DNA from: Coriobacteriia bacterium
Lineage (GTDB): Bacteria; Actinomycetota; Coriobacteriia; Coriobacteriales; UBA8131
DNA length: 64,000 nt
NCBI GenBank assembly: GCA_009783245.1
Contig: WRHL01000002.1
Location: forward strand, 1-64,000
Direction: 5' to 3'
In this document: positions 1 to 64,000 of the stretch, piece after piece
Position numbering within the stretch: the first letter of the stretch is position 1
How the letters are laid out: the number at the start of each line of letters is the position of its first letter
The notes under the pieces: model-generated
What the model saw: only the letters and a program-made list of their open reading frames with translations
The model's database searches: none
What the model was told of the DNA's origin: nothing
Translations under genes and position numbers: made by a program

Positions 1-476
1 CCATAGCTTACGCCATGCGGAGAGCCCATCGAATACACAAGGCGCTGGTTCTCCCACATGATGTTACGGCCGGTGCCCTGGAAACCCTGTACCGTGAGGG
101 GTCCATACTCCGCCTGCAAACGCTTGAACTCAGTCTCCCACAGATCGTAAGCCTCATCCCAGGATATCGGCTCCCAGGCATCTGGGTCGCCACGCTTGGA
201 CGGGTCGCGCTTTAAGGGGGTCCTGATCCTATCAGGGTGATTGACCACATCGGGAACAGCGATGCATCTCGGACAGATCTTTCCCTGGTTGAAGGGGTGC
301 TCGGGGTCTCCCTCGACCTTCACCAGTTTTCCGTCTTTGACATAGCAGAGAACGCCGCAGCCTTCGTGACACCCTGGTGCCGACCAGGCAGTAGTACGCG
401 TTACGGTGTAACCATCCTCCTCCCATGACAGTGGCACATCTTTGTGCAATGGATTCTCCTTGATGTAATTGCTCAT
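1..476 (-). CDS. Molybdopterin oxidoreductase (DMSO reductase family), N-terminal part; runs off the window edge
   Basis: Minus-strand translation from ATG at 476 gives MSNYIKENPLHKDVPLSWEEDGYTVTRTTAWSAPGCHEGCGVLCYVKDGKLVKVEGDPEHPFNQGKICPRC..., closely matching the N-terminus of the CDS at 885-3167. Partial, so absent from the ORF track. Confidence 0.85.
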   Translation of the reverse strand, partial: MSNYIKENPLHKDVPLSWEEDGYTVTRTTAWSAPGCHEGCGVLCYVKDGKLVKVEGDPEHPFNQGKICPRCIAVPDVVNHPDRIRTPLKRDPSKRGDPDAWEPISWDEAYDLWETEFKRLQAEYGPLTVQGFQGTGRNIMWENQRLVYSMGSPHGVSY

Positions 477-543
477 GCGATACCAACCTCCATTCGATTA
501 CTTACAACAAAAGGAATAGCTAAGACAGTGCTTTATAGATGTG

Positions 544-885
544 TCAGTCTTCCTTGGGAACAAAGAGGACCTGTCGCGACTTGCGCCCCAGACGCTTAGA
601 CAGATCTTCTATCGTCCCATATTCCATTGAGCCGGTGTAGCAGTTATGCACACAGGCTGGCAGCTTGCCCTGGGCGGTACGATCAGCGCAGAGGTCGCAG
701 AGGTCGGTGGGTACAGGGACGTAGGTCAGCTGCCACTTGTCATCGTTGACGGGCCACGGGCCTACCTCAAAGACCTTGATCCCCCACTTGCCCAGCGGGA
801 TATCATGCTCTTCCTTGCAGATCACCTCACAGGTATGACAGTTCGAGCAGAACTCATAGTCGATCAAAATCCCGTACTTTGGCAT
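544..885 (-). CDS. Small ferredoxin-type iron-sulfur subunit (two 4Fe-4S Cys motifs), partner of a molybdopterin oxidoreductase
   Basis: CSNCHTCEVICKEEHDIP and CDLCADRTAQGKLPACVHNC motifs; 1-nt overlap with the upstream molybdopterin gene. Confidence 0.85.
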   Translation of the reverse strand: MPKYGILIDYEFCSNCHTCEVICKEEHDIPLGKWGIKVFEVGPWPVNDDKWQLTYVPVPTDLCDLCADRTAQGKLPACVHNCYTGSMEYGTIEDLSKRLGRKSRQVLFVPKED

Positions 886-3167
886 CAGTACTCACCTTCC
901 TCGCATTTGTAGATTTTGGTTAATACAGCCTTTACGTCGGAGCCAAAGCCGGTGGGGCCTTGATGACCGGGCTCGATGATCAGGTTGGGGTTGACATCCC
1001 AGCAACCATACATGGGGTCTTCCTTGGGATCCATCTCGGGGAACCACCAGCCGGAATTGACGTTAGCCATCCCGTAACGGATGATGGGCGTGAGTTTTGC
1101 GCGATGCTTCATACGGCCGATATGGTTCTCGATCCACAGCCAATCGCCATCGCGGAAGCCCTGCTCCTTGCCCCAGACATCGTTGATCTCGGCCAGCGGG
1201 TCAGGTTGGATCTCGCGCAGCTTGCCGATATCGCGATGCTCGGAGTGGAAGTAGTAGATGTTCCTGGTACCGGTCATGGTGATCACCGGATACTCCTTGT
1301 AGAGCTCAGGCGTAGTGTAGGGGCCATAGAAGGGCTCGTCGTAGTAAGGTAGCGGGTTGTCACCGATGGACTCAGCGAACACGGAGTAGAGCTCAAGGCG
1401 CCCCGTCCTGGTGTTGAAGCCAGGTTGCCCGTCCTTGCGCAGCTTGCCGGTCTCATAGCGACGGTACTCAAGGCCAGGATAGAGCCAGTTCGCCTCACGG
1501 ATGTCACGCCACTTCATACCGGACTTCTTGACAAGTTCGTCGTAGACCTCTTCGGTGTTCGCCCAAGGCCACATGTCCTTGTTGAAACGGCTGCCCAAAA
1601 GCAGGGCGATCTCGGCGTCGCTCTTGGGTTCGCCCTTGATCTCCAGGCCCTCGATGGGTGACATGGCGCAGGCGCCGGTGCGCTTGGCGATCATGCCGAG
1701 CTTCTCCACGTTCATGGCGACCGGCAGTGCGACATCGCCAAAGGTCTGGATCGAGGGAGTCATACGCCAGTCGCAGATCGCGATGAACTCGAGTTTCTGG
1801 ATGACCGGATAAACGCGGCTGAGGTCGGCATTGCTCATGCAGCACATGGGGTTGGTGCCGAACATGATCGCTCCCCTATAGGCATAGGGCTCTTCCTTCT
1901 CGGCCTGTACCAATTGCAGGTCTGGCTGGTCGAGGACCATACCCATGCGGATGAACGGATACTCGTCATAGCCCACAAGCTGCTTCTGGATCTCTTCCGG
2001 CAGCTCCTTGAATCCCCAGCTGAAGTAGCTGAAGTCATAGGGCGGGGCGGTGAAGATCTGGCCGCCGGGCTGGTCGATGTCGTTGCAGATCGCCAGCATA
2101 GCGATGACCGCGCGCACGCCACCAATACCGTGACGCTGCATGTCAAAGGAGAGTCCCAGCTGCACGCAGGTGTGCTTGCCGGCAGCGAAGATACGGGCAG
2201 CCTCGATAACCTTCTCCTTGGGAACCCAGGCTACCTCGCAGAGATGATCGAGGTCATACTCGTTGCAGCGCTCTACCAAAGCCTCAAAGCCGTAGGTCCA
2301 GCGGTCGGTCCAGTCGTGGTCATAGAGGTCCTCATCGATGATGACCTTCAGCATGGCCATGGCGATGGCCGAGTCAACAGCGGGACGCGGTTGCAACCAG
2401 AGGTCGGCACGAGCAGCCATCCAGGTCAGGCGGGGATCGATGACAACCAGCTTGGACCCACGTTTGACACACTGTACGATCCAGTCGCCGAAGAAGCCAT
2501 CGGAGCTTGACGATACCGGGTTGCAGCCCCAGTTGAAGATGACCTCAGGGAGCTGGTAGGTAGGATTGTCGAAACGGTCCTCATGGCACTCAGAGCAGTC
2601 GGGCATCATGTAGTCGCCCGTGCAGGCGTTGTATGACACCAGGCGCGGCATCCAGCATGCCAGGCCGGAGAAATAGCTCACAACGTGCGGCGTGCCCATG
2701 GCATAGGCCAAACGCTGACTCTGCCAAAGTATGTCACGGCCTGTGCCGCAGAAGGACTGCAGGGTATAGGCGCCGTATTCATTGGTGATCCGGGTGAACT
2801 CATTGTAGATAAGGTCCAGCGCCTCATCCCAGGTGATCTGCTCCCAGGCATCTGGGTCGCCACGCTTGGAAGGGTCGCGCTTCATTGGGTAGAGCAGGCG
2901 GTCGGGGCTGTTCACAACATCAGGCAAGGCCGCACAACGGGGACAGATATGTCCCTGGTTGAACGGATGCGCATGGTCGCCTTCAACCTTTTCCAGCTTT
3001 CCATCCTTGACATAGCAGACAATACCGCAACCAGCATGACAGCCTGGCGCTGACCAGGCTGTGGTGCGAGTAACGGTATAGTCGCCTTCTTTCCAGGATG
3101 TCGGCAATGGTGTCTTACTCATATACTCCATCTCCTCTCGTAAAGAATTCCCTTTTTTCTCAGGCAA
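885..3167 (-). CDS. Molybdopterin-dependent oxidoreductase, large subunit (DMSO reductase family)
   Basis: 760-aa ORF; CHAGCGIVC...CPRC Fe-S motif, VKDGKLEKVEGD, DPSKRGDPDAWEQITWDEALDLI, GTNPMCCMSNADL. A later Met (MEYMSKT or MSKT) may be the true start. Confidence 0.92.
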   Translation of the reverse strand: MPEKKGNSLREEMEYMSKTPLPTSWKEGDYTVTRTTAWSAPGCHAGCGIVCYVKDGKLEKVEGDHAHPFNQGHICPRCAALPDVVNSPDRLLYPMKRDPSKRGDPDAWEQITWDEALDLIYNEFTRITNEYGAYTLQSFCGTGRDILWQSQRLAYAMGTPHVVSYFSGLACWMPRLVSYNACTGDYMMPDCSECHEDRFDNPTYQLPEVIFNWGCNPVSSSSDGFFGDWIVQCVKRGSKLVVIDPRLTWMAARADLWLQPRPAVDSAIAMAMLKVIIDEDLYDHDWTDRWTYGFEALVERCNEYDLDHLCEVAWVPKEKVIEAARIFAAGKHTCVQLGLSFDMQRHGIGGVRAVIAMLAICNDIDQPGGQIFTAPPYDFSYFSWGFKELPEEIQKQLVGYDEYPFIRMGMVLDQPDLQLVQAEKEEPYAYRGAIMFGTNPMCCMSNADLSRVYPVIQKLEFIAICDWRMTPSIQTFGDVALPVAMNVEKLGMIAKRTGACAMSPIEGLEIKGEPKSDAEIALLLGSRFNKDMWPWANTEEVYDELVKKSGMKWRDIREANWLYPGLEYRRYETGKLRKDGQPGFNTRTGRLELYSVFAESIGDNPLPYYDEPFYGPYTTPELYKEYPVITMTGTRNIYYFHSEHRDIGKLREIQPDPLAEINDVWGKEQGFRDGDWLWIENHIGRMKHRAKLTPIIRYGMANVNSGWWFPEMDPKEDPMYGCWDVNPNLIIEPGHQGPTGFGSDVKAVLTKIYKCEEGEY

Positions 3168-3296
3168 CGAAAGCTTAGGGCAGACAACAGTAAAGGTAAA
3201 CTGGGTGAACTTTCCAATTTCCCGCTAACCGCCGTTTCAGCCTAATACTATTCGTCGTAGTACCTGATGCCTTTGTTACGTTCTTCCTGTGAGGCA

Positions 3297-3629
3297 TCAG
3301 GGTATGAAACACGTAACCGAATTCCCATACTCGATCATTTTTGCGGACAGCTCTTCGATTCGAACGATTTCTATGCAATTCGCCAGACAATGAAACTCAC
3401 AGCTTGCTTTTTTCCCTGCCTTTATTCTGTCATGACACAGATCACAGTAATCTGAGGGTAGGGGTATGAAATTCCAGTACCACTTCCCCTTCAATTCGTC
3501 TGGACCAACCTCAAACAGCTTGATCCCCCATTCATCAAGTGGAATGTCTTTTTCTTTTCGACAGGCAACCTCACAAGTATGACACCCTGTACAGTACTTA
3601 TAATCGATGATCATTCCATATTCGCTCAT
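3297..3629 (-). CDS. Small ferredoxin-type iron-sulfur subunit, paralog of 544-885
   Basis: CTGCHTCEVACRKEKDIPLDEWGIKLFEVGP... aligns with the 544-885 product. Confidence 0.85.
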   Translation of the reverse strand: MSEYGMIIDYKYCTGCHTCEVACRKEKDIPLDEWGIKLFEVGPDELKGKWYWNFIPLPSDYCDLCHDRIKAGKKASCEFHCLANCIEIVRIEELSAKMIEYGNSVTCFIP

Positions 3630-3644
3630 CGTTGCTCTCTCCTA

Positions 3645-5897
3645 TCAACCGTCAAGTCCGTCGACTTTATAAATCTTACAGACAATCCCCTTATACGGCG
3701 CTCCATACCCTAGTTTTCCGATTTTCTTCTGAGGAACACAAAGATTCGGATTTGATTTGAATGCCCCAAAGAGATTCGGCACTTCTGCATCCTGCTCAGG
3801 GAACCACCAGCCGTGCTCAGCATGGACCACCCTTGGGTCCACTTCTTTCGCTACCTTTGCTTTTTGTATGAATGAGCCCATCGGGTTTTCAATACATACC
3901 CAATCACCGTTCTGAATGCCATACTTAGCTGCGGTTTTCGGATGGATTGTCACCTTAGGCCAGGGGTTGATCTCTCGCATAGAGGGTATTTGACGATGCT
4001 CACTATGGAAGAAAGTGATGTTGCGACCACCCGTTGTGAGAATCAAAGGAAACTCTTCCATTACCATTGGGGATGAATTGGGTCCATACAGTGGTTCTTC
4101 GAAGTATGGCAGCGCATCTTCTCCCCAACCAGGATAAATAGTGGACTTCAACTCTACTTTACCTGTGGGAGTATTAAAGCCCAGTTTGCCATCTGGCCTC
4201 ATCAGACCCTTCTCGTATTTCTTGTAGACATACTCTTGTTGATAGATGACGTCATTCTGTAGATCCTCAAAGGTCCAGTCATATTTTGTTTGGATTTGAG
4301 AGGTGAAGAACTCTGCCGGCGTGTCCCAGGGCCATAGGTCGGGGTTGAGACGTTTACCCGCAAGGATCATTATCTCAACATCCGATTTACAGTCACCTTC
4401 ATCAACTGCTTTGTTAATAGCGCCGAGAAGATGCGTATTGCGCCCAAAGTGCGGGAGCGCGATACCTTCATGCTCTCCCACCATCGTCAGGGGAAGCATG
4501 ACATCTGCTAATGCCATAGCTGTCGGATTCATGAAAACATCTTGTGTCACTACAAAGTCAAGCTTGGAATATGCTTCATAGAAACGCCTTGGCATAGCTC
4601 CCTGTGCAGATAGGAAGTTAGCGCCAAGAATCCATAACATCCGCAGCTTCCATGGTTTTTCTGTTTCAAGCATCTCTACGATAAGGTCTGGATGGGATTG
4701 GTGCCCTTGAGGCGAGCCTGCATTATGAGCACCATAGCTTGGGTCATCGATATACTTACCTTTTAGCTCGTCAGGGAGGAATCCAAAGGTATCATAGCGC
4801 CACTTTCCCATGAAACTTGCAGGCATTGTGAGCGTAATACCTCCGGGAACATCAATATATCCACAGATTGCAGCCAGGCTCATAATGGCATAGCCAGCCT
4901 GTATCCCATTGGCTTGCATATCAAGAGCCAGCCCCCATGCCACAGATGAAGGAGCGTTGGTAGCAAATGCCCTTGCTGCAGCAATCAGGGTTTCTTTTGG
5001 TACCCAGCTGATTTCTTCTACCCGCTCAGGTGGATACTCTGCCGCACGCTTCGCTAAATCCTTGAATCCGAAACACCAGTTCTCGACGAAGTCATGGTCA
5101 TAAAGATCCTCGCTTATCACAACATTGAGCAATCCCAGCGCAACTGCTGCGTCGGTGCTTGGGCGTAGCTGGAGGTGGTAATCAGCTCTTGTTGCCAGCC
5201 ATATTACTCGAGGGTCAACAACAATAAGCTTTGACCCACGCTTCATTAAATCAATGATTGCGTGTCCAAAGAACCCGTCACCACTTGAATAAATCGGGTT
5301 CTTACCCCATATCAGGATATATTTCGGTACTTCATATTGCGGATTGTCATATCTATCCGGAAAAAAGGCTGCATAGTCCAGCTCGGGATAACCAGCTCCA
5401 AATTGATAATCGCCAACAGCACAGCGTGGTCCATAACAAGAATCACCACTTAAGGCGGTAGTGAAAATCGGAGTGCCTAGCACCGCTGAAGCATAAGCTG
5501 GAGCATAAAGGATCACTTCTCGGCCAGTGCCCTGAATGGTAAAACAGGCTTCTGCTCCGTAGTTCTCCTTAATGTAGTTTACCTTCTCCTCGATCAGATC
5601 GAGCGCTTCTTCCCATGTCACCTGCTTCCATGCGTTCTTTCCGCGGTCTTTGCGATCCCGGATCATAGGATGAAGGATTCTATCTTTATGATACAAGGCC
5701 TCTGGAAGGGCCAGGCATCTGGGGCAAAGCCTGCCATTTGTAATGGGATGATCTGGATCTCCTTCTACCTTGACTACTTTTCCGTCCTTAACATGCAAGA
5801 ACATACTGCATGCAACTGGGTGGTCTCCAGGAGGAGACCAAGCACATGTCCTTACTTTAACAACACCTTCCTCTTCGGTAATATATCTCTTTTCCAC
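3645..5897 (-). CDS. Molybdopterin-dependent oxidoreductase, large subunit, second paralog
   Basis: 750-aa ORF; KVEGDPDHPITNGRLCPRC, AWKQVTWEEALDLIEEKV, SGDSCYGPRC, GANFLSAQGAMPRRFYEAY. Confidence 0.92.
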   Translation of the reverse strand: MEKRYITEEEGVVKVRTCAWSPPGDHPVACSMFLHVKDGKVVKVEGDPDHPITNGRLCPRCLALPEALYHKDRILHPMIRDRKDRGKNAWKQVTWEEALDLIEEKVNYIKENYGAEACFTIQGTGREVILYAPAYASAVLGTPIFTTALSGDSCYGPRCAVGDYQFGAGYPELDYAAFFPDRYDNPQYEVPKYILIWGKNPIYSSGDGFFGHAIIDLMKRGSKLIVVDPRVIWLATRADYHLQLRPSTDAAVALGLLNVVISEDLYDHDFVENWCFGFKDLAKRAAEYPPERVEEISWVPKETLIAAARAFATNAPSSVAWGLALDMQANGIQAGYAIMSLAAICGYIDVPGGITLTMPASFMGKWRYDTFGFLPDELKGKYIDDPSYGAHNAGSPQGHQSHPDLIVEMLETEKPWKLRMLWILGANFLSAQGAMPRRFYEAYSKLDFVVTQDVFMNPTAMALADVMLPLTMVGEHEGIALPHFGRNTHLLGAINKAVDEGDCKSDVEIMILAGKRLNPDLWPWDTPAEFFTSQIQTKYDWTFEDLQNDVIYQQEYVYKKYEKGLMRPDGKLGFNTPTGKVELKSTIYPGWGEDALPYFEEPLYGPNSSPMVMEEFPLILTTGGRNITFFHSEHRQIPSMREINPWPKVTIHPKTAAKYGIQNGDWVCIENPMGSFIQKAKVAKEVDPRVVHAEHGWWFPEQDAEVPNLFGAFKSNPNLCVPQKKIGKLGYGAPYKGIVCKIYKVDGLDG

Positions 5898-5965
5898 TGT
5901 TATCCTCTCTCCCTTCAGTCCTTAGCACTACTCTTTGGCCTTACCTATCTTATACAACGCAACTG

Positions 5966-6241
5966 TTACGGTGTTTCTTGTGGAGGCATAGCGTTGGGCT
6001 TGGGAGTTCGTGGCGGCGCCGGCGGCGGTACCGATCCAATAGCGGGGGCTCCTGGAAAACTAGGCTTCGGAGGTGGCGTTACAGCAGGGCTCGCTTCTCT
6101 GAAGGCTTTTACAGCCTCTTCCAGGCTTGTTTCACACCAAGGGCAATTCATAGGGAAGGTACCTCCCGTTGCTGCGTTGATCTCCTGATTGCATTCTGGA
6201 CAACGTAGACTTTCGGCAATATCTGCTGGCCTAAAACACAT
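5966..6241 (-). CDS. Small zinc-ribbon-like protein with Pro-rich tail
   Basis: CPECNQEI...MNCPWCETSLEEAVKAF followed by a P-rich C-terminus. Confidence 0.55.
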   Translation of the reverse strand: MCFRPADIAESLRCPECNQEINAATGGTFPMNCPWCETSLEEAVKAFREASPAVTPPPKPSFPGAPAIGSVPPPAPPRTPKPNAMPPQETP

Positions 6242-6414
6242 TTTATTCCTCCTTCAGGTGAAGTCTTGTCAATGGACGACCCTCTATAACGGCTATTATA
6301 CTCTCAGGTAAAAAGGGGTATATTAGTAGTGGTGGTTAATCCTGAGCATGCTAGTATCACGTGCACTAACTCTGTTGAGTCTATGCATGCCCTTCGGGCC
6401 TTTTTCCTTTTCTG

Positions 6415-7596
6415 CTACTGGCCTTTCACCTGTTTTTTCCGTACATTAACCAGGTAGTAATAGGCGACCGCGATGAAGGCGATTACTGCGGCTGCTACGT
6501 ACATCACCCTGAAGCCGTAGCCCGTGATGATGAAGCCGAGGAAATAGGGACTCACGCCCGAGCCCGCATCAGCAAAGAGATAGTAGGTCGATATCGCGCG
6601 CGTCGCTTCTGACGGCTCCACGCGCTTGGTGGCAGCGGCCTGACCGGAGGACATGGTGGTGCCCATGCCTGCCGCCATGAAGACCCCAACGCAGATAAGC
6701 ATGACGGCGTTCTGGACGCAGGCGCAGAAGAGATACCCCACCATCATGATGAGCAGCGAGGGGATAAGCACCATATTCTCGCCATAGCGATCGATGATCT
6801 TTCCCGCCAGGGGGCGCAAGGCCAGGAGCAGGACGGCAAATAACAGGAAGGCGAAGGGGGCGTAGGCAGATAGGTCAAGCTCGGCGGCAAAGTTATTGAG
6901 GAAGGCGTTGATGGACGCATAGGCCGTGGCGAAGATGAACGCGAAGAAGGAGAATCTCCAGGTCTTCTTATCAATGATACTTGAAGTATTGGGCTTGCCG
7001 CTGGAGGCATACTCTCTGAGCCGCTCTTTCCCACTGGCCACACAGAGCGTTGCCACAAGCGCTATTGCCGACAAGCCCGTATTTATCCAAAAGAGGACAC
7101 TGAAGTCGAATCCCCCCACAACCATGAGGGCCATCAAGGGGCCCACCGCGGTTCCCAGCGTGGTTGAGAGCATGAAATAGCCGGTCCCCTCACCCATGCG
7201 CTCCCTGGGAAGGCTTGAGACCGCAAGGCCTGAGACAACCGTGTTCGCAACACCAAAGGAGAGCCCGTGCAGCAACCGGACTATCAGGAGTAGCCCTATC
7301 CCTATACCGGTGAGGAGATAGAGGAGCGCGCTTGCCAGCATCACCACCAGCGATATCACAGCAGTCCGCTTCATTCCAAGCTGACGATAATAACGGGCGC
7401 TGATGATGCGGCCGGCTACCGCGCCGACCATGAACACTGCCACGGCCAACCCGGCCATACTGCTTGAGGCATCATAGGCGAGGACAGCATACCGCGCCGT
7501 CATGGTGACCATAAGATAATAGAATGCGATGATGATCAGATTCGCAATGAACAACAGGCAGAAATCCCGGGTGATGAATCGAGTCTTGTTTGTCAT
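6415..7596 (-). CDS. MFS transporter
   Basis: About 393-aa hydrophobic protein with ~12 TM pattern; GRIISARYYRQLGMKRTAVIS MFS-type loop. Start taken at MTNKTRF; the ORF extends to 7644. Confidence 0.85.
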   Translation of the reverse strand: MTNKTRFITRDFCLLFIANLIIIAFYYLMVTMTARYAVLAYDASSSMAGLAVAVFMVGAVAGRIISARYYRQLGMKRTAVISLVVMLASALLYLLTGIGIGLLLIVRLLHGLSFGVANTVVSGLAVSSLPRERMGEGTGYFMLSTTLGTAVGPLMALMVVGGFDFSVLFWINTGLSAIALVATLCVASGKERLREYASSGKPNTSSIIDKKTWRFSFFAFIFATAYASINAFLNNFAAELDLSAYAPFAFLLFAVLLLALRPLAGKIIDRYGENMVLIPSLLIMMVGYLFCACVQNAVMLICVGVFMAAGMGTTMSSGQAAATKRVEPSEATRAISTYYLFADAGSGVSPYFLGFIITGYGFRVMYVAAAVIAFIAVAYYYLVNVRKKQVKGQ

Positions 7597-7668
7597 TCCC
7601 TTGGTCGTTTCGCGGTCAATGCCAGCAAGGTATGGCAGGAGCAATCATTGTGTCACAAGTCAAAGCAT

Positions 7669-7774
7669 GTGACAAAGGGGACTCAGTGCTGCATGTGAAC
7701 AAAGGGGACGGTCCCTTTTGTCATAGTGACAAGGGAGAATGTGGGACAGAGGACAGGCATCTGTCCCCTGTCCC
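7669..7774. repeat. Palindromic repeat cluster: one 28-bp copy of the GACAAAGGGGACGGTCCCTTTTGTC family plus half copies and a GGGACAG/CTGTCCC inverted repeat
   Basis: TGAACAAAGGGGACGGTCCCTTTTGTCA at 7696-7723; TGTGACAAAGGGGAC before it; GGGACAGAGGACAGGCATCTGTCCCCTGTCCC at 7743-7774. Confidence 0.9.
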
Positions 7775-7788
7775 GCTTAAGAAGCTGT

Positions 7789-8535
7789 TCAGGTCAGGTC
7801 CTTCAGGCTCATCTTTCCGCGGCAAGATGGGCAGTAGGCCAGGTTGAGCTCGGTGTCCAACAGCCTTTCCTTGAGCCATGCCAGCTCCTCCGCGGTGGCA
7901 AAGGGTTTGCCGCATGCCTCGCAGCGCAAAAGTTCGAACTCCTTCTCCCAGATGGTGCGTACGCCGTCTGCGTCCTCGCAGGCAATAGCCCCCGTGGGGC
8001 AGACCTCCGCGCAGGAGGCACAGCCTATGCAGGCAGCCGGCGGCTCATCAAACGGGGGTGCAACCTGCTTGTCAACACCGCGCAGGGTGGTCTCTATCGC
8101 TGAGTTGCCCAACTCAGCGCAGGCCTTGGTGCAGAGCCCACAGAGTATGCACTTCTCGTCCTTATCCACCGTGAAGCGCAGGTCATAGCCGGTAACGCCG
8201 TACTCCTGGCAGTAGGCGGGCAGCGCCCCCTCAGCCAGCGGCGCGCGCTCTGCAAGCAGGGTCAGCACCGTGCGCCGCAGCCGTCTGACCTGCTCGGAAT
8301 TTGTTGAGACCTTCAGGCCCTCCTTTGCCGGATAGGTGCAACTCACCACCACATCCCGTGAGCCGGAGGCCTCCTCTATCTCCACCACGCAGAGGCGACA
8401 GCAGGCCTGGCCAGCCAGGGCCTCATGGTGGCAGAGCGTGGGTATCTCTACGCCGTTTTGCCGTGCGACATCCAAAACATGCTGGCCGGGAGCAGCCTCG
8501 CAGGCCAACCCATCGATCATCAGGTTCACGGTCAT
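7789..8535 (-). CDS. HoxU/NuoG-N-like [2Fe-2S] plus [4Fe-4S] electron-transfer subunit with C-terminal CxxC...CxxC
   Basis: MTVNLMIDGLACEAAPGQHVLDVARQNGVEIPTLCHHE...CRLCVVE (2Fe-2S); CILCGLCTKAC and CIGCASCAEVCP clusters; 4-nt overlap with the upstream gene. Confidence 0.85.
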   Translation of the reverse strand: MTVNLMIDGLACEAAPGQHVLDVARQNGVEIPTLCHHEALAGQACCRLCVVEIEEASGSRDVVVSCTYPAKEGLKVSTNSEQVRRLRRTVLTLLAERAPLAEGALPAYCQEYGVTGYDLRFTVDKDEKCILCGLCTKACAELGNSAIETTLRGVDKQVAPPFDEPPAACIGCASCAEVCPTGAIACEDADGVRTIWEKEFELLRCEACGKPFATAEELAWLKERLLDTELNLAYCPSCRGKMSLKDLT

Positions 8536-10178
8536 GGCGCCACCCCCATCCTGCAGACGCCTGCGGGACAGCGCTTATGTGTGATGTGCTCCTCGTATTC
8601 ATCGTGGAAATAGCGCAGCGTGGTTATGACGGGGTTGGCCGCCGTCTTGCCCAGGGCGCACCGGGAGGCCAGGGTCATGGTCTCGCAGATGCCCTCCAGT
8701 ATCTCAAGGTCCGCGAACTCGCCTTCACCCTCGCATATCCGGGTCAGTATGTCCAAAAGCCAGCGCAGGCCCTCGCGACAGGGCACGCATTTCCCGCAGC
8801 ATTCGCGGGCTAGGAACTCCACGTAGTAGCGGGCGGTCTCCACCATGCAGGTGCGCTCGTCCATCACTATCATGCCGCCGGAGCCCATCATTGAGCCGTA
8901 CTCAAGCAGCGTGTCGAAGTCCACGGGCACGTCCAAAAGCGAATCAGGCAAACAGCCGCCCGAGGGGCCGCCTGTCTGTATGGCCTTGAAGCGCCGGTTC
9001 CCCGGTATCCCACCGCCTATGTCAAAGATGATCTCACGTAGCGTGGTACCCATGGGAACCTCTATCAAGCCGCTCCGCTTTATCTTGCCTACCAGCGCGA
9101 ACACCTTGGTTCCCTTGCTCTTGTCCGTGCCGGTCTGCGCGTACCAATCCCCGCCGTTGGCTATGATCAGCGGGATGTTGATGAAGGTCTCCACGTTGTT
9201 CAAAACGGTGGGCTGTCCCCAGAGGCCCTCTTGGGTTGAACGGATGTACTTCGCCCGTGGCTCGCCCACCGCGCCTTCTATGGAGGCTATCATGGCCGAG
9301 CTCTCACCGCAGACAAAAGCGCCGCCGCCCCGTACCACCTGCACGCGCAGCTGCTTGTCGCTGCCCAGTACAGAGTCGCCCAGGATCCCAGCTGCCTCGG
9401 CATCCAGGATGGCCTGCTTCATGGTGCGCAGCGCCGTGGTGTACTCGTCGCGGATGTACAGGTAGGCATCGGTGGCCCCCACGGCCACGGCACAGATGGC
9501 AACACCCTCCAACACGCTGTGCGGGTCACCCTCCAGCATGGAGCGGTCCATAAAGGCGCCAGGGTCGCCCTCGTCGCCGTTTAAGATCACGTATTTGGGG
9601 TTGTTGTTATAACCGGCGGCAATGCGCCACTTGCGGCCAGCAGGGAACCCAGCGCCTCCCCTGCCGCGTATGCCTGAGCGCTCCACCTGGGAGATGATCT
9701 CCTCCGGTGTCATGGTCAGGGCCTTCTTCAGCGATTCATACACGCCACGCGAAAGCGCGTCGTCCAACAGCTCGGGATCCAGCTCTCCCACATTGCGCAG
9801 TGCGAGTTTCTTTTGTGACGAGTAGAACGGGTTCTCTTCCCTTCCTGTCACTCGCTGCCCCGCATCATCGCGGTACAAGAGCCGCTCGACGGGCTCGCCG
9901 CCCAGGCTCTCGATTATTGCTGCGGCATCCTTGGGTTTGACCCGGTAGTAGGAGATGTCATCCGGCATGACCTTCACAACCGGCCCGTAGCCACAGAAGC
10001 CGTGGCAGCCGGTCTGCTTGACCAGGGGCTCCACCGTGGCATCCGTGGCCGCAGCGCCCGCAACGCCGGCAGCAGCGGCTAACGCCAACTGCTCTTTAAG
10101 CGCGGTGACAACAGCCTTACTGCCACTGGCAATGCAGCCGGTGTCGCAGCAGACAAGGATGGTCCTCTTGGCGCTCAT
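8532..10178 (-). CDS. NuoF/HndC/HoxF-like NAD(P)- and FMN-binding flavoprotein subunit
   Basis: [49 protein letters not shown]; N-terminal CCDTGC...TGCHGFC thioredoxin-like [2Fe-2S] domain. Confidence 0.93.
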   Translation of the reverse strand: [548 protein letters not shown]

Positions 10179-10660
10179 GCGACCACCTCCCCTGCTTCCC
10201 TGCGACGATAGTCGGCGATGACCTCAGCGATTATCTCGTCGGTGAGGTTGCCGTAATACTCCTCGCCTATCTGCATGGCGGGAGCCAACGCGCAACAGCC
10301 CAGGCAGGCGACCGTCTCTATGGTGAAGAGGCCGTCTGCGTCGGTGCCGCCCAGACCCACGCCTAACAGACGTTCCAGCGACTGGAGCACGCCCTTGGAG
10401 TCCTTGATATGGCAGGCCGTGCCGTCGCAGACCTTGATGACGTGCTTGCCGCGCGGTGTCAGGCTGAAGGTATGGTAGAAGGTGGCCATGGCATAGGCCT
10501 GCGACAGGGGGACCTTCAGATAGTCCGCTGCCGCGACTATGTGCTCTTTGGGCAGGTAGCCGCACTCCTTTTGGATATCCTGAAAGACAGCAAGCGTGTG
10601 CTGCCTTTCAGGTGGGTATGCCTGGAGCAGCTCAGTGAGCTTCTCCTGCGCCAGGATCAT
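10175..10660 (-). CDS. NuoE/HndA-like thioredoxin-fold [2Fe-2S] subunit
   Basis: CDGTACHIKDSKGVLQSLERLLGV...VACLGCCALAPAMQI; 4-nt overlaps with both neighbours. Confidence 0.92.
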   Translation of the reverse strand: MILAQEKLTELLQAYPPERQHTLAVFQDIQKECGYLPKEHIVAAADYLKVPLSQAYAMATFYHTFSLTPRGKHVIKVCDGTACHIKDSKGVLQSLERLLGVGLGGTDADGLFTIETVACLGCCALAPAMQIGEEYYGNLTDEIIAEVIADYRRREAGEVVA

Positions 10661-12597
10661 ATTCCCAGCGCCTTCCTCTTTGCGTTGATGTGGTCGAGTA
10701 TGCCCTGCGCGGCCGCGTGCGGGTCGGTCTCAACCAGGAACTTGCCACCGGTCAGGCCCTCTATGTCGCTGGTCAGCACCTGCGACACCAGCGGGCTGCC
10801 CAAAACGGGCGGCACCACGCCTACGTGGGTCAACACGCCAAGCGCAACCACCCAGGTGCCAATGGACACGGCCTTCTCGTGCTGTAGCTCTGGCGCAGAG
10901 GCGGCCACGGGCAAATCCTTGATCTGTACACCCAGATAGCCGGCCAGCGCACCCAGAAGGTCGCCGATGCGGGAGTTGTCCACGCAGCTGCCCATGTGCA
11001 GGACGGGGGGCAGCGGCCCACCCAGGCCCGCGGCCTCGCCTACGGCGGTCAGCACGCCCAAGAGCTTCTCGCCGGCGTACTTCTTGGCGCCCTCCGGAGA
11101 GAGGAAGCCGTACTTGGCCAGGGCGTGGGCCGTGCAGCCCGTCGCCACTATGAGCACGTTGTTCGCAAGCAGGTCCTTGACCATCTCGATGGTGGTCTGG
11201 TCCTGCGTCACCTTCACGTTGTTGCAGCCGGCAAAGCCCACGGCGCCCAGCACGTTGCCGGCCACTATGTTGTCGATCAGCGGCTTGAGCGGGTCCTCCG
11301 CGTTGACCGCGGCCAGTGCCTGGACTATGGTCTCCAGGCTGAAACCGCCCCAGGCCTCCGACTTGTGCGTGGGTATCTGCACCTTGGCAGCGTCGCGCTT
11401 CGCAAAGGCGGCGATGGCCATACGCACGGCCTCCTGTGCCTTCTCGTCAGCGTTTTGCGGGGTGAAGGGCAGGTACTCCGCGTCGGGCAGCTGCCCGATG
11501 GGCGTGGTGGTGACCACCTTGGTGTGGTAGCAGGCGGCGACCTTGGTGATGGAGGGCATGAAGCACTGCACGTCGACCACCATGAGCTCCACGGCCCCGG
11601 TGATGATGGCCAGCTCCTGGCTCAGGTAGTTGCCGGCCAGCGGTATGCCCTGGCGCATGAGCACCTCGTTGCCCGAGCAGCAGATGCCGGCTATATTGAT
11701 GCCAGCGGCGCCGGCCGCTATGGCCTCGCCTTCCAACTTGCGTGCCCACTCCACAATCTTCTCGGACACCTCCGGCATATGCCCGTGTACCACAATATTG
11801 ACCTTGTCGTTGCTCAGGACGCCCAGATTGGCCTCGGTCTTGACGGGGTACGGGATGCCAAACAGTATGTCCTGGATGTCCGTGCCCATCTGCAGGCCGG
11901 CGTAACCATCCACCAGGCCCAGTTTGACGCAGGACAGCAGCAGGTTGATCGGCGATCCGTCCACGCCCATGGAGGTCTGGTGCATGGCCGTGCGGATCTC
12001 GCGGTCCGGGTTCTTGGGCAGCACGCCCAGCTTGCCCCAGGTCTCCACCAGCGCGGGTGAGGCGGTAGCCGTCAGCCATTTCATGGGCTCATCCGTCTGG
12101 TTGCCAAAGTCAGCCAGGGCGGCGTTGGCGATCTCCAGCGCCAGCTCATCGGTGGACTTGCCCTCAGTTGAGATGCCCAGCTTGGCCGCCACGGGCCCTA
12201 TCTTGTCCGCACCCCTGATCTCATAGGGCGCCGTGCCCTCAGCCGCCGCCTTGAGGCAGTGGATGGCAGAATACGCGTGGTCAGCGTGGGAGGCCGCGCC
12301 GCCCACCGTGGTGCGCAAAAGGTTACGGGCGACGATAAGGTCGGCGTCCGCGCCGCAGATACCTTCACGGGGCTCGCCAAAGGGATTGATCCGGCAGGGG
12401 CCCTGCAGGCAGTTGCGACAGCAGATGCCCAGGTCACCAAAGCCGCACTGCGGCTTCTGCTGCTCAAAACGGTCCCAGGTGGTCTCGATATGCTCGCGGT
12501 TGGCCTTCTCCAGCATCTCGGCTGCCGCGGGGTCTATGGTCTGCTGGCAGTAGTGTTGATGGGCGTGGGTATGAGAACCTTGATTTGTATCACACAT
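10657..12597 (-). CDS. cooS: Anaerobic Ni-Fe carbon monoxide dehydrogenase catalytic subunit
   Basis: FGDLGICCRNCLQGPCRINPFGEP...GICGADAD, VVHGHMPEVSEKIVEWA, ICCSGNEVLMRQGIPLAGNYLSQELAI, VDVQCFMPSI, GFAGCNNVKV, VATGCTAHALAKYGFL, MGSCVDNSRIGD. Confidence 0.96.
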   Translation of the reverse strand: MCDTNQGSHTHAHQHYCQQTIDPAAAEMLEKANREHIETTWDRFEQQKPQCGFGDLGICCRNCLQGPCRINPFGEPREGICGADADLIVARNLLRTTVGGAASHADHAYSAIHCLKAAAEGTAPYEIRGADKIGPVAAKLGISTEGKSTDELALEIANAALADFGNQTDEPMKWLTATASPALVETWGKLGVLPKNPDREIRTAMHQTSMGVDGSPINLLLSCVKLGLVDGYAGLQMGTDIQDILFGIPYPVKTEANLGVLSNDKVNIVVHGHMPEVSEKIVEWARKLEGEAIAAGAAGINIAGICCSGNEVLMRQGIPLAGNYLSQELAIITGAVELMVVDVQCFMPSITKVAACYHTKVVTTTPIGQLPDAEYLPFTPQNADEKAQEAVRMAIAAFAKRDAAKVQIPTHKSEAWGGFSLETIVQALAAVNAEDPLKPLIDNIVAGNVLGAVGFAGCNNVKVTQDQTTIEMVKDLLANNVLIVATGCTAHALAKYGFLSPEGAKKYAGEKLLGVLTAVGEAAGLGGPLPPVLHMGSCVDNSRIGDLLGALAGYLGVQIKDLPVAASAPELQHEKAVSIGTWVVALGVLTHVGVVPPVLGSPLVSQVLTSDIEGLTGGKFLVETDPHAAAQGILDHINAKRKALGI

Positions 12598-12656
12598 GGA
12601 TGTTTCCTCCTTTTAAGTGGTGTCGCGGTTTTTCGCGGTGTGTCGTTGTAGGGGCC

Positions 12657-13175
12657 TCAGGCCACGGTCGCCTCTGGCACAGCTGCCATTTCGACCAGGT
12701 ATTTCACGCGCTTGCCCTTGCTGTAGGTGTCGGGGTCCTCAAACACCAGGGCCTTGGTAGGACAGGCCTGCACGCAGGCTGGGTCATCCCCAGGCGCCAC
12801 GCACAGGTCGCATTTGCTGATACTGTAGGTCCCAGCCCTGAGCCTGCCCTCCTCGATGGCCCCAAAGGGGCAGGCGATGAAGCACATCGAGCACCCTATG
12901 CAGCGGTTCTTATCGTAAAGTACCACGCCGTCCGGGTTCAGGCTCAACGCCTTGGTCACGCAGGCCCTGACGCATTGCGCATCCTGACAGTGGCGGCACC
13001 CCAGGGGAAAGCCCCTGCCGCTCCCGCCCACCTCGACATGCACCCCGCTGAGCTGCAGATCCGGCTCCGCCAGAGCGCCGTACAGCGTCCGCGAGCTGGA
13101 ATGCGCCACGCAACACGCAATCTCGCAGGAATGGCACGCCATGCATCTTTCATCGTCGATTAGGATTTTTTTCAC
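12657..13175 (-). CDS. cooF: CooF-like polyferredoxin (4Fe-4S electron-transfer protein)
   Basis: CMACHSCEIACCVAHS, CRHCQDAQCVRACVTKAL, CIGCSMCFIACPFGAI, CDLCVAPGDDPACVQACPTKAL; GTG start at 13175 after GGAGGGATCAGC. Lies immediately upstream of cooS. Confidence 0.85.
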   Translation of the reverse strand: MKKILIDDERCMACHSCEIACCVAHSSSRTLYGALAEPDLQLSGVHVEVGGSGRGFPLGCRHCQDAQCVRACVTKALSLNPDGVVLYDKNRCIGCSMCFIACPFGAIEEGRLRAGTYSISKCDLCVAPGDDPACVQACPTKALVFEDPDTYSKGKRVKYLVEMAAVPEATVA

Positions 13176-13534
13176 GCTGATCCCTCCTTTTTCCTCTTCT
13201 GTATGGGTCATTATCCTGATACTCAACCTGAGTATTGCTTCTTGGACTGACTGCTCTGAAAAAGTAGATCATTGATTCTGGCACCAAATTGATAACAATA
13301 AGTACCATTTTCAGTATAAGCGGTGCGTCATACTTCCTGCAATGCATTTCATCGGCGCTGACAGCTGTCGTACCCCCTATGGTCTGTTCCAGCGTGCCGT
13401 CGGCTCGACTCAATGACTCTCCCTCCTTTCTCATGATAAAACCGTGCCGACAATTCGGCGCACTGGGTCGTATTACTGTTGACGGATCCACAAGGAGGAA
13501 CCGACACGCCGTTAACTGGAGTGAGGGAGGAATC

Positions 13535-15220
13535 ATGAAAAGAAGACTGACCATAGTATTGAGCGTGGCGCTGGCTGCTGTCTTGGCACTGTCGTGTTGG
13601 GGGTGCGCGCCAAAGGTCGATGTTGCAGAGGAAGCAGCCACCGGGCGACCACCTGACAGCACGGCCACTGTGCCTACCTCTGGCAACACAGCCCTTCCGC
13701 CTTCTTCACTGTATGAGGGCGAATTCAGCGAAAGCTATGAGCTGTGGGGGGATTTCAATACCGAGGAGTACTCAGCGCTTACCGAGAACGGCTTCCTCAG
13801 CGTGGCCACCAACCCCACCTCGACCTTCTCGTCAAGTGTGGATACCGCAAGCTACGCGAACCTGCGACGCATGATCAACAGCGGTTATGACCTGAAGAGC
13901 ATCCCCTCGGGGGCCATAAGGACCGAGGAGTTCCTCAACTATTTCAACTATGACTTTGTAAAGCCCAGTGACGGTGATGCCTTTGCCATCAGCGTGCAGA
14001 TCGCTGACTGCCCCTGGAACAAGGATACGCGCTTGATGATCGTCGGCTTGCAGGCCCAGGATTTTGAGACTGCTACTGCAGCTGCCGGTGTCAACGCGGA
14101 ACTGGGGTCGAACCTGGTCTTCCTCATCGATGTCTCGGGTTCCATGAACAGTGCGGACAAGCTCCCTCTGCTCAAGGAAAGCTTCTCCTATCTGGTCGAC
14201 CAGCTGAACCCCAATGACCGGGTCTCGATTGTCACCTATGCCGGCTCAGACCGCGTGGTGCTGGAAGGGGTTTATGCCAGTGAGAAGAAAACGATACTCA
14301 AAGCCCTTGAGGGTTTGCAGTCAGGTGGCTCAACCGCCGGCGCAAAGGGGCTGACGCGTGCCTACGATATTGCTGGGAAGTACTACATCGAGGGCGGCAA
14401 CAACCGAATCATCCTGGCTTCTGACGGTGATCTGAATGTGGGCATCAGCAGCGAAAGCGAGCTGCATGATTTTGTAAGCGAGAAGCGCGCCAGCGGCATC
14501 TACCTTTCTGTGCTTGGCTTTGGTACAGGCAATTACAAGGACAACAAGATGAAGACCGTCGCACAGTATGGCAACGGCACCTATTATTACATCGACTGTA
14601 TCGAAGAGGCCATCAAGGTCTTTGGCGAGGATTTGAGCGCTACCCTGTTCAGCGTTGCCGATGATGTGAAGGTAGAGGTCGAGTTCAACCCTGCCTACAT
14701 CAAGGGCTATCGTCTGATAGGTTATGAGAGCCGTCTGATGAGCCATGAGGATTTCACCAACGATAAGGTGGATGCTGCTGAGGTAGGGGCCGGACACCAG
14801 GTAATCGTCGCCTATGAGATAGTCATGGCTGATTCCGCCTTTGAGATCGGCGGAGCGCCGTTGAAGTACCAGGGGCAGGGCGCTGGCGTGGGTTCAGGCG
14901 AAGGTGTCGGAGCAGGCAACGGTGCAGGTGTCGAGAACGGCGAGTGGCTCACCCTGGCGCTACGCTACAAGGACCCTGGAGCTACTGAGTCAAAGCTCAG
15001 GGAGCGCGCAGTAGGCAAGGCTGCCTATGTCAGCGAACCCAACGAGGACTGGATCTTCGCCTCGGCGGTCATCGAGTTCTGCATGGTGGTCTCCCAAAGC
15101 GATTACGTGGGTACCGCAACCCTGCAGGGGGCAATAGAGCGTGCGCAGGCGGGCGAGAAGTCCGACCCGTACCGCACGGAGTTCATCTCCCTGGCCCAGA
15201 AGCTGGCATATCGCGATTAA
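13535..15220 (+). CDS. VWFA-domain lipoprotein (YfbK-like)
   Basis: MKRRLTIVLSVALAAVLALSCWGC lipoprotein signal; NLVFLIDVSGSMNSADKLPLLKESFSYLVDQL; ATG 13535 preceded by GAGGGAGG. Confidence 0.88.
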   Translation: MKRRLTIVLSVALAAVLALSCWGCAPKVDVAEEAATGRPPDSTATVPTSGNTALPPSSLYEGEFSESYELWGDFNTEEYSALTENGFLSVATNPTSTFSSSVDTASYANLRRMINSGYDLKSIPSGAIRTEEFLNYFNYDFVKPSDGDAFAISVQIADCPWNKDTRLMIVGLQAQDFETATAAAGVNAELGSNLVFLIDVSGSMNSADKLPLLKESFSYLVDQLNPNDRVSIVTYAGSDRVVLEGVYASEKKTILKALEGLQSGGSTAGAKGLTRAYDIAGKYYIEGGNNRIILASDGDLNVGISSESELHDFVSEKRASGIYLSVLGFGTGNYKDNKMKTVAQYGNGTYYYIDCIEEAIKVFGEDLSATLFSVADDVKVEVEFNPAYIKGYRLIGYESRLMSHEDFTNDKVDAAEVGAGHQVIVAYEIVMADSAFEIGGAPLKYQGQGAGVGSGEGVGAGNGAGVENGEWLTLALRYKDPGATESKLRERAVGKAAYVSEPNEDWIFASAVIEFCMVVSQSDYVGTATLQGAIERAQAGEKSDPYRTEFISLAQKLAYRD

Positions 15221-15260
15221 AACTGACAGGCGATGTCCAGAAGCTGGCACGGCGCCAACT

Positions 15261-15338
15261 GGGACAAGGGGCAGTGGGACAAGGGGCACCGCTGCCCCTT
15301 GTCCCGTGTTGCGGTGGGACAGAAGGGACGGTACCGTC
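15261..15338. repeat. Palindromic repeat cluster (GGGACAAGGGGCA family) between convergent genes
   Basis: GGGACAAGGGGCA-CCGC-TGCCCCTTGTCCC at 15276-15305 with half copies on both sides. Confidence 0.88.
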
Positions 15339-15340
15339 TA

Positions 15341-16684
15341 CTACCCACCCACCTGAGCGATCTCAAATTCCAGGGTCGGCGGCAGCGAGGTGGTCGAGGT
15401 CGCCTGCCGGGGAGTCCCAGAGAAGCCTCCCCAGAATCGTTGCCAGCTGATCTTCACGCCTTCCCACCAACTGGGCTCGGGCACGTTCTCAGTTGCCACC
15501 AGATTCACATGGGAGATGACCTCCCGGTTCTGCGTCCAGATGATGGAACCCACCACATCACCCTTCATGATGGAGCCTTCCCTCTCGATCAGCTTCACTT
15601 CCTGGGTGATCGGGCCGTCGTAATCAAAGAAGACGGTTGAGACCGGCTGTTCGGCGACCACGGACACCGTCTTATCTATCCAACTAGGGCAGGCGAGGTT
15701 CGCGACCGGTATGGTCGAATTGATCAGCTCGATGGTACGGTAGTGCGCAAAACCCCATTCCAGCAACACCCGCGCGTCATCAAAACGCTGATACTCATCG
15801 CCACAGTGGAAGACAACCGCATAGAACTCAAAGCTGTTGCGCTTGGCGCTTGCGACCAGACAATAGCCGGCCTCATCGGTGAAGCCGGTCTTCACGCCGT
15901 TCGCGCCTGGCATAGAATCCAGCAGTTGGTTGGTCGAGTAGAAATACTCCTCGCGGTCATCGATCTCAAGGCTGGCCGTCGACAGGGTGACAACCTCGCG
16001 GAAGATCTCGTTCTCCATGGCAACGCGCGTCAGGGTCAGATAATCCCGGGCCGTTGTGTAGTTGCCGTCATCCTCAATGCCGGAGGCGTTGGAGTACTGC
16101 GTCCCGGTCATGCCCAGCGCCTCGGCCTTCTCGTTCATCATCTTCACAAAGCCGAACTCCGTGCCGCCCACATTCTCGGCGATCGCCACGGCGGCGTCGT
16201 TGCCCGAGGGCACCATCATGCACAAGAGCAGCTCCCGCAGCGTCAGCCTGTCGCCCTGTAGCAGATGCGACGAGGAACCCTCGGTATAGGCCGCCCCATA
16301 AGTCACGTACATGGGGGTGTCGGGACTCGAGTTCTCCAGCGCGACCAGCGCGGTCATGATCTTGGTGGTCGATGCCATGGGCACACTCACATCCGCGTTG
16401 CGCTCCCACAGGATGGTGCCGTCCTTCGCGCAAAGCGCCGCGTAATCAGCCTCTATGTCGGGCGCATCGGGCACCGAGATATAGGCTGAGCTCGTCGGCC
16501 GGTCCTGGTAGGCCTCGCTGATGGTCCTTCCGCTGACCGTGTCCTCAGGCCGGATGTCGGCAAGCGCGGTGACAGGAGCCGCAAAGAGGCTCCCCGCCAC
16601 CAGTACAAGGGCAAGTGATATACGGAGAAGGACGGGGCTCACCCCGCGCCCGCGCGAAGGCCTCGGCTTATGCATACAGCTCAC
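15341..16684 (-). CDS. dacA: D-alanyl-D-alanine carboxypeptidase (penicillin-binding protein, S11 family)
   Basis: MASTTKIMTALVALE (SxxK), VPSGNDAAVAIAE (SxN), NGVKTGFTDEAGYCLVASAKR (KTG). Confidence 0.92.
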   Translation of the reverse strand: MSCMHKPRPSRGRGVSPVLLRISLALVLVAGSLFAAPVTALADIRPEDTVSGRTISEAYQDRPTSSAYISVPDAPDIEADYAALCAKDGTILWERNADVSVPMASTTKIMTALVALENSSPDTPMYVTYGAAYTEGSSSHLLQGDRLTLRELLLCMMVPSGNDAAVAIAENVGGTEFGFVKMMNEKAEALGMTGTQYSNASGIEDDGNYTTARDYLTLTRVAMENEIFREVVTLSTASLEIDDREEYFYSTNQLLDSMPGANGVKTGFTDEAGYCLVASAKRNSFEFYAVVFHCGDEYQRFDDARVLLEWGFAHYRTIELINSTIPVANLACPSWIDKTVSVVAEQPVSTVFFDYDGPITQEVKLIEREGSIMKGDVVGSIIWTQNREVISHVNLVATENVPEPSWWEGVKISWQRFWGGFSGTPRQATSTTSLPPTLEFEIAQVGG

Positions 16685-17090
16685 GTGGCTCCATCACGCG
16701 GAAGCCCGCTGCGATGATGACCGCCTCGGCTTCCTCATGCGCGTCGACGCGCAGGATGTCTACGGCGTGGCCGGCGCCTGAGGCAAAGCAGTAGGCGTAC
16801 TCAACGTTGATGCCCGCAGCGTCCAAGGCCTCCAGCAGGGCGGCAAGGCCACCCGCGTCATCAGAGACCTCCACCGCGAACACCTTGGTCAGCGAAGCGC
16901 GAAAGCCCTTCTCGTTGAGGACTGCATAGGCCTCGCGGGGCGTGTCGGCGATGATGCGGGCCACGCCAAAGCTGGCGGTGTCGGCCACGGTCAGGGCGTG
17001 CATGGATATGCCGGCGTCACCCAGGGTGCGACAGAGCGCAGCGAGCCGGCCCTTATCGTTCTCAAGGAAAACGGTTATCTGGTCGATCAT
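16668..17090 (-). CDS. ACT-domain protein
   Basis: QITVFLENDKGRLAALCRTLGDAGISMHALTVADTASFGVARIIADTP; two ACT-like halves; 1-nt overlap with paaK. Confidence 0.85.
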   Translation of the reverse strand: MIDQITVFLENDKGRLAALCRTLGDAGISMHALTVADTASFGVARIIADTPREAYAVLNEKGFRASLTKVFAVEVSDDAGGLAALLEALDAAGINVEYAYCFASGAGHAVDILRVDAHEEAEAVIIAAGFRVMEPRELYA

Positions 17091-18448
17091 CAGCGCTCCC
17101 CTCCCTTGTTGTCACGGTTGTCGATGACGCGGCGCGCCTTGCCTTCGCTGCGTTCGATGGACTTGGGCTCGACCACCTTGACCTCGACGCTCACCTGCAG
17201 GTTGCTTCTCAGCTCGGCGCTGATGCGGCGCTGCAGGTCCTCGATCTTGCGGATCTCGTCAAAGTCGAAGTCCGGTACGGTCTCCACCTTGAGCGTCATG
17301 CGGTCAAGCGGCCCCTTGCTGGTCAGCACTATCTGGTAGTAGGAGGTGACTTCGCTGAAGCTGGCGAGCACCTCCTGGAACTGGCTGGGGAACACATTGA
17401 CGCCGCGGATGATGAGCATGTCGTCCGTGCGGCCTTGGATGCGGTCCATGCGCCGAAGCGTACGGCCGCAGGCGCACGCGCCCGGCAGGATGCGGCTGAT
17501 GTCGCGGGTGCGGTAGCGGATCAGCGGCGAGCATTCCTTGGTGAGCGTGGTGAAGGCCACCTCGCCGTACTCCCCCTCGGGCACCGGCTGGAGGGTGTTG
17601 GGATCCAGTATCTCCATGATGAAGTGGTCCTCAGCCACATGCAGGCCGTTTTGGTGGCGGCACTCGCAGGAGACCCCGGGGCCCATGACCTCGGACAGCC
17701 CGTAGATGTCCACCACCTTCACACCGAGCTTTGCCTCTATCTCGCGGCGCATGCCCTCTGAGCAGGGCTCTGCGCCACAGATCGCCCCCGATATCTTGAA
17801 GTCCTCAGCGGGGTTGAAGCCCATCTCGATGGCCGTGTCGGCAATGAGCAGCGCATAGGAGGGCGTGCAGGCGAGTATATCCACGCCAAAGTCGCGCATC
17901 ATCTGCACCTGGCGCCGGGTGTTGCCGCTGCTCATGGGCAGGATGGTCGCGCGCATGCGGATACCGCCCTCATGCGCTCCCAGGCCGCCGGTGAACAGGC
18001 CGTAACCGTAGGACACCTGCAAAAGCGAGTGCTCGTCGCCGCCCACCATGGCTATGGTGCGGGCGAAGGTGTCGCCCCAGTTCTCTATGTCCTTTTGCGT
18101 GTAGCCCACCACCGTCGCGTTGCCGGTGGTGCCTGACGAGGCGTGCAGGCGCTGCACACGCGCATCGTCAACAGGGTAGGCGAAGAGGTCAAAGGGGTAG
18201 GCATCCCGCAGGTCCTGTTTGAGGGTGAAGGGCAGTTTCTGCAAGTCGGCAAGGCTGGTTACGTCAGAGGGCTTGATGCCCTTCTCGTCAAAGGCCCGCC
18301 GATAGAAGGGTATGCTCTCATAGCAGTGGGTAACCGTGGACTGCAGCCGCACAAGCTGCAGGGCCTCTAACTCACCGCGGTCCATCATCTCTATGTCTGG
18401 TTGGAAGTACTTCTCCGGCCCAAGTACCCTACCGGTTGAATCTGCCAC
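17090..18448 (-). CDS. paaK: Phenylacetate-CoA ligase (arylacetate-CoA ligase)
   Basis: LHASSGTTGNATVVGYTQKD, DIYGLSEVMGPGVSCECRHQNGLHV, GRTDDMLIIRGVNVFPSQ. GTG start at 18448 after AAGGAAGG; the upstream part of the ORF (18449-18643) is a GC-rich repeat. Confidence 0.9.
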   Translation of the reverse strand: MADSTGRVLGPEKYFQPDIEMMDRGELEALQLVRLQSTVTHCYESIPFYRRAFDEKGIKPSDVTSLADLQKLPFTLKQDLRDAYPFDLFAYPVDDARVQRLHASSGTTGNATVVGYTQKDIENWGDTFARTIAMVGGDEHSLLQVSYGYGLFTGGLGAHEGGIRMRATILPMSSGNTRRQVQMMRDFGVDILACTPSYALLIADTAIEMGFNPAEDFKISGAICGAEPCSEGMRREIEAKLGVKVVDIYGLSEVMGPGVSCECRHQNGLHVAEDHFIMEILDPNTLQPVPEGEYGEVAFTTLTKECSPLIRYRTRDISRILPGACACGRTLRRMDRIQGRTDDMLIIRGVNVFPSQFQEVLASFSEVTSYYQIVLTSKGPLDRMTLKVETVPDFDFDEIRKIEDLQRRISAELRSNLQVSVEVKVVEPKSIERSEGKARRVIDNRDNKGGER

Positions 18449-18485
18449 CTTCTGCGTTCCTTCCTTGTAGCTTGCATGGGGTGTC

Positions 18486-18597
18486 TGCCACCCTGAGGCC
18501 TGGGGCCTGAACCTAACTACCCTAGGGCCTGGGGCCTGGGGCCTTGGGGCCTTGGGGCCTGGGGCCTGGGGCCTGAGCCTAACTACCCTAGGGCCTG
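18486..18597. repeat. GC-rich tandem/direct repeat of CCTGGGGCC and CCTAACTACCCTAGGGCCTGG units
   Basis: CTAACTACCCTAGGGCCTGGGGCCTGGGGCCTTGGGGCCTTGGGGCCTGGGGCCTGGGGCCTGAGCCTAACTACCCTAGGGCCTG read directly. Confidence 0.85.
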
Positions 18598-20840
18598 ACT
18601 GGCTCCTTTGTCCCGACCTCGATGATCTCAGGCTCGGGGTCATACACAGACCTGAAGTCGGTCTTGTGGATGAGCTCGCCCTCCTTATTATAAACGTACC
18701 TGGTCACCACTATGCTCCGGCCGCGGACGCCTTCCTGCTTGGTCCGCTCCTCACCTTTATACATCTCTGGGTTATCCACCTTCTTGGTCTCAAAATCCGT
18801 ACGGTCATAGAACCCGGTGTCCTCGAACTCCACCCGGTATCCTGGGTCAGTACCCCACAAGGTACAGGTCACCGAGCTGTCGGTGTAACTCATGGTCAAA
18901 AGCAGCCACTGACCGGTATCGTTCTCGAACTTGAGGTCCGGCCAGCGCCAGGAGATGGTGGAATCGCGCCCCGCCGGGTAGCTTATCATGTAGAACCCGT
19001 GTTGCACCCGCTCCACAATGGGCACGCCGGATTCAAGGGCAGCGTTGAACACGGTGGTCGCAACCTGGCAGATACCGCCGCCTATCTCGTCGACATACTC
19101 GCCCTCTACAATGGCCGTCGCCTCCTGGAAGCCCCGCTCCGCATTGCATTCACCGGCGGTGTCATTGAAGGACCAGATGCCGCCCGGCTCGATCAACGAA
19201 TAGTTGATCAGGTCTGAGACAAGGTGGATATTGGTTATCTTTGCGTCTGAGACGTACAGGTAATCGGTGGTATAGGAGGCGAGCATATCGGTGATACCCA
19301 TCTCCTCGAGCCCTGCGGTGGTAAGTGTCGGCTCAAGCTCTGTGACGCTGAGCTGCACCCTGCGATCCTTGACAGGCTCGCCCGTGGGAAAGAGGATGGC
19401 GTTGAGGTCGACGGTCACCTGCGCGTAGTTGATGCCGGTGCCGTTGATGCTTGGGACAATGGTCAGCTTGTCGTCCACAAGCTCGAAGCGCGCATTCTGA
19501 GGGCGAACGCCGCCGGGGTCGCGGTCGCCTATGATGTCATGGATGCCCGCTTCCAGCAGGCTTTCCGACACAAAGGCCACAAGCCTTATGCTTGAGCTTC
19601 CATCTTCGCCCTTGCCTTCGCCTTTGCCTTCACCCTTGGCAGCGCCGGCTCCGCTGGCGCCTCCGCCCGTGCCCACGCCTCCGCCCGTGCCAGCGCCTTC
19701 GCCCTCGCCCACGCCTTCAACGGTGGTCCTGACCCACGAGCCAAGCGTGTTCGAATCAAGGTTCCAGGAATCCTCATTGCTGTAGACAAGCGCAACCGGC
19801 CGCTCAATGGCCTGCTGCGCCAGAAGCGCCACCTCGGCCGCCATTTCATCGTCTATGTCCACCGGCACCATGCTCATCGGGATGACCACTGCGCGCCTGT
19901 TGCCGGTACTCAGGAAAGCCTGCTCAAGAAGGTCGACAAAGGCCTCGTTGTCAACGCCTGTCCCCTCCACGCTGGGGACAACAACAAACTGCCCCTCTTC
20001 AAAGCGGATATCGGCATTCTGCATACTCTGGCCAAGAGAATCGCCCAACAACAGCTCAAGCCCCTCTAGGAAACTCTGGTCATACTGCACTTCAGCGGAC
20101 AACTCGACGCCACCAAAAGCCGCCTTCAGGCGCCCCGGCAGGTCGAACCCCTTCCCAACCCTAAAGGCCTCCTCGGCAAGCTTGCCGGCATCCACCTTGG
20201 CCCCAACGGTGATGTCGGTGATCCGCCAGGACTGGGAATCCCCAAAATCCTGACTGCTCTGGTACACGCCGCCAGGATGATACAGCTCGATGGTCTGCTC
20301 GTTCGCCCCCGCCTTTGCCAAGTCCTCGTTCCCAAACAGGAAGACGGGCTCATCCGAGAGCAGCTCACTCATACGCACCTCTAACAGCACCTCGGCTTCC
20401 CATTTGGTCAGCCCGCCAAGGTCCACGCCCTGCATCGTGACTCCCTTATGGACCTTGCCGGAGTACTTGGCGATATCGACAACCAGCCCTAACACCGCAA
20501 TGGCAACAATGAGGATGAGCACACCAAGCGCTATCTGCTTTATCGTGAAACGTCTTGGGGAGAATACCTTCTGACGAGAAGGACCGGTCTTGATCCCCTT
20601 GGTCCCTGCGTCGGGGCGCGCCTTCCTGGCCCTGATGGCGTTGTCCCTGGGAGCCGAGCTCCTGCCACCCTCCCTGGGGACTTGGCTCCTGCCACTCTGC
20701 GGCGTCTTGCCGGAGGGCCTGCTACTGCCTGTGCCTGGGCTGGGGTTCCTTGCGCCAGTACTCCTGGCGGCAGGTGACGAGCCTGAGCGCGACGTGCTTG
20801 TTCCAGGCCGTCTACGTGGGGGAGGGTTCTGGGGGCTCAC
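18588..20840 (-). CDS. VanW-family protein with one TM and PG-binding-type repeats
   Basis: 750-aa ORF; VanW core IWSFNDTAGECNAERGFQEATAIVEGEYVDEIGGGICQVATTVFNAALESGVPIVERVQHGFYMISYPAGRDSTISW. Confidence 0.9.
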   Translation of the reverse strand: MSPQNPPPRRRPGTSTSRSGSSPAARSTGARNPSPGTGSSRPSGKTPQSGRSQVPREGGRSSAPRDNAIRARKARPDAGTKGIKTGPSRQKVFSPRRFTIKQIALGVLILIVAIAVLGLVVDIAKYSGKVHKGVTMQGVDLGGLTKWEAEVLLEVRMSELLSDEPVFLFGNEDLAKAGANEQTIELYHPGGVYQSSQDFGDSQSWRITDITVGAKVDAGKLAEEAFRVGKGFDLPGRLKAAFGGVELSAEVQYDQSFLEGLELLLGDSLGQSMQNADIRFEEGQFVVVPSVEGTGVDNEAFVDLLEQAFLSTGNRRAVVIPMSMVPVDIDDEMAAEVALLAQQAIERPVALVYSNEDSWNLDSNTLGSWVRTTVEGVGEGEGAGTGGGVGTGGGASGAGAAKGEGKGEGKGEDGSSSIRLVAFVSESLLEAGIHDIIGDRDPGGVRPQNARFELVDDKLTIVPSINGTGINYAQVTVDLNAILFPTGEPVKDRRVQLSVTELEPTLTTAGLEEMGITDMLASYTTDYLYVSDAKITNIHLVSDLINYSLIEPGGIWSFNDTAGECNAERGFQEATAIVEGEYVDEIGGGICQVATTVFNAALESGVPIVERVQHGFYMISYPAGRDSTISWRWPDLKFENDTGQWLLLTMSYTDSSVTCTLWGTDPGYRVEFEDTGFYDRTDFETKKVDNPEMYKGEERTKQEGVRGRSIVVTRYVYNKEGELIHKTDFRSVYDPEPEIIEVGTKEPVRP

Positions 20841-21583
20841 CGTGTCTTTTCCCCTCTACCACGCTTTGGTTCCTTGTAGGGGCCAGAACGCCTCTCCGAG
20901 GTGGACGCTGCAGTAGGTAGGGTGGAATAGCCGAGCTTCTCCTTCTGACCCTTTTGCGCCTTGAGCGCCATGGCGAGGCCGTCGTCTGTGTTGGGACGCA
21001 CTCCCTGACGCAGGTAGATACCTGCGGTTATTATCGACAGGATCACTCCTGCGTAGAGCAGCCACAGGCCACCCGGCGCCTGGGCAGCTCCCCAGCCGGG
21101 TAGAAAACGCAGTTCGACAAGACCTAAGCCAGGTAACATCGGCCAGAGCAGGACCAGCGAACAGAAGCCTACCATGAGGATGGCTGTGGTGAGCTTGCCT
21201 AAGAAGATGACCTTGAAGCCCCTGTTGAATCTCCTCTTCTGGTAGATGGTCAGGGCAAGCATGCAGGCATCGCGCGCGAAGAGGAGTACCAGTATCCACA
21301 GCGGCATGCGCCCAACCAGGAAGATGGCAACGATGCTGAACCCGATGAATACCCTATCGACCAAGGGGTCGAGCCACTGTCCCAACCGGGAAACGGAGTT
21401 GGTGATGCGGGCAATGAAGCCGTCGACGGCGTCGGTCAGCGACGCAGCCAACAGGATGATGAAAGCCAGGAAGTTGTTCTCGTATCTGACCAGCAGCACA
21501 AAGAAGACCGGGAGCAACAGCAACCGGATCACAGAAAGAAGATTGGGGATGGTGAGAATCCTGTTCGATACTTCCTGCGGCAC
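20837..21583 (-). CDS. pgsA: CDP-diacylglycerol--glycerol-3-phosphate 3-phosphatidyltransferase
   Basis: DAVDGFIARITNSVSRLGQWLDPLVDRV (CDP-alcohol phosphatidyltransferase motif); GTG start near 21583 preceded by an AGGAAGAGGA-like RBS; the ORF extends to 21661. Confidence 0.88.
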   Translation of the reverse strand: MPQEVSNRILTIPNLLSVIRLLLLPVFFVLLVRYENNFLAFIILLAASLTDAVDGFIARITNSVSRLGQWLDPLVDRVFIGFSIVAIFLVGRMPLWILVLLFARDACMLALTIYQKRRFNRGFKVIFLGKLTTAILMVGFCSLVLLWPMLPGLGLVELRFLPGWGAAQAPGGLWLLYAGVILSIITAGIYLRQGVRPNTDDGLAMALKAQKGQKEKLGYSTLPTAASTSERRSGPYKEPKRGRGEKTR

Positions 21584-21811
21584 AGACTCCTCTTCCTGAC
21601 CTCGTTCAGACGCCCAATATGCCTCACAGAGCTGCAACTTCTGAGCTTCAAGCGATAGCAACAGCTCCTCTGTGACAAGTATACGCGAAATAGCCTCAGC
21701 TAGTCAGGCTGTTGTGTGATAATTGACGTAACACTGACAGACTGAAAGCCGTCTCTGGCGCTGCCTTTTTATTGGGGCTGGCTAGGAAAGCAGCCTATGG
21801 TTACCCGTATT

Positions 21812-23092
21812 CTAGACGGCCTCTAGCGCCTGCTTGACGTCGGCGAGCAGGTCGGCCGTAGCCTCTATGCCGCAGGAAAGGCGGATCATATCCGGCTCGA
21901 TGCCGGCTGCCGTCAGCTCCTCGTCGCTCATCTGGCGATGCGTGGCGTTCGCAGGATGCAGGACGCAGGTGCGTGCGTCGGCCACATGGGTGGCGATCTG
22001 CCCCAGCTTAAGGCTCTTCATGAACTGCTCGGCGCCCGCGCGCCCGCCAGCCACCCTGAAGCTCACCACGCCGCAGGAACCACCTGGCAGGTACTTCAAC
22101 GCCAGCTCATGGTAAGGGTCGCCAGGCAAGTCGCAGTATTTCACCTGCACCACCTTGGGGTGAGCGCTGAGGTACTCGGCAACAGCCAGCCCGTTGATGC
22201 AGTGCTGCTTCATGCGCAGGTGCAGGCTCTCCAGCCCCAGGTTCAACAAAAAGGCGTTCTGCGGTGACTGCGTGGAGCCAAAATCGCGCATGAGCTGCGC
22301 CGTTGCCTTGGTGATGAAGGCGCCCTCCAGCCCAAAACGCTCGGTATAGACAACGCCGTGGTAGCTCTCATCCGGCGTGGTGAGGCCGGGGAACCTATCC
22401 GCATGGGCGTTCCAGTCAAACCGCCCCGCGTCCACAATGCAGCCGCCCACAGCAGAGCCGTGGCCGTCCATGTACTTGGTGGTCGAGTGCACCACAATGT
22501 CGGCGCCCCACTCGATGGGACGGCAGTTGACCGGCGTGGGGAAGGTGTTGTCGATGATCAGCGGCACGCCATGCGCGTGCGCTGCCTGCGCCCAACGCTC
22601 GATGTCAAAGACGGTCAGCGCCGGGTTGGCGATGGTCTCGCCAAAGACCGCCTTGGTGTTAGGCTCAAATGCCGCCTCAAGCTCTGCGTCCGAGCAGTCA
22701 GACGGTAAGAACGTGAACTCGATGCCCATGCGCTTCATGGTGACGGCGAACAGGTTGTAGGTGCCGCCATACAGCTCAGAGGACGCGACTATATGGTCGC
22801 CAACCCCCGCGATGTTGAACACAGAGAAGAAGCTCGCCGCCTGTCCCGACGAGGTGAGCATGGCCGCTGAGCCGCCCTCCAGCTCGCAGATCTTCGCGGC
22901 GACGTTGTCATTGGTGGGGTTCTGCAGCCGCGTGTAGAAATAGCCCGCCTCCTCCAAGTCGAAGAGCTTGCCCATGAACTCGCTGGTATCGTACTTGAAT
23001 GTGGTGCTCTGGATGATGGGCACCTGGCGCGGCTCGCCGTTTTTTGGCTGGTACCCGCCCTGCACACAGATGGTCTCTATGGACTTGCTCAT
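21812..23092 (-). CDS. metY: O-acetylhomoserine sulfhydrylase / Cys-Met metabolism PLP enzyme
   Basis: ETICVQGGYQPKNGEPRQVPIIQSTTFKYDTSE..., SSELYGGTYNLF, HSTTKYMDGHGSAVGGCIVD. Confidence 0.92.
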   Translation of the reverse strand: MSKSIETICVQGGYQPKNGEPRQVPIIQSTTFKYDTSEFMGKLFDLEEAGYFYTRLQNPTNDNVAAKICELEGGSAAMLTSSGQAASFFSVFNIAGVGDHIVASSELYGGTYNLFAVTMKRMGIEFTFLPSDCSDAELEAAFEPNTKAVFGETIANPALTVFDIERWAQAAHAHGVPLIIDNTFPTPVNCRPIEWGADIVVHSTTKYMDGHGSAVGGCIVDAGRFDWNAHADRFPGLTTPDESYHGVVYTERFGLEGAFITKATAQLMRDFGSTQSPQNAFLLNLGLESLHLRMKQHCINGLAVAEYLSAHPKVVQVKYCDLPGDPYHELALKYLPGGSCGVVSFRVAGGRAGAEQFMKSLKLGQIATHVADARTCVLHPANATHRQMSDEELTAAGIEPDMIRLSCGIEATADLLADVKQALEAV

Positions 23093-23256
23093 GATGATGT
23101 GCTCCCTTTTCTACAGGTAAAATTTGCAGCGTATTATCTTATACCATTAAGCAGATAACGATAAGCCTGAGTCCCTCAAACGGCGCCGGCAACCATCCCA
23201 GACCCAAGTCCCTTCCGGCGCCGTGGTTGTAGCCTGCTGCCAAGGTGGCATGTGTG

Positions 23257-23398
23257 TATGACAAAGGGCTTCATGACATATGACAAAGGGGACGGTCCCT
23301 TTTGTCATATGAAGTCCGGGGTGGCAATATGACAAAGGGGACGGTCCCTTTTGTCATGATGCCCTTTGTCATGATGCCCTTTGTCATGAAGCCCGGGG
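23257..23398. repeat. Palindromic repeat cluster: two full 27-bp copies (23281-23307, 23330-23356) plus several half copies
   Basis: CATATGACAAAGGGGACGGTCCCTTTTGTCATATG at 23277-23311; second copy 23330-23356; then two tandem GCCCTTTGTCATGAT/A half copies. Confidence 0.95.
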
Positions 23399-23427
23399 TG
23401 ACAGCAGATTGCAGTAGTTTCTTATTA

Positions 23428-24735
23428 TCAGGCGTGTTCGAGGACGCGGGGGGCAACCTGCTTCTTGCGGGAGAGGATGCCTGGCATCCAAACACTGCCC
23501 TCGGCGAAACTTATGTCAAAGGCGCGCTCGACCACCCGGGGGTTCCCTGCAAGCAGAAGCTGCGAGCCCTCCGCGATGACGTCGGTGACCAGCAGCAAGG
23601 CGAATTCATAGCCGCGCTCGGCCACCTTCTTCTCCAAGTGGGATATGAGCTCAGTCTCGTGCTTGAGGATGCTCGCAAGTGAGACGGTCTCATATTGCGC
23701 GATGAGCACGGTCTTATCGGCAACCTCGAACTCCTTGGCGTCAGTGCCCGTGATCGCCTCGATGGTCGGCGGACTCGCCGCATCGCGGCTCCCAAAGAGC
23801 TCGATGCCGAATTGCAGGGCGTCCACTCCTACGAGTTCGCCCAGATAGGCTGCGACCTGGTGGTCGATGGGTGTGCAGGTGGGCGACTTGAGCAGCACCG
23901 TGTCGGTCATGACGGCTGAGAGCAGCGCAGCGGCGATGCCCCGGGGTATCTCCACCTTATGGCGCTGGAACTGAAGCGTGACTATGGTAGCTGTTGAACC
24001 TACGGGCAGGTTGAGGAACTGGATGGGCGAGTTTGTCTGGACATCACCGATGCGGTGATGGTCGACTATCTCCAGCACGTCGGCATCCAGGATCCCCGGA
24101 GCGCTCTGGGCGACCTCGTTGTGGTCGACCAGGATGACGCGGCGGCGGGGTGGACGTGCCAGGTTTGAGCGGGTGATGATGCCGATGCACCTGTTCTCAT
24201 CGTCAAGGACCACTGCCTCGCGCAGGGACGCGGAGAGGACGTCGTCGATGACGTCTTTGAGGAGCGCCTCGGGCTTGAGGGTGAGCGCGCGCCGGTCCAG
24301 ATGACCCTCTACGCTGTCTGCGAGTGTGTCCTGGCGTGTGCGTTCGCTGTCGAGCTCCGAGATGAAGATCTCCGCGAGCATGCGGGTGGTGAACAGGCCG
24401 TGGTAGGTGCCATCCAGCTCGGTGACCACCAGGGCCCTGATCTTGCTATCGCGCATGCGGAGCCCCGCATCCAGCAGGCTGGCGTCTATGGGGACGCTGA
24501 TGACCGGGCTGGTCATGACGTCGCTGACGCGGCTGAAGAGGTGCGGTATGACCGCGGGTGGCTGAACGCCGTATCGATCGAACACCCAGCGCGTCTCATG
24601 GGGCAGCGGGCCGAGCCGCACCGCCTCATAGGCTTGCTCGGGATTGAGCTGCCCTTTGAGATAAGCGTAGGCGACGGCGCTGCTGATCGAGTCGTTGTCT
24701 GGATTCTTATGGCCCAGTACCAGTATCCGATGCAA
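23428..24735 (-). CDS. ppaC: CBS-domain-containing manganese-dependent inorganic pyrophosphatase (DHH family)
   Basis: ILVLGHKNPDNDSISSAVAYA, VILVDHNE, EIVDHHRIGDVQT; CBS domains between. Confidence 0.88.
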   Translation of the reverse strand: MHRILVLGHKNPDNDSISSAVAYAYLKGQLNPEQAYEAVRLGPLPHETRWVFDRYGVQPPAVIPHLFSRVSDVMTSPVISVPIDASLLDAGLRMRDSKIRALVVTELDGTYHGLFTTRMLAEIFISELDSERTRQDTLADSVEGHLDRRALTLKPEALLKDVIDDVLSASLREAVVLDDENRCIGIITRSNLARPPRRRVILVDHNEVAQSAPGILDADVLEIVDHHRIGDVQTNSPIQFLNLPVGSTATIVTLQFQRHKVEIPRGIAAALLSAVMTDTVLLKSPTCTPIDHQVAAYLGELVGVDALQFGIELFGSRDAASPPTIEAITGTDAKEFEVADKTVLIAQYETVSLASILKHETELISHLEKKVAERGYEFALLLVTDVIAEGSQLLLAGNPRVVERAFDISFAEGSVWMPGILSRKKQVAPRVLEHA

Positions 24736-24845
24736 AGTTCCTCCCCTGACGGAATCTGTCTATTGCGGTACAAGGGGGACGATGACACCCCCACTGTCCG
24801 TACCAGTATAGAGGATACGCTGGATGAAGTGCTGGGAATTGCCCG

Positions 24846-25811
24846 TCAGTCCAGAGGGAAGAGCGTGTAGGCGGTGCGGTCCTTGGAGGGGACGCGACAG
24901 ACCTCTATGTGGAAGGCCTGCTCGATGGCGCCGGAGTCGAAGACCTCCTCCACGCTGCCGGCGCAGATGCAGCGGCCTTTCTTCATGACCACCATCGCGT
25001 CGGAGTAGCGCAGGGCCAGGTCGAGGTCGTGGATGACCATGAGGATGGTCTTGCCGGAGATGCGGTTGAGCTCGGTGATCAGCTGCATGATGTCGTGGCA
25101 GGCGCGCACGTCGAGGTAGGTGGTGGGCTCGTCGAGCGCGATGATATCAGTGTCCTGGGCGAGCGTCATGGCGATGAAGGCGCGCTGCCGTTCCCCGCCG
25201 GAGAGGCGACGTACGTCGTGGTTGCGGAACTCCTCGATGCCCGCCAACAGCATCGCCTCCTCGATCTGCCGCTTGTCCTCAGCGTCAAGATGCGAGCGCA
25301 TCTGGCTGTGGTAGGGATAGCGGCCGCAGGCTACCAGCGCCTCGACGCTCATGGCGGGAGGCCGGGCGCCCTGTGCGAGCAGGGCCAGATGCCGCGCCCG
25401 CTGCCTGCCCTTCATCCCCAGGCTGGGTTTGCCGTCGATGAGCACCTCGCCACCGTGTGGCTCGATGATCCCGTCGATGAGCTTGAGCAGGGTCGACTTG
25501 CCGCAGCCGTTGGGCCCCACGATGCTGGTTATCTCGCCTCGAGCGATGTCAAGGCTCAGGCCCTCGATGAAGGGCTTCTTGGTGTAGGTATAGCTGAGGT
25601 CCTTCACGCTGATGGCCTGCGGCGATACGCCCCTGGCAGGGGTGGATGCAACAGGGCGGGCGGCGGCGGATGTGACAAAGGGGACGGTCCCTGATGTGAC
25701 AAAGGGGACGGTCCCTTTTGTCATGTCTTCTGAAGATGTGACAAAAGGGACCGTCCCCTTTGTCACATCCGCAAAACGCTCCGTCCCCTTTGTCGCATCT
25801 GTCTTACGCAT
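24846..25811 (-). CDS. FecE/FepC-type ABC transporter ATP-binding protein with repeat-encoded N-terminal extension
   Basis: GPNGCGKSTLLKLI, LSGGERQRAFIAMTLAQDTDIIALDEPTTYLD. The N-terminus MRKTDATKGTERFADVTKGTVPFVTSSEDMTKGTVPFVTSGTVPFVTS is encoded by palindromic repeats; the ATG overlaps the upstream permease stop. Confidence 0.9.
   Translation of the reverse strand: MRKTDATKGTERFADVTKGTVPFVTSSEDMTKGTVPFVTSGTVPFVTSAAARPVASTPARGVSPQAISVKDLSYTYTKKPFIEGLSLDIARGEITSIVGPNGCGKSTLLKLIDGIIEPHGGEVLIDGKPSLGMKGRQRARHLALLAQGARPPAMSVEALVACGRYPYHSQMRSHLDAEDKRQIEEAMLLAGIEEFRNHDVRRLSGGERQRAFIAMTLAQDTDIIALDEPTTYLDVRACHDIMQLITELNRISGKTILMVIHDLDLALRYSDAMVVMKKGRCICAGSVEEVFDSGAIEQAFHIEVCRVPSKDRTAYTLFPLD
25668..25800. 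repeat. Composite palindromic (REPIN-like) element inside the ATPase ORF
   Basis: Partial copy 25673-25692, full copies 25697-25723 and 25739-25765 (opposite orientation), outer GGATG/CATCC arms, half copy 25781-25800. Confidence 0.93.
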
Positions 25812-26811
25812 CGCCGTGCTTCCTGTTCTTGATTATCAGGTAGACAAAGAAGGGGCCACCGATAAAGGCCATGAGTATGCCCACGGGGATCTCATAGGGT
25901 GCAAAAGCCGTCCGCGCCAACAGGTCGCAGAAGACCACAAAGGCCGCGCCAAAGGTCGCGCTCAGGGGTAGGACTACGCGGTTATCGTGCCCCACCAGAA
26001 AGCGGATGAGGTGCGGCACTATCAACCCCACAAAGCCAAGCAGGCCCGCAAAGCTCACGGCACAGCCAGCCAGAAGCGCAGCCAGCCCCAGAAGCGACAT
26101 GCGCCAACGCCCCACGTTCATGCCCAGGGAGTGCGCCGTCGCGTCGCCCAGCGACATGATGTTGAGCTTGTTCGCCACCAGCACCGCCACTACCAGACCG
26201 ATGATGATATAGGGCGCTGGCCAGATGAGGTTAGTCATCAGCACGCCGGACAGGCCGCCTACCAAGAAGCGTGATGCCCCTATGTAAGCGTCAGGGTTGA
26301 CGATAAGTATGGTGTTCATCCCCGCCGCGAAGATGCTGGATAACGCGATACCTGCCAACACCACCGTCAGGCGGGAGGCTCCCATGCCCAGCGAGATGAA
26401 GAAGATGATGACGGCGGTGACCAGGGCGCCGGCAAAGGCGGCAAGCGGCTGCAGGGCGAACAGGCCGGGCACAAAGGCGCTCACCAAAAGCACGGCAAAG
26501 CCGGCGCCGGCGTTGATGCCTATGATGTTGGGGCAGGCCAGCGGGTTGTCGAGCACCGCCTGGATGAGCGCGCCGGCCATGGCGAGCGCGGCTCCGGCCA
26601 GAAGCGCGGCCAATACCCGCGGAAGCCGCACGTTGAGCAGTATGCTCTTGGCGCTGTCGCTTAAGGGGTGGCCGGTGATGAGCGCCCAGAACTCCGGCAG
26701 GCCCACAGAGCTCGACCCCACAAAGAAAGCGACAACTGTGGCCAGCACAAGGAATGTGACGGTCGCCGTTATCGCTATAGCCTTGGTGCGTCTAGCCCTC
26801 AGAGGCTTCAT
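25804..26811 (-). CDS. FecCD-type ABC transporter permease (iron/siderophore/cobalamin class)
   Basis: VRLPRVLAALLAGAALAMAGALIQAVLDNPLACPNIIGINAGAGFAV; GFVGLIVPHLIRFLVGHDNR. Confidence 0.92.
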   Translation of the reverse strand: MKPLRARRTKAIAITATVTFLVLATVVAFFVGSSSVGLPEFWALITGHPLSDSAKSILLNVRLPRVLAALLAGAALAMAGALIQAVLDNPLACPNIIGINAGAGFAVLLVSAFVPGLFALQPLAAFAGALVTAVIIFFISLGMGASRLTVVLAGIALSSIFAAGMNTILIVNPDAYIGASRFLVGGLSGVLMTNLIWPAPYIIIGLVVAVLVANKLNIMSLGDATAHSLGMNVGRWRMSLLGLAALLAGCAVSFAGLLGFVGLIVPHLIRFLVGHDNRVVLPLSATFGAAFVVFCDLLARTAFAPYEIPVGILMAFIGGPFFVYLIIKNRKHGDA

Positions 26812-26876
26812 AGACCCCCACTTGTCACACGGTTACCACTGCCGGACTGCACCCCTGCGCCCTTATCGTTAAGAAT

Positions 26877-27911
26877 CTAATCATACAATATGTCTGAAAG
26901 CGTCTGGTAGCTCTGGCCCCAGTTCGCGTTTGGCTTGTAGAGGAACAGTTTCTTGTCAAGCGTGATGTAGCGCCCGTTTCGCACCGCGTCCAGGGTGGCC
27001 CAGGCGGGGTTGGCCGCGGTGGCCTCCTCCAGGTTCTTCAGGGCGGCGGCGTCGTCGTTGCCCATGGGGACCACCAATATGAAGTCGGGGTTCAGCTCGA
27101 TGATCGACTCAAGGCTGAAATCCCGCAGCAGGCTTGCGTGCTCATCGGCGAGGTTTATCACGCCCAGCTCAGCCAGCATGGTGCCCGTCATGGTTGAGGA
27201 GTCCTGCACCCGCGTCCCCCCCGAATAGGTGGTCATGAGCAGCACCGTGGGCTTTGAGTTGTACGTGGCGGCCTTGGTTTTGACGGTGTCTATCTGCTGC
27301 TGGACCGCAATGCCGTTTTGCTCGTACCGGTCGTCGCGGCCGGTGATGTCGCAGCAGACGCGCAGCATCCGCAGGTAGTCCTCAAAGTTGGTCACGTTGA
27401 AGTAGGCGACCTCTATGTTGGAGCTTTTGAGTGCGTCGCGCAGACCCACCTGGCTTGCCGAGGCATCCTTGCCGGTCGACAGACCGCTCATGATGACAAG
27501 GTCGGGCTCCAGGGCGATGATGAGCTCCAGGCTTGGGTCGGCAAAATAGCCCACCTCGGCGATATCCGCGCCGGTAAGGCCGTAGTCCTCAAAAGCGTCG
27601 CTGGTCGCCCCAATAAGCGTACCGCCAGCCAGCTCCCAGATGTTGGCAAAGCTGCCCATACAGGCCACCACGCGCTGGGGATTGTCCACCGTGACCTCAT
27701 AGCCCAGGTCGTCGGTGAAGGTGCAGGCGGTTGCCTCGGCGGCCTGCCCGGTGGCCTGCCCTGTGGCCTCTCCGGTCGCCTCTCCGGTTGTCTGCCCCGG
27801 TGTCTCCTTGGCGGGTTCCTCCGTCTTGCAGCCCACCACCAGGGTGGCAGCAAGGCACACGCACAGCGCGCACGCAACAAGACGGGAGATCATTCCTTTA
27901 CGATAGAACAT
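26877..27911 (-). CDS. ABC transporter substrate-binding lipoprotein (FecB/PeripBP_2)
   Basis: Lipobox LVVGC; DDLGYEVTVDNPQRVVACMGSFANIWELAGG; short TGEATGEATGQATGQA linker repeat. Confidence 0.88.
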   Translation of the reverse strand: MFYRKGMISRLVACALCVCLAATLVVGCKTEEPAKETPGQTTGEATGEATGQATGQAAEATACTFTDDLGYEVTVDNPQRVVACMGSFANIWELAGGTLIGATSDAFEDYGLTGADIAEVGYFADPSLELIIALEPDLVIMSGLSTGKDASASQVGLRDALKSSNIEVAYFNVTNFEDYLRMLRVCCDITGRDDRYEQNGIAVQQQIDTVKTKAATYNSKPTVLLMTTYSGGTRVQDSSTMTGTMLAELGVINLADEHASLLRDFSLESIIELNPDFILVVPMGNDDAAALKNLEEATAANPAWATLDAVRNGRYITLDKKLFLYKPNANWGQSYQTLSDILYD

Positions 27912-27914
27912 GGT

Positions 27915-28925
27915 CTAGTTTCCTTCCGATTCCAACTCCAGCTGCTGCCCATGCGCGCAGTAGTCGTCCTGCGCCATGATGTCGCCTTCATGGTAGTAAG
28001 CCGCGCGCGCCCTACAGCCGCCGCAACCATCCTTATAGTCGCAGGTACCGCAGGCGCCGCTGTACGCCTGCGTGCGCAGGGTCTGAAACACCGCGCTGTT
28101 CTGCCAGATCACATCAAAGGGCGTCACACGCACGTCGCCCGCCTCCTCGGTCATGTACGCGCAGGGGCGCACAATGCCCTCGGATCCAATGACGCAATAG
28201 GTCAGCCCCGCCAGGCAGCCGCGACTGAAGCGCGTCTCAATGCCCAACTGCTTGGCAACCCGGGTGAACTGCGGCGCGCAGGTGGGCTTCACGTCTATGG
28301 ATACCTCGGCCTGCTTGGTCATGATGGCCCGCAGCAGCTCCTCGTTCTCGCGCACCGCAAGCGAGGTCTCTTTGATGTACACGCCACGTCCCACGGGGAT
28401 CAGAAAGAAGATGTAGTGGGCAACCGCCCCGATCTCTGCGGCAAAGTCAGTGATGGCGCAGACCTCGTCCCTGTTCCAGTCCACCACCGTGGTGTGCAGC
28501 TGGAAGGGCAGCCCCGCCTTCTTGCAGTTCTCAATACCCGCCAAGGTGAGCTTGTGGGCGTCCACAAGGCCCCTGAACTCGTCATGCTTTGCCGCGTCTA
28601 GGCTGTCTATGCTGATGCCCATGGCCACGGCGCCGCACTCCTTCAGGCGCCAGGCCACCTCCTCGGTGATGAGGATGCCGTTGGTGCCAAAGACCGGTCG
28701 CAGCCCCTTGCCAGCGGCGTAGGCGACCAGGTCGAAGATGTCCGGACGCAGCAGCGGCTCGCCGCCCGAGAAGATCATTATCTTGAAGCCGGCCTTCGCG
28801 ATCTGGTCGATCATGGTGAAGGCCTCGGCGGTTGTGAGTTCCTTCTCCTGGCTCTCGTCCGCGTCCTGGTAGCAATGCTTGCACTTGAGATTGCACTCGT
28901 TCGTGGTCATCCACGACACAATCAT
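27915..28925 (-). CDS. Radical SAM/SPASM-domain protein
   Basis: TTNECNLKCKHCYQDA (CxxxCxxC), FSGGEPLLRPD; C-terminal CGTCDYKDGCGGCRARAAYYHEGDIMAQDDYC. Start taken at MIVSWMTT. Confidence 0.9.
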   Translation of the reverse strand: MIVSWMTTNECNLKCKHCYQDADESQEKELTTAEAFTMIDQIAKAGFKIMIFSGGEPLLRPDIFDLVAYAAGKGLRPVFGTNGILITEEVAWRLKECGAVAMGISIDSLDAAKHDEFRGLVDAHKLTLAGIENCKKAGLPFQLHTTVVDWNRDEVCAITDFAAEIGAVAHYIFFLIPVGRGVYIKETSLAVRENEELLRAIMTKQAEVSIDVKPTCAPQFTRVAKQLGIETRFSRGCLAGLTYCVIGSEGIVRPCAYMTEEAGDVRVTPFDVIWQNSAVFQTLRTQAYSGACGTCDYKDGCGGCRARAAYYHEGDIMAQDDYCAHGQQLELESEGN

Positions 28926-29160
28926 GGTCGTTCCCCTCTTCCTTCCTTGGCTCCCCAGCCTCCGCGCCAAATTGCTAGCGCGCGATAACCTTTTATACAA
29001 GCGCAGAAGACTACCCTATTACGCCGCTTAACGCAATGATGTAAGCCAAGCGATTGCTGAATGGTTTCTTATGACGATAAAACCGGCTCGACCCCCACCC
29101 ATGACAACCCGGTGGCGCGGTCTCTCCTCGCCTACCGTCATCCCCCACGCGCCCCCAACT

Positions 29161-29345
29161 GGACAGAAGGGGACGGTTCTAAGGACAGAAGGGGACGGTT
29201 CAGGACAGAAGGGGACGGTTCTAAGGACAGAAGGGGACGGTTCTATTCTGGCCTTTTCAAGGCCAGAATAGAACCGTCCCCTTCTGTCCTTAGAACCGTC
29301 CCCTTCTGTCCTGAACCGTCCCTTTTGTCATACCCTTTGTCACGT
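29161..29345. repeat. Long inverted repeat made of tandem GGACAGAAGGGGACGGTTCT(A) units; 64-bp perfect arms around a 3-nt loop
   Basis: 29192-29255 is the exact reverse complement of 29259-29322; further units extend left to 29161 and a hybrid GAACCGTCCCTTTTGTCA...CCCTTTGTCAC lies to the right. Confidence 0.95.
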
Positions 29346-29444
29346 CAAGGCGCGAGGGAGACTGGCAGTGGGCGTGCGGAAACCGCGCCTCCTGCAGTCT
29401 AGCGCAAGGCGGAGACCCGTCGTTCTCGTTATCAAATAGAGCGG

Positions 29445-32120
29445 CTAACCCTGTTGCCCATCCCCGTTCTCAGTGGGATAGACCTGCTGCGACCAATGCG
29501 GAGCTGGTTGCTGAACGAACTCTGGCTGCTGTTCCCAAGGCTGAGCAGGTTGTTGGGTCGGAATGAATCCGGGTGATGTAAAGCCTCCAGGCACCTGGCC
29601 GTCAGACGGCACAAAAGCTTGCGCCGGGGCAGGCTGTGTGACGGTGAAACGCTTGACCGCAAAGTTATAGAGGGCGCTGATGCCAAAGCAGATGATGCCG
29701 CCTCCGATGAAGGCCACAACACGCATGATGGTATTCAGCGCGCCCAGGTCGAAGAGCACCAGTTTGAGCACACAGAGGATGACTATCACCAGGCCATACA
29801 GGCGCAGAGAGCGGACGCGGGACCAGAAGCCCAGAGCGATGATGAGCAGGGCTATGACCATGCTTGCGAGGCTGAGCACATAGGGCTGGTCGAACCAGTT
29901 GGTCAAGCCAGCGATGCAGCTGAGGAGCAGGCAGTGGATGGCTAGTGCGCTGAGGGCCTCGATGTCGGAGTTGGGAAGACGCATCCCCGGAGTGCGTAAA
30001 GCTGCGGTGTTTGCCTGTGCGGCCAGGCGGATACGACTGAGGATGAGAAGGAGCGCCATCGCCACTGCAATCAGGTGGAAGACTGCGGCGAGGGTGTTGG
30101 TGTAGGCCAGGTTGTTGAAGGAGAACTCTATGCTGAGGAGGAAGTAGAGGAGGTACTCGTTGATCCTGAAGAAGATCTTTGGCGTGTCTTGCCTGGTCAG
30201 ATGCAGGATGAGCAGTATGGCGATGCAGAGCAGTTCCATGAGGGCCAACGAGGAGGCGATGTCACTATTCCACAGGATGACTACCAAGGATAGCTCAAAG
30301 AACACCAGTGTGGTGAGCTTGAACGCCAGTTTGAAGTTATTGCTCTTTGTGGGGCCGAACTGCCGATAGGCAAGGTAGGAGAGGCCCAGGAGAATTGCGA
30401 GATAGATAAAGGGAAAGACCAGCGATAGGGCGGCAGAGAGCGTACCTGAGCCTGTAACCAAGCCAAACAAACCAAACTGCGAGAGGGATGTAAAGCCTGA
30501 TACCAGCTGATAGAGGGCATCGATCAGAAGCAGGATAAAGGCCACATGGCCGTATATCTGTGAGTTATTCAGCTTCCTGAGAAGCAGGCAGAAGAGTGCA
30601 GGCAGGGCAAGGAGTAGAAGGCTGGGGCCTGCCGCATGATGATAGTCGTGGAAAAGCAGGTTAATGGAAAGTACAAGGCAGGAGAATGCGAGCAGGGAGA
30701 GGTTGGTTGTGAGGTTGAGGGTTTGGCTGGAATCGCTCTTCTTACGCAAGAGCGTGTTCAGCAAGAGAACTGCAAAGATGACTATCAGAGCCGCTATGGT
30801 TCCTGCAAGAAAGGATCCGTAGCTGCTGGGGTGCGAATAGAGGAGCTCATACAGCTTGGCGGAGAGTGCCGCGATATTGGCTACCAGTGACGATCCCCAG
30901 AGCAAGAGGTTCAGCAATTGAAGGATCACCTGTGCACTGGAATTCTGAACGCGGGCAATGGACTTGAGCAGAAGGTAAGCCAAAACGCAGCTGCAGATGA
31001 ACTGCAGGATGAATCCAAGAGAGAACACTATTGTGGGTAGGAGGGAAGCCGAGCCGGGGTCTACCCAGATGAGGTTCCTCCACATGAATAGTGAGGCGTA
31101 CACGGTTATTGCCAGGGAGGCAAAGAGGCTGAACCGGTACATCTTCTTGCACCAGAGGATGCTGCCAGCTACTATGAAGACCGTTGAGACAAGCTGATAG
31201 GCTAAAAGCAGCAACAGCGTGCTCTCATTAGACAGGGCAACGGTATAGCCAAAGCAAACCGAGAGTATCATGCCAACATGAGCGATAACCCCCATGAGAA
31301 GTGACTGAGTCTGCTTCATAACGAGAAGGGCGGCGGCAAGCCAGGCCAGTAGGAGCACAAGGGCAACTATGTCGTTGAGCAGATTGAAGTACAGGTGCGT
31401 CATCTGAATGGCAATGAAGAACGCCCCGCAACCGGTGCCCAACAACGCCTTGGTGAAGTTGTTGTTGTAGCGCCTGTTCAGCAGGAAGCCGGGAACGGCC
31501 AGCACGGCGCAGAGAATGAACATAAGGGCGACCTTCATGAGGTCGTTGAGCAGAGGGACCACCAGGAAACCCAGGAAGATCAGGCCGAGAAACACCAGGA
31601 CGGAGGCGACAATACCTACGATGTTCTTGCCGAACAGGTTCTCCAGGGAGCGGCTGGGGGCCTTTGCGGGTTGAGGGGGTGCGGGATATATCGCTTGATT
31701 CGGCATTGGAGGAGGCGTGGGCGCCTGCAGGGGTTGAGGCATGGGCATTGGCTGTTGCCAAGGGATTGGAACAGGCTGATGCATGGGCATCTGCTGGGGG
31801 ATTGGCATAGGTTGCGGCATGGGCGTTGGCTGTTGCCAAGGGATTGGAACAGGCTGATGCATGGGCATCTGCTGGGGGATTGGCATAGGTTGCGGCATGG
31901 GCATCTGCTGGGGGATTGGAACAGGTTGTGGCGTCGGCACATGCTGCTGGTATGGAGGTAAAGGCACTGACAGATCCTGGGAGTTATATGGTGTTTGAGC
32001 CTGACGCTTCAGATTATTTATCTGGCGCTCCAATGAATTGAATCGCACTACGATGACAACCACTATGACAAGGATGGCAACAACACCCAAACAGAGGAAA
32101 GCTCCAAGAATAGTATCCAT
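29445..32120 (-). CDS. DUF2339-like multi-pass membrane protein
   Basis: 891 aa, many TM segments; N-terminal TM, then Pro/Met/Gln-rich linker, then SLENLFGKNIVGIVASVLVFLGLIFLG. Confidence 0.8.
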   Translation of the reverse strand: MDTILGAFLCLGVVAILVIVVVIVVRFNSLERQINNLKRQAQTPYNSQDLSVPLPPYQQHVPTPQPVPIPQQMPMPQPMPIPQQMPMHQPVPIPWQQPTPMPQPMPIPQQMPMHQPVPIPWQQPMPMPQPLQAPTPPPMPNQAIYPAPPQPAKAPSRSLENLFGKNIVGIVASVLVFLGLIFLGFLVVPLLNDLMKVALMFILCAVLAVPGFLLNRRYNNNFTKALLGTGCGAFFIAIQMTHLYFNLLNDIVALVLLLAWLAAALLVMKQTQSLLMGVIAHVGMILSVCFGYTVALSNESTLLLLLAYQLVSTVFIVAGSILWCKKMYRFSLFASLAITVYASLFMWRNLIWVDPGSASLLPTIVFSLGFILQFICSCVLAYLLLKSIARVQNSSAQVILQLLNLLLWGSSLVANIAALSAKLYELLYSHPSSYGSFLAGTIAALIVIFAVLLLNTLLRKKSDSSQTLNLTTNLSLLAFSCLVLSINLLFHDYHHAAGPSLLLLALPALFCLLLRKLNNSQIYGHVAFILLLIDALYQLVSGFTSLSQFGLFGLVTGSGTLSAALSLVFPFIYLAILLGLSYLAYRQFGPTKSNNFKLAFKLTTLVFFELSLVVILWNSDIASSLALMELLCIAILLILHLTRQDTPKIFFRINEYLLYFLLSIEFSFNNLAYTNTLAAVFHLIAVAMALLLILSRIRLAAQANTAALRTPGMRLPNSDIEALSALAIHCLLLSCIAGLTNWFDQPYVLSLASMVIALLIIALGFWSRVRSLRLYGLVIVILCVLKLVLFDLGALNTIMRVVAFIGGGIICFGISALYNFAVKRFTVTQPAPAQAFVPSDGQVPGGFTSPGFIPTQQPAQPWEQQPEFVQQPAPHWSQQVYPTENGDGQQG
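31738..31925. repeat. In-frame 78-bp tandem repeat (about 2.4 copies) encoding a P/M/Q-rich linker
   Basis: 31738-31815 and 31816-31893 nearly identical (GGCATGGGC[A/G]TTGGCTGTTGCCAAGGGATTGG...), with a partial third copy. Confidence 0.9.
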
Positions 32121-32167
32121 ACCTGCTCCTTAAGGCCTTTCATACTCAGTGATGTTACAATTCTACT

Positions 32168-33010
32168 ATGAAAGGAACTATGCTTAAACGCGCTCTCGCT
32201 GTTATTGCGGCCTTCGCCTTGCTGACGCAGGCTGCCTGTACCCCAACTGAAGTGAGCCTGGCTGACCCTGCGCCGCTGGATACCGATGTGCTCACCGACA
32301 CCCAGATGACACCTGAATCCCTTGCCGTCGAACAGGGCGACGAGTCCGAAACTTCTCTTGGTGAAGAGGAGTCAGCTGAGGCAGAAGCTGAGGAGGAAGA
32401 GGAAGAGAAGGCAGAGGAGCCGTCGGAAGGCGAAGAGACAAGCAGGTCCCCTGTCGAGCTGAACATCATAACCGATTTCCGCAGTAACTTTGTACATGGC
32501 GATAAAGACGCAGCCCATCAGAAATACATCATGCTGCACGACACCGAAGGTTGGTCGAGCCCTGCGAATACCATCGATTGGTGGGACAGCAACGGCAATC
32601 TTGTCGCCGCCCATTTCATTGTTGGCACCGATGGAGCTGTCTACCAATGTGTTCCCCTGGATAAGATCGCCCACCATGCCGGCTACGGAGACACCGGCCA
32701 CAATGCGTATTACGGTATCTCTGAGGATGGCCGAGACGATATGAAAGGGACGGTCTGGGTTGGCAGTTGGGCCTCTGACTATGGGATGAATGCCTGGTCC
32801 ATTGGCATCGAGATGGTGCACGTGGGCGGCTCTGGTGACTACCCCCAGGCACAGCTCGACGCCCTGGACGCACTTATCGCCTATATCGACGGTTATTACG
32901 GCTTCCAAAGCACCATCATCGACCATAAAGCCTGGCGCAGCGGAAACTCCGACACCTCACCGGAATTTGCCGGCTACCTCTGGAACTACCAGAACTACCG
33001 CCACCACTGA
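32168..33010 (+). CDS. N-acetylmuramoyl-L-alanine amidase (Amidase_2-like) lipoprotein with acidic linker
   Basis: Lipobox LTQAAC; YIMLHDTEGWSSPANTIDWWDSNGNLVAAHFIVGTDGAVYQCVPLDKIAHHAGYGDTGHNAYYGI. Confidence 0.85.
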   Translation: MKGTMLKRALAVIAAFALLTQAACTPTEVSLADPAPLDTDVLTDTQMTPESLAVEQGDESETSLGEEESAEAEAEEEEEEKAEEPSEGEETSRSPVELNIITDFRSNFVHGDKDAAHQKYIMLHDTEGWSSPANTIDWWDSNGNLVAAHFIVGTDGAVYQCVPLDKIAHHAGYGDTGHNAYYGISEDGRDDMKGTVWVGSWASDYGMNAWSIGIEMVHVGGSGDYPQAQLDALDALIAYIDGYYGFQSTIIDHKAWRSGNSDTSPEFAGYLWNYQNYRHH

Positions 33011-33028
33011 ACCGTCCTCTTCTGTCCC

Positions 33029-36000
33029 CTACCGCAGTTCCAGCAGCAGGTTGATCAACGCGCTCAGCAGTCCTACACCTGCCTGAACGGGATACATCAG
33101 GCGTTGGGATTTCACCAGATATAGCCCGCCACGCGCCTTGAGGGCAGCAGCCTGCTCAGCGGAAAGCTCCAGGGGCTCCAGCACCAGCTTGCCGCGCTGC
33201 AGGGCGACGCTGGTGATGCCCAGCTCGCCAGCCAGCGCCTTGGCGCGAGCCCGGTCGACCAGGTTCTGTGCCGGTGCAGGTAGGGCGCCGTAGCCCCCCA
33301 CCAGCGCGGCTTCTATGCCTACAACCGCGTCCTCATCGGCGGCCGCGGCCAAACGCCTATAGAACAGCACCCGCTCATCGGCGGCCGCAACGTATTCCTC
33401 GGGCAGAAGGAAGGCAACCGGCAGGTCGATGCGCACCTCGGGATAGGCCACCTCATCCCTGGCGTCTTCGGCGCCACCGGCGCGTGCCGCTAAAACGGCC
33501 TCCTGCAACATGGAGGCGAACAGATCAAAGCCTACGGCTGAGAGCATCCCGTGTTGCTCGGCACCCAAAAGCGAGCCGGCCCCACGGATCTCCAAATCGC
33601 GCATGGCTATCTTCATGCCCGAGCCCAGGCCCTGGAACTCATCTATGGCAGTCAGCCGCTCAACCGCCTCTTCTGTCAGCACATTCTGCGACGGGAACAA
33701 GAAGAACGCATAAGCCTGGGCGTGCGAGCGCCCCACGCGCCCCTTGAGCTGGTAGAGCTGTGCCAGTCCCAGACGCTGTGAGTCCTCTATGATCAGCGTG
33801 TTGGTGTGCGGGTTGTCCAGACCACTCTCGATGATGGTGGTTGCCACCAACACGTCGAACTCGTTGGCGGCGAAGTCCTCCATCACAGCCTCCAGCTGCG
33901 TGCCGCTCAGCTTGCCATGCGCTACGCCTATGCGCGCCTCCGGAGCCGTTGCCACCACCCGCGCCACTGCGTCGTCGATGCTCTTCACGCGATTGGACAC
34001 GTAATACACCTGCCCGCCCCGCTCCATCTCTCGCCGGATCGCCGCGCTGACCACGTCCTCGTCCCACTCCCCTACGTGCACGTGGATGGGCGTACGGCTT
34101 GCCGGCGGCGTGTCGATCAGCGACATGTCGCGCACTCCGCTTATGGCCATCTGCATGGTCCGCGGTATGGGCGTGGCAGAAAGCGTCAGCACGTCCACCT
34201 GCTCACGCATGCTCTTGAGGTGCTCCTTGTGCTGCACGCCAAAGCGCTGCTCCTCGTCCACCACAATCAGCCCCAGGTCCTTGGGGTTGACATCTGACGA
34301 TAAAAGCCGGTGCGTTCCCACCAACACATCCACTGTACCTGTAGCAAACCCCTCCAGTATCTTCTTCTGCTGACTGGGGGTGCGAAAACGGCTGAGCACC
34401 TCCACGTTGACGGCAAAGCGCTCAAAGCGCTCCAGAAAGGTGAGGTAGTGCTGCTGCGCCAGGATGGTGGTGGGGCAAAGCAGCATGACCTGCTTACCAC
34501 TCTGAACGGCCTTGAAGGCCGCCCGCAGTGCGACCTCGGTCTTGCCAAAGCCCACATCGCCACATATCAGGCGATCCATGGGCCGCGCTGACTCCATATC
34601 TGCTTTTACATCAGCGATGGCCGCCAGTTGATCGGCGGTCTCCTCATAGGGAAAGGCCAGTTCCATCTCATATTGCAGGTCGTTGTCTTGCGTATAGGCG
34701 TAACCCTGCGCCGTGCTGCGGCGTGCATAGAGGTCTACCAGGTCAAAGGCCAGCTTGTGAGCCGCCTTGCGCGCCTTGCCGGTGGCTCGCGACCAGTCGC
34801 TGGTGTTCAAGCGGGTCAGACGTGGTGCGGAACTCTCGGGCCCCACATAGCGCGTTATCTTGTCTATCTGCTCCACCGGCGTAAAGAGCTTGTCGCCATG
34901 GGCGTATTCCAGGTAGAGGTAGTCTCGCTCGATGCCGGCGACCTCCTGCCTGACAATCTCCTTGAAAAGCGCGATGCCGTGGGTGGCGTGCACCACATAG
35001 TCCCCCGGCTTGTAGGGGAAGGTCAGCGACGTGGGGTCTACCGCCCGGCGCGAGCGCCCTCTGCGCGAGACCGCCTGCGAACCGCTGCCCTCGCTCAGGG
35101 AGAGCAGGCCGATCTGCGCTGCTGGGATGATGAGCGAGGTCGCAAAATCCATGTCGACGATGTTCAGCACCGTCCTGCTCAGCTCACCTGCGCCCTGCAT
35201 CCAGCCCTGCGCCTCGCCCTTCACCTCGCCCATCACCTCGCCCTTGCCCTCAGCCCTACTGTCGCCCTTGCCCTGCGTCTGGAACTCTGCAAAGGGAAGA
35301 TGGGCATCGCTTAAGACCAGCTCAGCCCCTGCGCGTGCGCGACGGTCCGCTATGCCCAGCACCGGAAGGAACCTTGAGGCCAGAAGCGAGCGAACGCTTG
35401 CTGCTAGCCGCTCGTCTGAGGAGGTATCGGCGTGCTTGACCTCCAGCCGGGCATCAAGGTTGGCGCCCCCGCTGATCAGCGAGAGCAGGGTCAGCCGCTG
35501 CTGGGTCCCAAAGTCCAGCTGGGCGGGATGCATATACAGGTCCTCCAGCGGGGCTCGCGCCAGCTTGGCTGATGCCTCCAGCTCCTCAAAGTAGCGCAGG
35601 CTGTCGTCTATAAGCGAGCGAGGTTCGATAAGCGCGACCATGGCCGAGTCATGCAGATAAGCCAGAGGCGTTACGCAATCCGTATAGAGGTAGGGCAGGT
35701 AGCGATCCAGCTCGTTGAAGAAGACACCCTGCCCGATCTGCTCCGCGTGTTGCAGCACCTGCGCTGGTAGCTTGGCAGCCGCAGCGCCGGTTAAAAGCGG
35801 TATCTCTCTCAGCGCCCGCGCCCTGGTCTTCTTATTGAGAGCCAACTCTCGCGCCGGGTAGATGTCCACGCTATCCAACATGCCGATGGACTGGCCGGTA
35901 GCAGGGACCAGCCGCCTGATGACCTCCACAAACTCGCCAAAGAGCTCCACACGCACGGGATAGGAGTGCCCGGCGGGATAGATATCCAGCGTGTCGCCGT

Positions 36001-36655
36001 GCAGAGCAAAACTACCCGGCTGCTCGGCGCGGTCCAGTTTATCCAGGCGCTCATAACCCCTGCTTACGAGAAGGGCGCTTAACCCATCGTAGCTAGCCTC
36101 GGCGGAGAGCTCCTCTCCCGCCACAAAGCACAACGGCGCAAAGACACTTGTGGATGTGACAAAGGGGACGGTCCCTTTTGTCACATCTTCAGACTTGACA
36201 AAAGGGACCGTCCCCTTTGTCACATCCGTCCCCCTTGTCACAGGGGGTGGCACCAGCCGCAGCAATGAGCGAGCGCTGGCAACAACCACGCCCGGCTCGC
36301 CTTCTGCCAGCGACTGGATGGCCCGAGCCCGTTGCCCAACCTGCTGCACGTGCTTGAACTCCCTAGGCAGATCTCTCCAGGGCAGATCGGTGCGCAAAGG
36401 CAGCTGCATCACTGCATCATTGCCTAACCAGACGGCAAGGTCCCGCGCGAACAGATAGGCCGCCTCCTCACCAGAGACCACCACCAGTATCGGTCGCGGG
36501 TCTTTAGCATAGGTGGCTGCCAACAGGAAAGGCCGTGCAGACAAGGGCACGCCTATGACCACGTCTCGCCCCGTCTCAAGCTTTGCCGCCAGCGTATCCA
36601 GCGCCTTGCATGCAAAAAGCGCCTCGGCAAGCCTCTGAATCAACATCTGCGACAA
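33029..36655 (-). CDS. mfd: Transcription-repair coupling factor
   Basis: 1208 aa; RLICGDVGFGKTEVALRAAFKAVQSGKQVMLLCPTTILAQQHYLTF, VDEEQRFGVQHKEHLK, LSATPIPRTMQMAISGVRDMSLIDTPP, QLYQLKGRVGRS. Confidence 0.96.
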   Translation of the reverse strand: MSQMLIQRLAEALFACKALDTLAAKLETGRDVVIGVPLSARPFLLAATYAKDPRPILVVVSGEEAAYLFARDLAVWLGNDAVMQLPLRTDLPWRDLPREFKHVQQVGQRARAIQSLAEGEPGVVVASARSLLRLVPPPVTRGTDVTKGTVPFVKSEDVTKGTVPFVTSTSVFAPLCFVAGEELSAEASYDGLSALLVSRGYERLDKLDRAEQPGSFALHGDTLDIYPAGHSYPVRVELFGEFVEVIRRLVPATGQSIGMLDSVDIYPARELALNKKTRARALREIPLLTGAAAAKLPAQVLQHAEQIGQGVFFNELDRYLPYLYTDCVTPLAYLHDSAMVALIEPRSLIDDSLRYFEELEASAKLARAPLEDLYMHPAQLDFGTQQRLTLLSLISGGANLDARLEVKHADTSSDERLAASVRSLLASRFLPVLGIADRRARAGAELVLSDAHLPFAEFQTQGKGDSRAEGKGEVMGEVKGEAQGWMQGAGELSRTVLNIVDMDFATSLIIPAAQIGLLSLSEGSGSQAVSRRGRSRRAVDPTSLTFPYKPGDYVVHATHGIALFKEIVRQEVAGIERDYLYLEYAHGDKLFTPVEQIDKITRYVGPESSAPRLTRLNTSDWSRATGKARKAAHKLAFDLVDLYARRSTAQGYAYTQDNDLQYEMELAFPYEETADQLAAIADVKADMESARPMDRLICGDVGFGKTEVALRAAFKAVQSGKQVMLLCPTTILAQQHYLTFLERFERFAVNVEVLSRFRTPSQQKKILEGFATGTVDVLVGTHRLLSSDVNPKDLGLIVVDEEQRFGVQHKEHLKSMREQVDVLTLSATPIPRTMQMAISGVRDMSLIDTPPASRTPIHVHVGEWDEDVVSAAIRREMERGGQVYYVSNRVKSIDDAVARVVATAPEARIGVAHGKLSGTQLEAVMEDFAANEFDVLVATTIIESGLDNPHTNTLIIEDSQRLGLAQLYQLKGRVGRSHAQAYAFFLFPSQNVLTEEAVERLTAIDEFQGLGSGMKIAMRDLEIRGAGSLLGAEQHGMLSAVGFDLFASMLQEAVLAARAGGAEDARDEVAYPEVRIDLPVAFLLPEEYVAAADERVLFYRRLAAAADEDAVVGIEAALVGGYGALPAPAQNLVDRARAKALAGELGITSVALQRGKLVLEPLELSAEQAAALKARGGLYLVKSQRLMYPVQAGVGLLSALINLLLELR
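36152..36227. repeat. REPIN-like palindromic element inside mfd (two inverted 27-bp copies, 12-bp spacer, GGATG/CATCC ends)
   Basis: Copies 36157-36183 and 36196-36222 in opposite orientation; encodes DVTKGTVPFVKSEDVTKGTVPFVTS in Mfd. Confidence 0.95.
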
Positions 36656-36692
36656 AACACGCCCTTCTCGTTATCAACGAAAACGCCAAAAG

Positions 36693-36715
36693 CCCGCAAA
36701 GTCTATCCTTGCGGG
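36693..36715 (-). terminator. Candidate intrinsic terminator/attenuator hairpin in the mfd 5' region
   Basis: Minus strand reads CCCGCAA-GGATAGACT-TTGCGGG-CTTTTGGCGTTTT, about 40 nt upstream of the mfd start. Confidence 0.45.
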
Positions 36716-36724
36716 TTAAGGGCA

Positions 36725-36904
36725 ATTGTAGCATGACAAAGGGGACGGTCTGACAAAAGGGGTCTGACAAAGGGGACGGTCCCTTTTGTCATGGACAGAA
36801 CCTTCAACCATGCTGAGGCTGCTACAATGTGACAAAAGGGACCGTCCCCTTTGTCAGACCGTCCCCTTTGTCAGACCCCTTTTGTCAGACCGTCCCCTTT
36901 GTCA
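36725..36904. repeat. Large imperfect inverted repeat of palindromic units between divergent mfd and nth
   Basis: Left arm 36734-36791 is the reverse complement of 36830-36904 except for one extra 17-bp GACCGTCCCCTTTGTCA unit on the right. Confidence 0.95.
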
Positions 36905-36926
36905 TCCCGGTTATGAGGAGCTCCCC

Positions 36927-37583
36927 GTGCCACGTGAGTCTAAAGCCAGTAAGCAGAACCGGGCGCTAGTCGTTGCCCGGCGCATGAATGAGCGTTACCC
37001 TCAGGCAGAATGCGCGCTCTCTTTCCACAATGCATTCACCCTGGTCATCGCCGTGCTCCTCTCGGCGCAGACCACCGACGTCGCGGTGAACAAGGTGACC
37101 CCGGAGCTCTTCTCCCGCTGGCCTGACCCCCAAGCGATGGCCCAGGCAGACCTCAAAGACATAGAGCAGGTCATACGCATCATCGGTTTCTACCACGTCA
37201 AGGCCAAGAATTGCGTCGCCTGCGCCCAGATGCTGCTTGCGGAGTTTGGCGGTGAGGTCCCCGCCACCATGGAGGAACTGACACGCCTGCCCGGCGTGGG
37301 GCGAAAAACCGCCAACATCGTGCTCAACAATGCCTTTGGCATTGTCGAGGGCATCGCCGTTGACACCCATGTATTCCGGATCGCCCACAAGCTGGGTTTC
37401 TCGTCAAAAACCTCGGATACTCCGAGCAAGACGGAGCGGGATCTGCTCGCACTCTTCCCACGCGAGCTCTGGGGGCCCATCAACCACCAGTGGGTGCTCT
37501 TTGGGCGTGAGGTCTGCATAGCCCGCCGCCCTCGCTGCCTTGAGTGCCCCATAAACGATCTCTGCCCCAGCAACCAAGTCTAG
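36927..37583 (+). CDS. nth: Endonuclease III
   Basis: AFTLVIAVLLSAQTTDVAVNKVTPELF, LPGVGRKTANIVLNNAFG, VDTHVFRIAHKLGF, CIARRPRCLECPINDLC. GTG start at 36927 after GAGGAG; the upstream ORF extension is repeat-encoded. Confidence 0.93.
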   Translation: MPRESKASKQNRALVVARRMNERYPQAECALSFHNAFTLVIAVLLSAQTTDVAVNKVTPELFSRWPDPQAMAQADLKDIEQVIRIIGFYHVKAKNCVACAQMLLAEFGGEVPATMEELTRLPGVGRKTANIVLNNAFGIVEGIAVDTHVFRIAHKLGFSSKTSDTPSKTERDLLALFPRELWGPINHQWVLFGREVCIARRPRCLECPINDLCPSNQV

Positions 37584-37619
37584 GACAAAAGGGATGCTGG
37601 TCCCATGCCTTAGTGCTGA

Positions 37620-37699
37620 GCGGTGGAATTGAAGCAGGCCTGCTGTCAACGCCACAAGGGATACGGCGTTGACAGCAGGCGCTGTTCCAATTCCACCGC
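37620..37699. repeat. Inverted repeat downstream of nth
   Basis: GCGGTGGAATTG/CAATTCCACCGC (37620-37631, 37688-37699) enclosing CCTGCTGTCAACGCC/GGCGTTGACAGCAGG (37639-37653, 37665-37679). Confidence 0.85.
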
Positions 37700-37756
37700 A
37701 TAGCGCCACAGCGGGAAGTGACTATCGATGTATAGCTCGAGTTTGTCCGCAGCCTG

Positions 37757-37788
37757 AGTGAAAAGTCCCAAAAATGGGACTTTTCACT
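37757..37788. terminator. Candidate bidirectional terminator hairpin between convergent nth and surface-protein gene
   Basis: AGTGAAAAGTCCCA-AAAA-TGGGACTTTTCACT, 14-bp perfect stem with T-rich arms, followed by TTTCG. Confidence 0.5.
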
Positions 37789-37802
37789 TTTCGTGCGATC
37801 TG

Positions 37803-40800
37803 TCAGCGATACTCGCGGTTGCCTTCCTTGCGGCGGCGACTACGCAATAACGACAGCAACAGCAGGGTCAACGTTATCAGCACAAAGGTCCCGATGATGA
37901 GCAGGGATTGCATGTCCAGCTTGTTGCCGGTCTGGTTATCGCCAGCACTCAGCGGAGTATCGGTGTCGTCTATCGTGCTTGTGTCATCACCATCAGCGCT
38001 ATCATCGTCAGCGGCATCATCCGCCACCGAAACCTGCAAGGTCAGGCTCGCAGAATACCCGTCACTGAACTCAGCTACAAAGGTATAGTTCCCATCCTTC
38101 AGTGTCTTCAAGTAGCTTTCCTCAAAGGTAATCACGGTTTCTGCACGTGCAGTGTCACCACGCAACGTGTAGTTCTCAGAATCGACAACAGCGCCATTCA
38201 GCGTCAATCGCAAGAGCTTCCCTGGATCCGCGCTTATCTTTGCAGCAGCCGTGCCGCTTCCCTTCCAAGCACCAAATTGGCTTTGGACGTTATATGTGCG
38301 GGTAGCATCAGTACCCCCGCTGCCCTGCCCTGTGATGTTCAACGTAATGCTGCCAGACACGCCTGAACCATCCTGAGCCGTAGCGCGCACCACCACCGTG
38401 CCATCGGCACGAGCCGTCACCAAGCCGCCAGAGCTTAATGAGGCATAGGCTGATCCGCTCACAATGCTCCAGGTAACCGACGTGTTTGTTGCGTTAGATG
38501 GAGAGATATAGGCATAAAGTTGTAGGGTTTCGCGCGGCGCACCAATGGAAGTAACTCCCCCTGCGCTACTCACCGTGATGCCCGTCACATAGACCCTTGA
38601 GACGGGCACATCCCGATAGTTCGCAGTCACGGTAGCCGCGTTGGCCGGCATAGTATAGGTGGTGCTCGCACTTCTGGGGTTGGCAATAGCCCCACCGCTG
38701 CTCCCTGACCATTGGTCAAAGACCTTGCCCGCAGGCGCCGCAGCAGCAGAAATACTCACCACCGTACCAGCAGGGTAGTTGCCGCTACCGTAACCACCGT
38801 TAACCCTCAATGTATAGGTGACAGGCGCATCAGCTACAAAACCCGCCCTCAACGTGACGGCGCCGGTCGGCATGCTGAAAGTAGCGGGATTGGCCATGCT
38901 ACCACCCGCAAGTGACGCGCCGCTTATCGTCCAACCGGTGAAGTGATACCCAGGATTCGCAGTAGCTGTAACACTCACGGGCGTCGCTGCCTCATAATTC
39001 CCACTCGCCGTGCCCATCACCGAGCCTCCGGCGCTTGTAGTAACCGTAAAGTTGTACTTCGGCACTGCCGCAACCTCAAAACTCACGTCAAAACTCGTAG
39101 CAATACCGTTTGCGCCGCTCACCGTCACAGTAGCCTCATACTCACCCACAGCAAGCCCCGTCATCGGCGCCACACTGAAGCCAACGATCCCGTCCACAGC
39201 GATACTCGTGAGCATAGCGTCAGAAAGCCTGAAGGCATAAGTATCCGCACCACTCAGCGCAACACTCAAAGCGCCTGTGGGCTGATTCCCGGTATTGCTG
39301 ACGATAACAGACAGGGCTGTCTGGGTCCCATAACCAGCGACGACGGGGTCAAAGACCTGCATCCCACTGGCATCCAGCGAAACGCCGTAAGTCGACGCGG
39401 GCGCCGCAGCGGTGACCTCAACGCTGAAGCTTGCGGTCTGGATGGTATCGCCTCCGATGAAAAGGCGGTTGTCGGTGTAGGTCACCGTGACCGTCTGGGT
39501 GCCTACCGTGTCAAGCACCGCACCATCAGCAGGGTCGGTCACCACCAGATAGGTGACATCCTCGAGATACGAGTCATCAGAGGGACTGACCCTATAGGTT
39601 GCCATGACTTCCAGCCCTGTCAAATCCAGCGCCTCGCCTTCGATGTAGCTGGTCTTGGCAGGCTCAGACGTCACCTCGATGCGTTCCAGGATGGTCAGCC
39701 AGTCGATCGTATAGAAGGTGATGATGAAGAACGCGTTTTCTGTGATAGAGCCGTCGGTAAAGTAGACCATGACCTTAAAGGGGGTCCATTCGTCAAGCAC
39801 CGTGCCGCTTGCAGGGTCGATGACCACCAGATCCGTGACGTCTGCCGAAGAACCGTCGCTGTATAGGGCAACCACCTTAAGGCCCGTCAGGTCGAATGTC
39901 TCCCCATACATGTAATTCGTCTTTGTCGGAGCCTCCTCGATCACCAAAGCGGTCAGATACGGCTCCGGTGCAGCAACCACCTCGACCGTGAAGCTCGTGG
40001 TCTTCATCACGGTATCCTCGGTATAGCCGATAAGTACGGTGACGGTACCGACCACATCCAGCTGGGAATACGCAGCCGGGATGATGTCGATATACTCCGT
40101 GACATCAGCAGTGGAACCGTCAGAGTACGTTGCCGTGACCTCTAGGCCTGTGTAGTCAAGTAGCTGCCACTCATGATAGCTGGTCTTTCTGGGCTCGGCC
40201 GTCACCGCGATGCTCTCCAGCTGCGGCTCACCCCCCAAGACGGAATACACATGCACCACAGGCTCCCCGCCAACAGCATAGAGGCTGTAGACATACAGCG
40301 TCCTGGTATCCGCGTCAAAGCAGGAACCGGCTATCTCCTGCCCGGCGCTGGTCGCCGTATTGGGCAGGTTCATGTAGGCCATCGAAGACGGTACAACGCT
40401 TTCCCGGGGGATGGCGCCTGTGGCGGCCTGTCCCAGAGTCTCATAATCGTAGAAGTTCCAGACGTTCTCAAAGGTGGCATTCCAGTTGGCGCCACCATAG
40501 CCATAGTCAACGCGACCAGTGGAAAGGTGGTTGAAGCTCACATAGCCCTTCTTGTCGGGCAGGTCGATAAAGACCCCGCTGCCAACCGAACAACCGGCGC
40601 CCCACCAGCCCTCCCAGGGGCTTATGGGATTCTTGCTGAAGGCGGTGCTTGTGTAGAAGACATTCCCGTCCCTGAGCGCAGGGTCGCTGATTGAGTAGTT
40701 GAAGACCGGCTGCACGCTCATAGTGCCGCCGCCACCGGGCACATCCACCGCAGCCAGAGCAGGTCCCCAGCTGGCTGAAGCGTTGATGCTGTATTCGCCT

Positions 40801-41930
40801 CCAAAGCCCAGACCCAAGGTCTTGCCTCCGGTATATTGGCTGGCAAAGCCCTCAGGGATGTTGGTCACTCCGCCCCAGAAGGACTTGGCGGGCGCGCCGC
40901 CCAGATCGGACGGCTGATACCACTGGGCAACCTCGACCAAGGTGCCGCTGCTCAGATCAGCTGCTCGCAGCGTGGGAAAATCGATGGAGCCCGTATAGTA
41001 GAAATGGTAGTTGGTCCAATAAAGCAGGCCTGTGCTCTGCTCGTAATACAGGGAGCCGTTGGAGAATTCAGGCGCGTACCTTGGCAGCTCACCAAAGACG
41101 GAGCGTAGCTCAGCTGTGGGCACCGCAGAAGTGTCGCTGCCCACAATGGCGCCCGGTGCGGGGATGGCCACCTCATAGGCGGTTTGAGCGTAGGTGCCGG
41201 TGGCCAGGATCATGCGCTGCTCCCCGTCCACGGTCCGCAGGGTGATCCCGCTGGGGTAGAAGCTCTTCTCATCATGGATAGCGCCTGGCACCGCTGGCAA
41301 AGCAAAGCTACCCACATATTCCAGGTCAGACCCATCCACCACGCCCGGTATGCGTACCTGGACAGGCGGCATATCGGTGCGAGGCACCACCTCAAACGTG
41401 AGGCTTACCTCCGGGCCAAAGAAAGGCGCGCTCGCCCAATCGCGTACGTAGGTGTAGGGAGCCCATTCGGCCAGCTGCCAGGTCAGGGTGTAGGTGCCCG
41501 GCGTAGCGGGGGCCATCAGCGAGGTGTAGAAGGAGACGGTCTCACCGGGGTCAAAGGAATAGGCGTGGCCGGGGGTTATCAAAAAGGTGCCAAAATCCGC
41601 GTTGTAATCAGGGTTGCGGGTCAAAAAGGTGGTGGGATGCAGCTCGTCGGCGTAGTCGTCCACCCACGTCAGCGTTCCGATGTTCTTAACGATGAGTTCG
41701 AACTTGAACACCTGGCCGGCCGGTATCTGCGGCGGTGCGTCACCGGGTGTGTAGACCGCGTCATCTATGCGGACTTCCAGCAACTCTGCATCCATACCCG
41801 GATCCGCATAAGCCGTCACCTTGGATGGTGACAGAAGCAGCAGGGACGCCAGCCCTGCTATAAACAGAATGGCAGTCAGAAAAGAGACGATCCTTTTGGA
41901 TTGCGCCTTGATAGGCTTCGAAACACTCAC
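37803..41930 (-). CDS. Large secreted/surface-anchored protein with Ig-like (Big-type) and InlB_B-like repeats
   Basis: 1375 aa; N-terminal TM signal; three Big_3-like repeats (ALVIEEAPTKTNYMYGETFDLTGLKVVALYSDGSSADVT...), GGSVMGTASGNYEAATPVSVTATANPGYHFTGWTISG, Big_2-like VTGITVSSAGG...; C-terminal TM followed by RSRRRKEG. Confidence 0.85.
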   Translation of the reverse strand: MSVSKPIKAQSKRIVSFLTAILFIAGLASLLLLSPSKVTAYADPGMDAELLEVRIDDAVYTPGDAPPQIPAGQVFKFELIVKNIGTLTWVDDYADELHPTTFLTRNPDYNADFGTFLITPGHAYSFDPGETVSFYTSLMAPATPGTYTLTWQLAEWAPYTYVRDWASAPFFGPEVSLTFEVVPRTDMPPVQVRIPGVVDGSDLEYVGSFALPAVPGAIHDEKSFYPSGITLRTVDGEQRMILATGTYAQTAYEVAIPAPGAIVGSDTSAVPTAELRSVFGELPRYAPEFSNGSLYYEQSTGLLYWTNYHFYYTGSIDFPTLRAADLSSGTLVEVAQWYQPSDLGGAPAKSFWGGVTNIPEGFASQYTGGKTLGLGFGGEYSINASASWGPALAAVDVPGGGGTMSVQPVFNYSISDPALRDGNVFYTSTAFSKNPISPWEGWWGAGCSVGSGVFIDLPDKKGYVSFNHLSTGRVDYGYGGANWNATFENVWNFYDYETLGQAATGAIPRESVVPSSMAYMNLPNTATSAGQEIAGSCFDADTRTLYVYSLYAVGGEPVVHVYSVLGGEPQLESIAVTAEPRKTSYHEWQLLDYTGLEVTATYSDGSTADVTEYIDIIPAAYSQLDVVGTVTVLIGYTEDTVMKTTSFTVEVVAAPEPYLTALVIEEAPTKTNYMYGETFDLTGLKVVALYSDGSSADVTDLVVIDPASGTVLDEWTPFKVMVYFTDGSITENAFFIITFYTIDWLTILERIEVTSEPAKTSYIEGEALDLTGLEVMATYRVSPSDDSYLEDVTYLVVTDPADGAVLDTVGTQTVTVTYTDNRLFIGGDTIQTASFSVEVTAAAPASTYGVSLDASGMQVFDPVVAGYGTQTALSVIVSNTGNQPTGALSVALSGADTYAFRLSDAMLTSIAVDGIVGFSVAPMTGLAVGEYEATVTVSGANGIATSFDVSFEVAAVPKYNFTVTTSAGGSVMGTASGNYEAATPVSVTATANPGYHFTGWTISGASLAGGSMANPATFSMPTGAVTLRAGFVADAPVTYTLRVNGGYGSGNYPAGTVVSISAAAAPAGKVFDQWSGSSGGAIANPRSASTTYTMPANAATVTANYRDVPVSRVYVTGITVSSAGGVTSIGAPRETLQLYAYISPSNATNTSVTWSIVSGSAYASLSSGGLVTARADGTVVVRATAQDGSGVSGSITLNITGQGSGGTDATRTYNVQSQFGAWKGSGTAAAKISADPGKLLRLTLNGAVVDSENYTLRGDTARAETVITFEESYLKTLKDGNYTFVAEFSDGYSASLTLQVSVADDAADDDSADGDDTSTIDDTDTPLSAGDNQTGNKLDMQSLLIIGTFVLITLTLLLLSLLRSRRRKEGNREYR

Positions 41931-42169
41931 CTTTAACCCTCCCCAGCGATAAAAGCTCTGCTCTATTGTGCCGCTAATGCGGTATATATGTATCCAGAAT
42001 GATAGCAGTTTTCTTTATTGATGTGATAAGAGAGCACATTAAAACTTCGCCTTTCTCGTTATAGGGCTTTTCTCCCCTATTTACCGCAGGTTGTGAGACA
42101 ATGGATGATTGTATGTGTTGAACAGACAAGTGCCTGTAAGTGGGCAGGGGGAGTTTGAGAGGCAGCATA

Positions 42170-43768
42170 ATGAGAATCATCAAAACCATACTGGCAATGG
42201 GGCTTGCTGTGTTGTTGGCAGTGGGCTTTGCAGCTTGCAACAAAGAGGTCCCTGATACGCAGGTGGCAGCGACTGTCAACGGCACTGACATCATGGAAGC
42301 GGATATCACCGCCCGCATCGAAGCGCTCCGGATCGACCCCTACACAGGTGAGGTCCTGGATGATGTCTCCTGGGCTAAACTGCTGGCTGATTATGATTTC
42401 ACACCTGAGTCACTCAGGGAGTATGTTATCCGCTACGACTTCGCCTTCTATGTACTCTTCATACAGAAGGCCGAGGCCGAGGGGATAGTGGCGGACGCCG
42501 CAGAGATCGACTCGACGATAGCCACTATCAAGTCCAGCATCGTGAGCTCTGGTGAGACCTATGAGAACTATCTCGAATCCATGGGCATGGCAACAGAGGA
42601 TGCCCATCGCTGGATACTTGAGGCGAACTATATCAAGGATGCTGCTGCCGAGAAGATGGTCAGCAAGAATCCGCCTGCGAAGTCTGAAGTCGACGCTTAC
42701 GTCAGTGAGAACGCTGCCATGTATGCTGGAAAGCGCCTTTGGCTTATCGCCTTGCTTGCCGATAACAGCGACCCCGAGAGGACCAACGACCTCACCAGAG
42801 CCCGGGCAGAGGCAGCCTACCAGGAACTGCAGAATGGCGCCGACTTCTCAGCGGTCGCCAGGAAGTACATGGAGGGCTCCCAGTTGGCAGAGGACGGCGG
42901 TGACCTGGGTTGGGGCTATGAGTATTACACGCCGCAGGAGGTGCGTATCGCCCTTGCCACGCTGGAGCTCAACGAGATCTCAGAAGTGATTGAGGTTTCA
43001 GAGGCTGAAGACAAGGGTGACGAGCCGGACACACCTGAGCCCGACATCTCCTTTTATATCGTCAAATACACCGATGATTTCGTGCTCACCGATGAGGAGT
43101 ATTACGAGCCTGTGGATATCTCAAGAGTTCCCCAGGAAATATACGATGAGCTGGCCGAGATGTTCACTGCCCAGTTCGAGCAGGACAGGTTGAACCAGTT
43201 CTTCCTGGATATCGCTGAATCGGACGAGATCGTCATCAACCCCATGCCAGAGGGCTTGTCGTATGACGTGGACATGAGCCTTGCAGACACGCCGGATGAA
43301 GAAGGCGAGGGTGAAGGTGAGGGCTCGGAGAGCGAGGTACCCGAGCCAGAGCGCTATGACGCCTTCATGAACCCAGCAGTCCCCGATCCTACCTATGATG
43401 AAAACGGTCTGGGCATCAGCGACCTCGTTGTAGGAGAAGGCCTTGAGGTGAAGAAGGGCGACCTTGTCGAGGTACACTACATCGGCACCCTGACAAACAC
43501 CGAGGTCTTCGACAACTCCTATGACCGCGGTTCGCCCTTCACCGTTACGGTGGGCGCTGGAGGAGTCATCCAGGGCTGGGAGCTTGGCCTGGTGGGTGCG
43601 AAGGTGGGCGGCACCCGCATCCTGGTCATCCCGCCAGAGCTTGCCTACGGCAGTGCAGAGAGGGGTAGCATCCCGGCTAACTCGACCCTCATCTTCCAGC
43701 TCGAGATAGTCTCCGTCAACGGCGACTCCACCGGCTATTCCGGTACCGGCATCAAACCGACTAACTAG
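42170..43768 (+). CDS. Lipoprotein peptidyl-prolyl isomerase: SurA/PpiC-type region fused to C-terminal FKBP domain
   Basis: Lipobox VGFAAC; ARAEAAYQELQNGADFSAVARKYMEGSQLAEDGGDLGWG (parvulin-like); KKGDLVEVHYIGTLTNTEVFDNSYDRGSPFTVTVGAGGVIQGWELGLVGAKVGGTRILVIPPELAYG (FKBP). Confidence 0.9.
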   Translation: MRIIKTILAMGLAVLLAVGFAACNKEVPDTQVAATVNGTDIMEADITARIEALRIDPYTGEVLDDVSWAKLLADYDFTPESLREYVIRYDFAFYVLFIQKAEAEGIVADAAEIDSTIATIKSSIVSSGETYENYLESMGMATEDAHRWILEANYIKDAAAEKMVSKNPPAKSEVDAYVSENAAMYAGKRLWLIALLADNSDPERTNDLTRARAEAAYQELQNGADFSAVARKYMEGSQLAEDGGDLGWGYEYYTPQEVRIALATLELNEISEVIEVSEAEDKGDEPDTPEPDISFYIVKYTDDFVLTDEEYYEPVDISRVPQEIYDELAEMFTAQFEQDRLNQFFLDIAESDEIVINPMPEGLSYDVDMSLADTPDEEGEGEGEGSESEVPEPERYDAFMNPAVPDPTYDENGLGISDLVVGEGLEVKKGDLVEVHYIGTLTNTEVFDNSYDRGSPFTVTVGAGGVIQGWELGLVGAKVGGTRILVIPPELAYGSAERGSIPANSTLIFQLEIVSVNGDSTGYSGTGIKPTN

Positions 43769-43930
43769 CCAGGGACCAGGGAACAGGGACTGCCGACAAG
43801 ATTTGTTTCACAGAAGTATGTGCTGCTGAACAGAGGAACGGACCAAACGTTATGACCCACCAGGCGCCGTATAGTCGAGCATCATCGCCTGCCATTGGGT
43901 CTCATCGCTTACGGAGAATGGCATGATGGT

Positions 43931-45937
43931 ATGAGCCGCGAACTCTGCATGGGCAACCAGGCGCTGGCTCTTGGCGCGCTTAAGGCGGGCATCAACGTTG
44001 CCGCGGGCTATCCCGGCACCCCCTCCTCCGAGATACTGGAGACCCTGGACGTGCAGGTGAAGGCCCGTGGCCTGACTGCCCTGCATGTGGAGTGGTCCAC
44101 CAACGAGAAGGCCGCGCTTGAGCTGGGCTTTGGCGCCTCCCTCGCTGGCGCGCGGGCGCTGGTCACCATGAAGCAGGTGGGGCTCAACGTGGCCTCCGAC
44201 GCGCTGATGACCCTGCCCTACCTGGGCGTCAAAGGCGGCCTGGTACTGGTTGTCGCCGACGACCCCGGCCCCATCTCCTCGCAGACCGAGCAGGACACCC
44301 GCCAGTTCGCAGGCTTTGCCAAGGTGCCGGTGCTCGACCCCTCCACACCCGAGGAGGCCCACCGGATGATACAGTCCGCCTTCGACCTCTCCGAATGGCA
44401 CGCGACGCCAGTCATCGTGCGCCCCTCAACGCGTATCTGCCACGGGGCGGTGGGGCTTGATACCAGCTACGACTACGTCCCCCACGCGGTCTCCGGCTTT
44501 GAGCGCGACCCGCGCTGGGTCATCTTCCCGCGGCGCACCTATGAGGGCCACCTCGAGCTGCTGAGCCGCCTGTCCGCCATCGCCGCTGACTTCAGCGCCA
44601 GCCCCTATAACGCCCTCATCAACACCCACGCCACCGCCCCCGCCCACCAGGGCATCGTGGCCGGCGGCATAAGCTACGCCTACCTGCATGATGCCCTGTT
44701 GCAGCTTGATGACCTGGCGTCTCTGCGCCTGTTCAAGTGCGGCACCCCCTTCCCCTTCCCCCAAACCCTTGCCCTGCAGTTCTTGGAGGGCTTACGAGAG
44801 ATACTGGTCTTTGAGGAGCTGGAGCCCGTCCTGGAACGCGAGTTTTTGCAGTTGATAGGCAGACACCAGCTCAAGGTGAAGGTATTCGGCAAACTAAGCG
44901 GGCACGCCAACCTGGCTGGGGAGAACTCGGTGTCCCTTATCGCCCGTCAGGTAGAAGCGCTCTATGGCGACAACGGCTTTGCCCCACCTCTCGACGTCAC
45001 ACCTCAGACCTCCACTGGGTCTGGATCCAACCCTGCGGCTGTTGCCCCCGACCTCCCAGCGCGTGCACCGGTGCTCTGCGCCGGCTGCCCCCACCGCGCC
45101 TCCTTCTACGCGGTCAAGCAGGCGCTCAAGGGCCGGCCGGCCGTCTTCAGTGGGGATATAGGCTGCTATACGTTGGGCAATGCGCTACCTCTGGATATGG
45201 TGGACAGCTGCGTGTGCATGGGCGCTGGTTTCACGGTGCCCCAGGGTATGCAATGGGCGCAGCCGGATGTCCTGCATCTGGGATTTGTAGGCGATTCGAC
45301 CTTCTTTGCCAGCGGGTTGACCGGTGTGGTAAACGCCGTCTACAACCAGGCACAGGTCACACTCTGCGTGCTGGACAACGCGACAACCGCCATGACCGGC
45401 TCGCAGCCCCATCCCGGGACGGGGATCCGCCTGGGTACCCACAGAGCAGCTCAGGAGAGCACGGATGTGGCTGGGGGGGAAAGCGGAACTAACGCAGAAG
45501 GTGCGGCTGACGGGGAAGACGCGATGGGCGCGGGTGGCGCGACTAGCGCGGCGGACACCAAAGGCGCCCTGGACATCCCCGCCGTCCTGCGCGCGCTTGG
45601 CGTCAGGCACGTAGCCCAGGTCGACCCCTTTGACCTCAAGGCCGCCCAAGAAGCCGTGCGCGAGGCAGTGAGCCACAGCGGTGTCAGCGCTGTGGTCTTC
45701 AAAGCGCCCTGCATCACCGTTGCTCCACCACAAACCCGGCGCGGCGTTGACCCCGGGCTCTGTTCCGCCTGTCATAAATGCATTCGCGAGATAGGCTGTC
45801 CCGCCCTTATCGTCACCTCTGAGAAGAAGGCCCGTATCGACCAGGCGCTCTGTTATGGCTGCACGCTGTGCGCCCAACTCTGCCCCACCCACGCCATACA
45901 GCCCCTGCAGGCGGCAAAAGGCGGTGGGGCCGCATGA
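43931..45937 (+). CDS. iorA: Indolepyruvate:ferredoxin oxidoreductase subunit alpha
   Basis: GNQALALGALKAGINVAAGYPGTPSSEILETL; GDIGCYTLG; NATTAMTGSQPHPGTG; C-terminal CSACHKCIREIGCPAL and CYGCTLCAQLCP. Confidence 0.93.
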   Translation: MSRELCMGNQALALGALKAGINVAAGYPGTPSSEILETLDVQVKARGLTALHVEWSTNEKAALELGFGASLAGARALVTMKQVGLNVASDALMTLPYLGVKGGLVLVVADDPGPISSQTEQDTRQFAGFAKVPVLDPSTPEEAHRMIQSAFDLSEWHATPVIVRPSTRICHGAVGLDTSYDYVPHAVSGFERDPRWVIFPRRTYEGHLELLSRLSAIAADFSASPYNALINTHATAPAHQGIVAGGISYAYLHDALLQLDDLASLRLFKCGTPFPFPQTLALQFLEGLREILVFEELEPVLEREFLQLIGRHQLKVKVFGKLSGHANLAGENSVSLIARQVEALYGDNGFAPPLDVTPQTSTGSGSNPAAVAPDLPARAPVLCAGCPHRASFYAVKQALKGRPAVFSGDIGCYTLGNALPLDMVDSCVCMGAGFTVPQGMQWAQPDVLHLGFVGDSTFFASGLTGVVNAVYNQAQVTLCVLDNATTAMTGSQPHPGTGIRLGTHRAAQESTDVAGGESGTNAEGAADGEDAMGAGGATSAADTKGALDIPAVLRALGVRHVAQVDPFDLKAAQEAVREAVSHSGVSAVVFKAPCITVAPPQTRRGVDPGLCSACHKCIREIGCPALIVTSEKKARIDQALCYGCTLCAQLCPTHAIQPLQAAKGGGAA

Positions 45938-46608
45938 GCGAGATAGTCATTGCCGGCGTTGGCGGCCAGGGCACCGTGTTAGCGTCCAAACTGCTGGCCA
46001 AGGCGGCGCTGCTTGAGGGCCATGCGGTGCGTACTGCGGAGACCATCGGCATGGCACAGCGCGGTGGTACGGTCCTGGGCCACGTGCGCATTGCACGCGA
46101 GAATAACTACGGCGGCGCCCGCACCGGCTCCCACAGCGACTTGCCACTCTCACCCTTGGTCAGCGCTCAAAGCGCTGATCTGCTCATCGGCTTTGAACCA
46201 GGTGAGACGGTACGCGCCCTGCCCTTTGTGCGCAATGGCGGGGCGGTAGTCACGGCAATGCAGACCCTGGTGCCTGCAGGAGCCGCAGCTTCAAGCATCG
46301 TCCAAGGCTACAACGGCGCTGCCGAGCTCGCCTACCTGCAGGGCTGCCAGACCACTGGGCGCCTGGGTTCGCTCATGGTGGTCGATGGCGTTGCCGCCTG
46401 CTCCCGGCTGGGCTCCTTCAAGGCGCTCAACGTCCTTTTGTTGGGCGCAGCCCTGGCAACAGGCAGCATCGAGCTGAGCGAGCAGGCTCTGCTCGCCGCC
46501 ATCGACGCGCTGGTCAAACCGCAGTTCAGGGAGCTGAACAAGCAGGCCCTCGCACAGGGCATGAGCCTCTTGGCTGCCCAAGGGGATTTGGAGGAGACGC
46601 GGTCATGA
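45934..46608 (+). CDS. iorB: Indolepyruvate:ferredoxin oxidoreductase subunit beta
   Basis: EIVIAGVGGQGTVLASKLLAKAALLEGHAVRTAETIGMAQRGGTVLGHVRI; 4-nt overlap with iorA. Confidence 0.93.
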   Translation: MSEIVIAGVGGQGTVLASKLLAKAALLEGHAVRTAETIGMAQRGGTVLGHVRIARENNYGGARTGSHSDLPLSPLVSAQSADLLIGFEPGETVRALPFVRNGGAVVTAMQTLVPAGAAASSIVQGYNGAAELAYLQGCQTTGRLGSLMVVDGVAACSRLGSFKALNVLLLGAALATGSIELSEQALLAAIDALVKPQFRELNKQALAQGMSLLAAQGDLEETRS

Positions 46609-47885
46609 GCAAAGCGGTCGCCAGCAGGGCAGCTCAGAGTAAGACAACCCAAGGTGTACGCGAGCAGGCGCTGGAGGAATCCCTGGAGCTCCTCAAGACC
46701 ATTACAACAAGAAGCTCCTTCTACGCCAGGAAGTTCGCGGGTATCGATCTTGCGACCATCAAAGACGCTGAGTCCTTCCAGGCTCTCCCCCTGACCACAA
46801 AGGAGGACCTGCGCGATGCCTATCCGCTGGGCCTTGCTGCGGTGCCTCCCTCGCAGATAGTCCGCATCCATTCCTCCAGCGGTACCACCGGAACGCCGGT
46901 CATCATCCCTTATACCGCAAAGGATGTGCAGGATTGGGCCATCATGTTCGCCCGCTGCTATGAGTTCTCTGGCATCACGCGGGAGGATCGCATCCAGATC
47001 ACCCCTGGCTACGGTCTCTGGACGGCCGGTATCGGCTTCCAATTGGGAGCGGAGCTGCTGGGCGCCATGGCCATCCCCATGGGCCCCGGCAACACGGACA
47101 GGCAGCTGCAGATGATGATGGACCTTCAGACCACCGTCCTGGGAGCCACCTCCTCCTATGCCCTGCTGCTTGCCGAGACCATCGCAGAGCGCGGCATTGG
47201 TGATAGGATCAAGCTGCGCAAGGGCGTCATAGGCTCGGAGCGCTGGGGCGAGAAGATGCGCACCCGTATCGCCAGTGAGCTGGGCGTGGACCTGCATGAC
47301 ATCTACGGGCTCACCGAGATCTACGGCCCCGGCATAGGCATCAATTGCGAAGCCCAGACAGCCATGCACTGCTGGGATGACTATCTGTACCTCGAGATCA
47401 TCGACCCGGACACCGGCGCAGTGCTCCCAGACGGCGAAAGCGGCGAGCTGGTCATCACCACGCTGCAGAAGGAGGGAGCGCCGCTCATCCGCTACCGCAC
47501 GCGCGACCTGACACGCATCGTACCCGGGGATTGTCCCTGTGGCAGCCCCTACACGCGCATCGAGACGCTCATCGGCCGCAGTGACGACATGATCAAGGTC
47601 AAAGGCATCAACATCTTCCCCGCGCACATAGAGGAGGCCTTGAGCGTAACCGAAGGGGCATCCAGCGAATACCAGGTCATGATCGACCACCTCAACGGCA
47701 AGGACATCATGACCGTCTTCTTTGAGACCGCCTCACCCGAGGAGCATCGCCCCTACATCGAGCTGGCCCTGCACCAGGCCATCAAGGACAAACTCTCCCT
47801 CTCTGTTGTCTCTAAGGCGGTCAACCTGGGCGACCTGCCCCGCTCGGAGAAGAAGACCAAGCGCATCTTCGACAACCGCTACTGA
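46605..47885 (+). CDS. paaK: Phenylacetate-CoA ligase (second paralog)
   Basis: IHSSSGTTGTPVIIPYTAKDVQDW, DIYGLTEIYGPGIGINCEAQ, GRSDDMIKVKGINIFPAHIEE; 4-nt overlap with iorB. Confidence 0.93.
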   Translation: MSKAVASRAAQSKTTQGVREQALEESLELLKTITTRSSFYARKFAGIDLATIKDAESFQALPLTTKEDLRDAYPLGLAAVPPSQIVRIHSSSGTTGTPVIIPYTAKDVQDWAIMFARCYEFSGITREDRIQITPGYGLWTAGIGFQLGAELLGAMAIPMGPGNTDRQLQMMMDLQTTVLGATSSYALLLAETIAERGIGDRIKLRKGVIGSERWGEKMRTRIASELGVDLHDIYGLTEIYGPGIGINCEAQTAMHCWDDYLYLEIIDPDTGAVLPDGESGELVITTLQKEGAPLIRYRTRDLTRIVPGDCPCGSPYTRIETLIGRSDDMIKVKGINIFPAHIEEALSVTEGASSEYQVMIDHLNGKDIMTVFFETASPEEHRPYIELALHQAIKDKLSLSVVSKAVNLGDLPRSEKKTKRIFDNRY

Positions 47886-47891
47886 TGTGAC

Positions 47892-47998
47892 AGACGGTGT
47901 CAGTAGAGTGTGTCATGGGGTCGTATCTGTTGACACATTCTCCGTCGGAGAATGTGTCAACAGATACGACCCCATGACACACTCTACTGACACCGTCT
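47892..47998. repeat. 107-bp perfect palindrome (53-bp arms, 1-nt centre) between convergent genes
   Basis: AGACGGTGTCAGTAGAGTGTGTCATGGGGTCGTATCTGTTGACACATTCTCCG-T-CGGAGAATGTGTCAACAGATACGACCCCATGACACACTCTACTGACACCGTCT. Confidence 0.97.
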
Positions 47999-49358
47999 AG
48001 CTGCTCGTCTCCTGCTCGCGGATCCTCACCTTGAGTTTCTTGAACTCAAAGGCAACAAAGATCGCAGCCGTGATAACGCTGAGCGCATCGGCAACGGGAA
48101 AGGCATAATACAGTCCCTCAAGGGAGTAGGCCGAGGGAATGAGCAGCGGGATGATAACGGGCATCAAGAAGATGAGTGGGATGAGATAGAGGATCTGCCT
48201 GGTCAGTGAGAGGTACATCGATTTCAGAGGTTGTCCGCTCGCCTGGAAATAGTTCGACCCCAATACCTGCAACCCCATGACCGGTATCAGGAAGAGCTGC
48301 ACAATAAGCGCTTTCGTCGTGAATGCCAAAAGATCGTCTTCAACACCAAAGAGTCGTACAATCGGCCCAGGGATCAGATGGACCAGGATCCAGAAGACAG
48401 CCCCGATGACGATGATCCATACCAAGGCGACCTGGAAGGTCTTTATCACACGCTTGAAATTCTTGGCGCCGTAGTTGTAGCCAAAGATCGGTTGCGCGGC
48501 AATCGCCACTCCCATGATGGGGAAGAGTGTGAACATCGCCACGCGGTTCACCACGCCAATGGTGGCAAGCGCCCCTTCTGAGCCTATGGGACTGAGCGCT
48601 CCAAGCGCAACCAGTTGATAGTTGATGATCAGGTTGACAACCGCGCTTGCGATTTGCAGAACAAATGCAGCAGACCCAAGAACAAGTATCGAACGGACGA
48701 GTTTCAGCTTGAGTGGAAGGTTCCTGACCCTGATCTTGAAGGGCGCCTTCCTGCTGAAGACAAAGTACCAAAACACCAGGACAGCGCTGAACGCCTGACC
48801 AAGCAGGGTTGCCAGCGCCGAGCCGGTGACACCCCAGTCAAGGACCATGACAAAGAAGAAATTGAGGATGATGCAGATGACGGTCCCCGCTACCATTGTA
48901 TAGAGGGCACGGTTTGGATCGCCCGCGGTGCGGATATAGTTATTGAATCCCATGCTGAAGAACTGGAAGATGAAACCAGCTGCGATGATGCGGATGAAGA
49001 TGGAAGCCTCATGCCAGACTTCCTCGGTAGCGCCGGAAAGCCTCAACACCACATCCTCAAAGGCAAAGGTGCCCACCGTGCAGAGGACCGAGGCGATGAT
49101 GGTCAGCGTCAGCGCGTTGCCCAGTATCTTCTCGGCATCTTTATGCTTTCCCTCGCCAAGGCGCAGGGCGATCAGCGCATTGCCGCCTGTGCCGATCAAA
49201 ACGCCAACAGACATGGAGAAGATCATGATGGGCATGGAGATGGTGGAAACAGCAAGGCCAACGGGCCCTACTGCCTGCCCCAGGAAGATCGAGTTGATGA
49301 TGTTGTAAAGCCCGCTGACAATAAGACCGATGATAGAAGGAATGGCGAACTCGACCAT
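47997..49358 (-). CDS. MATE-family efflux transporter
   Basis: 453 aa, 12-TM pattern; YNIINSIFLGQAVGPVGLAVSTISMPIMIFSMSVGVLIGTGGNALIALRLGEGKHKDAEKILGNAL. Confidence 0.9.
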   Translation of the reverse strand: MVEFAIPSIIGLIVSGLYNIINSIFLGQAVGPVGLAVSTISMPIMIFSMSVGVLIGTGGNALIALRLGEGKHKDAEKILGNALTLTIIASVLCTVGTFAFEDVVLRLSGATEEVWHEASIFIRIIAAGFIFQFFSMGFNNYIRTAGDPNRALYTMVAGTVICIILNFFFVMVLDWGVTGSALATLLGQAFSAVLVFWYFVFSRKAPFKIRVRNLPLKLKLVRSILVLGSAAFVLQIASAVVNLIINYQLVALGALSPIGSEGALATIGVVNRVAMFTLFPIMGVAIAAQPIFGYNYGAKNFKRVIKTFQVALVWIIVIGAVFWILVHLIPGPIVRLFGVEDDLLAFTTKALIVQLFLIPVMGLQVLGSNYFQASGQPLKSMYLSLTRQILYLIPLIFLMPVIIPLLIPSAYSLEGLYYAFPVADALSVITAAIFVAFEFKKLKVRIREQETSS

Positions 49359-49553
49359 GAGCCTGGAGATCTTCGTTGTTCCCAGCCTGTCGACCTGCTT
49401 TTTACTCTTTGCCTCCAGCAGCTCATCCTGTGACGGCTGCCCAGGGCTCTGCTCTACAGAAACCGTGTCTACCCTCTTCTTCTATTGTGGGGGATTCCCA
49501 CTTAGATCCATTATCCCTGTACTGACAGTGTACCTCATAACCAGGACACTACG

Positions 49554-50372
49554 TCAAAGATCGCGCAGGCTCACCTCGCCGGCAGCAATCGCCCTGTCAC
49601 CCAGTGGCGTAGCCAGAACCAACCTGCCCTGCTCGTCGATCCCTGTGACAATACCGTGTTCGACCTCATCGCCCAGGGCATTCCTCACGCAGACCGTTTC
49701 TCCAAGCTGCGCCATGTGCTGCATATATCCAACGAGAAACCCGGCAAAGGAACCGCTCGCAGCCTGCCACGCAGCAAAGCGCCTAAGCAGCGTCTTGAGC
49801 ATAGCGGTGACCACATCCTCAAGAGGAAGGCTCCCCGCGTGTCCGTCAGCAAGATAGGCGGCCTCAGAGGTTCCCGCCCCCGTGGCTGGGCGCCACACGT
49901 TCACTCCCATGCCGATAACAGCGAACTGTTCCGTGCTGTCAGCTACCCGGGCCCCAAAGACGGCAGAGGCCGGCTTCAGCTCTATGAGGATGCCTACGAG
50001 CTTGCCGGTTGGAGCGAGTATGTCGTTTGGCCACTTGATGCGCAGTTCGCTGGCGCTGAAGCCCTGCAGGGCCTCCCGCAGCGCCAGCGCAACCAGGGGG
50101 CTCAGGCTGGCCACAGCAGAAGCGTCACTTTTTATGGCAGAAAGCTCCAGCAGCACTGAGAGGTAGAGCCCGCCAGCAGGAGACGCCCAGTTGCGGCCAA
50201 GCCGACCGCGGCCAGCCGTCTGTGTCTGGCTGATGACAACAAGTGGTTGATCCATCGGGAAACGATGCGCCTGCGCCTGTACCAGTATCTCATCATTGGT
50301 TGAAGTGACGCTGTCAAGCGCTATCAGCTGACAGACGCCCTCCAGCTGGGTGGTCAAGCGTTCGACATCCAT
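49554..50372 (-). CDS. birA: Biotin--[acetyl-CoA-carboxylase] ligase
   Basis: DSVTSTNDEIL, AGRGRLGRNWASPAGGLYLSVLL, IKWPNDILAPTGKLVGILIEL. Start taken at MDVERL. Confidence 0.9.
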   Translation of the reverse strand: MDVERLTTQLEGVCQLIALDSVTSTNDEILVQAQAHRFPMDQPLVVISQTQTAGRGRLGRNWASPAGGLYLSVLLELSAIKSDASAVASLSPLVALALREALQGFSASELRIKWPNDILAPTGKLVGILIELKPASAVFGARVADSTEQFAVIGMGVNVWRPATGAGTSEAAYLADGHAGSLPLEDVVTAMLKTLLRRFAAWQAASGSFAGFLVGYMQHMAQLGETVCVRNALGDEVEHGIVTGIDEQGRLVLATPLGDRAIAAGEVSLRDL

Positions 50373-50380
50373 CACAGCTC

Positions 50381-50428
50381 CGTCATTGCGAGCCACGCCT
50401 CAGGCGTGGCGTGGCGTGGCAATCCACG
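50381..50428. repeat. CGTCATTGCGAG...GGCAATCCAC-type intergenic palindromic repeat
   Basis: CGTCATTGCGAGCCACGCCTCAGGCGTGGCGTGGCGTGGCAATCCACGG, inner CCACGCCT/AGGCGTGG stem. Confidence 0.7.
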
Positions 50429-50470
50429 GTAGCGCTTTGGGATATGTGGCGTTACCACAGCGCACAGCCT

Positions 50471-51061
50471 TTATCTCTCGTCCCGTTCATCCCGGTTGTA
50501 CTCGTTCATCGCCTTGCTGATGCCCTCGACAACCGCCATGCGCACTATGGGAACCGCCTGCGCAATGGTCACCCTGAACTCCTCAAGCTCTGAACCCCGC
50601 ATCTTCTGCAGGACAAAGCTGTGGGCTTGCAGGCGGCCGGGAGGACGTCCGATCCCAACACGCACGCGAGCATAGTCCGGACCCAGGCTCTGATGCAGCG
50701 AGCGTAGGCCCTTGTGCCCGGCGTGCCCACCGCCCAGCTTGAGCCTGATGACCCCGGCAGGCAGATCGAGCTCGTCGTGCACAACCAACACGCTGTCGAC
50801 ATCGAAGTTATAGCGGCCCGACAACCCTTTAACCGGGCCGCCGCTCAGGTTCATGAAGGTCTGCGGTTTCACCAGAAGGATGGGATCGCCCTCAAGCAGG
50901 GTCTCGCCCACCTGGGCGTTGGCCACCAGCTTCCAATACTTGATGCCCAGCTCAGCGGCCAAGGCATCAACCACGGCAAAGCCCGCGTTATGGCGGGTAT
51001 CAGCATACTCCGCTCCGGGGTTTCCCAATCCAACGATAACCTGCGGCCCCTTGAGCTTCAT
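50471..51061 (-). CDS. pth: Peptidyl-tRNA hydrolase
   Basis: VIVGLGNPGAEYADTRHNAGFAVVDALA, LVKPQTFMNLSGGPV, VVHDELDLPAGVIRLKLGGGHAGHKGLRS. Confidence 0.95.
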   Translation of the reverse strand: MKLKGPQVIVGLGNPGAEYADTRHNAGFAVVDALAAELGIKYWKLVANAQVGETLLEGDPILLVKPQTFMNLSGGPVKGLSGRYNFDVDSVLVVHDELDLPAGVIRLKLGGGHAGHKGLRSLHQSLGPDYARVRVGIGRPPGRLQAHSFVLQKMRGSELEEFRVTIAQAVPIVRMAVVEGISKAMNEYNRDERDER

Positions 51062-51063
51062 GG

Positions 51064-52038
51064 TCAGAGCTGGAAATCGGGATCAAAGAGCTCGGAGACC
51101 GATGCCTCCTGGTAGACGTTCATGATCGCGTTCGCCAGAAGCGGCGCAACAGTAAGCACCTTGATCTTATCGTTCTGCCTGCTTGCTGGCACCGGCACCG
51201 TGTCGCAGACCACCACTTCCTCCAGCTCGGCTTCCATGAGGCGCTCATACGCCGGCCCTGAGAACAGGCCGTGCGTCGCGCAGATGTAGACCGCTGTCGC
51301 GCCCTCCCTCTTCAGGGTCTCGGCGCTCGCCTTCATGGTCCCAGCCGTGTCTATCATGTCGTCGTTGATGATGCAGACCTTGCCGGCCACGTCACCAATG
51401 ACGCTGGAGACCTCCGCCACGTTGTGCAGCGGCCTGGATTTGTGCATGATGGCAAGGTCCGCGTCAAGCATGTCGGCGAGCTTCTTGGAGGCCTTTGCGC
51501 GGCCCACGTCCGGCGAGACCACGCAGATGTTCTTGAGCCCCTTCTTCAGGAAGTAGTCCGCGAATATCGGCAGCGCGGTCAGATGGTTGACCGGCGTGTC
51601 AAAGAAGCCCTGTATCTGCCCCTGGTGCAGGTCAATGGCAATGGTCCGGTCGACCCCTGCCACGGTGAGCAGGTTGGCGACCAGCTTGGCAGAGAGCGGC
51701 TCGCGCGAGGCCGATTTCTTATCCTGCCGGGAATAGCCGTAGTGCGTGATGACTGCGGTAACCGTACGGGCAGAGGCCCGCTTCGCGGCATCGGTCATGA
51801 TGAGCAGCTCCATCAAAGCGTCGTTGACGTCGCCTTCTTCATAGCTGGCGACCGACTGCACAATGAAGACGTCAGAACCGCGCACGCTTTCCAGATAGCG
51901 GGCATAGATCTCGCCGTTCTTGAAGGTCGTCAGCCTGATCTTCCCCAGCTCGACCTCCGCTATATCGGCGATCTTCTGCGCCAACTCCGGATTGCTTCTT
52001 CCCGCATAGAGCTTGAGACTCTTATTCACCTCGGTCAT
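51064..52038 (-). CDS. prs: Ribose-phosphate pyrophosphokinase
   Basis: LKLYAGRSNPELAQKIADIAEVELGK, HYGYSRQDKKSASREPLSAKLVANLL, INDDMIDTAGTMKASAETLKREGATAVYICATHGLFSG. Confidence 0.95.
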   Translation of the reverse strand: MTEVNKSLKLYAGRSNPELAQKIADIAEVELGKIRLTTFKNGEIYARYLESVRGSDVFIVQSVASYEEGDVNDALMELLIMTDAAKRASARTVTAVITHYGYSRQDKKSASREPLSAKLVANLLTVAGVDRTIAIDLHQGQIQGFFDTPVNHLTALPIFADYFLKKGLKNICVVSPDVGRAKASKKLADMLDADLAIMHKSRPLHNVAEVSSVIGDVAGKVCIINDDMIDTAGTMKASAETLKREGATAVYICATHGLFSGPAYERLMEAELEEVVVCDTVPVPASRQNDKIKVLTVAPLLANAIMNVYQEASVSELFDPDFQL

Positions 52039-53411
52039 CAGCGTTTTTCCTTCCTGTGCTTCACTGTCCAGCCTTCAATGATTTTCTGCTCGGTGCGCTC
52101 AAGGGCCAGGGCGCCGTCCGGCACCGGTTTGGTGATCACGCTTCCCGCCCCGATCACCGTATCCGAACCCACAGTCACCGGCGCCACCATCATGGTATCC
52201 GAACCCACAAAGGCCCGGTCGCCAATGACGGTAGGATGCTTATTGGCGCCATCATAATTGCAGGTGATCGATCCTGCTCCGATGTTCACGCCCACACCCA
52301 ACATCGCATCGCCCATATAGCTGAGGTGCGGCACCTTGCTGCCCTCACCTATAGTCGAGTTCTTTATCTCTACATGGGTGCCCGCCTTGGACCCGGCTTT
52401 CATCACGGTGCCCGGCCTGAGGTAGGCCCGAGGACCACAGGCCACTTCAGCCTCGAGCCTCGCCCGTATCAGCACACTCTCATCCACCCGGCAGTCTGGG
52501 CCTATGACGCTGTCAGTCACCCGGGTATTGGGGCCTATGACGCTGCCGCTCGCAACTGTGGTTTTCCCCCAGAGCATGGTAAGCGGCAGCAGCTCGACAT
52601 CGCTTTCCAGGACCACATCCGGGCCAATCCAGACCTGATCCGGGTCGAGCATGGTCACCCCAGCCTCCAGATGCCGGTTGTTTATCCTTTGCTGCATGAC
52701 CTTGGTCGCCTGGGCCAGCTGCGCTCTGCTGTTGATCCCCTGGGTCTCCTCAGCCAAGGCGATGTGTGCCTTGACGGTCATCCCTTTTGCAACACAGATG
52801 CCAACGATATCCGTCAGGTAGTATTCGCCTTGAGCGTTGTCATTCTTCAGCTCAGCGAGGTTTTCCAACAACACGCGCACGTCAAAGCAGTAGGCTGCGC
52901 TGTTACACTCCTCAAGCGCCCGCTCCTCATCAGTCGCGTCCTTCTCCTCGACAATACGGAGCACGTTGCCCTCTGCATCACGTACCACCCTTCCGTACCC
53001 GGTGGGGTCTGCAAGCAGGTGGGTCAGCATGCAGATGGCTGCCCCGCCCTGTTGCTGTGAGGCGACCAATGCGGTAATGGTGTCAGGGGTGATGAGCGGC
53101 GTGTCTCCGCAGAGCACAAGCAGGGACGGCGGCGTGTCCTCGCGGGCAAGCAGGTCAGCGACCATCATGACAGCATGCCCGGTTCCCAGCCGCTCCTCCT
53201 GGATCACCACCGTGGTATCTTCAAGCAGCGGCTCTACCTGTTCGCGGGCAAAGCCGACAACAGTGATCACCTCTGCGCTTCCCGCCTGTCTCGCCGCATC
53301 TACAACCCAACGGATCAGCGGTTTCTCCAGCAGTCCATGCGTGACTTTCGCGCGTGTGGACCTCATGCGGGTGCCCGCTCCAGCAGCGAGGATCAGTGTT
53401 GAAAATGCCAT
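52038..53411 (-). CDS. glmU: Bifunctional GlcNAc-1-P uridyltransferase / glucosamine-1-P acetyltransferase
   Basis: LILAAGAGTRMRSTRAKVTH, LCGDTPLITPDT, hexapeptide repeats, NIGAGSITCNYDGANKHPTVIGDRAFVGSDTMMVAPVTVG. Start taken at MAFSTL. Confidence 0.94.
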   Translation of the reverse strand: MAFSTLILAAGAGTRMRSTRAKVTHGLLEKPLIRWVVDAARQAGSAEVITVVGFAREQVEPLLEDTTVVIQEERLGTGHAVMMVADLLAREDTPPSLLVLCGDTPLITPDTITALVASQQQGGAAICMLTHLLADPTGYGRVVRDAEGNVLRIVEEKDATDEERALEECNSAAYCFDVRVLLENLAELKNDNAQGEYYLTDIVGICVAKGMTVKAHIALAEETQGINSRAQLAQATKVMQQRINNRHLEAGVTMLDPDQVWIGPDVVLESDVELLPLTMLWGKTTVASGSVIGPNTRVTDSVIGPDCRVDESVLIRARLEAEVACGPRAYLRPGTVMKAGSKAGTHVEIKNSTIGEGSKVPHLSYMGDAMLGVGVNIGAGSITCNYDGANKHPTVIGDRAFVGSDTMMVAPVTVGSDTVIGAGSVITKPVPDGALALERTEQKIIEGWTVKHRKEKR

Positions 53412-53653
53412 GGGAATTCCTATCTCCAACCCCCCGGGAACATTGGATTCCATAGTAACATAACCCCATCCTCGCAAGCTGTTCCCAAAGAGCAGGACAG
53501 GCCGCGATCACGCTGATGGTGGCGGCGGTATTACGCGAGAGTCCCAGTATTTTTACAAGTTGATAACAGGCGTTTCGCAAATATTGCTCAACATGCAACT
53601 ATTTATCCACTGAGCATAAAAGACCAGTGGCCCCGTTGAATGAGTGTGGTTCC

Positions 53654-54757
53654 ATGAATCCCAAGAAGCGCCTATATCGAAGCAACGACTCTGTCTTTGC
53701 CGGTGTCTGCGGAGGTATCGCTGAGTACCTTGATTTCGACCCCACCATCATACGCATCCTCACGGTACTTCTGGTCCTCGCTGGCTTTGGGATACCGATA
53801 ATCGCCTATCTTATCGCCTTGATCGTCATGCCCAAGCAACCGAATGACTACACCGGCTATATCGACGTTGAGCCAAGCTCCCCGCGCACCTACTCAGCCA
53901 CTCCCCAAGCGGCTACAGCTGACCAGGCTTCCCAAGCCGCCTCGTCTGCATCCGCGTCCCAGGCAGCGTCCGCGTCCCAGTCCTCCTGGACGGCTCCCCC
54001 TGACCAAACCGCCGCCGATCAAACCAACGCTGATCACGCAACCACCGATCCTTCTCCCCAAGCTACCTATACCGCAGCCCCTGGCTCATCGGCCCCTGGC
54101 CCATCGCCTCAGCCTGACTATAGCGCAACCCCTCCAGGCCGGGCATACACAACCAGCAACCCCCAGGCCTATGATGCCGGCCCCATCAACAGTCCCGTCC
54201 AAGAAGCAGCAAAGCCTCGACGCAGGCTCCAAACCGGCATCATCCTGGGGATCATCCTTGTCTGCGTTGGCTTGATCGCGCTCTTTGGGGTCTTCCTGAA
54301 TATCTCCCCCTGGCGTTTCTGGCCCTTGATCGTTGTCATCCTGGGCTTTGCTGTGCTTTGCACCCCTGGCGAAAAAGGATGGAGCCTGGCGCGCGCTGGG
54401 AATGGGATCGTGCTGGTGGTCATCGGCTGCGCCCTGCAACTGTGGGCGCTGGGTATCGTCTCGGCCTTTGCCTTCTGGCGCATCTTGATCTACCTGTGGC
54501 CGGTCCTGCTCATCGTCATCGGCCTCTCCATCATCGGCGCCGCCACCAAGCAGTCGGCCTTCAACCTCTTTGGCTCACTGCTGCTCTGCGCCACCATCCT
54601 GGTAGGGATGTGGAGTTTTGGCCAGATCGGTGGACAGGCGGTGGATGTCGTCCTCCCTGGAGGACGCGTTTTCTCGATAACCATTCCTGCGCCGGACATC
54701 TTCCCCTTTGACAACGATCCCCTGTTCAAGGAGATACATATCCTCCCCTTCCGCTGA
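53654..54757 (+). CDS. PspC-domain membrane protein with low-complexity linker and LiaF/DUF5668-like membrane region
   Basis: KKRLYRSNDSVFAGVCGGIAEYLDFDPTIIRILTVLLVL; A/S/Q/P-rich linker; multiple TM. Confidence 0.82.
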   Translation: MNPKKRLYRSNDSVFAGVCGGIAEYLDFDPTIIRILTVLLVLAGFGIPIIAYLIALIVMPKQPNDYTGYIDVEPSSPRTYSATPQAATADQASQAASSASASQAASASQSSWTAPPDQTAADQTNADHATTDPSPQATYTAAPGSSAPGPSPQPDYSATPPGRAYTTSNPQAYDAGPINSPVQEAAKPRRRLQTGIILGIILVCVGLIALFGVFLNISPWRFWPLIVVILGFAVLCTPGEKGWSLARAGNGIVLVVIGCALQLWALGIVSAFAFWRILIYLWPVLLIVIGLSIIGAATKQSAFNLFGSLLLCATILVGMWSFGQIGGQAVDVVLPGGRVFSITIPAPDIFPFDNDPLFKEIHILPFR

Positions 54758-54785
54758 CAGATCGACTGGATTGGATGAGTTCTAC

Positions 54786-55220
54786 ATGGGCCCTGGATTC
54801 AACAAGAACACGATAGTCGTCCTTATCGGCGGCTTCTTCATCCTCATGGGAGTATGGTTCCTCTTCTCGCAGGTCTTTGGGGTCGCTTTACACATGTTCT
54901 GGAGGACTTTCACCATCATCCTCAGCATACTCTGTTCACTGACGATAATAGCGGGGGGCGTATTGTTGCTTGTCAGCGCACGGCAGAAGTCAACCGACCA
55001 AACCCCGGGTAAGAGCAAGAAGCTCTGTCGTTCGACCTCCAACAAGAAGCTGGGCGGCGTTTGCGGAGGCATCGCTGCCTACCTGAACATCGAACCGGTG
55101 ATCATCCGTGTTGTCGTCGTCGCCCTCTGCCTCATCAGTTTCTACCTGATTGTGCCGCTCTACCTCATCCTCTGGATGGTAATGCCTCCCGATTCCAGGG
55201 AATTCAACACGTGGGTATAG
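54786..55220 (+). CDS. PspC-domain membrane protein
   Basis: KKLCRSTSNKKLGGVCGGIAAYLNIEPVIIRVVVVALCLISFYLIVPLYLILWMVMP. Confidence 0.8.
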   Translation: MGPGFNKNTIVVLIGGFFILMGVWFLFSQVFGVALHMFWRTFTIILSILCSLTIIAGGVLLLVSARQKSTDQTPGKSKKLCRSTSNKKLGGVCGGIAAYLNIEPVIIRVVVVALCLISFYLIVPLYLILWMVMPPDSREFNTWV

Positions 55221-55620
55221 GCGCTTTGAGCAACGTGACAGTGGAGCGGTATCACGGCCTCCAGCCAGGCATCCTACCGGATGCCGGCGAATCCTGCACC
55301 TTGGCTCAATCCTTGGTTCTATTCTGTTATCGTGGGTTTTATCGTTATTTCTTCCTGCATTCTTACATATTACCGCCTACTTACTCATTCATGAAAAGTC
55401 AAGACCCTATTCTTCTCCAAAAGCATTGCGAATTGGTGTAGAATGGCTTCAAGCCGTTCACAAGACGGCTCGTTTTATCCGCTGCTTTAATGTGTTTGTC
55501 ATTTAAGCAGTTTGGCAAACAGTATTTGGTAGCATAAACACACCACCTCAACGTAGTAGCTGCCGGAGGGAGCCGCAAGGATTGCGGCTTTGCACGATGG
55601 TATTGTTGTGGAGGATTATC

Positions 55621-56304
55621 GTGGGTTCAAACCGTAAGGCGTCAAAGAGGATTGCGAAAGCTTCTTCCTCTTTCGTTCTTACTTTCATTCTTTCCATTAC
55701 GGCTTTCACGCTTGCATTTGGAGATTTCGTTCCTGTCACAGAGGCCAGGGTCCTGGGCGTTGGACGTATCCAGAGCACTGTTCCTGACGCGCCCGTTGCC
55801 CCTGAGGAGAAATTCGCGCTTCCTATCGCAGAGAACCTCCTTGAGCAGGCAAATGAACTGGCTGAGCCAATCGCCCGCGAGGTCGCACCCGTTGCCGTCG
55901 CACAGCCTGCACGGATATCTTGGGATGACTATGCTGATATGGTGTCCGGCTCCGGAACTCCCTTTACCGCTGAGTACGGCTGGAAGAGCACCATGGCCAC
56001 CAACTATGCGACCTCCGTTTTCGGCGACTTCAGCGGCGATCAGTTCCTTGAGCAAACAACCGCCATGGGAACCACCACCACCACCACAAGCATGGGCGTT
56101 GCCCACAAAAGCATGCCCCTGGGAACCGTCATTGAGTTATACTGCCCTGACACCGGACTCAGCTGTATCGCAACGGTGGACGACCGTGGCCCCTACGGTG
56201 GCTACTGGGGCGGCCAGCCCGATACCTTCGACCTCCAGATGGGTGTCACCGCCGCACTTGGCAACCACTACGGCTGGTATCAGGTGCTGTATCGGATTGT
56301 CTAG
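55621..56304 (+). CDS. Secreted RlpA/3D-type double-psi beta-barrel protein
   Basis: GTG start after GGAGG; N-terminal TM; C-terminal MGVAHKSMPLGTVIELYCPDTGLSCIATVDDRGPYGGYWGGQPDTFDLQMGVTAALG. Confidence 0.75.
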   Translation: MGSNRKASKRIAKASSSFVLTFILSITAFTLAFGDFVPVTEARVLGVGRIQSTVPDAPVAPEEKFALPIAENLLEQANELAEPIAREVAPVAVAQPARISWDDYADMVSGSGTPFTAEYGWKSTMATNYATSVFGDFSGDQFLEQTTAMGTTTTTTSMGVAHKSMPLGTVIELYCPDTGLSCIATVDDRGPYGGYWGGQPDTFDLQMGVTAALGNHYGWYQVLYRIV

Positions 56305-56740
56305 AAACGTCATCTCCATAGAAGAATCCACCTTCAGCGGCAGCTCAGTGAGCGCCGCTGTTTGTGTATTGCCGCCAGATTCCCGGGTGACTGAAGAGCT
56401 TGCCGACGCTGTACTTACCCTGCGACCTACGCTTGCTCAACACGCCTGTAAACAGCAGGGCATGGGTCTGTTTGGCGATAAGATGGTCGGCGCTACCCTG
56501 CCGCATCTTCTTGAACATCTGGCAATCGATCTTCTGGTGGAGGAACAGCAGCAAGAGGTTGGCAACAACAACGCCCAGCACCTACCTTCTCGTCAGACCA
56601 TAGCCGGTGCAACCACCTGGCTTGACCGTGGGCAAGGGAAGATGCAGGTGCGGATCTCCTGTACCGCTCAAAACGCTGAAAGGACCTGCGCGGCGATTAC
56701 CAGCGCAGCTACACTGCTCAACGGCCTGCTTGGCCGGTGA
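56297..56740 (+). CDS. Small protein resembling the N-terminal domain of cyanophycin synthetase
   Basis: In-frame part of ORF 55652-56740 after the preceding stop; VTEELADAVLTLRPTLAQHACKQQGMGLFGDKMVGATLPHLLEHLAIDLLVEEQ resembles the LxHLLEHLAIEL region of CphA. TTG start at 56297 is a guess. Confidence 0.55.
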   Translation: MSRNVISIEESTFSGSSVSAAVCVLPPDSRVTEELADAVLTLRPTLAQHACKQQGMGLFGDKMVGATLPHLLEHLAIDLLVEEQQQEVGNNNAQHLPSRQTIAGATTWLDRGQGKMQVRISCTAQNAERTCAAITSAATLLNGLLGR

Positions 56741-56777
56741 ATGTGGTAGTATTCCACAAATAAAAAGGAGCGCTACC

Positions 56778-58043
56778 ATGACTGCGACAGGACACATACA
56801 GTTTGATGAGTGGGTGGATCTTTACGCCTCACGTGTTGAGACCATGCGAACCAGCGCTGTCCGTGACCTTTTTGCTGCCGCTTCGCGCTCAGATATCATC
56901 TCGCTCTCCGGAGGCATGCCGGACATCCGCCACCTTCCGCTAGACGAGGTGAGCAAGGTCGCGGCCAACGCGGTACTGCAAGAAGGTATTGCAGGGCTGC
57001 AGTACGGTGATACTACGGGGCGTATGCAAACCAAACAGATAATCTGTGGCCTTGTGCGCGACCTGGGTATCTTTGTCGCACCTGAGGACCTTACCGTGAC
57101 CACGGGCGCCCAGCAGGCACTTGACCTGCTCGCGAAATCATTCATCAACCCAGGGGATAACGTCATCACCGAGGGGCCGACCTATCTGGGTGCCCTGCAG
57201 GCGTTCTCCGCCTACCAGCCAAAGGTCCATACCATCCCCTTTGATGAGGACGGTATGCGCATGGATCTGCTGGAGGCAAAGCTTGAGGAGTTGGGCCCGC
57301 GTGGTGCGAAATTCATCTACACCATCCCCACCTTCCAAAACCCCGGCGGTGTGACCATGAGCCTGGGTCGGCGCCTCCAGCTGCTCAAGCTGGCACGCAC
57401 CTACCAGATACCGATTATTGAGGACGACCCCTACAGCAGACTCCGTTTTGAGGGAGAGACGGTGCCAAGCCTGCGCTCGCTTGATGAAGAGGTTATCTAT
57501 CTGGGTACCGTATCCAAGGTCTTTGCGCCGGGTCTCAGGACAGGTTGGGTTATCGCTCCGCGTCCTATCCTCCAAAAGCTCAATATGGTCAAACAGGGCA
57601 CGGACCTCTGCGGTTCAGCCCTCAACCAGGTTATCGTGGAGCATTACTTCAACGAAATCCCCTGGCGCGAGGTGCTTGAAACCATGATCAATACATACCG
57701 GGAGCGGCGCGATGCCATGCTCACGGCCCTGGAGGAGTTCTTCCCTCCAGAGGCCGCATGGACTCGTCCGTCTGGCGGTTTCTTTGTCTGGATCACATTG
57801 CCGGAATACGTCAACACGCCCCAGATCCTCTCTGTCGCGCTGGAGGCTGGCGTTACCTTTGTCCCAGGTGACGGCTGCTTCCCCAGTGACAGCGGTAGAG
57901 GGCACAATACCATGCGGATTGCCTTCTGTTATGAGGAACCCGAGAACCTCCGTGAAGCCATCCGTCGACTCTCATTGGTCATTGAGGAGCGCCTGGAGCT
58001 TTATCGCGCCTTCATCAACGCCGGTGTTCTTAAGGAGGACTGA
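56778..58043 (+). CDS. PLP-dependent class I/II aminotransferase (MocR/LysN-like)
   Basis: SLSGGMPDIRHLPLDEVSKVAANAVLQEGIAGLQYGDTTGRMQTKQII, TTGAQQALDLLAKSFINPGDNVITEGPTYLGALQAF, YLGTVSKVFAPGLRTGWVIAP; ATG 56778 after AAAAAGGAG. Confidence 0.92.
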   Translation: MTATGHIQFDEWVDLYASRVETMRTSAVRDLFAAASRSDIISLSGGMPDIRHLPLDEVSKVAANAVLQEGIAGLQYGDTTGRMQTKQIICGLVRDLGIFVAPEDLTVTTGAQQALDLLAKSFINPGDNVITEGPTYLGALQAFSAYQPKVHTIPFDEDGMRMDLLEAKLEELGPRGAKFIYTIPTFQNPGGVTMSLGRRLQLLKLARTYQIPIIEDDPYSRLRFEGETVPSLRSLDEEVIYLGTVSKVFAPGLRTGWVIAPRPILQKLNMVKQGTDLCGSALNQVIVEHYFNEIPWREVLETMINTYRERRDAMLTALEEFFPPEAAWTRPSGGFFVWITLPEYVNTPQILSVALEAGVTFVPGDGCFPSDSGRGHNTMRIAFCYEEPENLREAIRRLSLVIEERLELYRAFINAGVLKED

Positions 58044-59032
58044 TGGCATACAAGATCGCTGTGCTCATGGGTGGCAGCTCCTTTGAGCGGGAATTCTCGC
58101 TGGAGAGTGGCAAGCATGTCCTTAGGACACTTGAGGCGGAGGGGCATACGGTCCTGCCTTTGGATACCTCTTCGTCGCTTGTCGAGGTCCTCCGTGACGC
58201 TAAGCCCGATGTTGCTTTCATCGCCTTGCACGGTGGGCATGGTGAGGATGGGACCGTCCAATCCCTGCTCGAATACCTGGCAATTCCCTTTGTGGGCTCA
58301 CCATCCAGGGTCTGTCGTACAGCCTGGAACAAGAGCATGCTGCCCTGTATGGTGCTGTCGCGCCGTAAGGGAGCAGACGGCCCTTCTTCCTGGCCGAACT
58401 CGATCTGCCTGTCTGCCAGTAGCTTCAAGGACCTTGGCGCCGCCACAGCCCTCGATCTACTGCCTAAGAGGATCCCTTCTGGGTATCCCTTTGCCGTACT
58501 TCCCGCCTGTGGCGGGTCAGCCATGGGAGTCAACAAGGTTGAATCCTTTGACGAGCTGGCTCCTGCCATTTTGGAGGCGCTTTCCTTTGATGATGAGGTG
58601 TTGATCGAGGAGTGGGTCAGCGGCGTTGAGTTGGCTGTCAGTGTGATCGGGACAGCAGAAGATGCCAGAGCGCTTCCACCTGTTGAGATCTGCCCACACA
58701 CAGGTTTCTTCAATACCGAAGTCCGCCTCAACAGCGACCTGGTGGATTACTATGCTCCGGTCAGGCCGCAGTCGCTTTCACCGGATGAAGCAGAGGCTGC
58801 GCGTATCCGCACGCTTATCGAAGACGCGGCGCTTGAAGTACACCGCAGCTTTGGCTGCAGGGACCTCAGTCGCGTGGATATGTACTGGGACGGGCAGCAG
58901 GTGAAAGTCCTGGAGATCAATGTCTCTCCAGGCATGGCAGAATTCTCTCTTCTTCCCGTTGCATGCAAGGCAGCAGGGACTTCCTTTGGAGCCCTGCTGA
59001 ATGAGTTGCTGGACCAGGCTGTGAGCCGTTGA
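58043..59032 (+). CDS. Divergent D-alanine--D-alanine ligase-like ATP-grasp protein
   Basis: MGGSSFEREFSLESGKHVLRTL, FIALHGGHGEDGTVQSLLEYLAIPFVGS, RVDMYWDGQQVKVLEINVSPGM; overlaps the aminotransferase stop. Confidence 0.8.
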   Translation: MAYKIAVLMGGSSFEREFSLESGKHVLRTLEAEGHTVLPLDTSSSLVEVLRDAKPDVAFIALHGGHGEDGTVQSLLEYLAIPFVGSPSRVCRTAWNKSMLPCMVLSRRKGADGPSSWPNSICLSASSFKDLGAATALDLLPKRIPSGYPFAVLPACGGSAMGVNKVESFDELAPAILEALSFDDEVLIEEWVSGVELAVSVIGTAEDARALPPVEICPHTGFFNTEVRLNSDLVDYYAPVRPQSLSPDEAEAARIRTLIEDAALEVHRSFGCRDLSRVDMYWDGQQVKVLEINVSPGMAEFSLLPVACKAAGTSFGALLNELLDQAVSR

Positions 59033-59148
59033 CCTCTGGCAGCCGTTGACCTTCCAAACAAGGAAGGTACCCAAAAGCCAGCTTCATCCAGGAAGCCGAC
59101 AGATGAGAACAGGGCTCAGTGGTTATCTGGATAAAGACTCTGAGAAGG

Positions 59149-59628
59149 CTAGAAGCTTGACCAGTAGTTAGCTGGCAAGCCGTAGATTGTGGGATCGTAG
59201 ATCGCTGTTGCCAGGATCACGCCTGCGGCAATCAGTCCTAGCGCCCCCAGGATGATCCCTGCAATCGCCATTCCCTTTCTTGAGCTCTTCAATCCCAGGA
59301 TGCTGAAGATTATCGCAAGTATGGCAAGGGGGAGGTCCAAGGCGTTGAAACAACAGAGGAGTACCGATGCGATACCGATTATCATGCCTGTCAGCGCGAA
59401 TCCCTTACGGTCTTTTCCTGCTTGCTCTACCCCATAGGTTGGGATCGCCTGTCCCGGCGCATACACAGGTTGAGGGGTAACGGGCGGGATGCCAATGCTG
59501 CTCATCTGTTGCGGGTTCACCATCGGTTGCGTCTGTGCGGTCCATGCTTGACCATCCCAGTACCTGACTAATGAAGTGTCCCCAGCCGGATCAGGATACC
59601 AACCTGCTGGAGTCTGCCCGTTTGCCAT
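59149..59628 (-). CDS. DUF2510-containing small membrane protein (with DUF4190-like TM pair)
   Basis: PAGWYPDPAGDTSLVRYWDGQAWTAQT; two TM segments at the C-terminus. Confidence 0.82.
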   Translation of the reverse strand: MANGQTPAGWYPDPAGDTSLVRYWDGQAWTAQTQPMVNPQQMSSIGIPPVTPQPVYAPGQAIPTYGVEQAGKDRKGFALTGMIIGIASVLLCCFNALDLPLAILAIIFSILGLKSSRKGMAIAGIILGALGLIAAGVILATAIYDPTIYGLPANYWSSF

Positions 59629-59755
59629 GTTACTCTCCCTAATCTCACGTACAACTGTTATTGCGACTATCCTATATCATACCGCATCTTAATCAGGCAA
59701 CGTCAGCGAATTGTGAATTATAGAGCGAAGCGTAGTGACCGCCAGCTTCCAGCAG

Positions 59756-61627
59756 TTACTCATGGCTGCCCTGCTCAACGATATCGCCGTTCTCCATGAC
59801 CAGAATCAAATCAGCGTTACGGATAGTAGAGAGGCGATGGGCGATGATGAAGCTCGTCCGGTTGGCCATAAGGTTGTCCATCGCCTTCTGGATCTGGATC
59901 TCTGTGCGGGTGTCCACAGATGAGGTCGCCTCGTCCAAGATGAGTATCCTGGGGTCATGCAACACAGCGCGGGCGATGGTCAACAGCTGCTTCTGCCCCT
60001 GGGAGACATTGGAGGCCTCCTCGTTGAGCACCATGTCATAGCCGCCCGGAAGCGTGGAGATGAAGTGGTCCGCCTGTGCGATACGCGCCGCAGCCCTGAC
60101 TTCCTCATCAGTCGCCTCCAGCTTGCCGTAACGGATGTTGTCGGCAATACTGCCGTTGTAGAGCCAGGTGTCCTGCAGCACCATGCCAAAAAGCGAGCGC
60201 AGGTCGTCACGCTTGAACTGCCGGATATCATGGCCGTCCACCATAATCGAGCCTTCGTCCACATCATAGAAGCGCATCAAAAGCTTGACGATGGTCGTCT
60301 TGCCGGCGCCCGTATGCCCCACGATGGCGATCTTCTGTCCCGGCTCCACCTGCGCGGTGAAATCCCGGATGACCGGCTTTGTGGCGTCGTAGCCAAAACG
60401 TACACCCGCAAAGCCTACCTCGCCCACAACCCCCGCAGGGTCAACGCTCTCCTCGTCGCTGACATCGGCGGGTAGCTCCTCCTCCTCCAAGAAGGTGAAG
60501 ATGCGCTCCGCCGCAGCCATGGTCTGCTGGAGCACATTGGAGATCTGGCTGACCTGCATGATGGGCTGCTGGAAGTTGCGCATGTACTGCATGAAGGCCT
60601 GGATGTCGCCTACGGCGATGCGGCCGTTAATGGCCAGGTAACCGCCTATGACGCAGACCACCACGTAACCCAGGTTGCCGATGATGTTCATGATGGGCAT
60701 CATCATGCCTGAGAGGAAGTTCGCGCGCCAGGCCGCGTTGTACAGGGTCTCGTTACTCTCGTTGAACTGCGCAAGCGCCCGCTTCTCGCCGTTGAAGGCA
60801 CGCAGTATGGTGTGGGCGCCAAAGTTCTCCTCCACCATGCCGTTGACCTCGCCTAGGTACTCCTGTTGCGCGGTGAAGTGTTTCTGGGAACGCTTCACGA
60901 TCACAGCGATGATGCCGGCGCTGAGCGGTAGGGTCACCAGGGCGATGAGCGTCATAAGCCAGCTGATGCTGAACATCATGATGAGCACGCCGACCAATGT
61001 GGTGATAGAGGTGATGATCTGGGTGATGGAGCGGTCGAAGCTCTGCTGGACAGCATCCACGTCGTTGGTGATACGGCTCATCACGTCGCCCGTGGCTGTC
61101 TTGTCATAGTAGCTGAAGGGCAGGCGCATGATCTTCTCGTCGATATCCCGCCGAAGCGAATAGCAGATCTTGTTCGCAACGCCCGTCATGAGGAAGCCCT
61201 GGACAAATTGGAACAGCGCGCTGACCAGGTACAGGCCTATGAGCAGCAGGAGGATCCGGCCTATGGCCGTGAAGTCGGGGCCTGTGCCGGTGCCGGCGAT
61301 CTGGGCCATGATGCCCTCAAAGAGCTCTGTGGTGGCCATGCCCAAGACTTTGGGGCCGATGATGCCGAAGATGGTAGAGATCATGGCGAAGATGATGACG
61401 ATGACCACGGCCGGCTTATGCCTGCCCAGGTATCTGAGGAGCTTCTTCAGCGTGCCCTTGAAGTCCTTTGCCTTCTCGCCAGGCATCGCCATGTTATGGC
61501 CTCCGCCACCGGGGCCGCGGCGCCGACGGGCGGACTGCCGCTTGCTCTGCTGGGCGGCCCGTAGCTGCTTTAAGCGGATGTCATCGCGCGATGGTGTGCC
61601 TGTCTCTGTTGTCTGGTCGGCAGCCAT
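59756..61627 (-). CDS. ABC exporter half-transporter (permease-ATPase)
   Basis: GHTGAGKTTIVKLLMRFYDVDEGSIMVDGHDI, NVSQGQKQLLTIARAVLHDPRILILDEATSSVDTRTE. ATG at 61627, directly after the upstream stop. Confidence 0.92.
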   Translation of the reverse strand: MAADQTTETGTPSRDDIRLKQLRAAQQSKRQSARRRRGPGGGGHNMAMPGEKAKDFKGTLKKLLRYLGRHKPAVVIVIIFAMISTIFGIIGPKVLGMATTELFEGIMAQIAGTGTGPDFTAIGRILLLLIGLYLVSALFQFVQGFLMTGVANKICYSLRRDIDEKIMRLPFSYYDKTATGDVMSRITNDVDAVQQSFDRSITQIITSITTLVGVLIMMFSISWLMTLIALVTLPLSAGIIAVIVKRSQKHFTAQQEYLGEVNGMVEENFGAHTILRAFNGEKRALAQFNESNETLYNAAWRANFLSGMMMPIMNIIGNLGYVVVCVIGGYLAINGRIAVGDIQAFMQYMRNFQQPIMQVSQISNVLQQTMAAAERIFTFLEEEELPADVSDEESVDPAGVVGEVGFAGVRFGYDATKPVIRDFTAQVEPGQKIAIVGHTGAGKTTIVKLLMRFYDVDEGSIMVDGHDIRQFKRDDLRSLFGMVLQDTWLYNGSIADNIRYGKLEATDEEVRAAARIAQADHFISTLPGGYDMVLNEEASNVSQGQKQLLTIARAVLHDPRILILDEATSSVDTRTEIQIQKAMDNLMANRTSFIIAHRLSTIRNADLILVMENGDIVEQGSHE

Positions 61628-61628
61628 G

Positions 61629-64000
61629 CTATGCACCCCCTCTCCCAAGCAACTCACGTTCCGAGAGCTGAGAGGAGGCGATCTCCTTATAGGCGACGCA
61701 ACTGGCAAGCAATTCCTTATGTGTGCCAGAGCCCACTATGCGTCCCTTGTCGATGACGAAGATCTGGTCCGCATCCATGATGGTACTGACGCGCTGGGCG
61801 ATGATGATGAGCGTGCTGTCGCTGGTGTAGACAGCCAGGGCTTTGCGCAGAGCCGCGTCTGTGGTGAAATCAAGGGCTGAGAAGCTGTCATCGAAGAGGT
61901 AGATATCCGGTTTCACAGCAAGCGCCCGGGCTATGGAGAGCCGCTGCCGCTGACCACCGGACACACTTGACCCACCCTGCGACACAGGAAGGTCAAAGCC
62001 CTCCTCGTTCCCTTTTATGAACTCCAGGGCCTGGGAGACCTCTGCGACCTTCTCCAGGTCCTCTAAGGACAGCTCACCGGAGCCATAGCAGATATTGCTC
62101 TCGACGGTTCCCGCCATCAGCATACTCTGCTGCGGCACATAGCCTATGGCGCTGCGCAGCTCCTCCTGCGTGAGCTCGCGCACGTCAACGCCGCCCACCC
62201 TGACCGCTCCCTCGGTCGCGTCATAGAAGCGTGGGATGAGGTTGATGATGGTCGACTTGCCCGAACCGGTGGAGCCGATAAGGGCGGTGGTCTGCCCTGG
62301 TTTCGCGGTGAAGTCGATGTGACTGAGCGCCTCCTCCTTTGCCCCTTCATATTTGAAGGTCACATCCCTGAATTCCACCAGCCCGCGTTTTGCCGGGTCC
62401 ATGGACCTGGGTTGGGCTGGGTCGACTATGGAGGGCTTGGTATCCAGCACCTCGTTGATACGTTTGGAGCTTACCGTCGCACGCGGTATGAAGACAAAGA
62501 GCATGGCGATGAACATGAAGCTCATCATGATCTGCATGACGTATTGCATGTAGGCCATCATGTCGCCTACCTGCATCTGAGAGGCCGCCACCTGATGGGA
62601 GCCTACCCAGATGATGAGTATGGTCAGACCATTCATGAACAGCATCATGACCGGCATCATGAAGGTCATGGCGCGACCGACAAAGAGGTTTGTCTGGGTG
62701 AGCTTCTTGTTCGCGACCTCAAAACGATCTTCTTCAAAACCCGTTCGGGAGAAGGCCCGGATGACCATCAGGCCGTTGAGGGACTCCCGGGCAACCAGGT
62801 TAAGGCGGTCGATGAGGGTCTGCATGATACGGAACTTGGGCATGACAACGGCAAAGAGCACCAGCATGATGCCGATAAGCACAACCGCTGCCACCCCGAT
62901 GATCCAGCTCATGGACACCGACTTGCCCAGGGCCATGAACACGCCGCCTATACCCATGATGGGCGCGTAGCAGACCATGCGGATGCCCATGGTGAGCATC
63001 ATCTGGATGACGGTGACGTCGTTGGTCGAGCGGGTGATAAGCGATGCCGTTGAGAAACGGTCGAATTCCGCATGGGAGAAGCTGGTGACCTTGGTGAAGA
63101 TCGCCTTGCGCATGTTGCGCGCTACCCCGGCGCCTATCCTTGAGGAGAGGTAGCCAACCAATATGGTCGCTACACCGGACACGGCAGTGATCAGAAGCAT
63201 CATCAGGCCGATATAGAGGATGTAGTTGATCTCTATCGCAGTCATGTCGCAACCGAGCTCGCGATAGAAGCCAGCGACCAGCATCATGCCGCTCTGTGCC
63301 TTGAGGCTGTCGTCCATGGCCGCAGCCTGGGCGTGTGCTTCTGCAAGCCACTCCTGAGGCAGGATGTCCAGAAGTGGTTGGAACTGGTAGATCTGTGCGA
63401 AATCGAGGGTTTGGATGTCAGTGGTATCACCGCTGCCCTCACTGCCGCCTATGGCGTCAAGGAGCGCGCTGTCATCAAATCCCGTGTCCCCGCTTTCCTC
63501 CTGAATCGCCTCCAGGAGCGTCTGGCCTTTATCCGCAGCATCCTGCTTCATCTGATCAAGAGTCAGCTGGGCAACCTCATCCACGGTCATTCCCGGCGGA
63601 AGGGGTCGGCTGACGTCTTCGAGCTGATGCCTGATCCTATCCAGGATCTGTTCTTCGACCTTCTCTTCTATGACCGACTCCAGCGAGCCGTCTTCCCTGG
63701 CCTCCTGCACCTTCTTAAGGAAATTCACCATGGTCCAGGTGGCGCTGCCAAAAGCTGCGTCCGCTTGCGCTCGCTCCTCGGCAGTGAGGCCCTGTTTGAG
63801 CACGTAGACCTGCTCTTCTGCTGCTTTGGGGAAGGTCGCACTGTAGGGCTTGCCGTCAGCGCCCAGCGCGTCGCCGGAGACCAGCTGATAGCTGCGCTCC
63901 ATGACTGCTCTTTCATCGTCATCCATGAAGCTGGTGATGAAGGTATAGCCGTCCTGCGAGATCGCTTTGGGGCTGGACTCCTCCACACCGCCCTGCTGGA
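61629..64000 (-). CDS. ABC exporter half-transporter (permease-ATPase) with a large inserted domain before TM2; N-terminus outside the window
   Basis: GSTGSGKSTIINLIPRFYDATEGAVRVGGVDV, SVSGGQRQRLSIARALAVKPDIYLFDDSFSALD; ~200-aa acidic soluble region before INYILYIGLMMLLITAVSGVATILVGYLSSRIGAGVARNMR; frame is open to the window edge. Confidence 0.9.
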   Translation of the reverse strand, partial: QQGGVEESSPKAISQDGYTFITSFMDDDERAVMERSYQLVSGDALGADGKPYSATFPKAAEEQVYVLKQGLTAEERAQADAAFGSATWTMVNFLKKVQEAREDGSLESVIEEKVEEQILDRIRHQLEDVSRPLPPGMTVDEVAQLTLDQMKQDAADKGQTLLEAIQEESGDTGFDDSALLDAIGGSEGSGDTTDIQTLDFAQIYQFQPLLDILPQEWLAEAHAQAAAMDDSLKAQSGMMLVAGFYRELGCDMTAIEINYILYIGLMMLLITAVSGVATILVGYLSSRIGAGVARNMRKAIFTKVTSFSHAEFDRFSTASLITRSTNDVTVIQMMLTMGIRMVCYAPIMGIGGVFMALGKSVSMSWIIGVAAVVLIGIMLVLFAVVMPKFRIMQTLIDRLNLVARESLNGLMVIRAFSRTGFEEDRFEVANKKLTQTNLFVGRAMTFMMPVMMLFMNGLTILIIWVGSHQVAASQMQVGDMMAYMQYVMQIMMSFMFIAMLFVFIPRATVSSKRINEVLDTKPSIVDPAQPRSMDPAKRGLVEFRDVTFKYEGAKEEALSHIDFTAKPGQTTALIGSTGSGKSTIINLIPRFYDATEGAVRVGGVDVRELTQEELRSAIGYVPQQSMLMAGTVESNICYGSGELSLEDLEKVAEVSQALEFIKGNEEGFDLPVSQGGSSVSGGQRQRLSIARALAVKPDIYLFDDSFSALDFTTDAALRKALAVYTSDSTLIIIAQRVSTIMDADQIFVIDKGRIVGSGTHKELLASCVAYKEIASSQLSERELLGRGGA

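Follow-up and report, generated by a model that had tools for sequence, protein, structure and literature searches.

A layered perfect hairpin in a Coriobacteriia genome, interpreted as a REPIN-like element of the TIRtron type

The hairpin and its layers

The stretch of Coriobacteriia DNA considered here (64,000 nt, hereafter the window) comes from contig C2 of a MAG of 1.99 Mb, distributed over 117 contigs and 79.7% complete. As originally predicted, it carries a long perfect hairpin between a DUF2339 gene (29445-32120, minus strand), whose protein has its nearest named matches in Coriobacteriia MAGs, and a radical SAM/SPASM gene (27915 to about 28916, minus strand), the hairpin lying about 120 nt downstream of the former and upstream of the latter. 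Direct reading of the sequence and a repeat search agree that 29192-29255 is the exact reverse complement of 29259-29322, with TTC as the loop between these two arms (64 bp per arm, 131 nt in total), and the search extends them to 29189-29325 if one mismatch is allowed. In an independent scan that covered about 60% of the genome, taken as stretches (1.196 Mb), it exceeds in length every other perfect palindrome (loops of up to 12 nt); the census recovered 72 perfect palindromes with arms of at least 14 bp, against none in a Markov-generated control. The predicted single-stranded DNA fold of the hairpin (-95.4 kcal/mol, shuffle mean -26.6, z = -20.5) is far beyond chance.

The tandem units, at first estimated at about 25 bp, have actual periods of 22 and 20 nt. 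Repeats do occur in each arm, as four 19-mers on the left (starting at 29161, 29183, 29203 and 29225) and two on the right (29271, 29293) followed by a hybrid unit (29313-29330), in which GAACCGTCCC is joined to TTTTGTCA as the first description had it. Additional material is indeed confined to the left side, and its nature is that of a 42-nt tandem duplication, because 29161-29201 exactly copies 29203-29243. From the centre outward, the structure consists of a core, of TAA/TTA plus a half-REP on both sides, of A/T plus a half-REP (GGACAGAAGGGGACGGTTC on the left, the hybrid GAACCGTCCCTTTTGTCA on the right), and of one unmatched left unit (Table 1). The hybrid half-REP is probably the remnant of an older TGACAAAAGGGACGGTTC element, a reading suggested by another locus of the genome (L119), where the core is flanked symmetrically by (TGA)CAAAAGGGACGGTTC.

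Table 1. Parts and layers of the hairpin, in window coordinates.
Feature	Position	Strand	Remarks
Core element, family F1, 65-nt palindrome	29225-29289		GGACAGAAGGGGACGGTTC - TATTCTGGCCTT - TTC - AAGGCCAGAATA - GAACCGTCCCCTTCTGTCC; 24 copies genome-wide
Left REP unit of core	29223-29255	+	stem AAGGACAGAA ... TTCTGGCCTT, apex GGGGACGGTTC; consensus unit folds as stem-loop
Loop TTC, 3 nt	29256-29258		reads GAA in oppositely oriented copies
Right REP unit of core	29259-29291	-	left unit reverse-complemented
Second layer, left: half-REP GGACAGAAGGGGACGGTTC + TAA	29203-29224	+	exact partner at 29290-29311
Second layer, right: TTA + GAACCGTCCCCTTCTGTCC	29290-29311	-	exact partner of 29203-29224
Third layer, left: half-REP + A	29183-29202	+	inner part GGGACGGTTCA pairs with right hybrid unit
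Third layer, right: T + hybrid half-REP GAACCGTCCCTTTTGTCA	29312-29330	-	outer unit symmetric around core in L119/L015
Unpaired left half-REP + TAA	29161-29182	+	with 29183-29202, the 42-nt duplicate; direct repeat D1, 100% over 41 nt
Older GACAAAGGG-type repeat fragment (TACCCTTTGTCAC)	29331-29343	-	right flank only

Dispersed families and flanked transposase genes

The 19-mer GGACAGAAGGGGACGGTTC has 68 matches genome-wide (34+34, up to 2 mismatches) compared with 1 for its reversed control, and a broader motif, ACARARGGGACGGTYC, has 517 compared with 13. Most GGACAGAAGGGGACGGTTC copies are found in inverted pairs, at a constant spacing of 46 nt, around one 65-nt palindrome that is the core of the target hairpin, and whose 24 genomic copies share the plan GGACAGAAGGGGACGGTTC-TATTYTGKCCTT-[TTC or GAA]-reverse complement. 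At least eight families of like build appear in the palindrome list of this genome (labelled F1 to F8 by us); the exact 19-mer is absent from the viral contigs searched. Two arms are joined head to head, and each of them is a small stem-loop that has GGGG[AT]CG(G) close to the apex and a stem that varies by family. The consensus F1 unit folds as a stem-loop, like comparable units from other families and from other genera, with the exception of the F6 unit, which folds differently. In a test on 18 units, 106 of 108 positions are paired between the 5' and 3' ends of the same unit (mean of 41 when ends are swapped), a value biased upwards because the limits of the units, at the foot of the stem, were chosen by eye.

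One Y1_Tnp (RAYT-like) gene was detected in the genome, on contig C32 (PF01797, E=2.4e-9); against NF047646 REP_Tyr_transpos it reaches 51.7 bits, under the cut-off of 80. On either side of this gene stands one copy of GTGGACAGGGGTACGTATAATTCGTCCATCTA, the two being inverted relative to each other (one mismatch); this unit belongs to the sister family F4, and its inner 25-mer recurs elsewhere in the genome as perfect head-to-head palindromes. In the 79.7%-complete, 117-contig assembly, no transposase flanked by the exact F1 unit was found. The HUH Y1 transposase gene with inverted flanks at L011/L032 encodes a protein with ENHVH and CYIHNNP motifs. For a C-terminal HTH domain, as expected of subclass 2.1, the search returned a weak HTH_IclR match only (E=0.062), and the transposase was matched by sequence to none of the solved structures. 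Many such genes of relatives also have inverted repeats on both sides, built to the same plan as those on C32: in a sister genus, the flanks of one transposase gene (L192, genome G010) are GGACAGAGGGACGGTTCATCTGTCC, near-identical to the F1 REP, and those of another sister-genus gene (L193) are TGACAAAGGGGACGGTTCCATTTTGTCA, with many cognate palindromes in the same genome. The cognate palindromes observed in genome G027 (L196-L206) have conserved arms and a variable spacer of some tens of nt, and some of them have further symmetric flanks (GAGGTGGCCTGCGGAG).

Copies of the families are found within reading frames as well as between genes, whatever the orientation of these genes, a distribution which suggests that they follow no placement rule. 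It speaks against a functional RNA or DNA structure between the DUF2339 and radical SAM genes (a terminator, an mRNA stabiliser or a protein-binding site), a very unlikely explanation that draws on the position between two co-directional genes, on the high predicted stability of the RNA hairpin (-157 kcal/mol), and on such roles having been hypothesised for REPs (PMC3733652). The transcription termination that had been raised as a possibility, and a terminator/promoter reading more generally, are unsupported, as the terminator scan shows no T-tracted stem at the hairpin that a canonical terminator would have. Rfam matches all fall below the gathering score and are all to miRNA models, which are attracted by any perfect hairpin and were rejected. 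Any effect on the neighbouring genes is probably incidental.

Nesting, arm copying and the origin of the hairpin

We favour, with a probability of about 0.78, the reading of the hairpin as a non-autonomous REPIN-like mobile element, moved by a Y1/HUH transposase and nested in an older REP palindrome. Its unit would be a REP stem-loop with a variable stem and the signature GGGGACGG near the apex, two facing units giving the 65-nt palindrome observed at the locus. A Y1/HUH single-strand transposase of RAYT/TIRYT type would most likely have moved the element by recognition of its folded single strand at replication, and the anatomy suggests that an older REP palindrome was entered at its centre, or had its centre replaced, by the element; the old half-REPs would then have become the outer layers of the arms. 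Later slippage would account for the 42 nt present on the left, and arm co-variation suggests that one arm has served as the template for the other, which would keep the two identical or make them so, for example through a template switch within the hairpin at the replication fork.

Nesting is observed at several other loci. In the genome studied here, an F1 core is nested in a GGACAGGGGGACGGTTC palindrome, in frame at the junction of EcfA1 and EcfA2 (L131:2137-3999, minus strand, contig C16). The two genes are separate and abutting in several relatives (e.g., L170), and relatives with a fused EcfA1/EcfA2 protein have a linker unrelated to the L131 insert. L131 and L170 can thus be read, from their sequences, as an empty-site comparison for the family rather than for the target locus, where the DUF2339 gene of relatives is only about 40% identical, so that a usable empty site was not obtained. 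At L145, L119, L155 and window positions 36730-36905, the core of one family lies within the half-REPs of another, symmetrically on both arms, and the core of one family is likewise nested in the half-REPs of another at L041, in another genus. L127 is a further layered case, L145 combines two different families, and the junction between layers usually comes after GGG[G]WCGG(TTC).

At L131, two ECF-type ATPase genes are read as one frame through the nested REPIN-like insert, and in-frame palindromic inserts are present in a TsaD/GNAT fusion gene (L145:5095-7647, plus strand) and in a DUF512 radical SAM gene (L127:4638-6029, minus strand). In the window, the gene of the transcription-repair coupling factor Mfd (33029-36655, minus strand) contains an in-frame REPIN-like insert (36152-36227) read as TKGTVPFV repeats, and an ABC transporter ATPase (24846-25811, minus strand) has N-terminal in-frame TKGTVPFVTS repeats near 25675-25763, which belong to the same repeat superfamily. 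The palindrome at 36730-36905, of GACAAAGGGGACGG type, is layered as at the target, with about 40 nt in its loop and an additional layer that is found only on the right. A second long perfect palindrome, at 47892-47998 (family GTGTCATGGGGTCGTATCTGTTGACACATT, 53-bp arms, 1-nt loop), has extra symmetric outer sequence.

Across the 24 cores, the two arms of a same copy differ at 7 of 288 positions, while exchanging arms between copies gives a mean of 31.6 differences and a minimum of 19 in 10,000 shuffles, imperfect arms being found in six of the 24. The arms therefore co-vary between copies and have not evolved independently. It is likely, as judged from the sequences, that they are homogenised in place; symmetric variants spread by transposition alone could also be a source of this co-variation, and the six unequal-arm copies may be intermediates between sub-families. 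The original prediction, drawn from a single locus, was of recent formation or of active copying or gene conversion. Its copying or homogenisation component gains support from arm co-variation in the 24 cores, short of proof, as symmetric sub-families spread by transposition fit the same signal, whereas the identity of the element was missed, with its dispersed REPIN-like family, the sister families and the flanked transposases.

Could the hairpin have grown where it stands? Replication errors (template switching and slippage within the hairpin) would then have extended and perfected a short ancestral palindrome in place, with transposition unneeded at the locus. Arm co-variation across the cores fits this scenario, as do the left-only 42-nt tandem duplication and the half-REP layers with matched junctions on both sides (TAA/TTA, A/T), here and at 36730-36905, and template switching has been proposed both to create and to maintain perfect hairpins (PMC8794818). 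It nevertheless leaves unexplained why a single 65-nt core is scattered over the genome in dozens of copies, the outer layers that come from other families (L145, L119), and the insertion between genes that abut in relatives, and we regard it as unlikely to be the origin of the hairpin, while it may explain the perfection of the arms and the growth of layers after insertion. An inverted duplication built by the assembler from repeat reads is the least likely origin, given that the target copy is internal to a 75-kb contig, that many differing copies survive, six of 24 with imperfect arms, and that independently assembled genomes of other genera have the same architecture, even if the assembler does struggle with F1, in copies of which about 13 of the contig ends fall by our own count.

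Relation to known repeat systems

The preferred reading, a mobile REPIN-like element, places the hairpin in a known kind of element, present here in an unusually dense and layered version. It is REPIN-like, of the little-studied TIRtron/TIRYT type, and not a classical GTAG REPIN; as both groups are defined it is a member of neither, since it lacks the GT[AG]G foot and departs from a strict GGGGWSAS. As in the REPIN/RAYT system, an inverted REP pair forms a long hairpin, with many dispersed copies, compensatory changes between the two sides, and tandem clusters (PMC3116915); the target itself has two inverted REP units in one hairpin and a high dispersed copy number. In classical REPINs, tandem clusters, compensatory changes and insertion of a REPIN into a REPIN have already been described (Bertels and Rainey 2011, PMC3116915). 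In contrast with REPINs, the elements described here are without the GTAG-type conserved end (neither GTAG nor GTGG is read at the foot of the REP stem), their conserved part lies near the apex of the stem-loop, and they have near-perfect arms, a 3-nt loop, and half-REP layers that lengthen the arms.

The likeness to TIRtrons is that of a Y1 tyrosine transposase gene with flanking inverted repeats, of a GGGG[AT] motif, and of dispersed copies occurring as dimers and clusters (PMC3733652). The inverted repeats that flank TIRYT genes contain GGGGWSAS (PMC3733652), compared with GGGG[AT]CG here, and seven of eight positions fit: F1 GGGGACGG departs at position 7, and GGGGACAG, found in relatives (L075, L092), fits the motif. 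Copies are counted here in hundreds, in contrast with the "moderately abundant" TIRtron families (Di Nocera et al. 2013, PMC3733652). TIRYT genes probably correspond to subclass 2.1 in the scheme of Quentin et al. 2018, the counterpart of RAYT group 1 (PMC6006769); no REP-like sequences were reported near subclass 2.1 genes (Quentin et al. 2018, PMC6006769), unlike the stem-loop units seen here. CGTC-tagged REPs are also short palindromic repeats, with CGTC on one strand and in-frame copies within genes (PMC3733652), but their tag is unpaired at the stem foot, while the CGTC of the present units is part of the apex region when they are folded, and a sister family here has a transposase with matching flanks. 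Classical bacterial MITEs are similarly short and non-coding with terminal inverted repeats; here just 3 nt separate the repeats, and the flanking sequence ties them to an HUH Y1 enzyme, not to a classical IS transposase. The repeat signature has so far been tied only loosely to REPIN-like elements, and our literature search found no paper on REPINs in Coriobacteriia.

These families would connect two known systems, with TIRYT-type flanks forming abundant REPIN-like populations. Where TIRYT or subclass 2.1 genes have been reported without a REP-like partner (PMC6006769) or with repeats of moderate abundance (PMC3733652), the present genome and the sister genera seem to point the other way, as several REPIN-like families with hundreds of copies are tied by sequence to the flanks of TIRYT-type genes. 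We tentatively propose that TIRYT-type (RAYT group 1-like) transposases of Coriobacteriia might drive REPIN-like populations built on apex-tagged REPs, in which the stem varies and the GGGGWCG tip is constant. Time and again a new copy would take the place of the centre of an old one, and the layered palindromes so built would grow and, like tree rings, keep a record of one invasion after another. Recognition by the enzyme of an apex motif rather than of a foot tetranucleotide becomes directly testable, and the layered palindromes are a natural archive in which the origin and the persistence of long perfect inverted repeats in bacteria can be followed.
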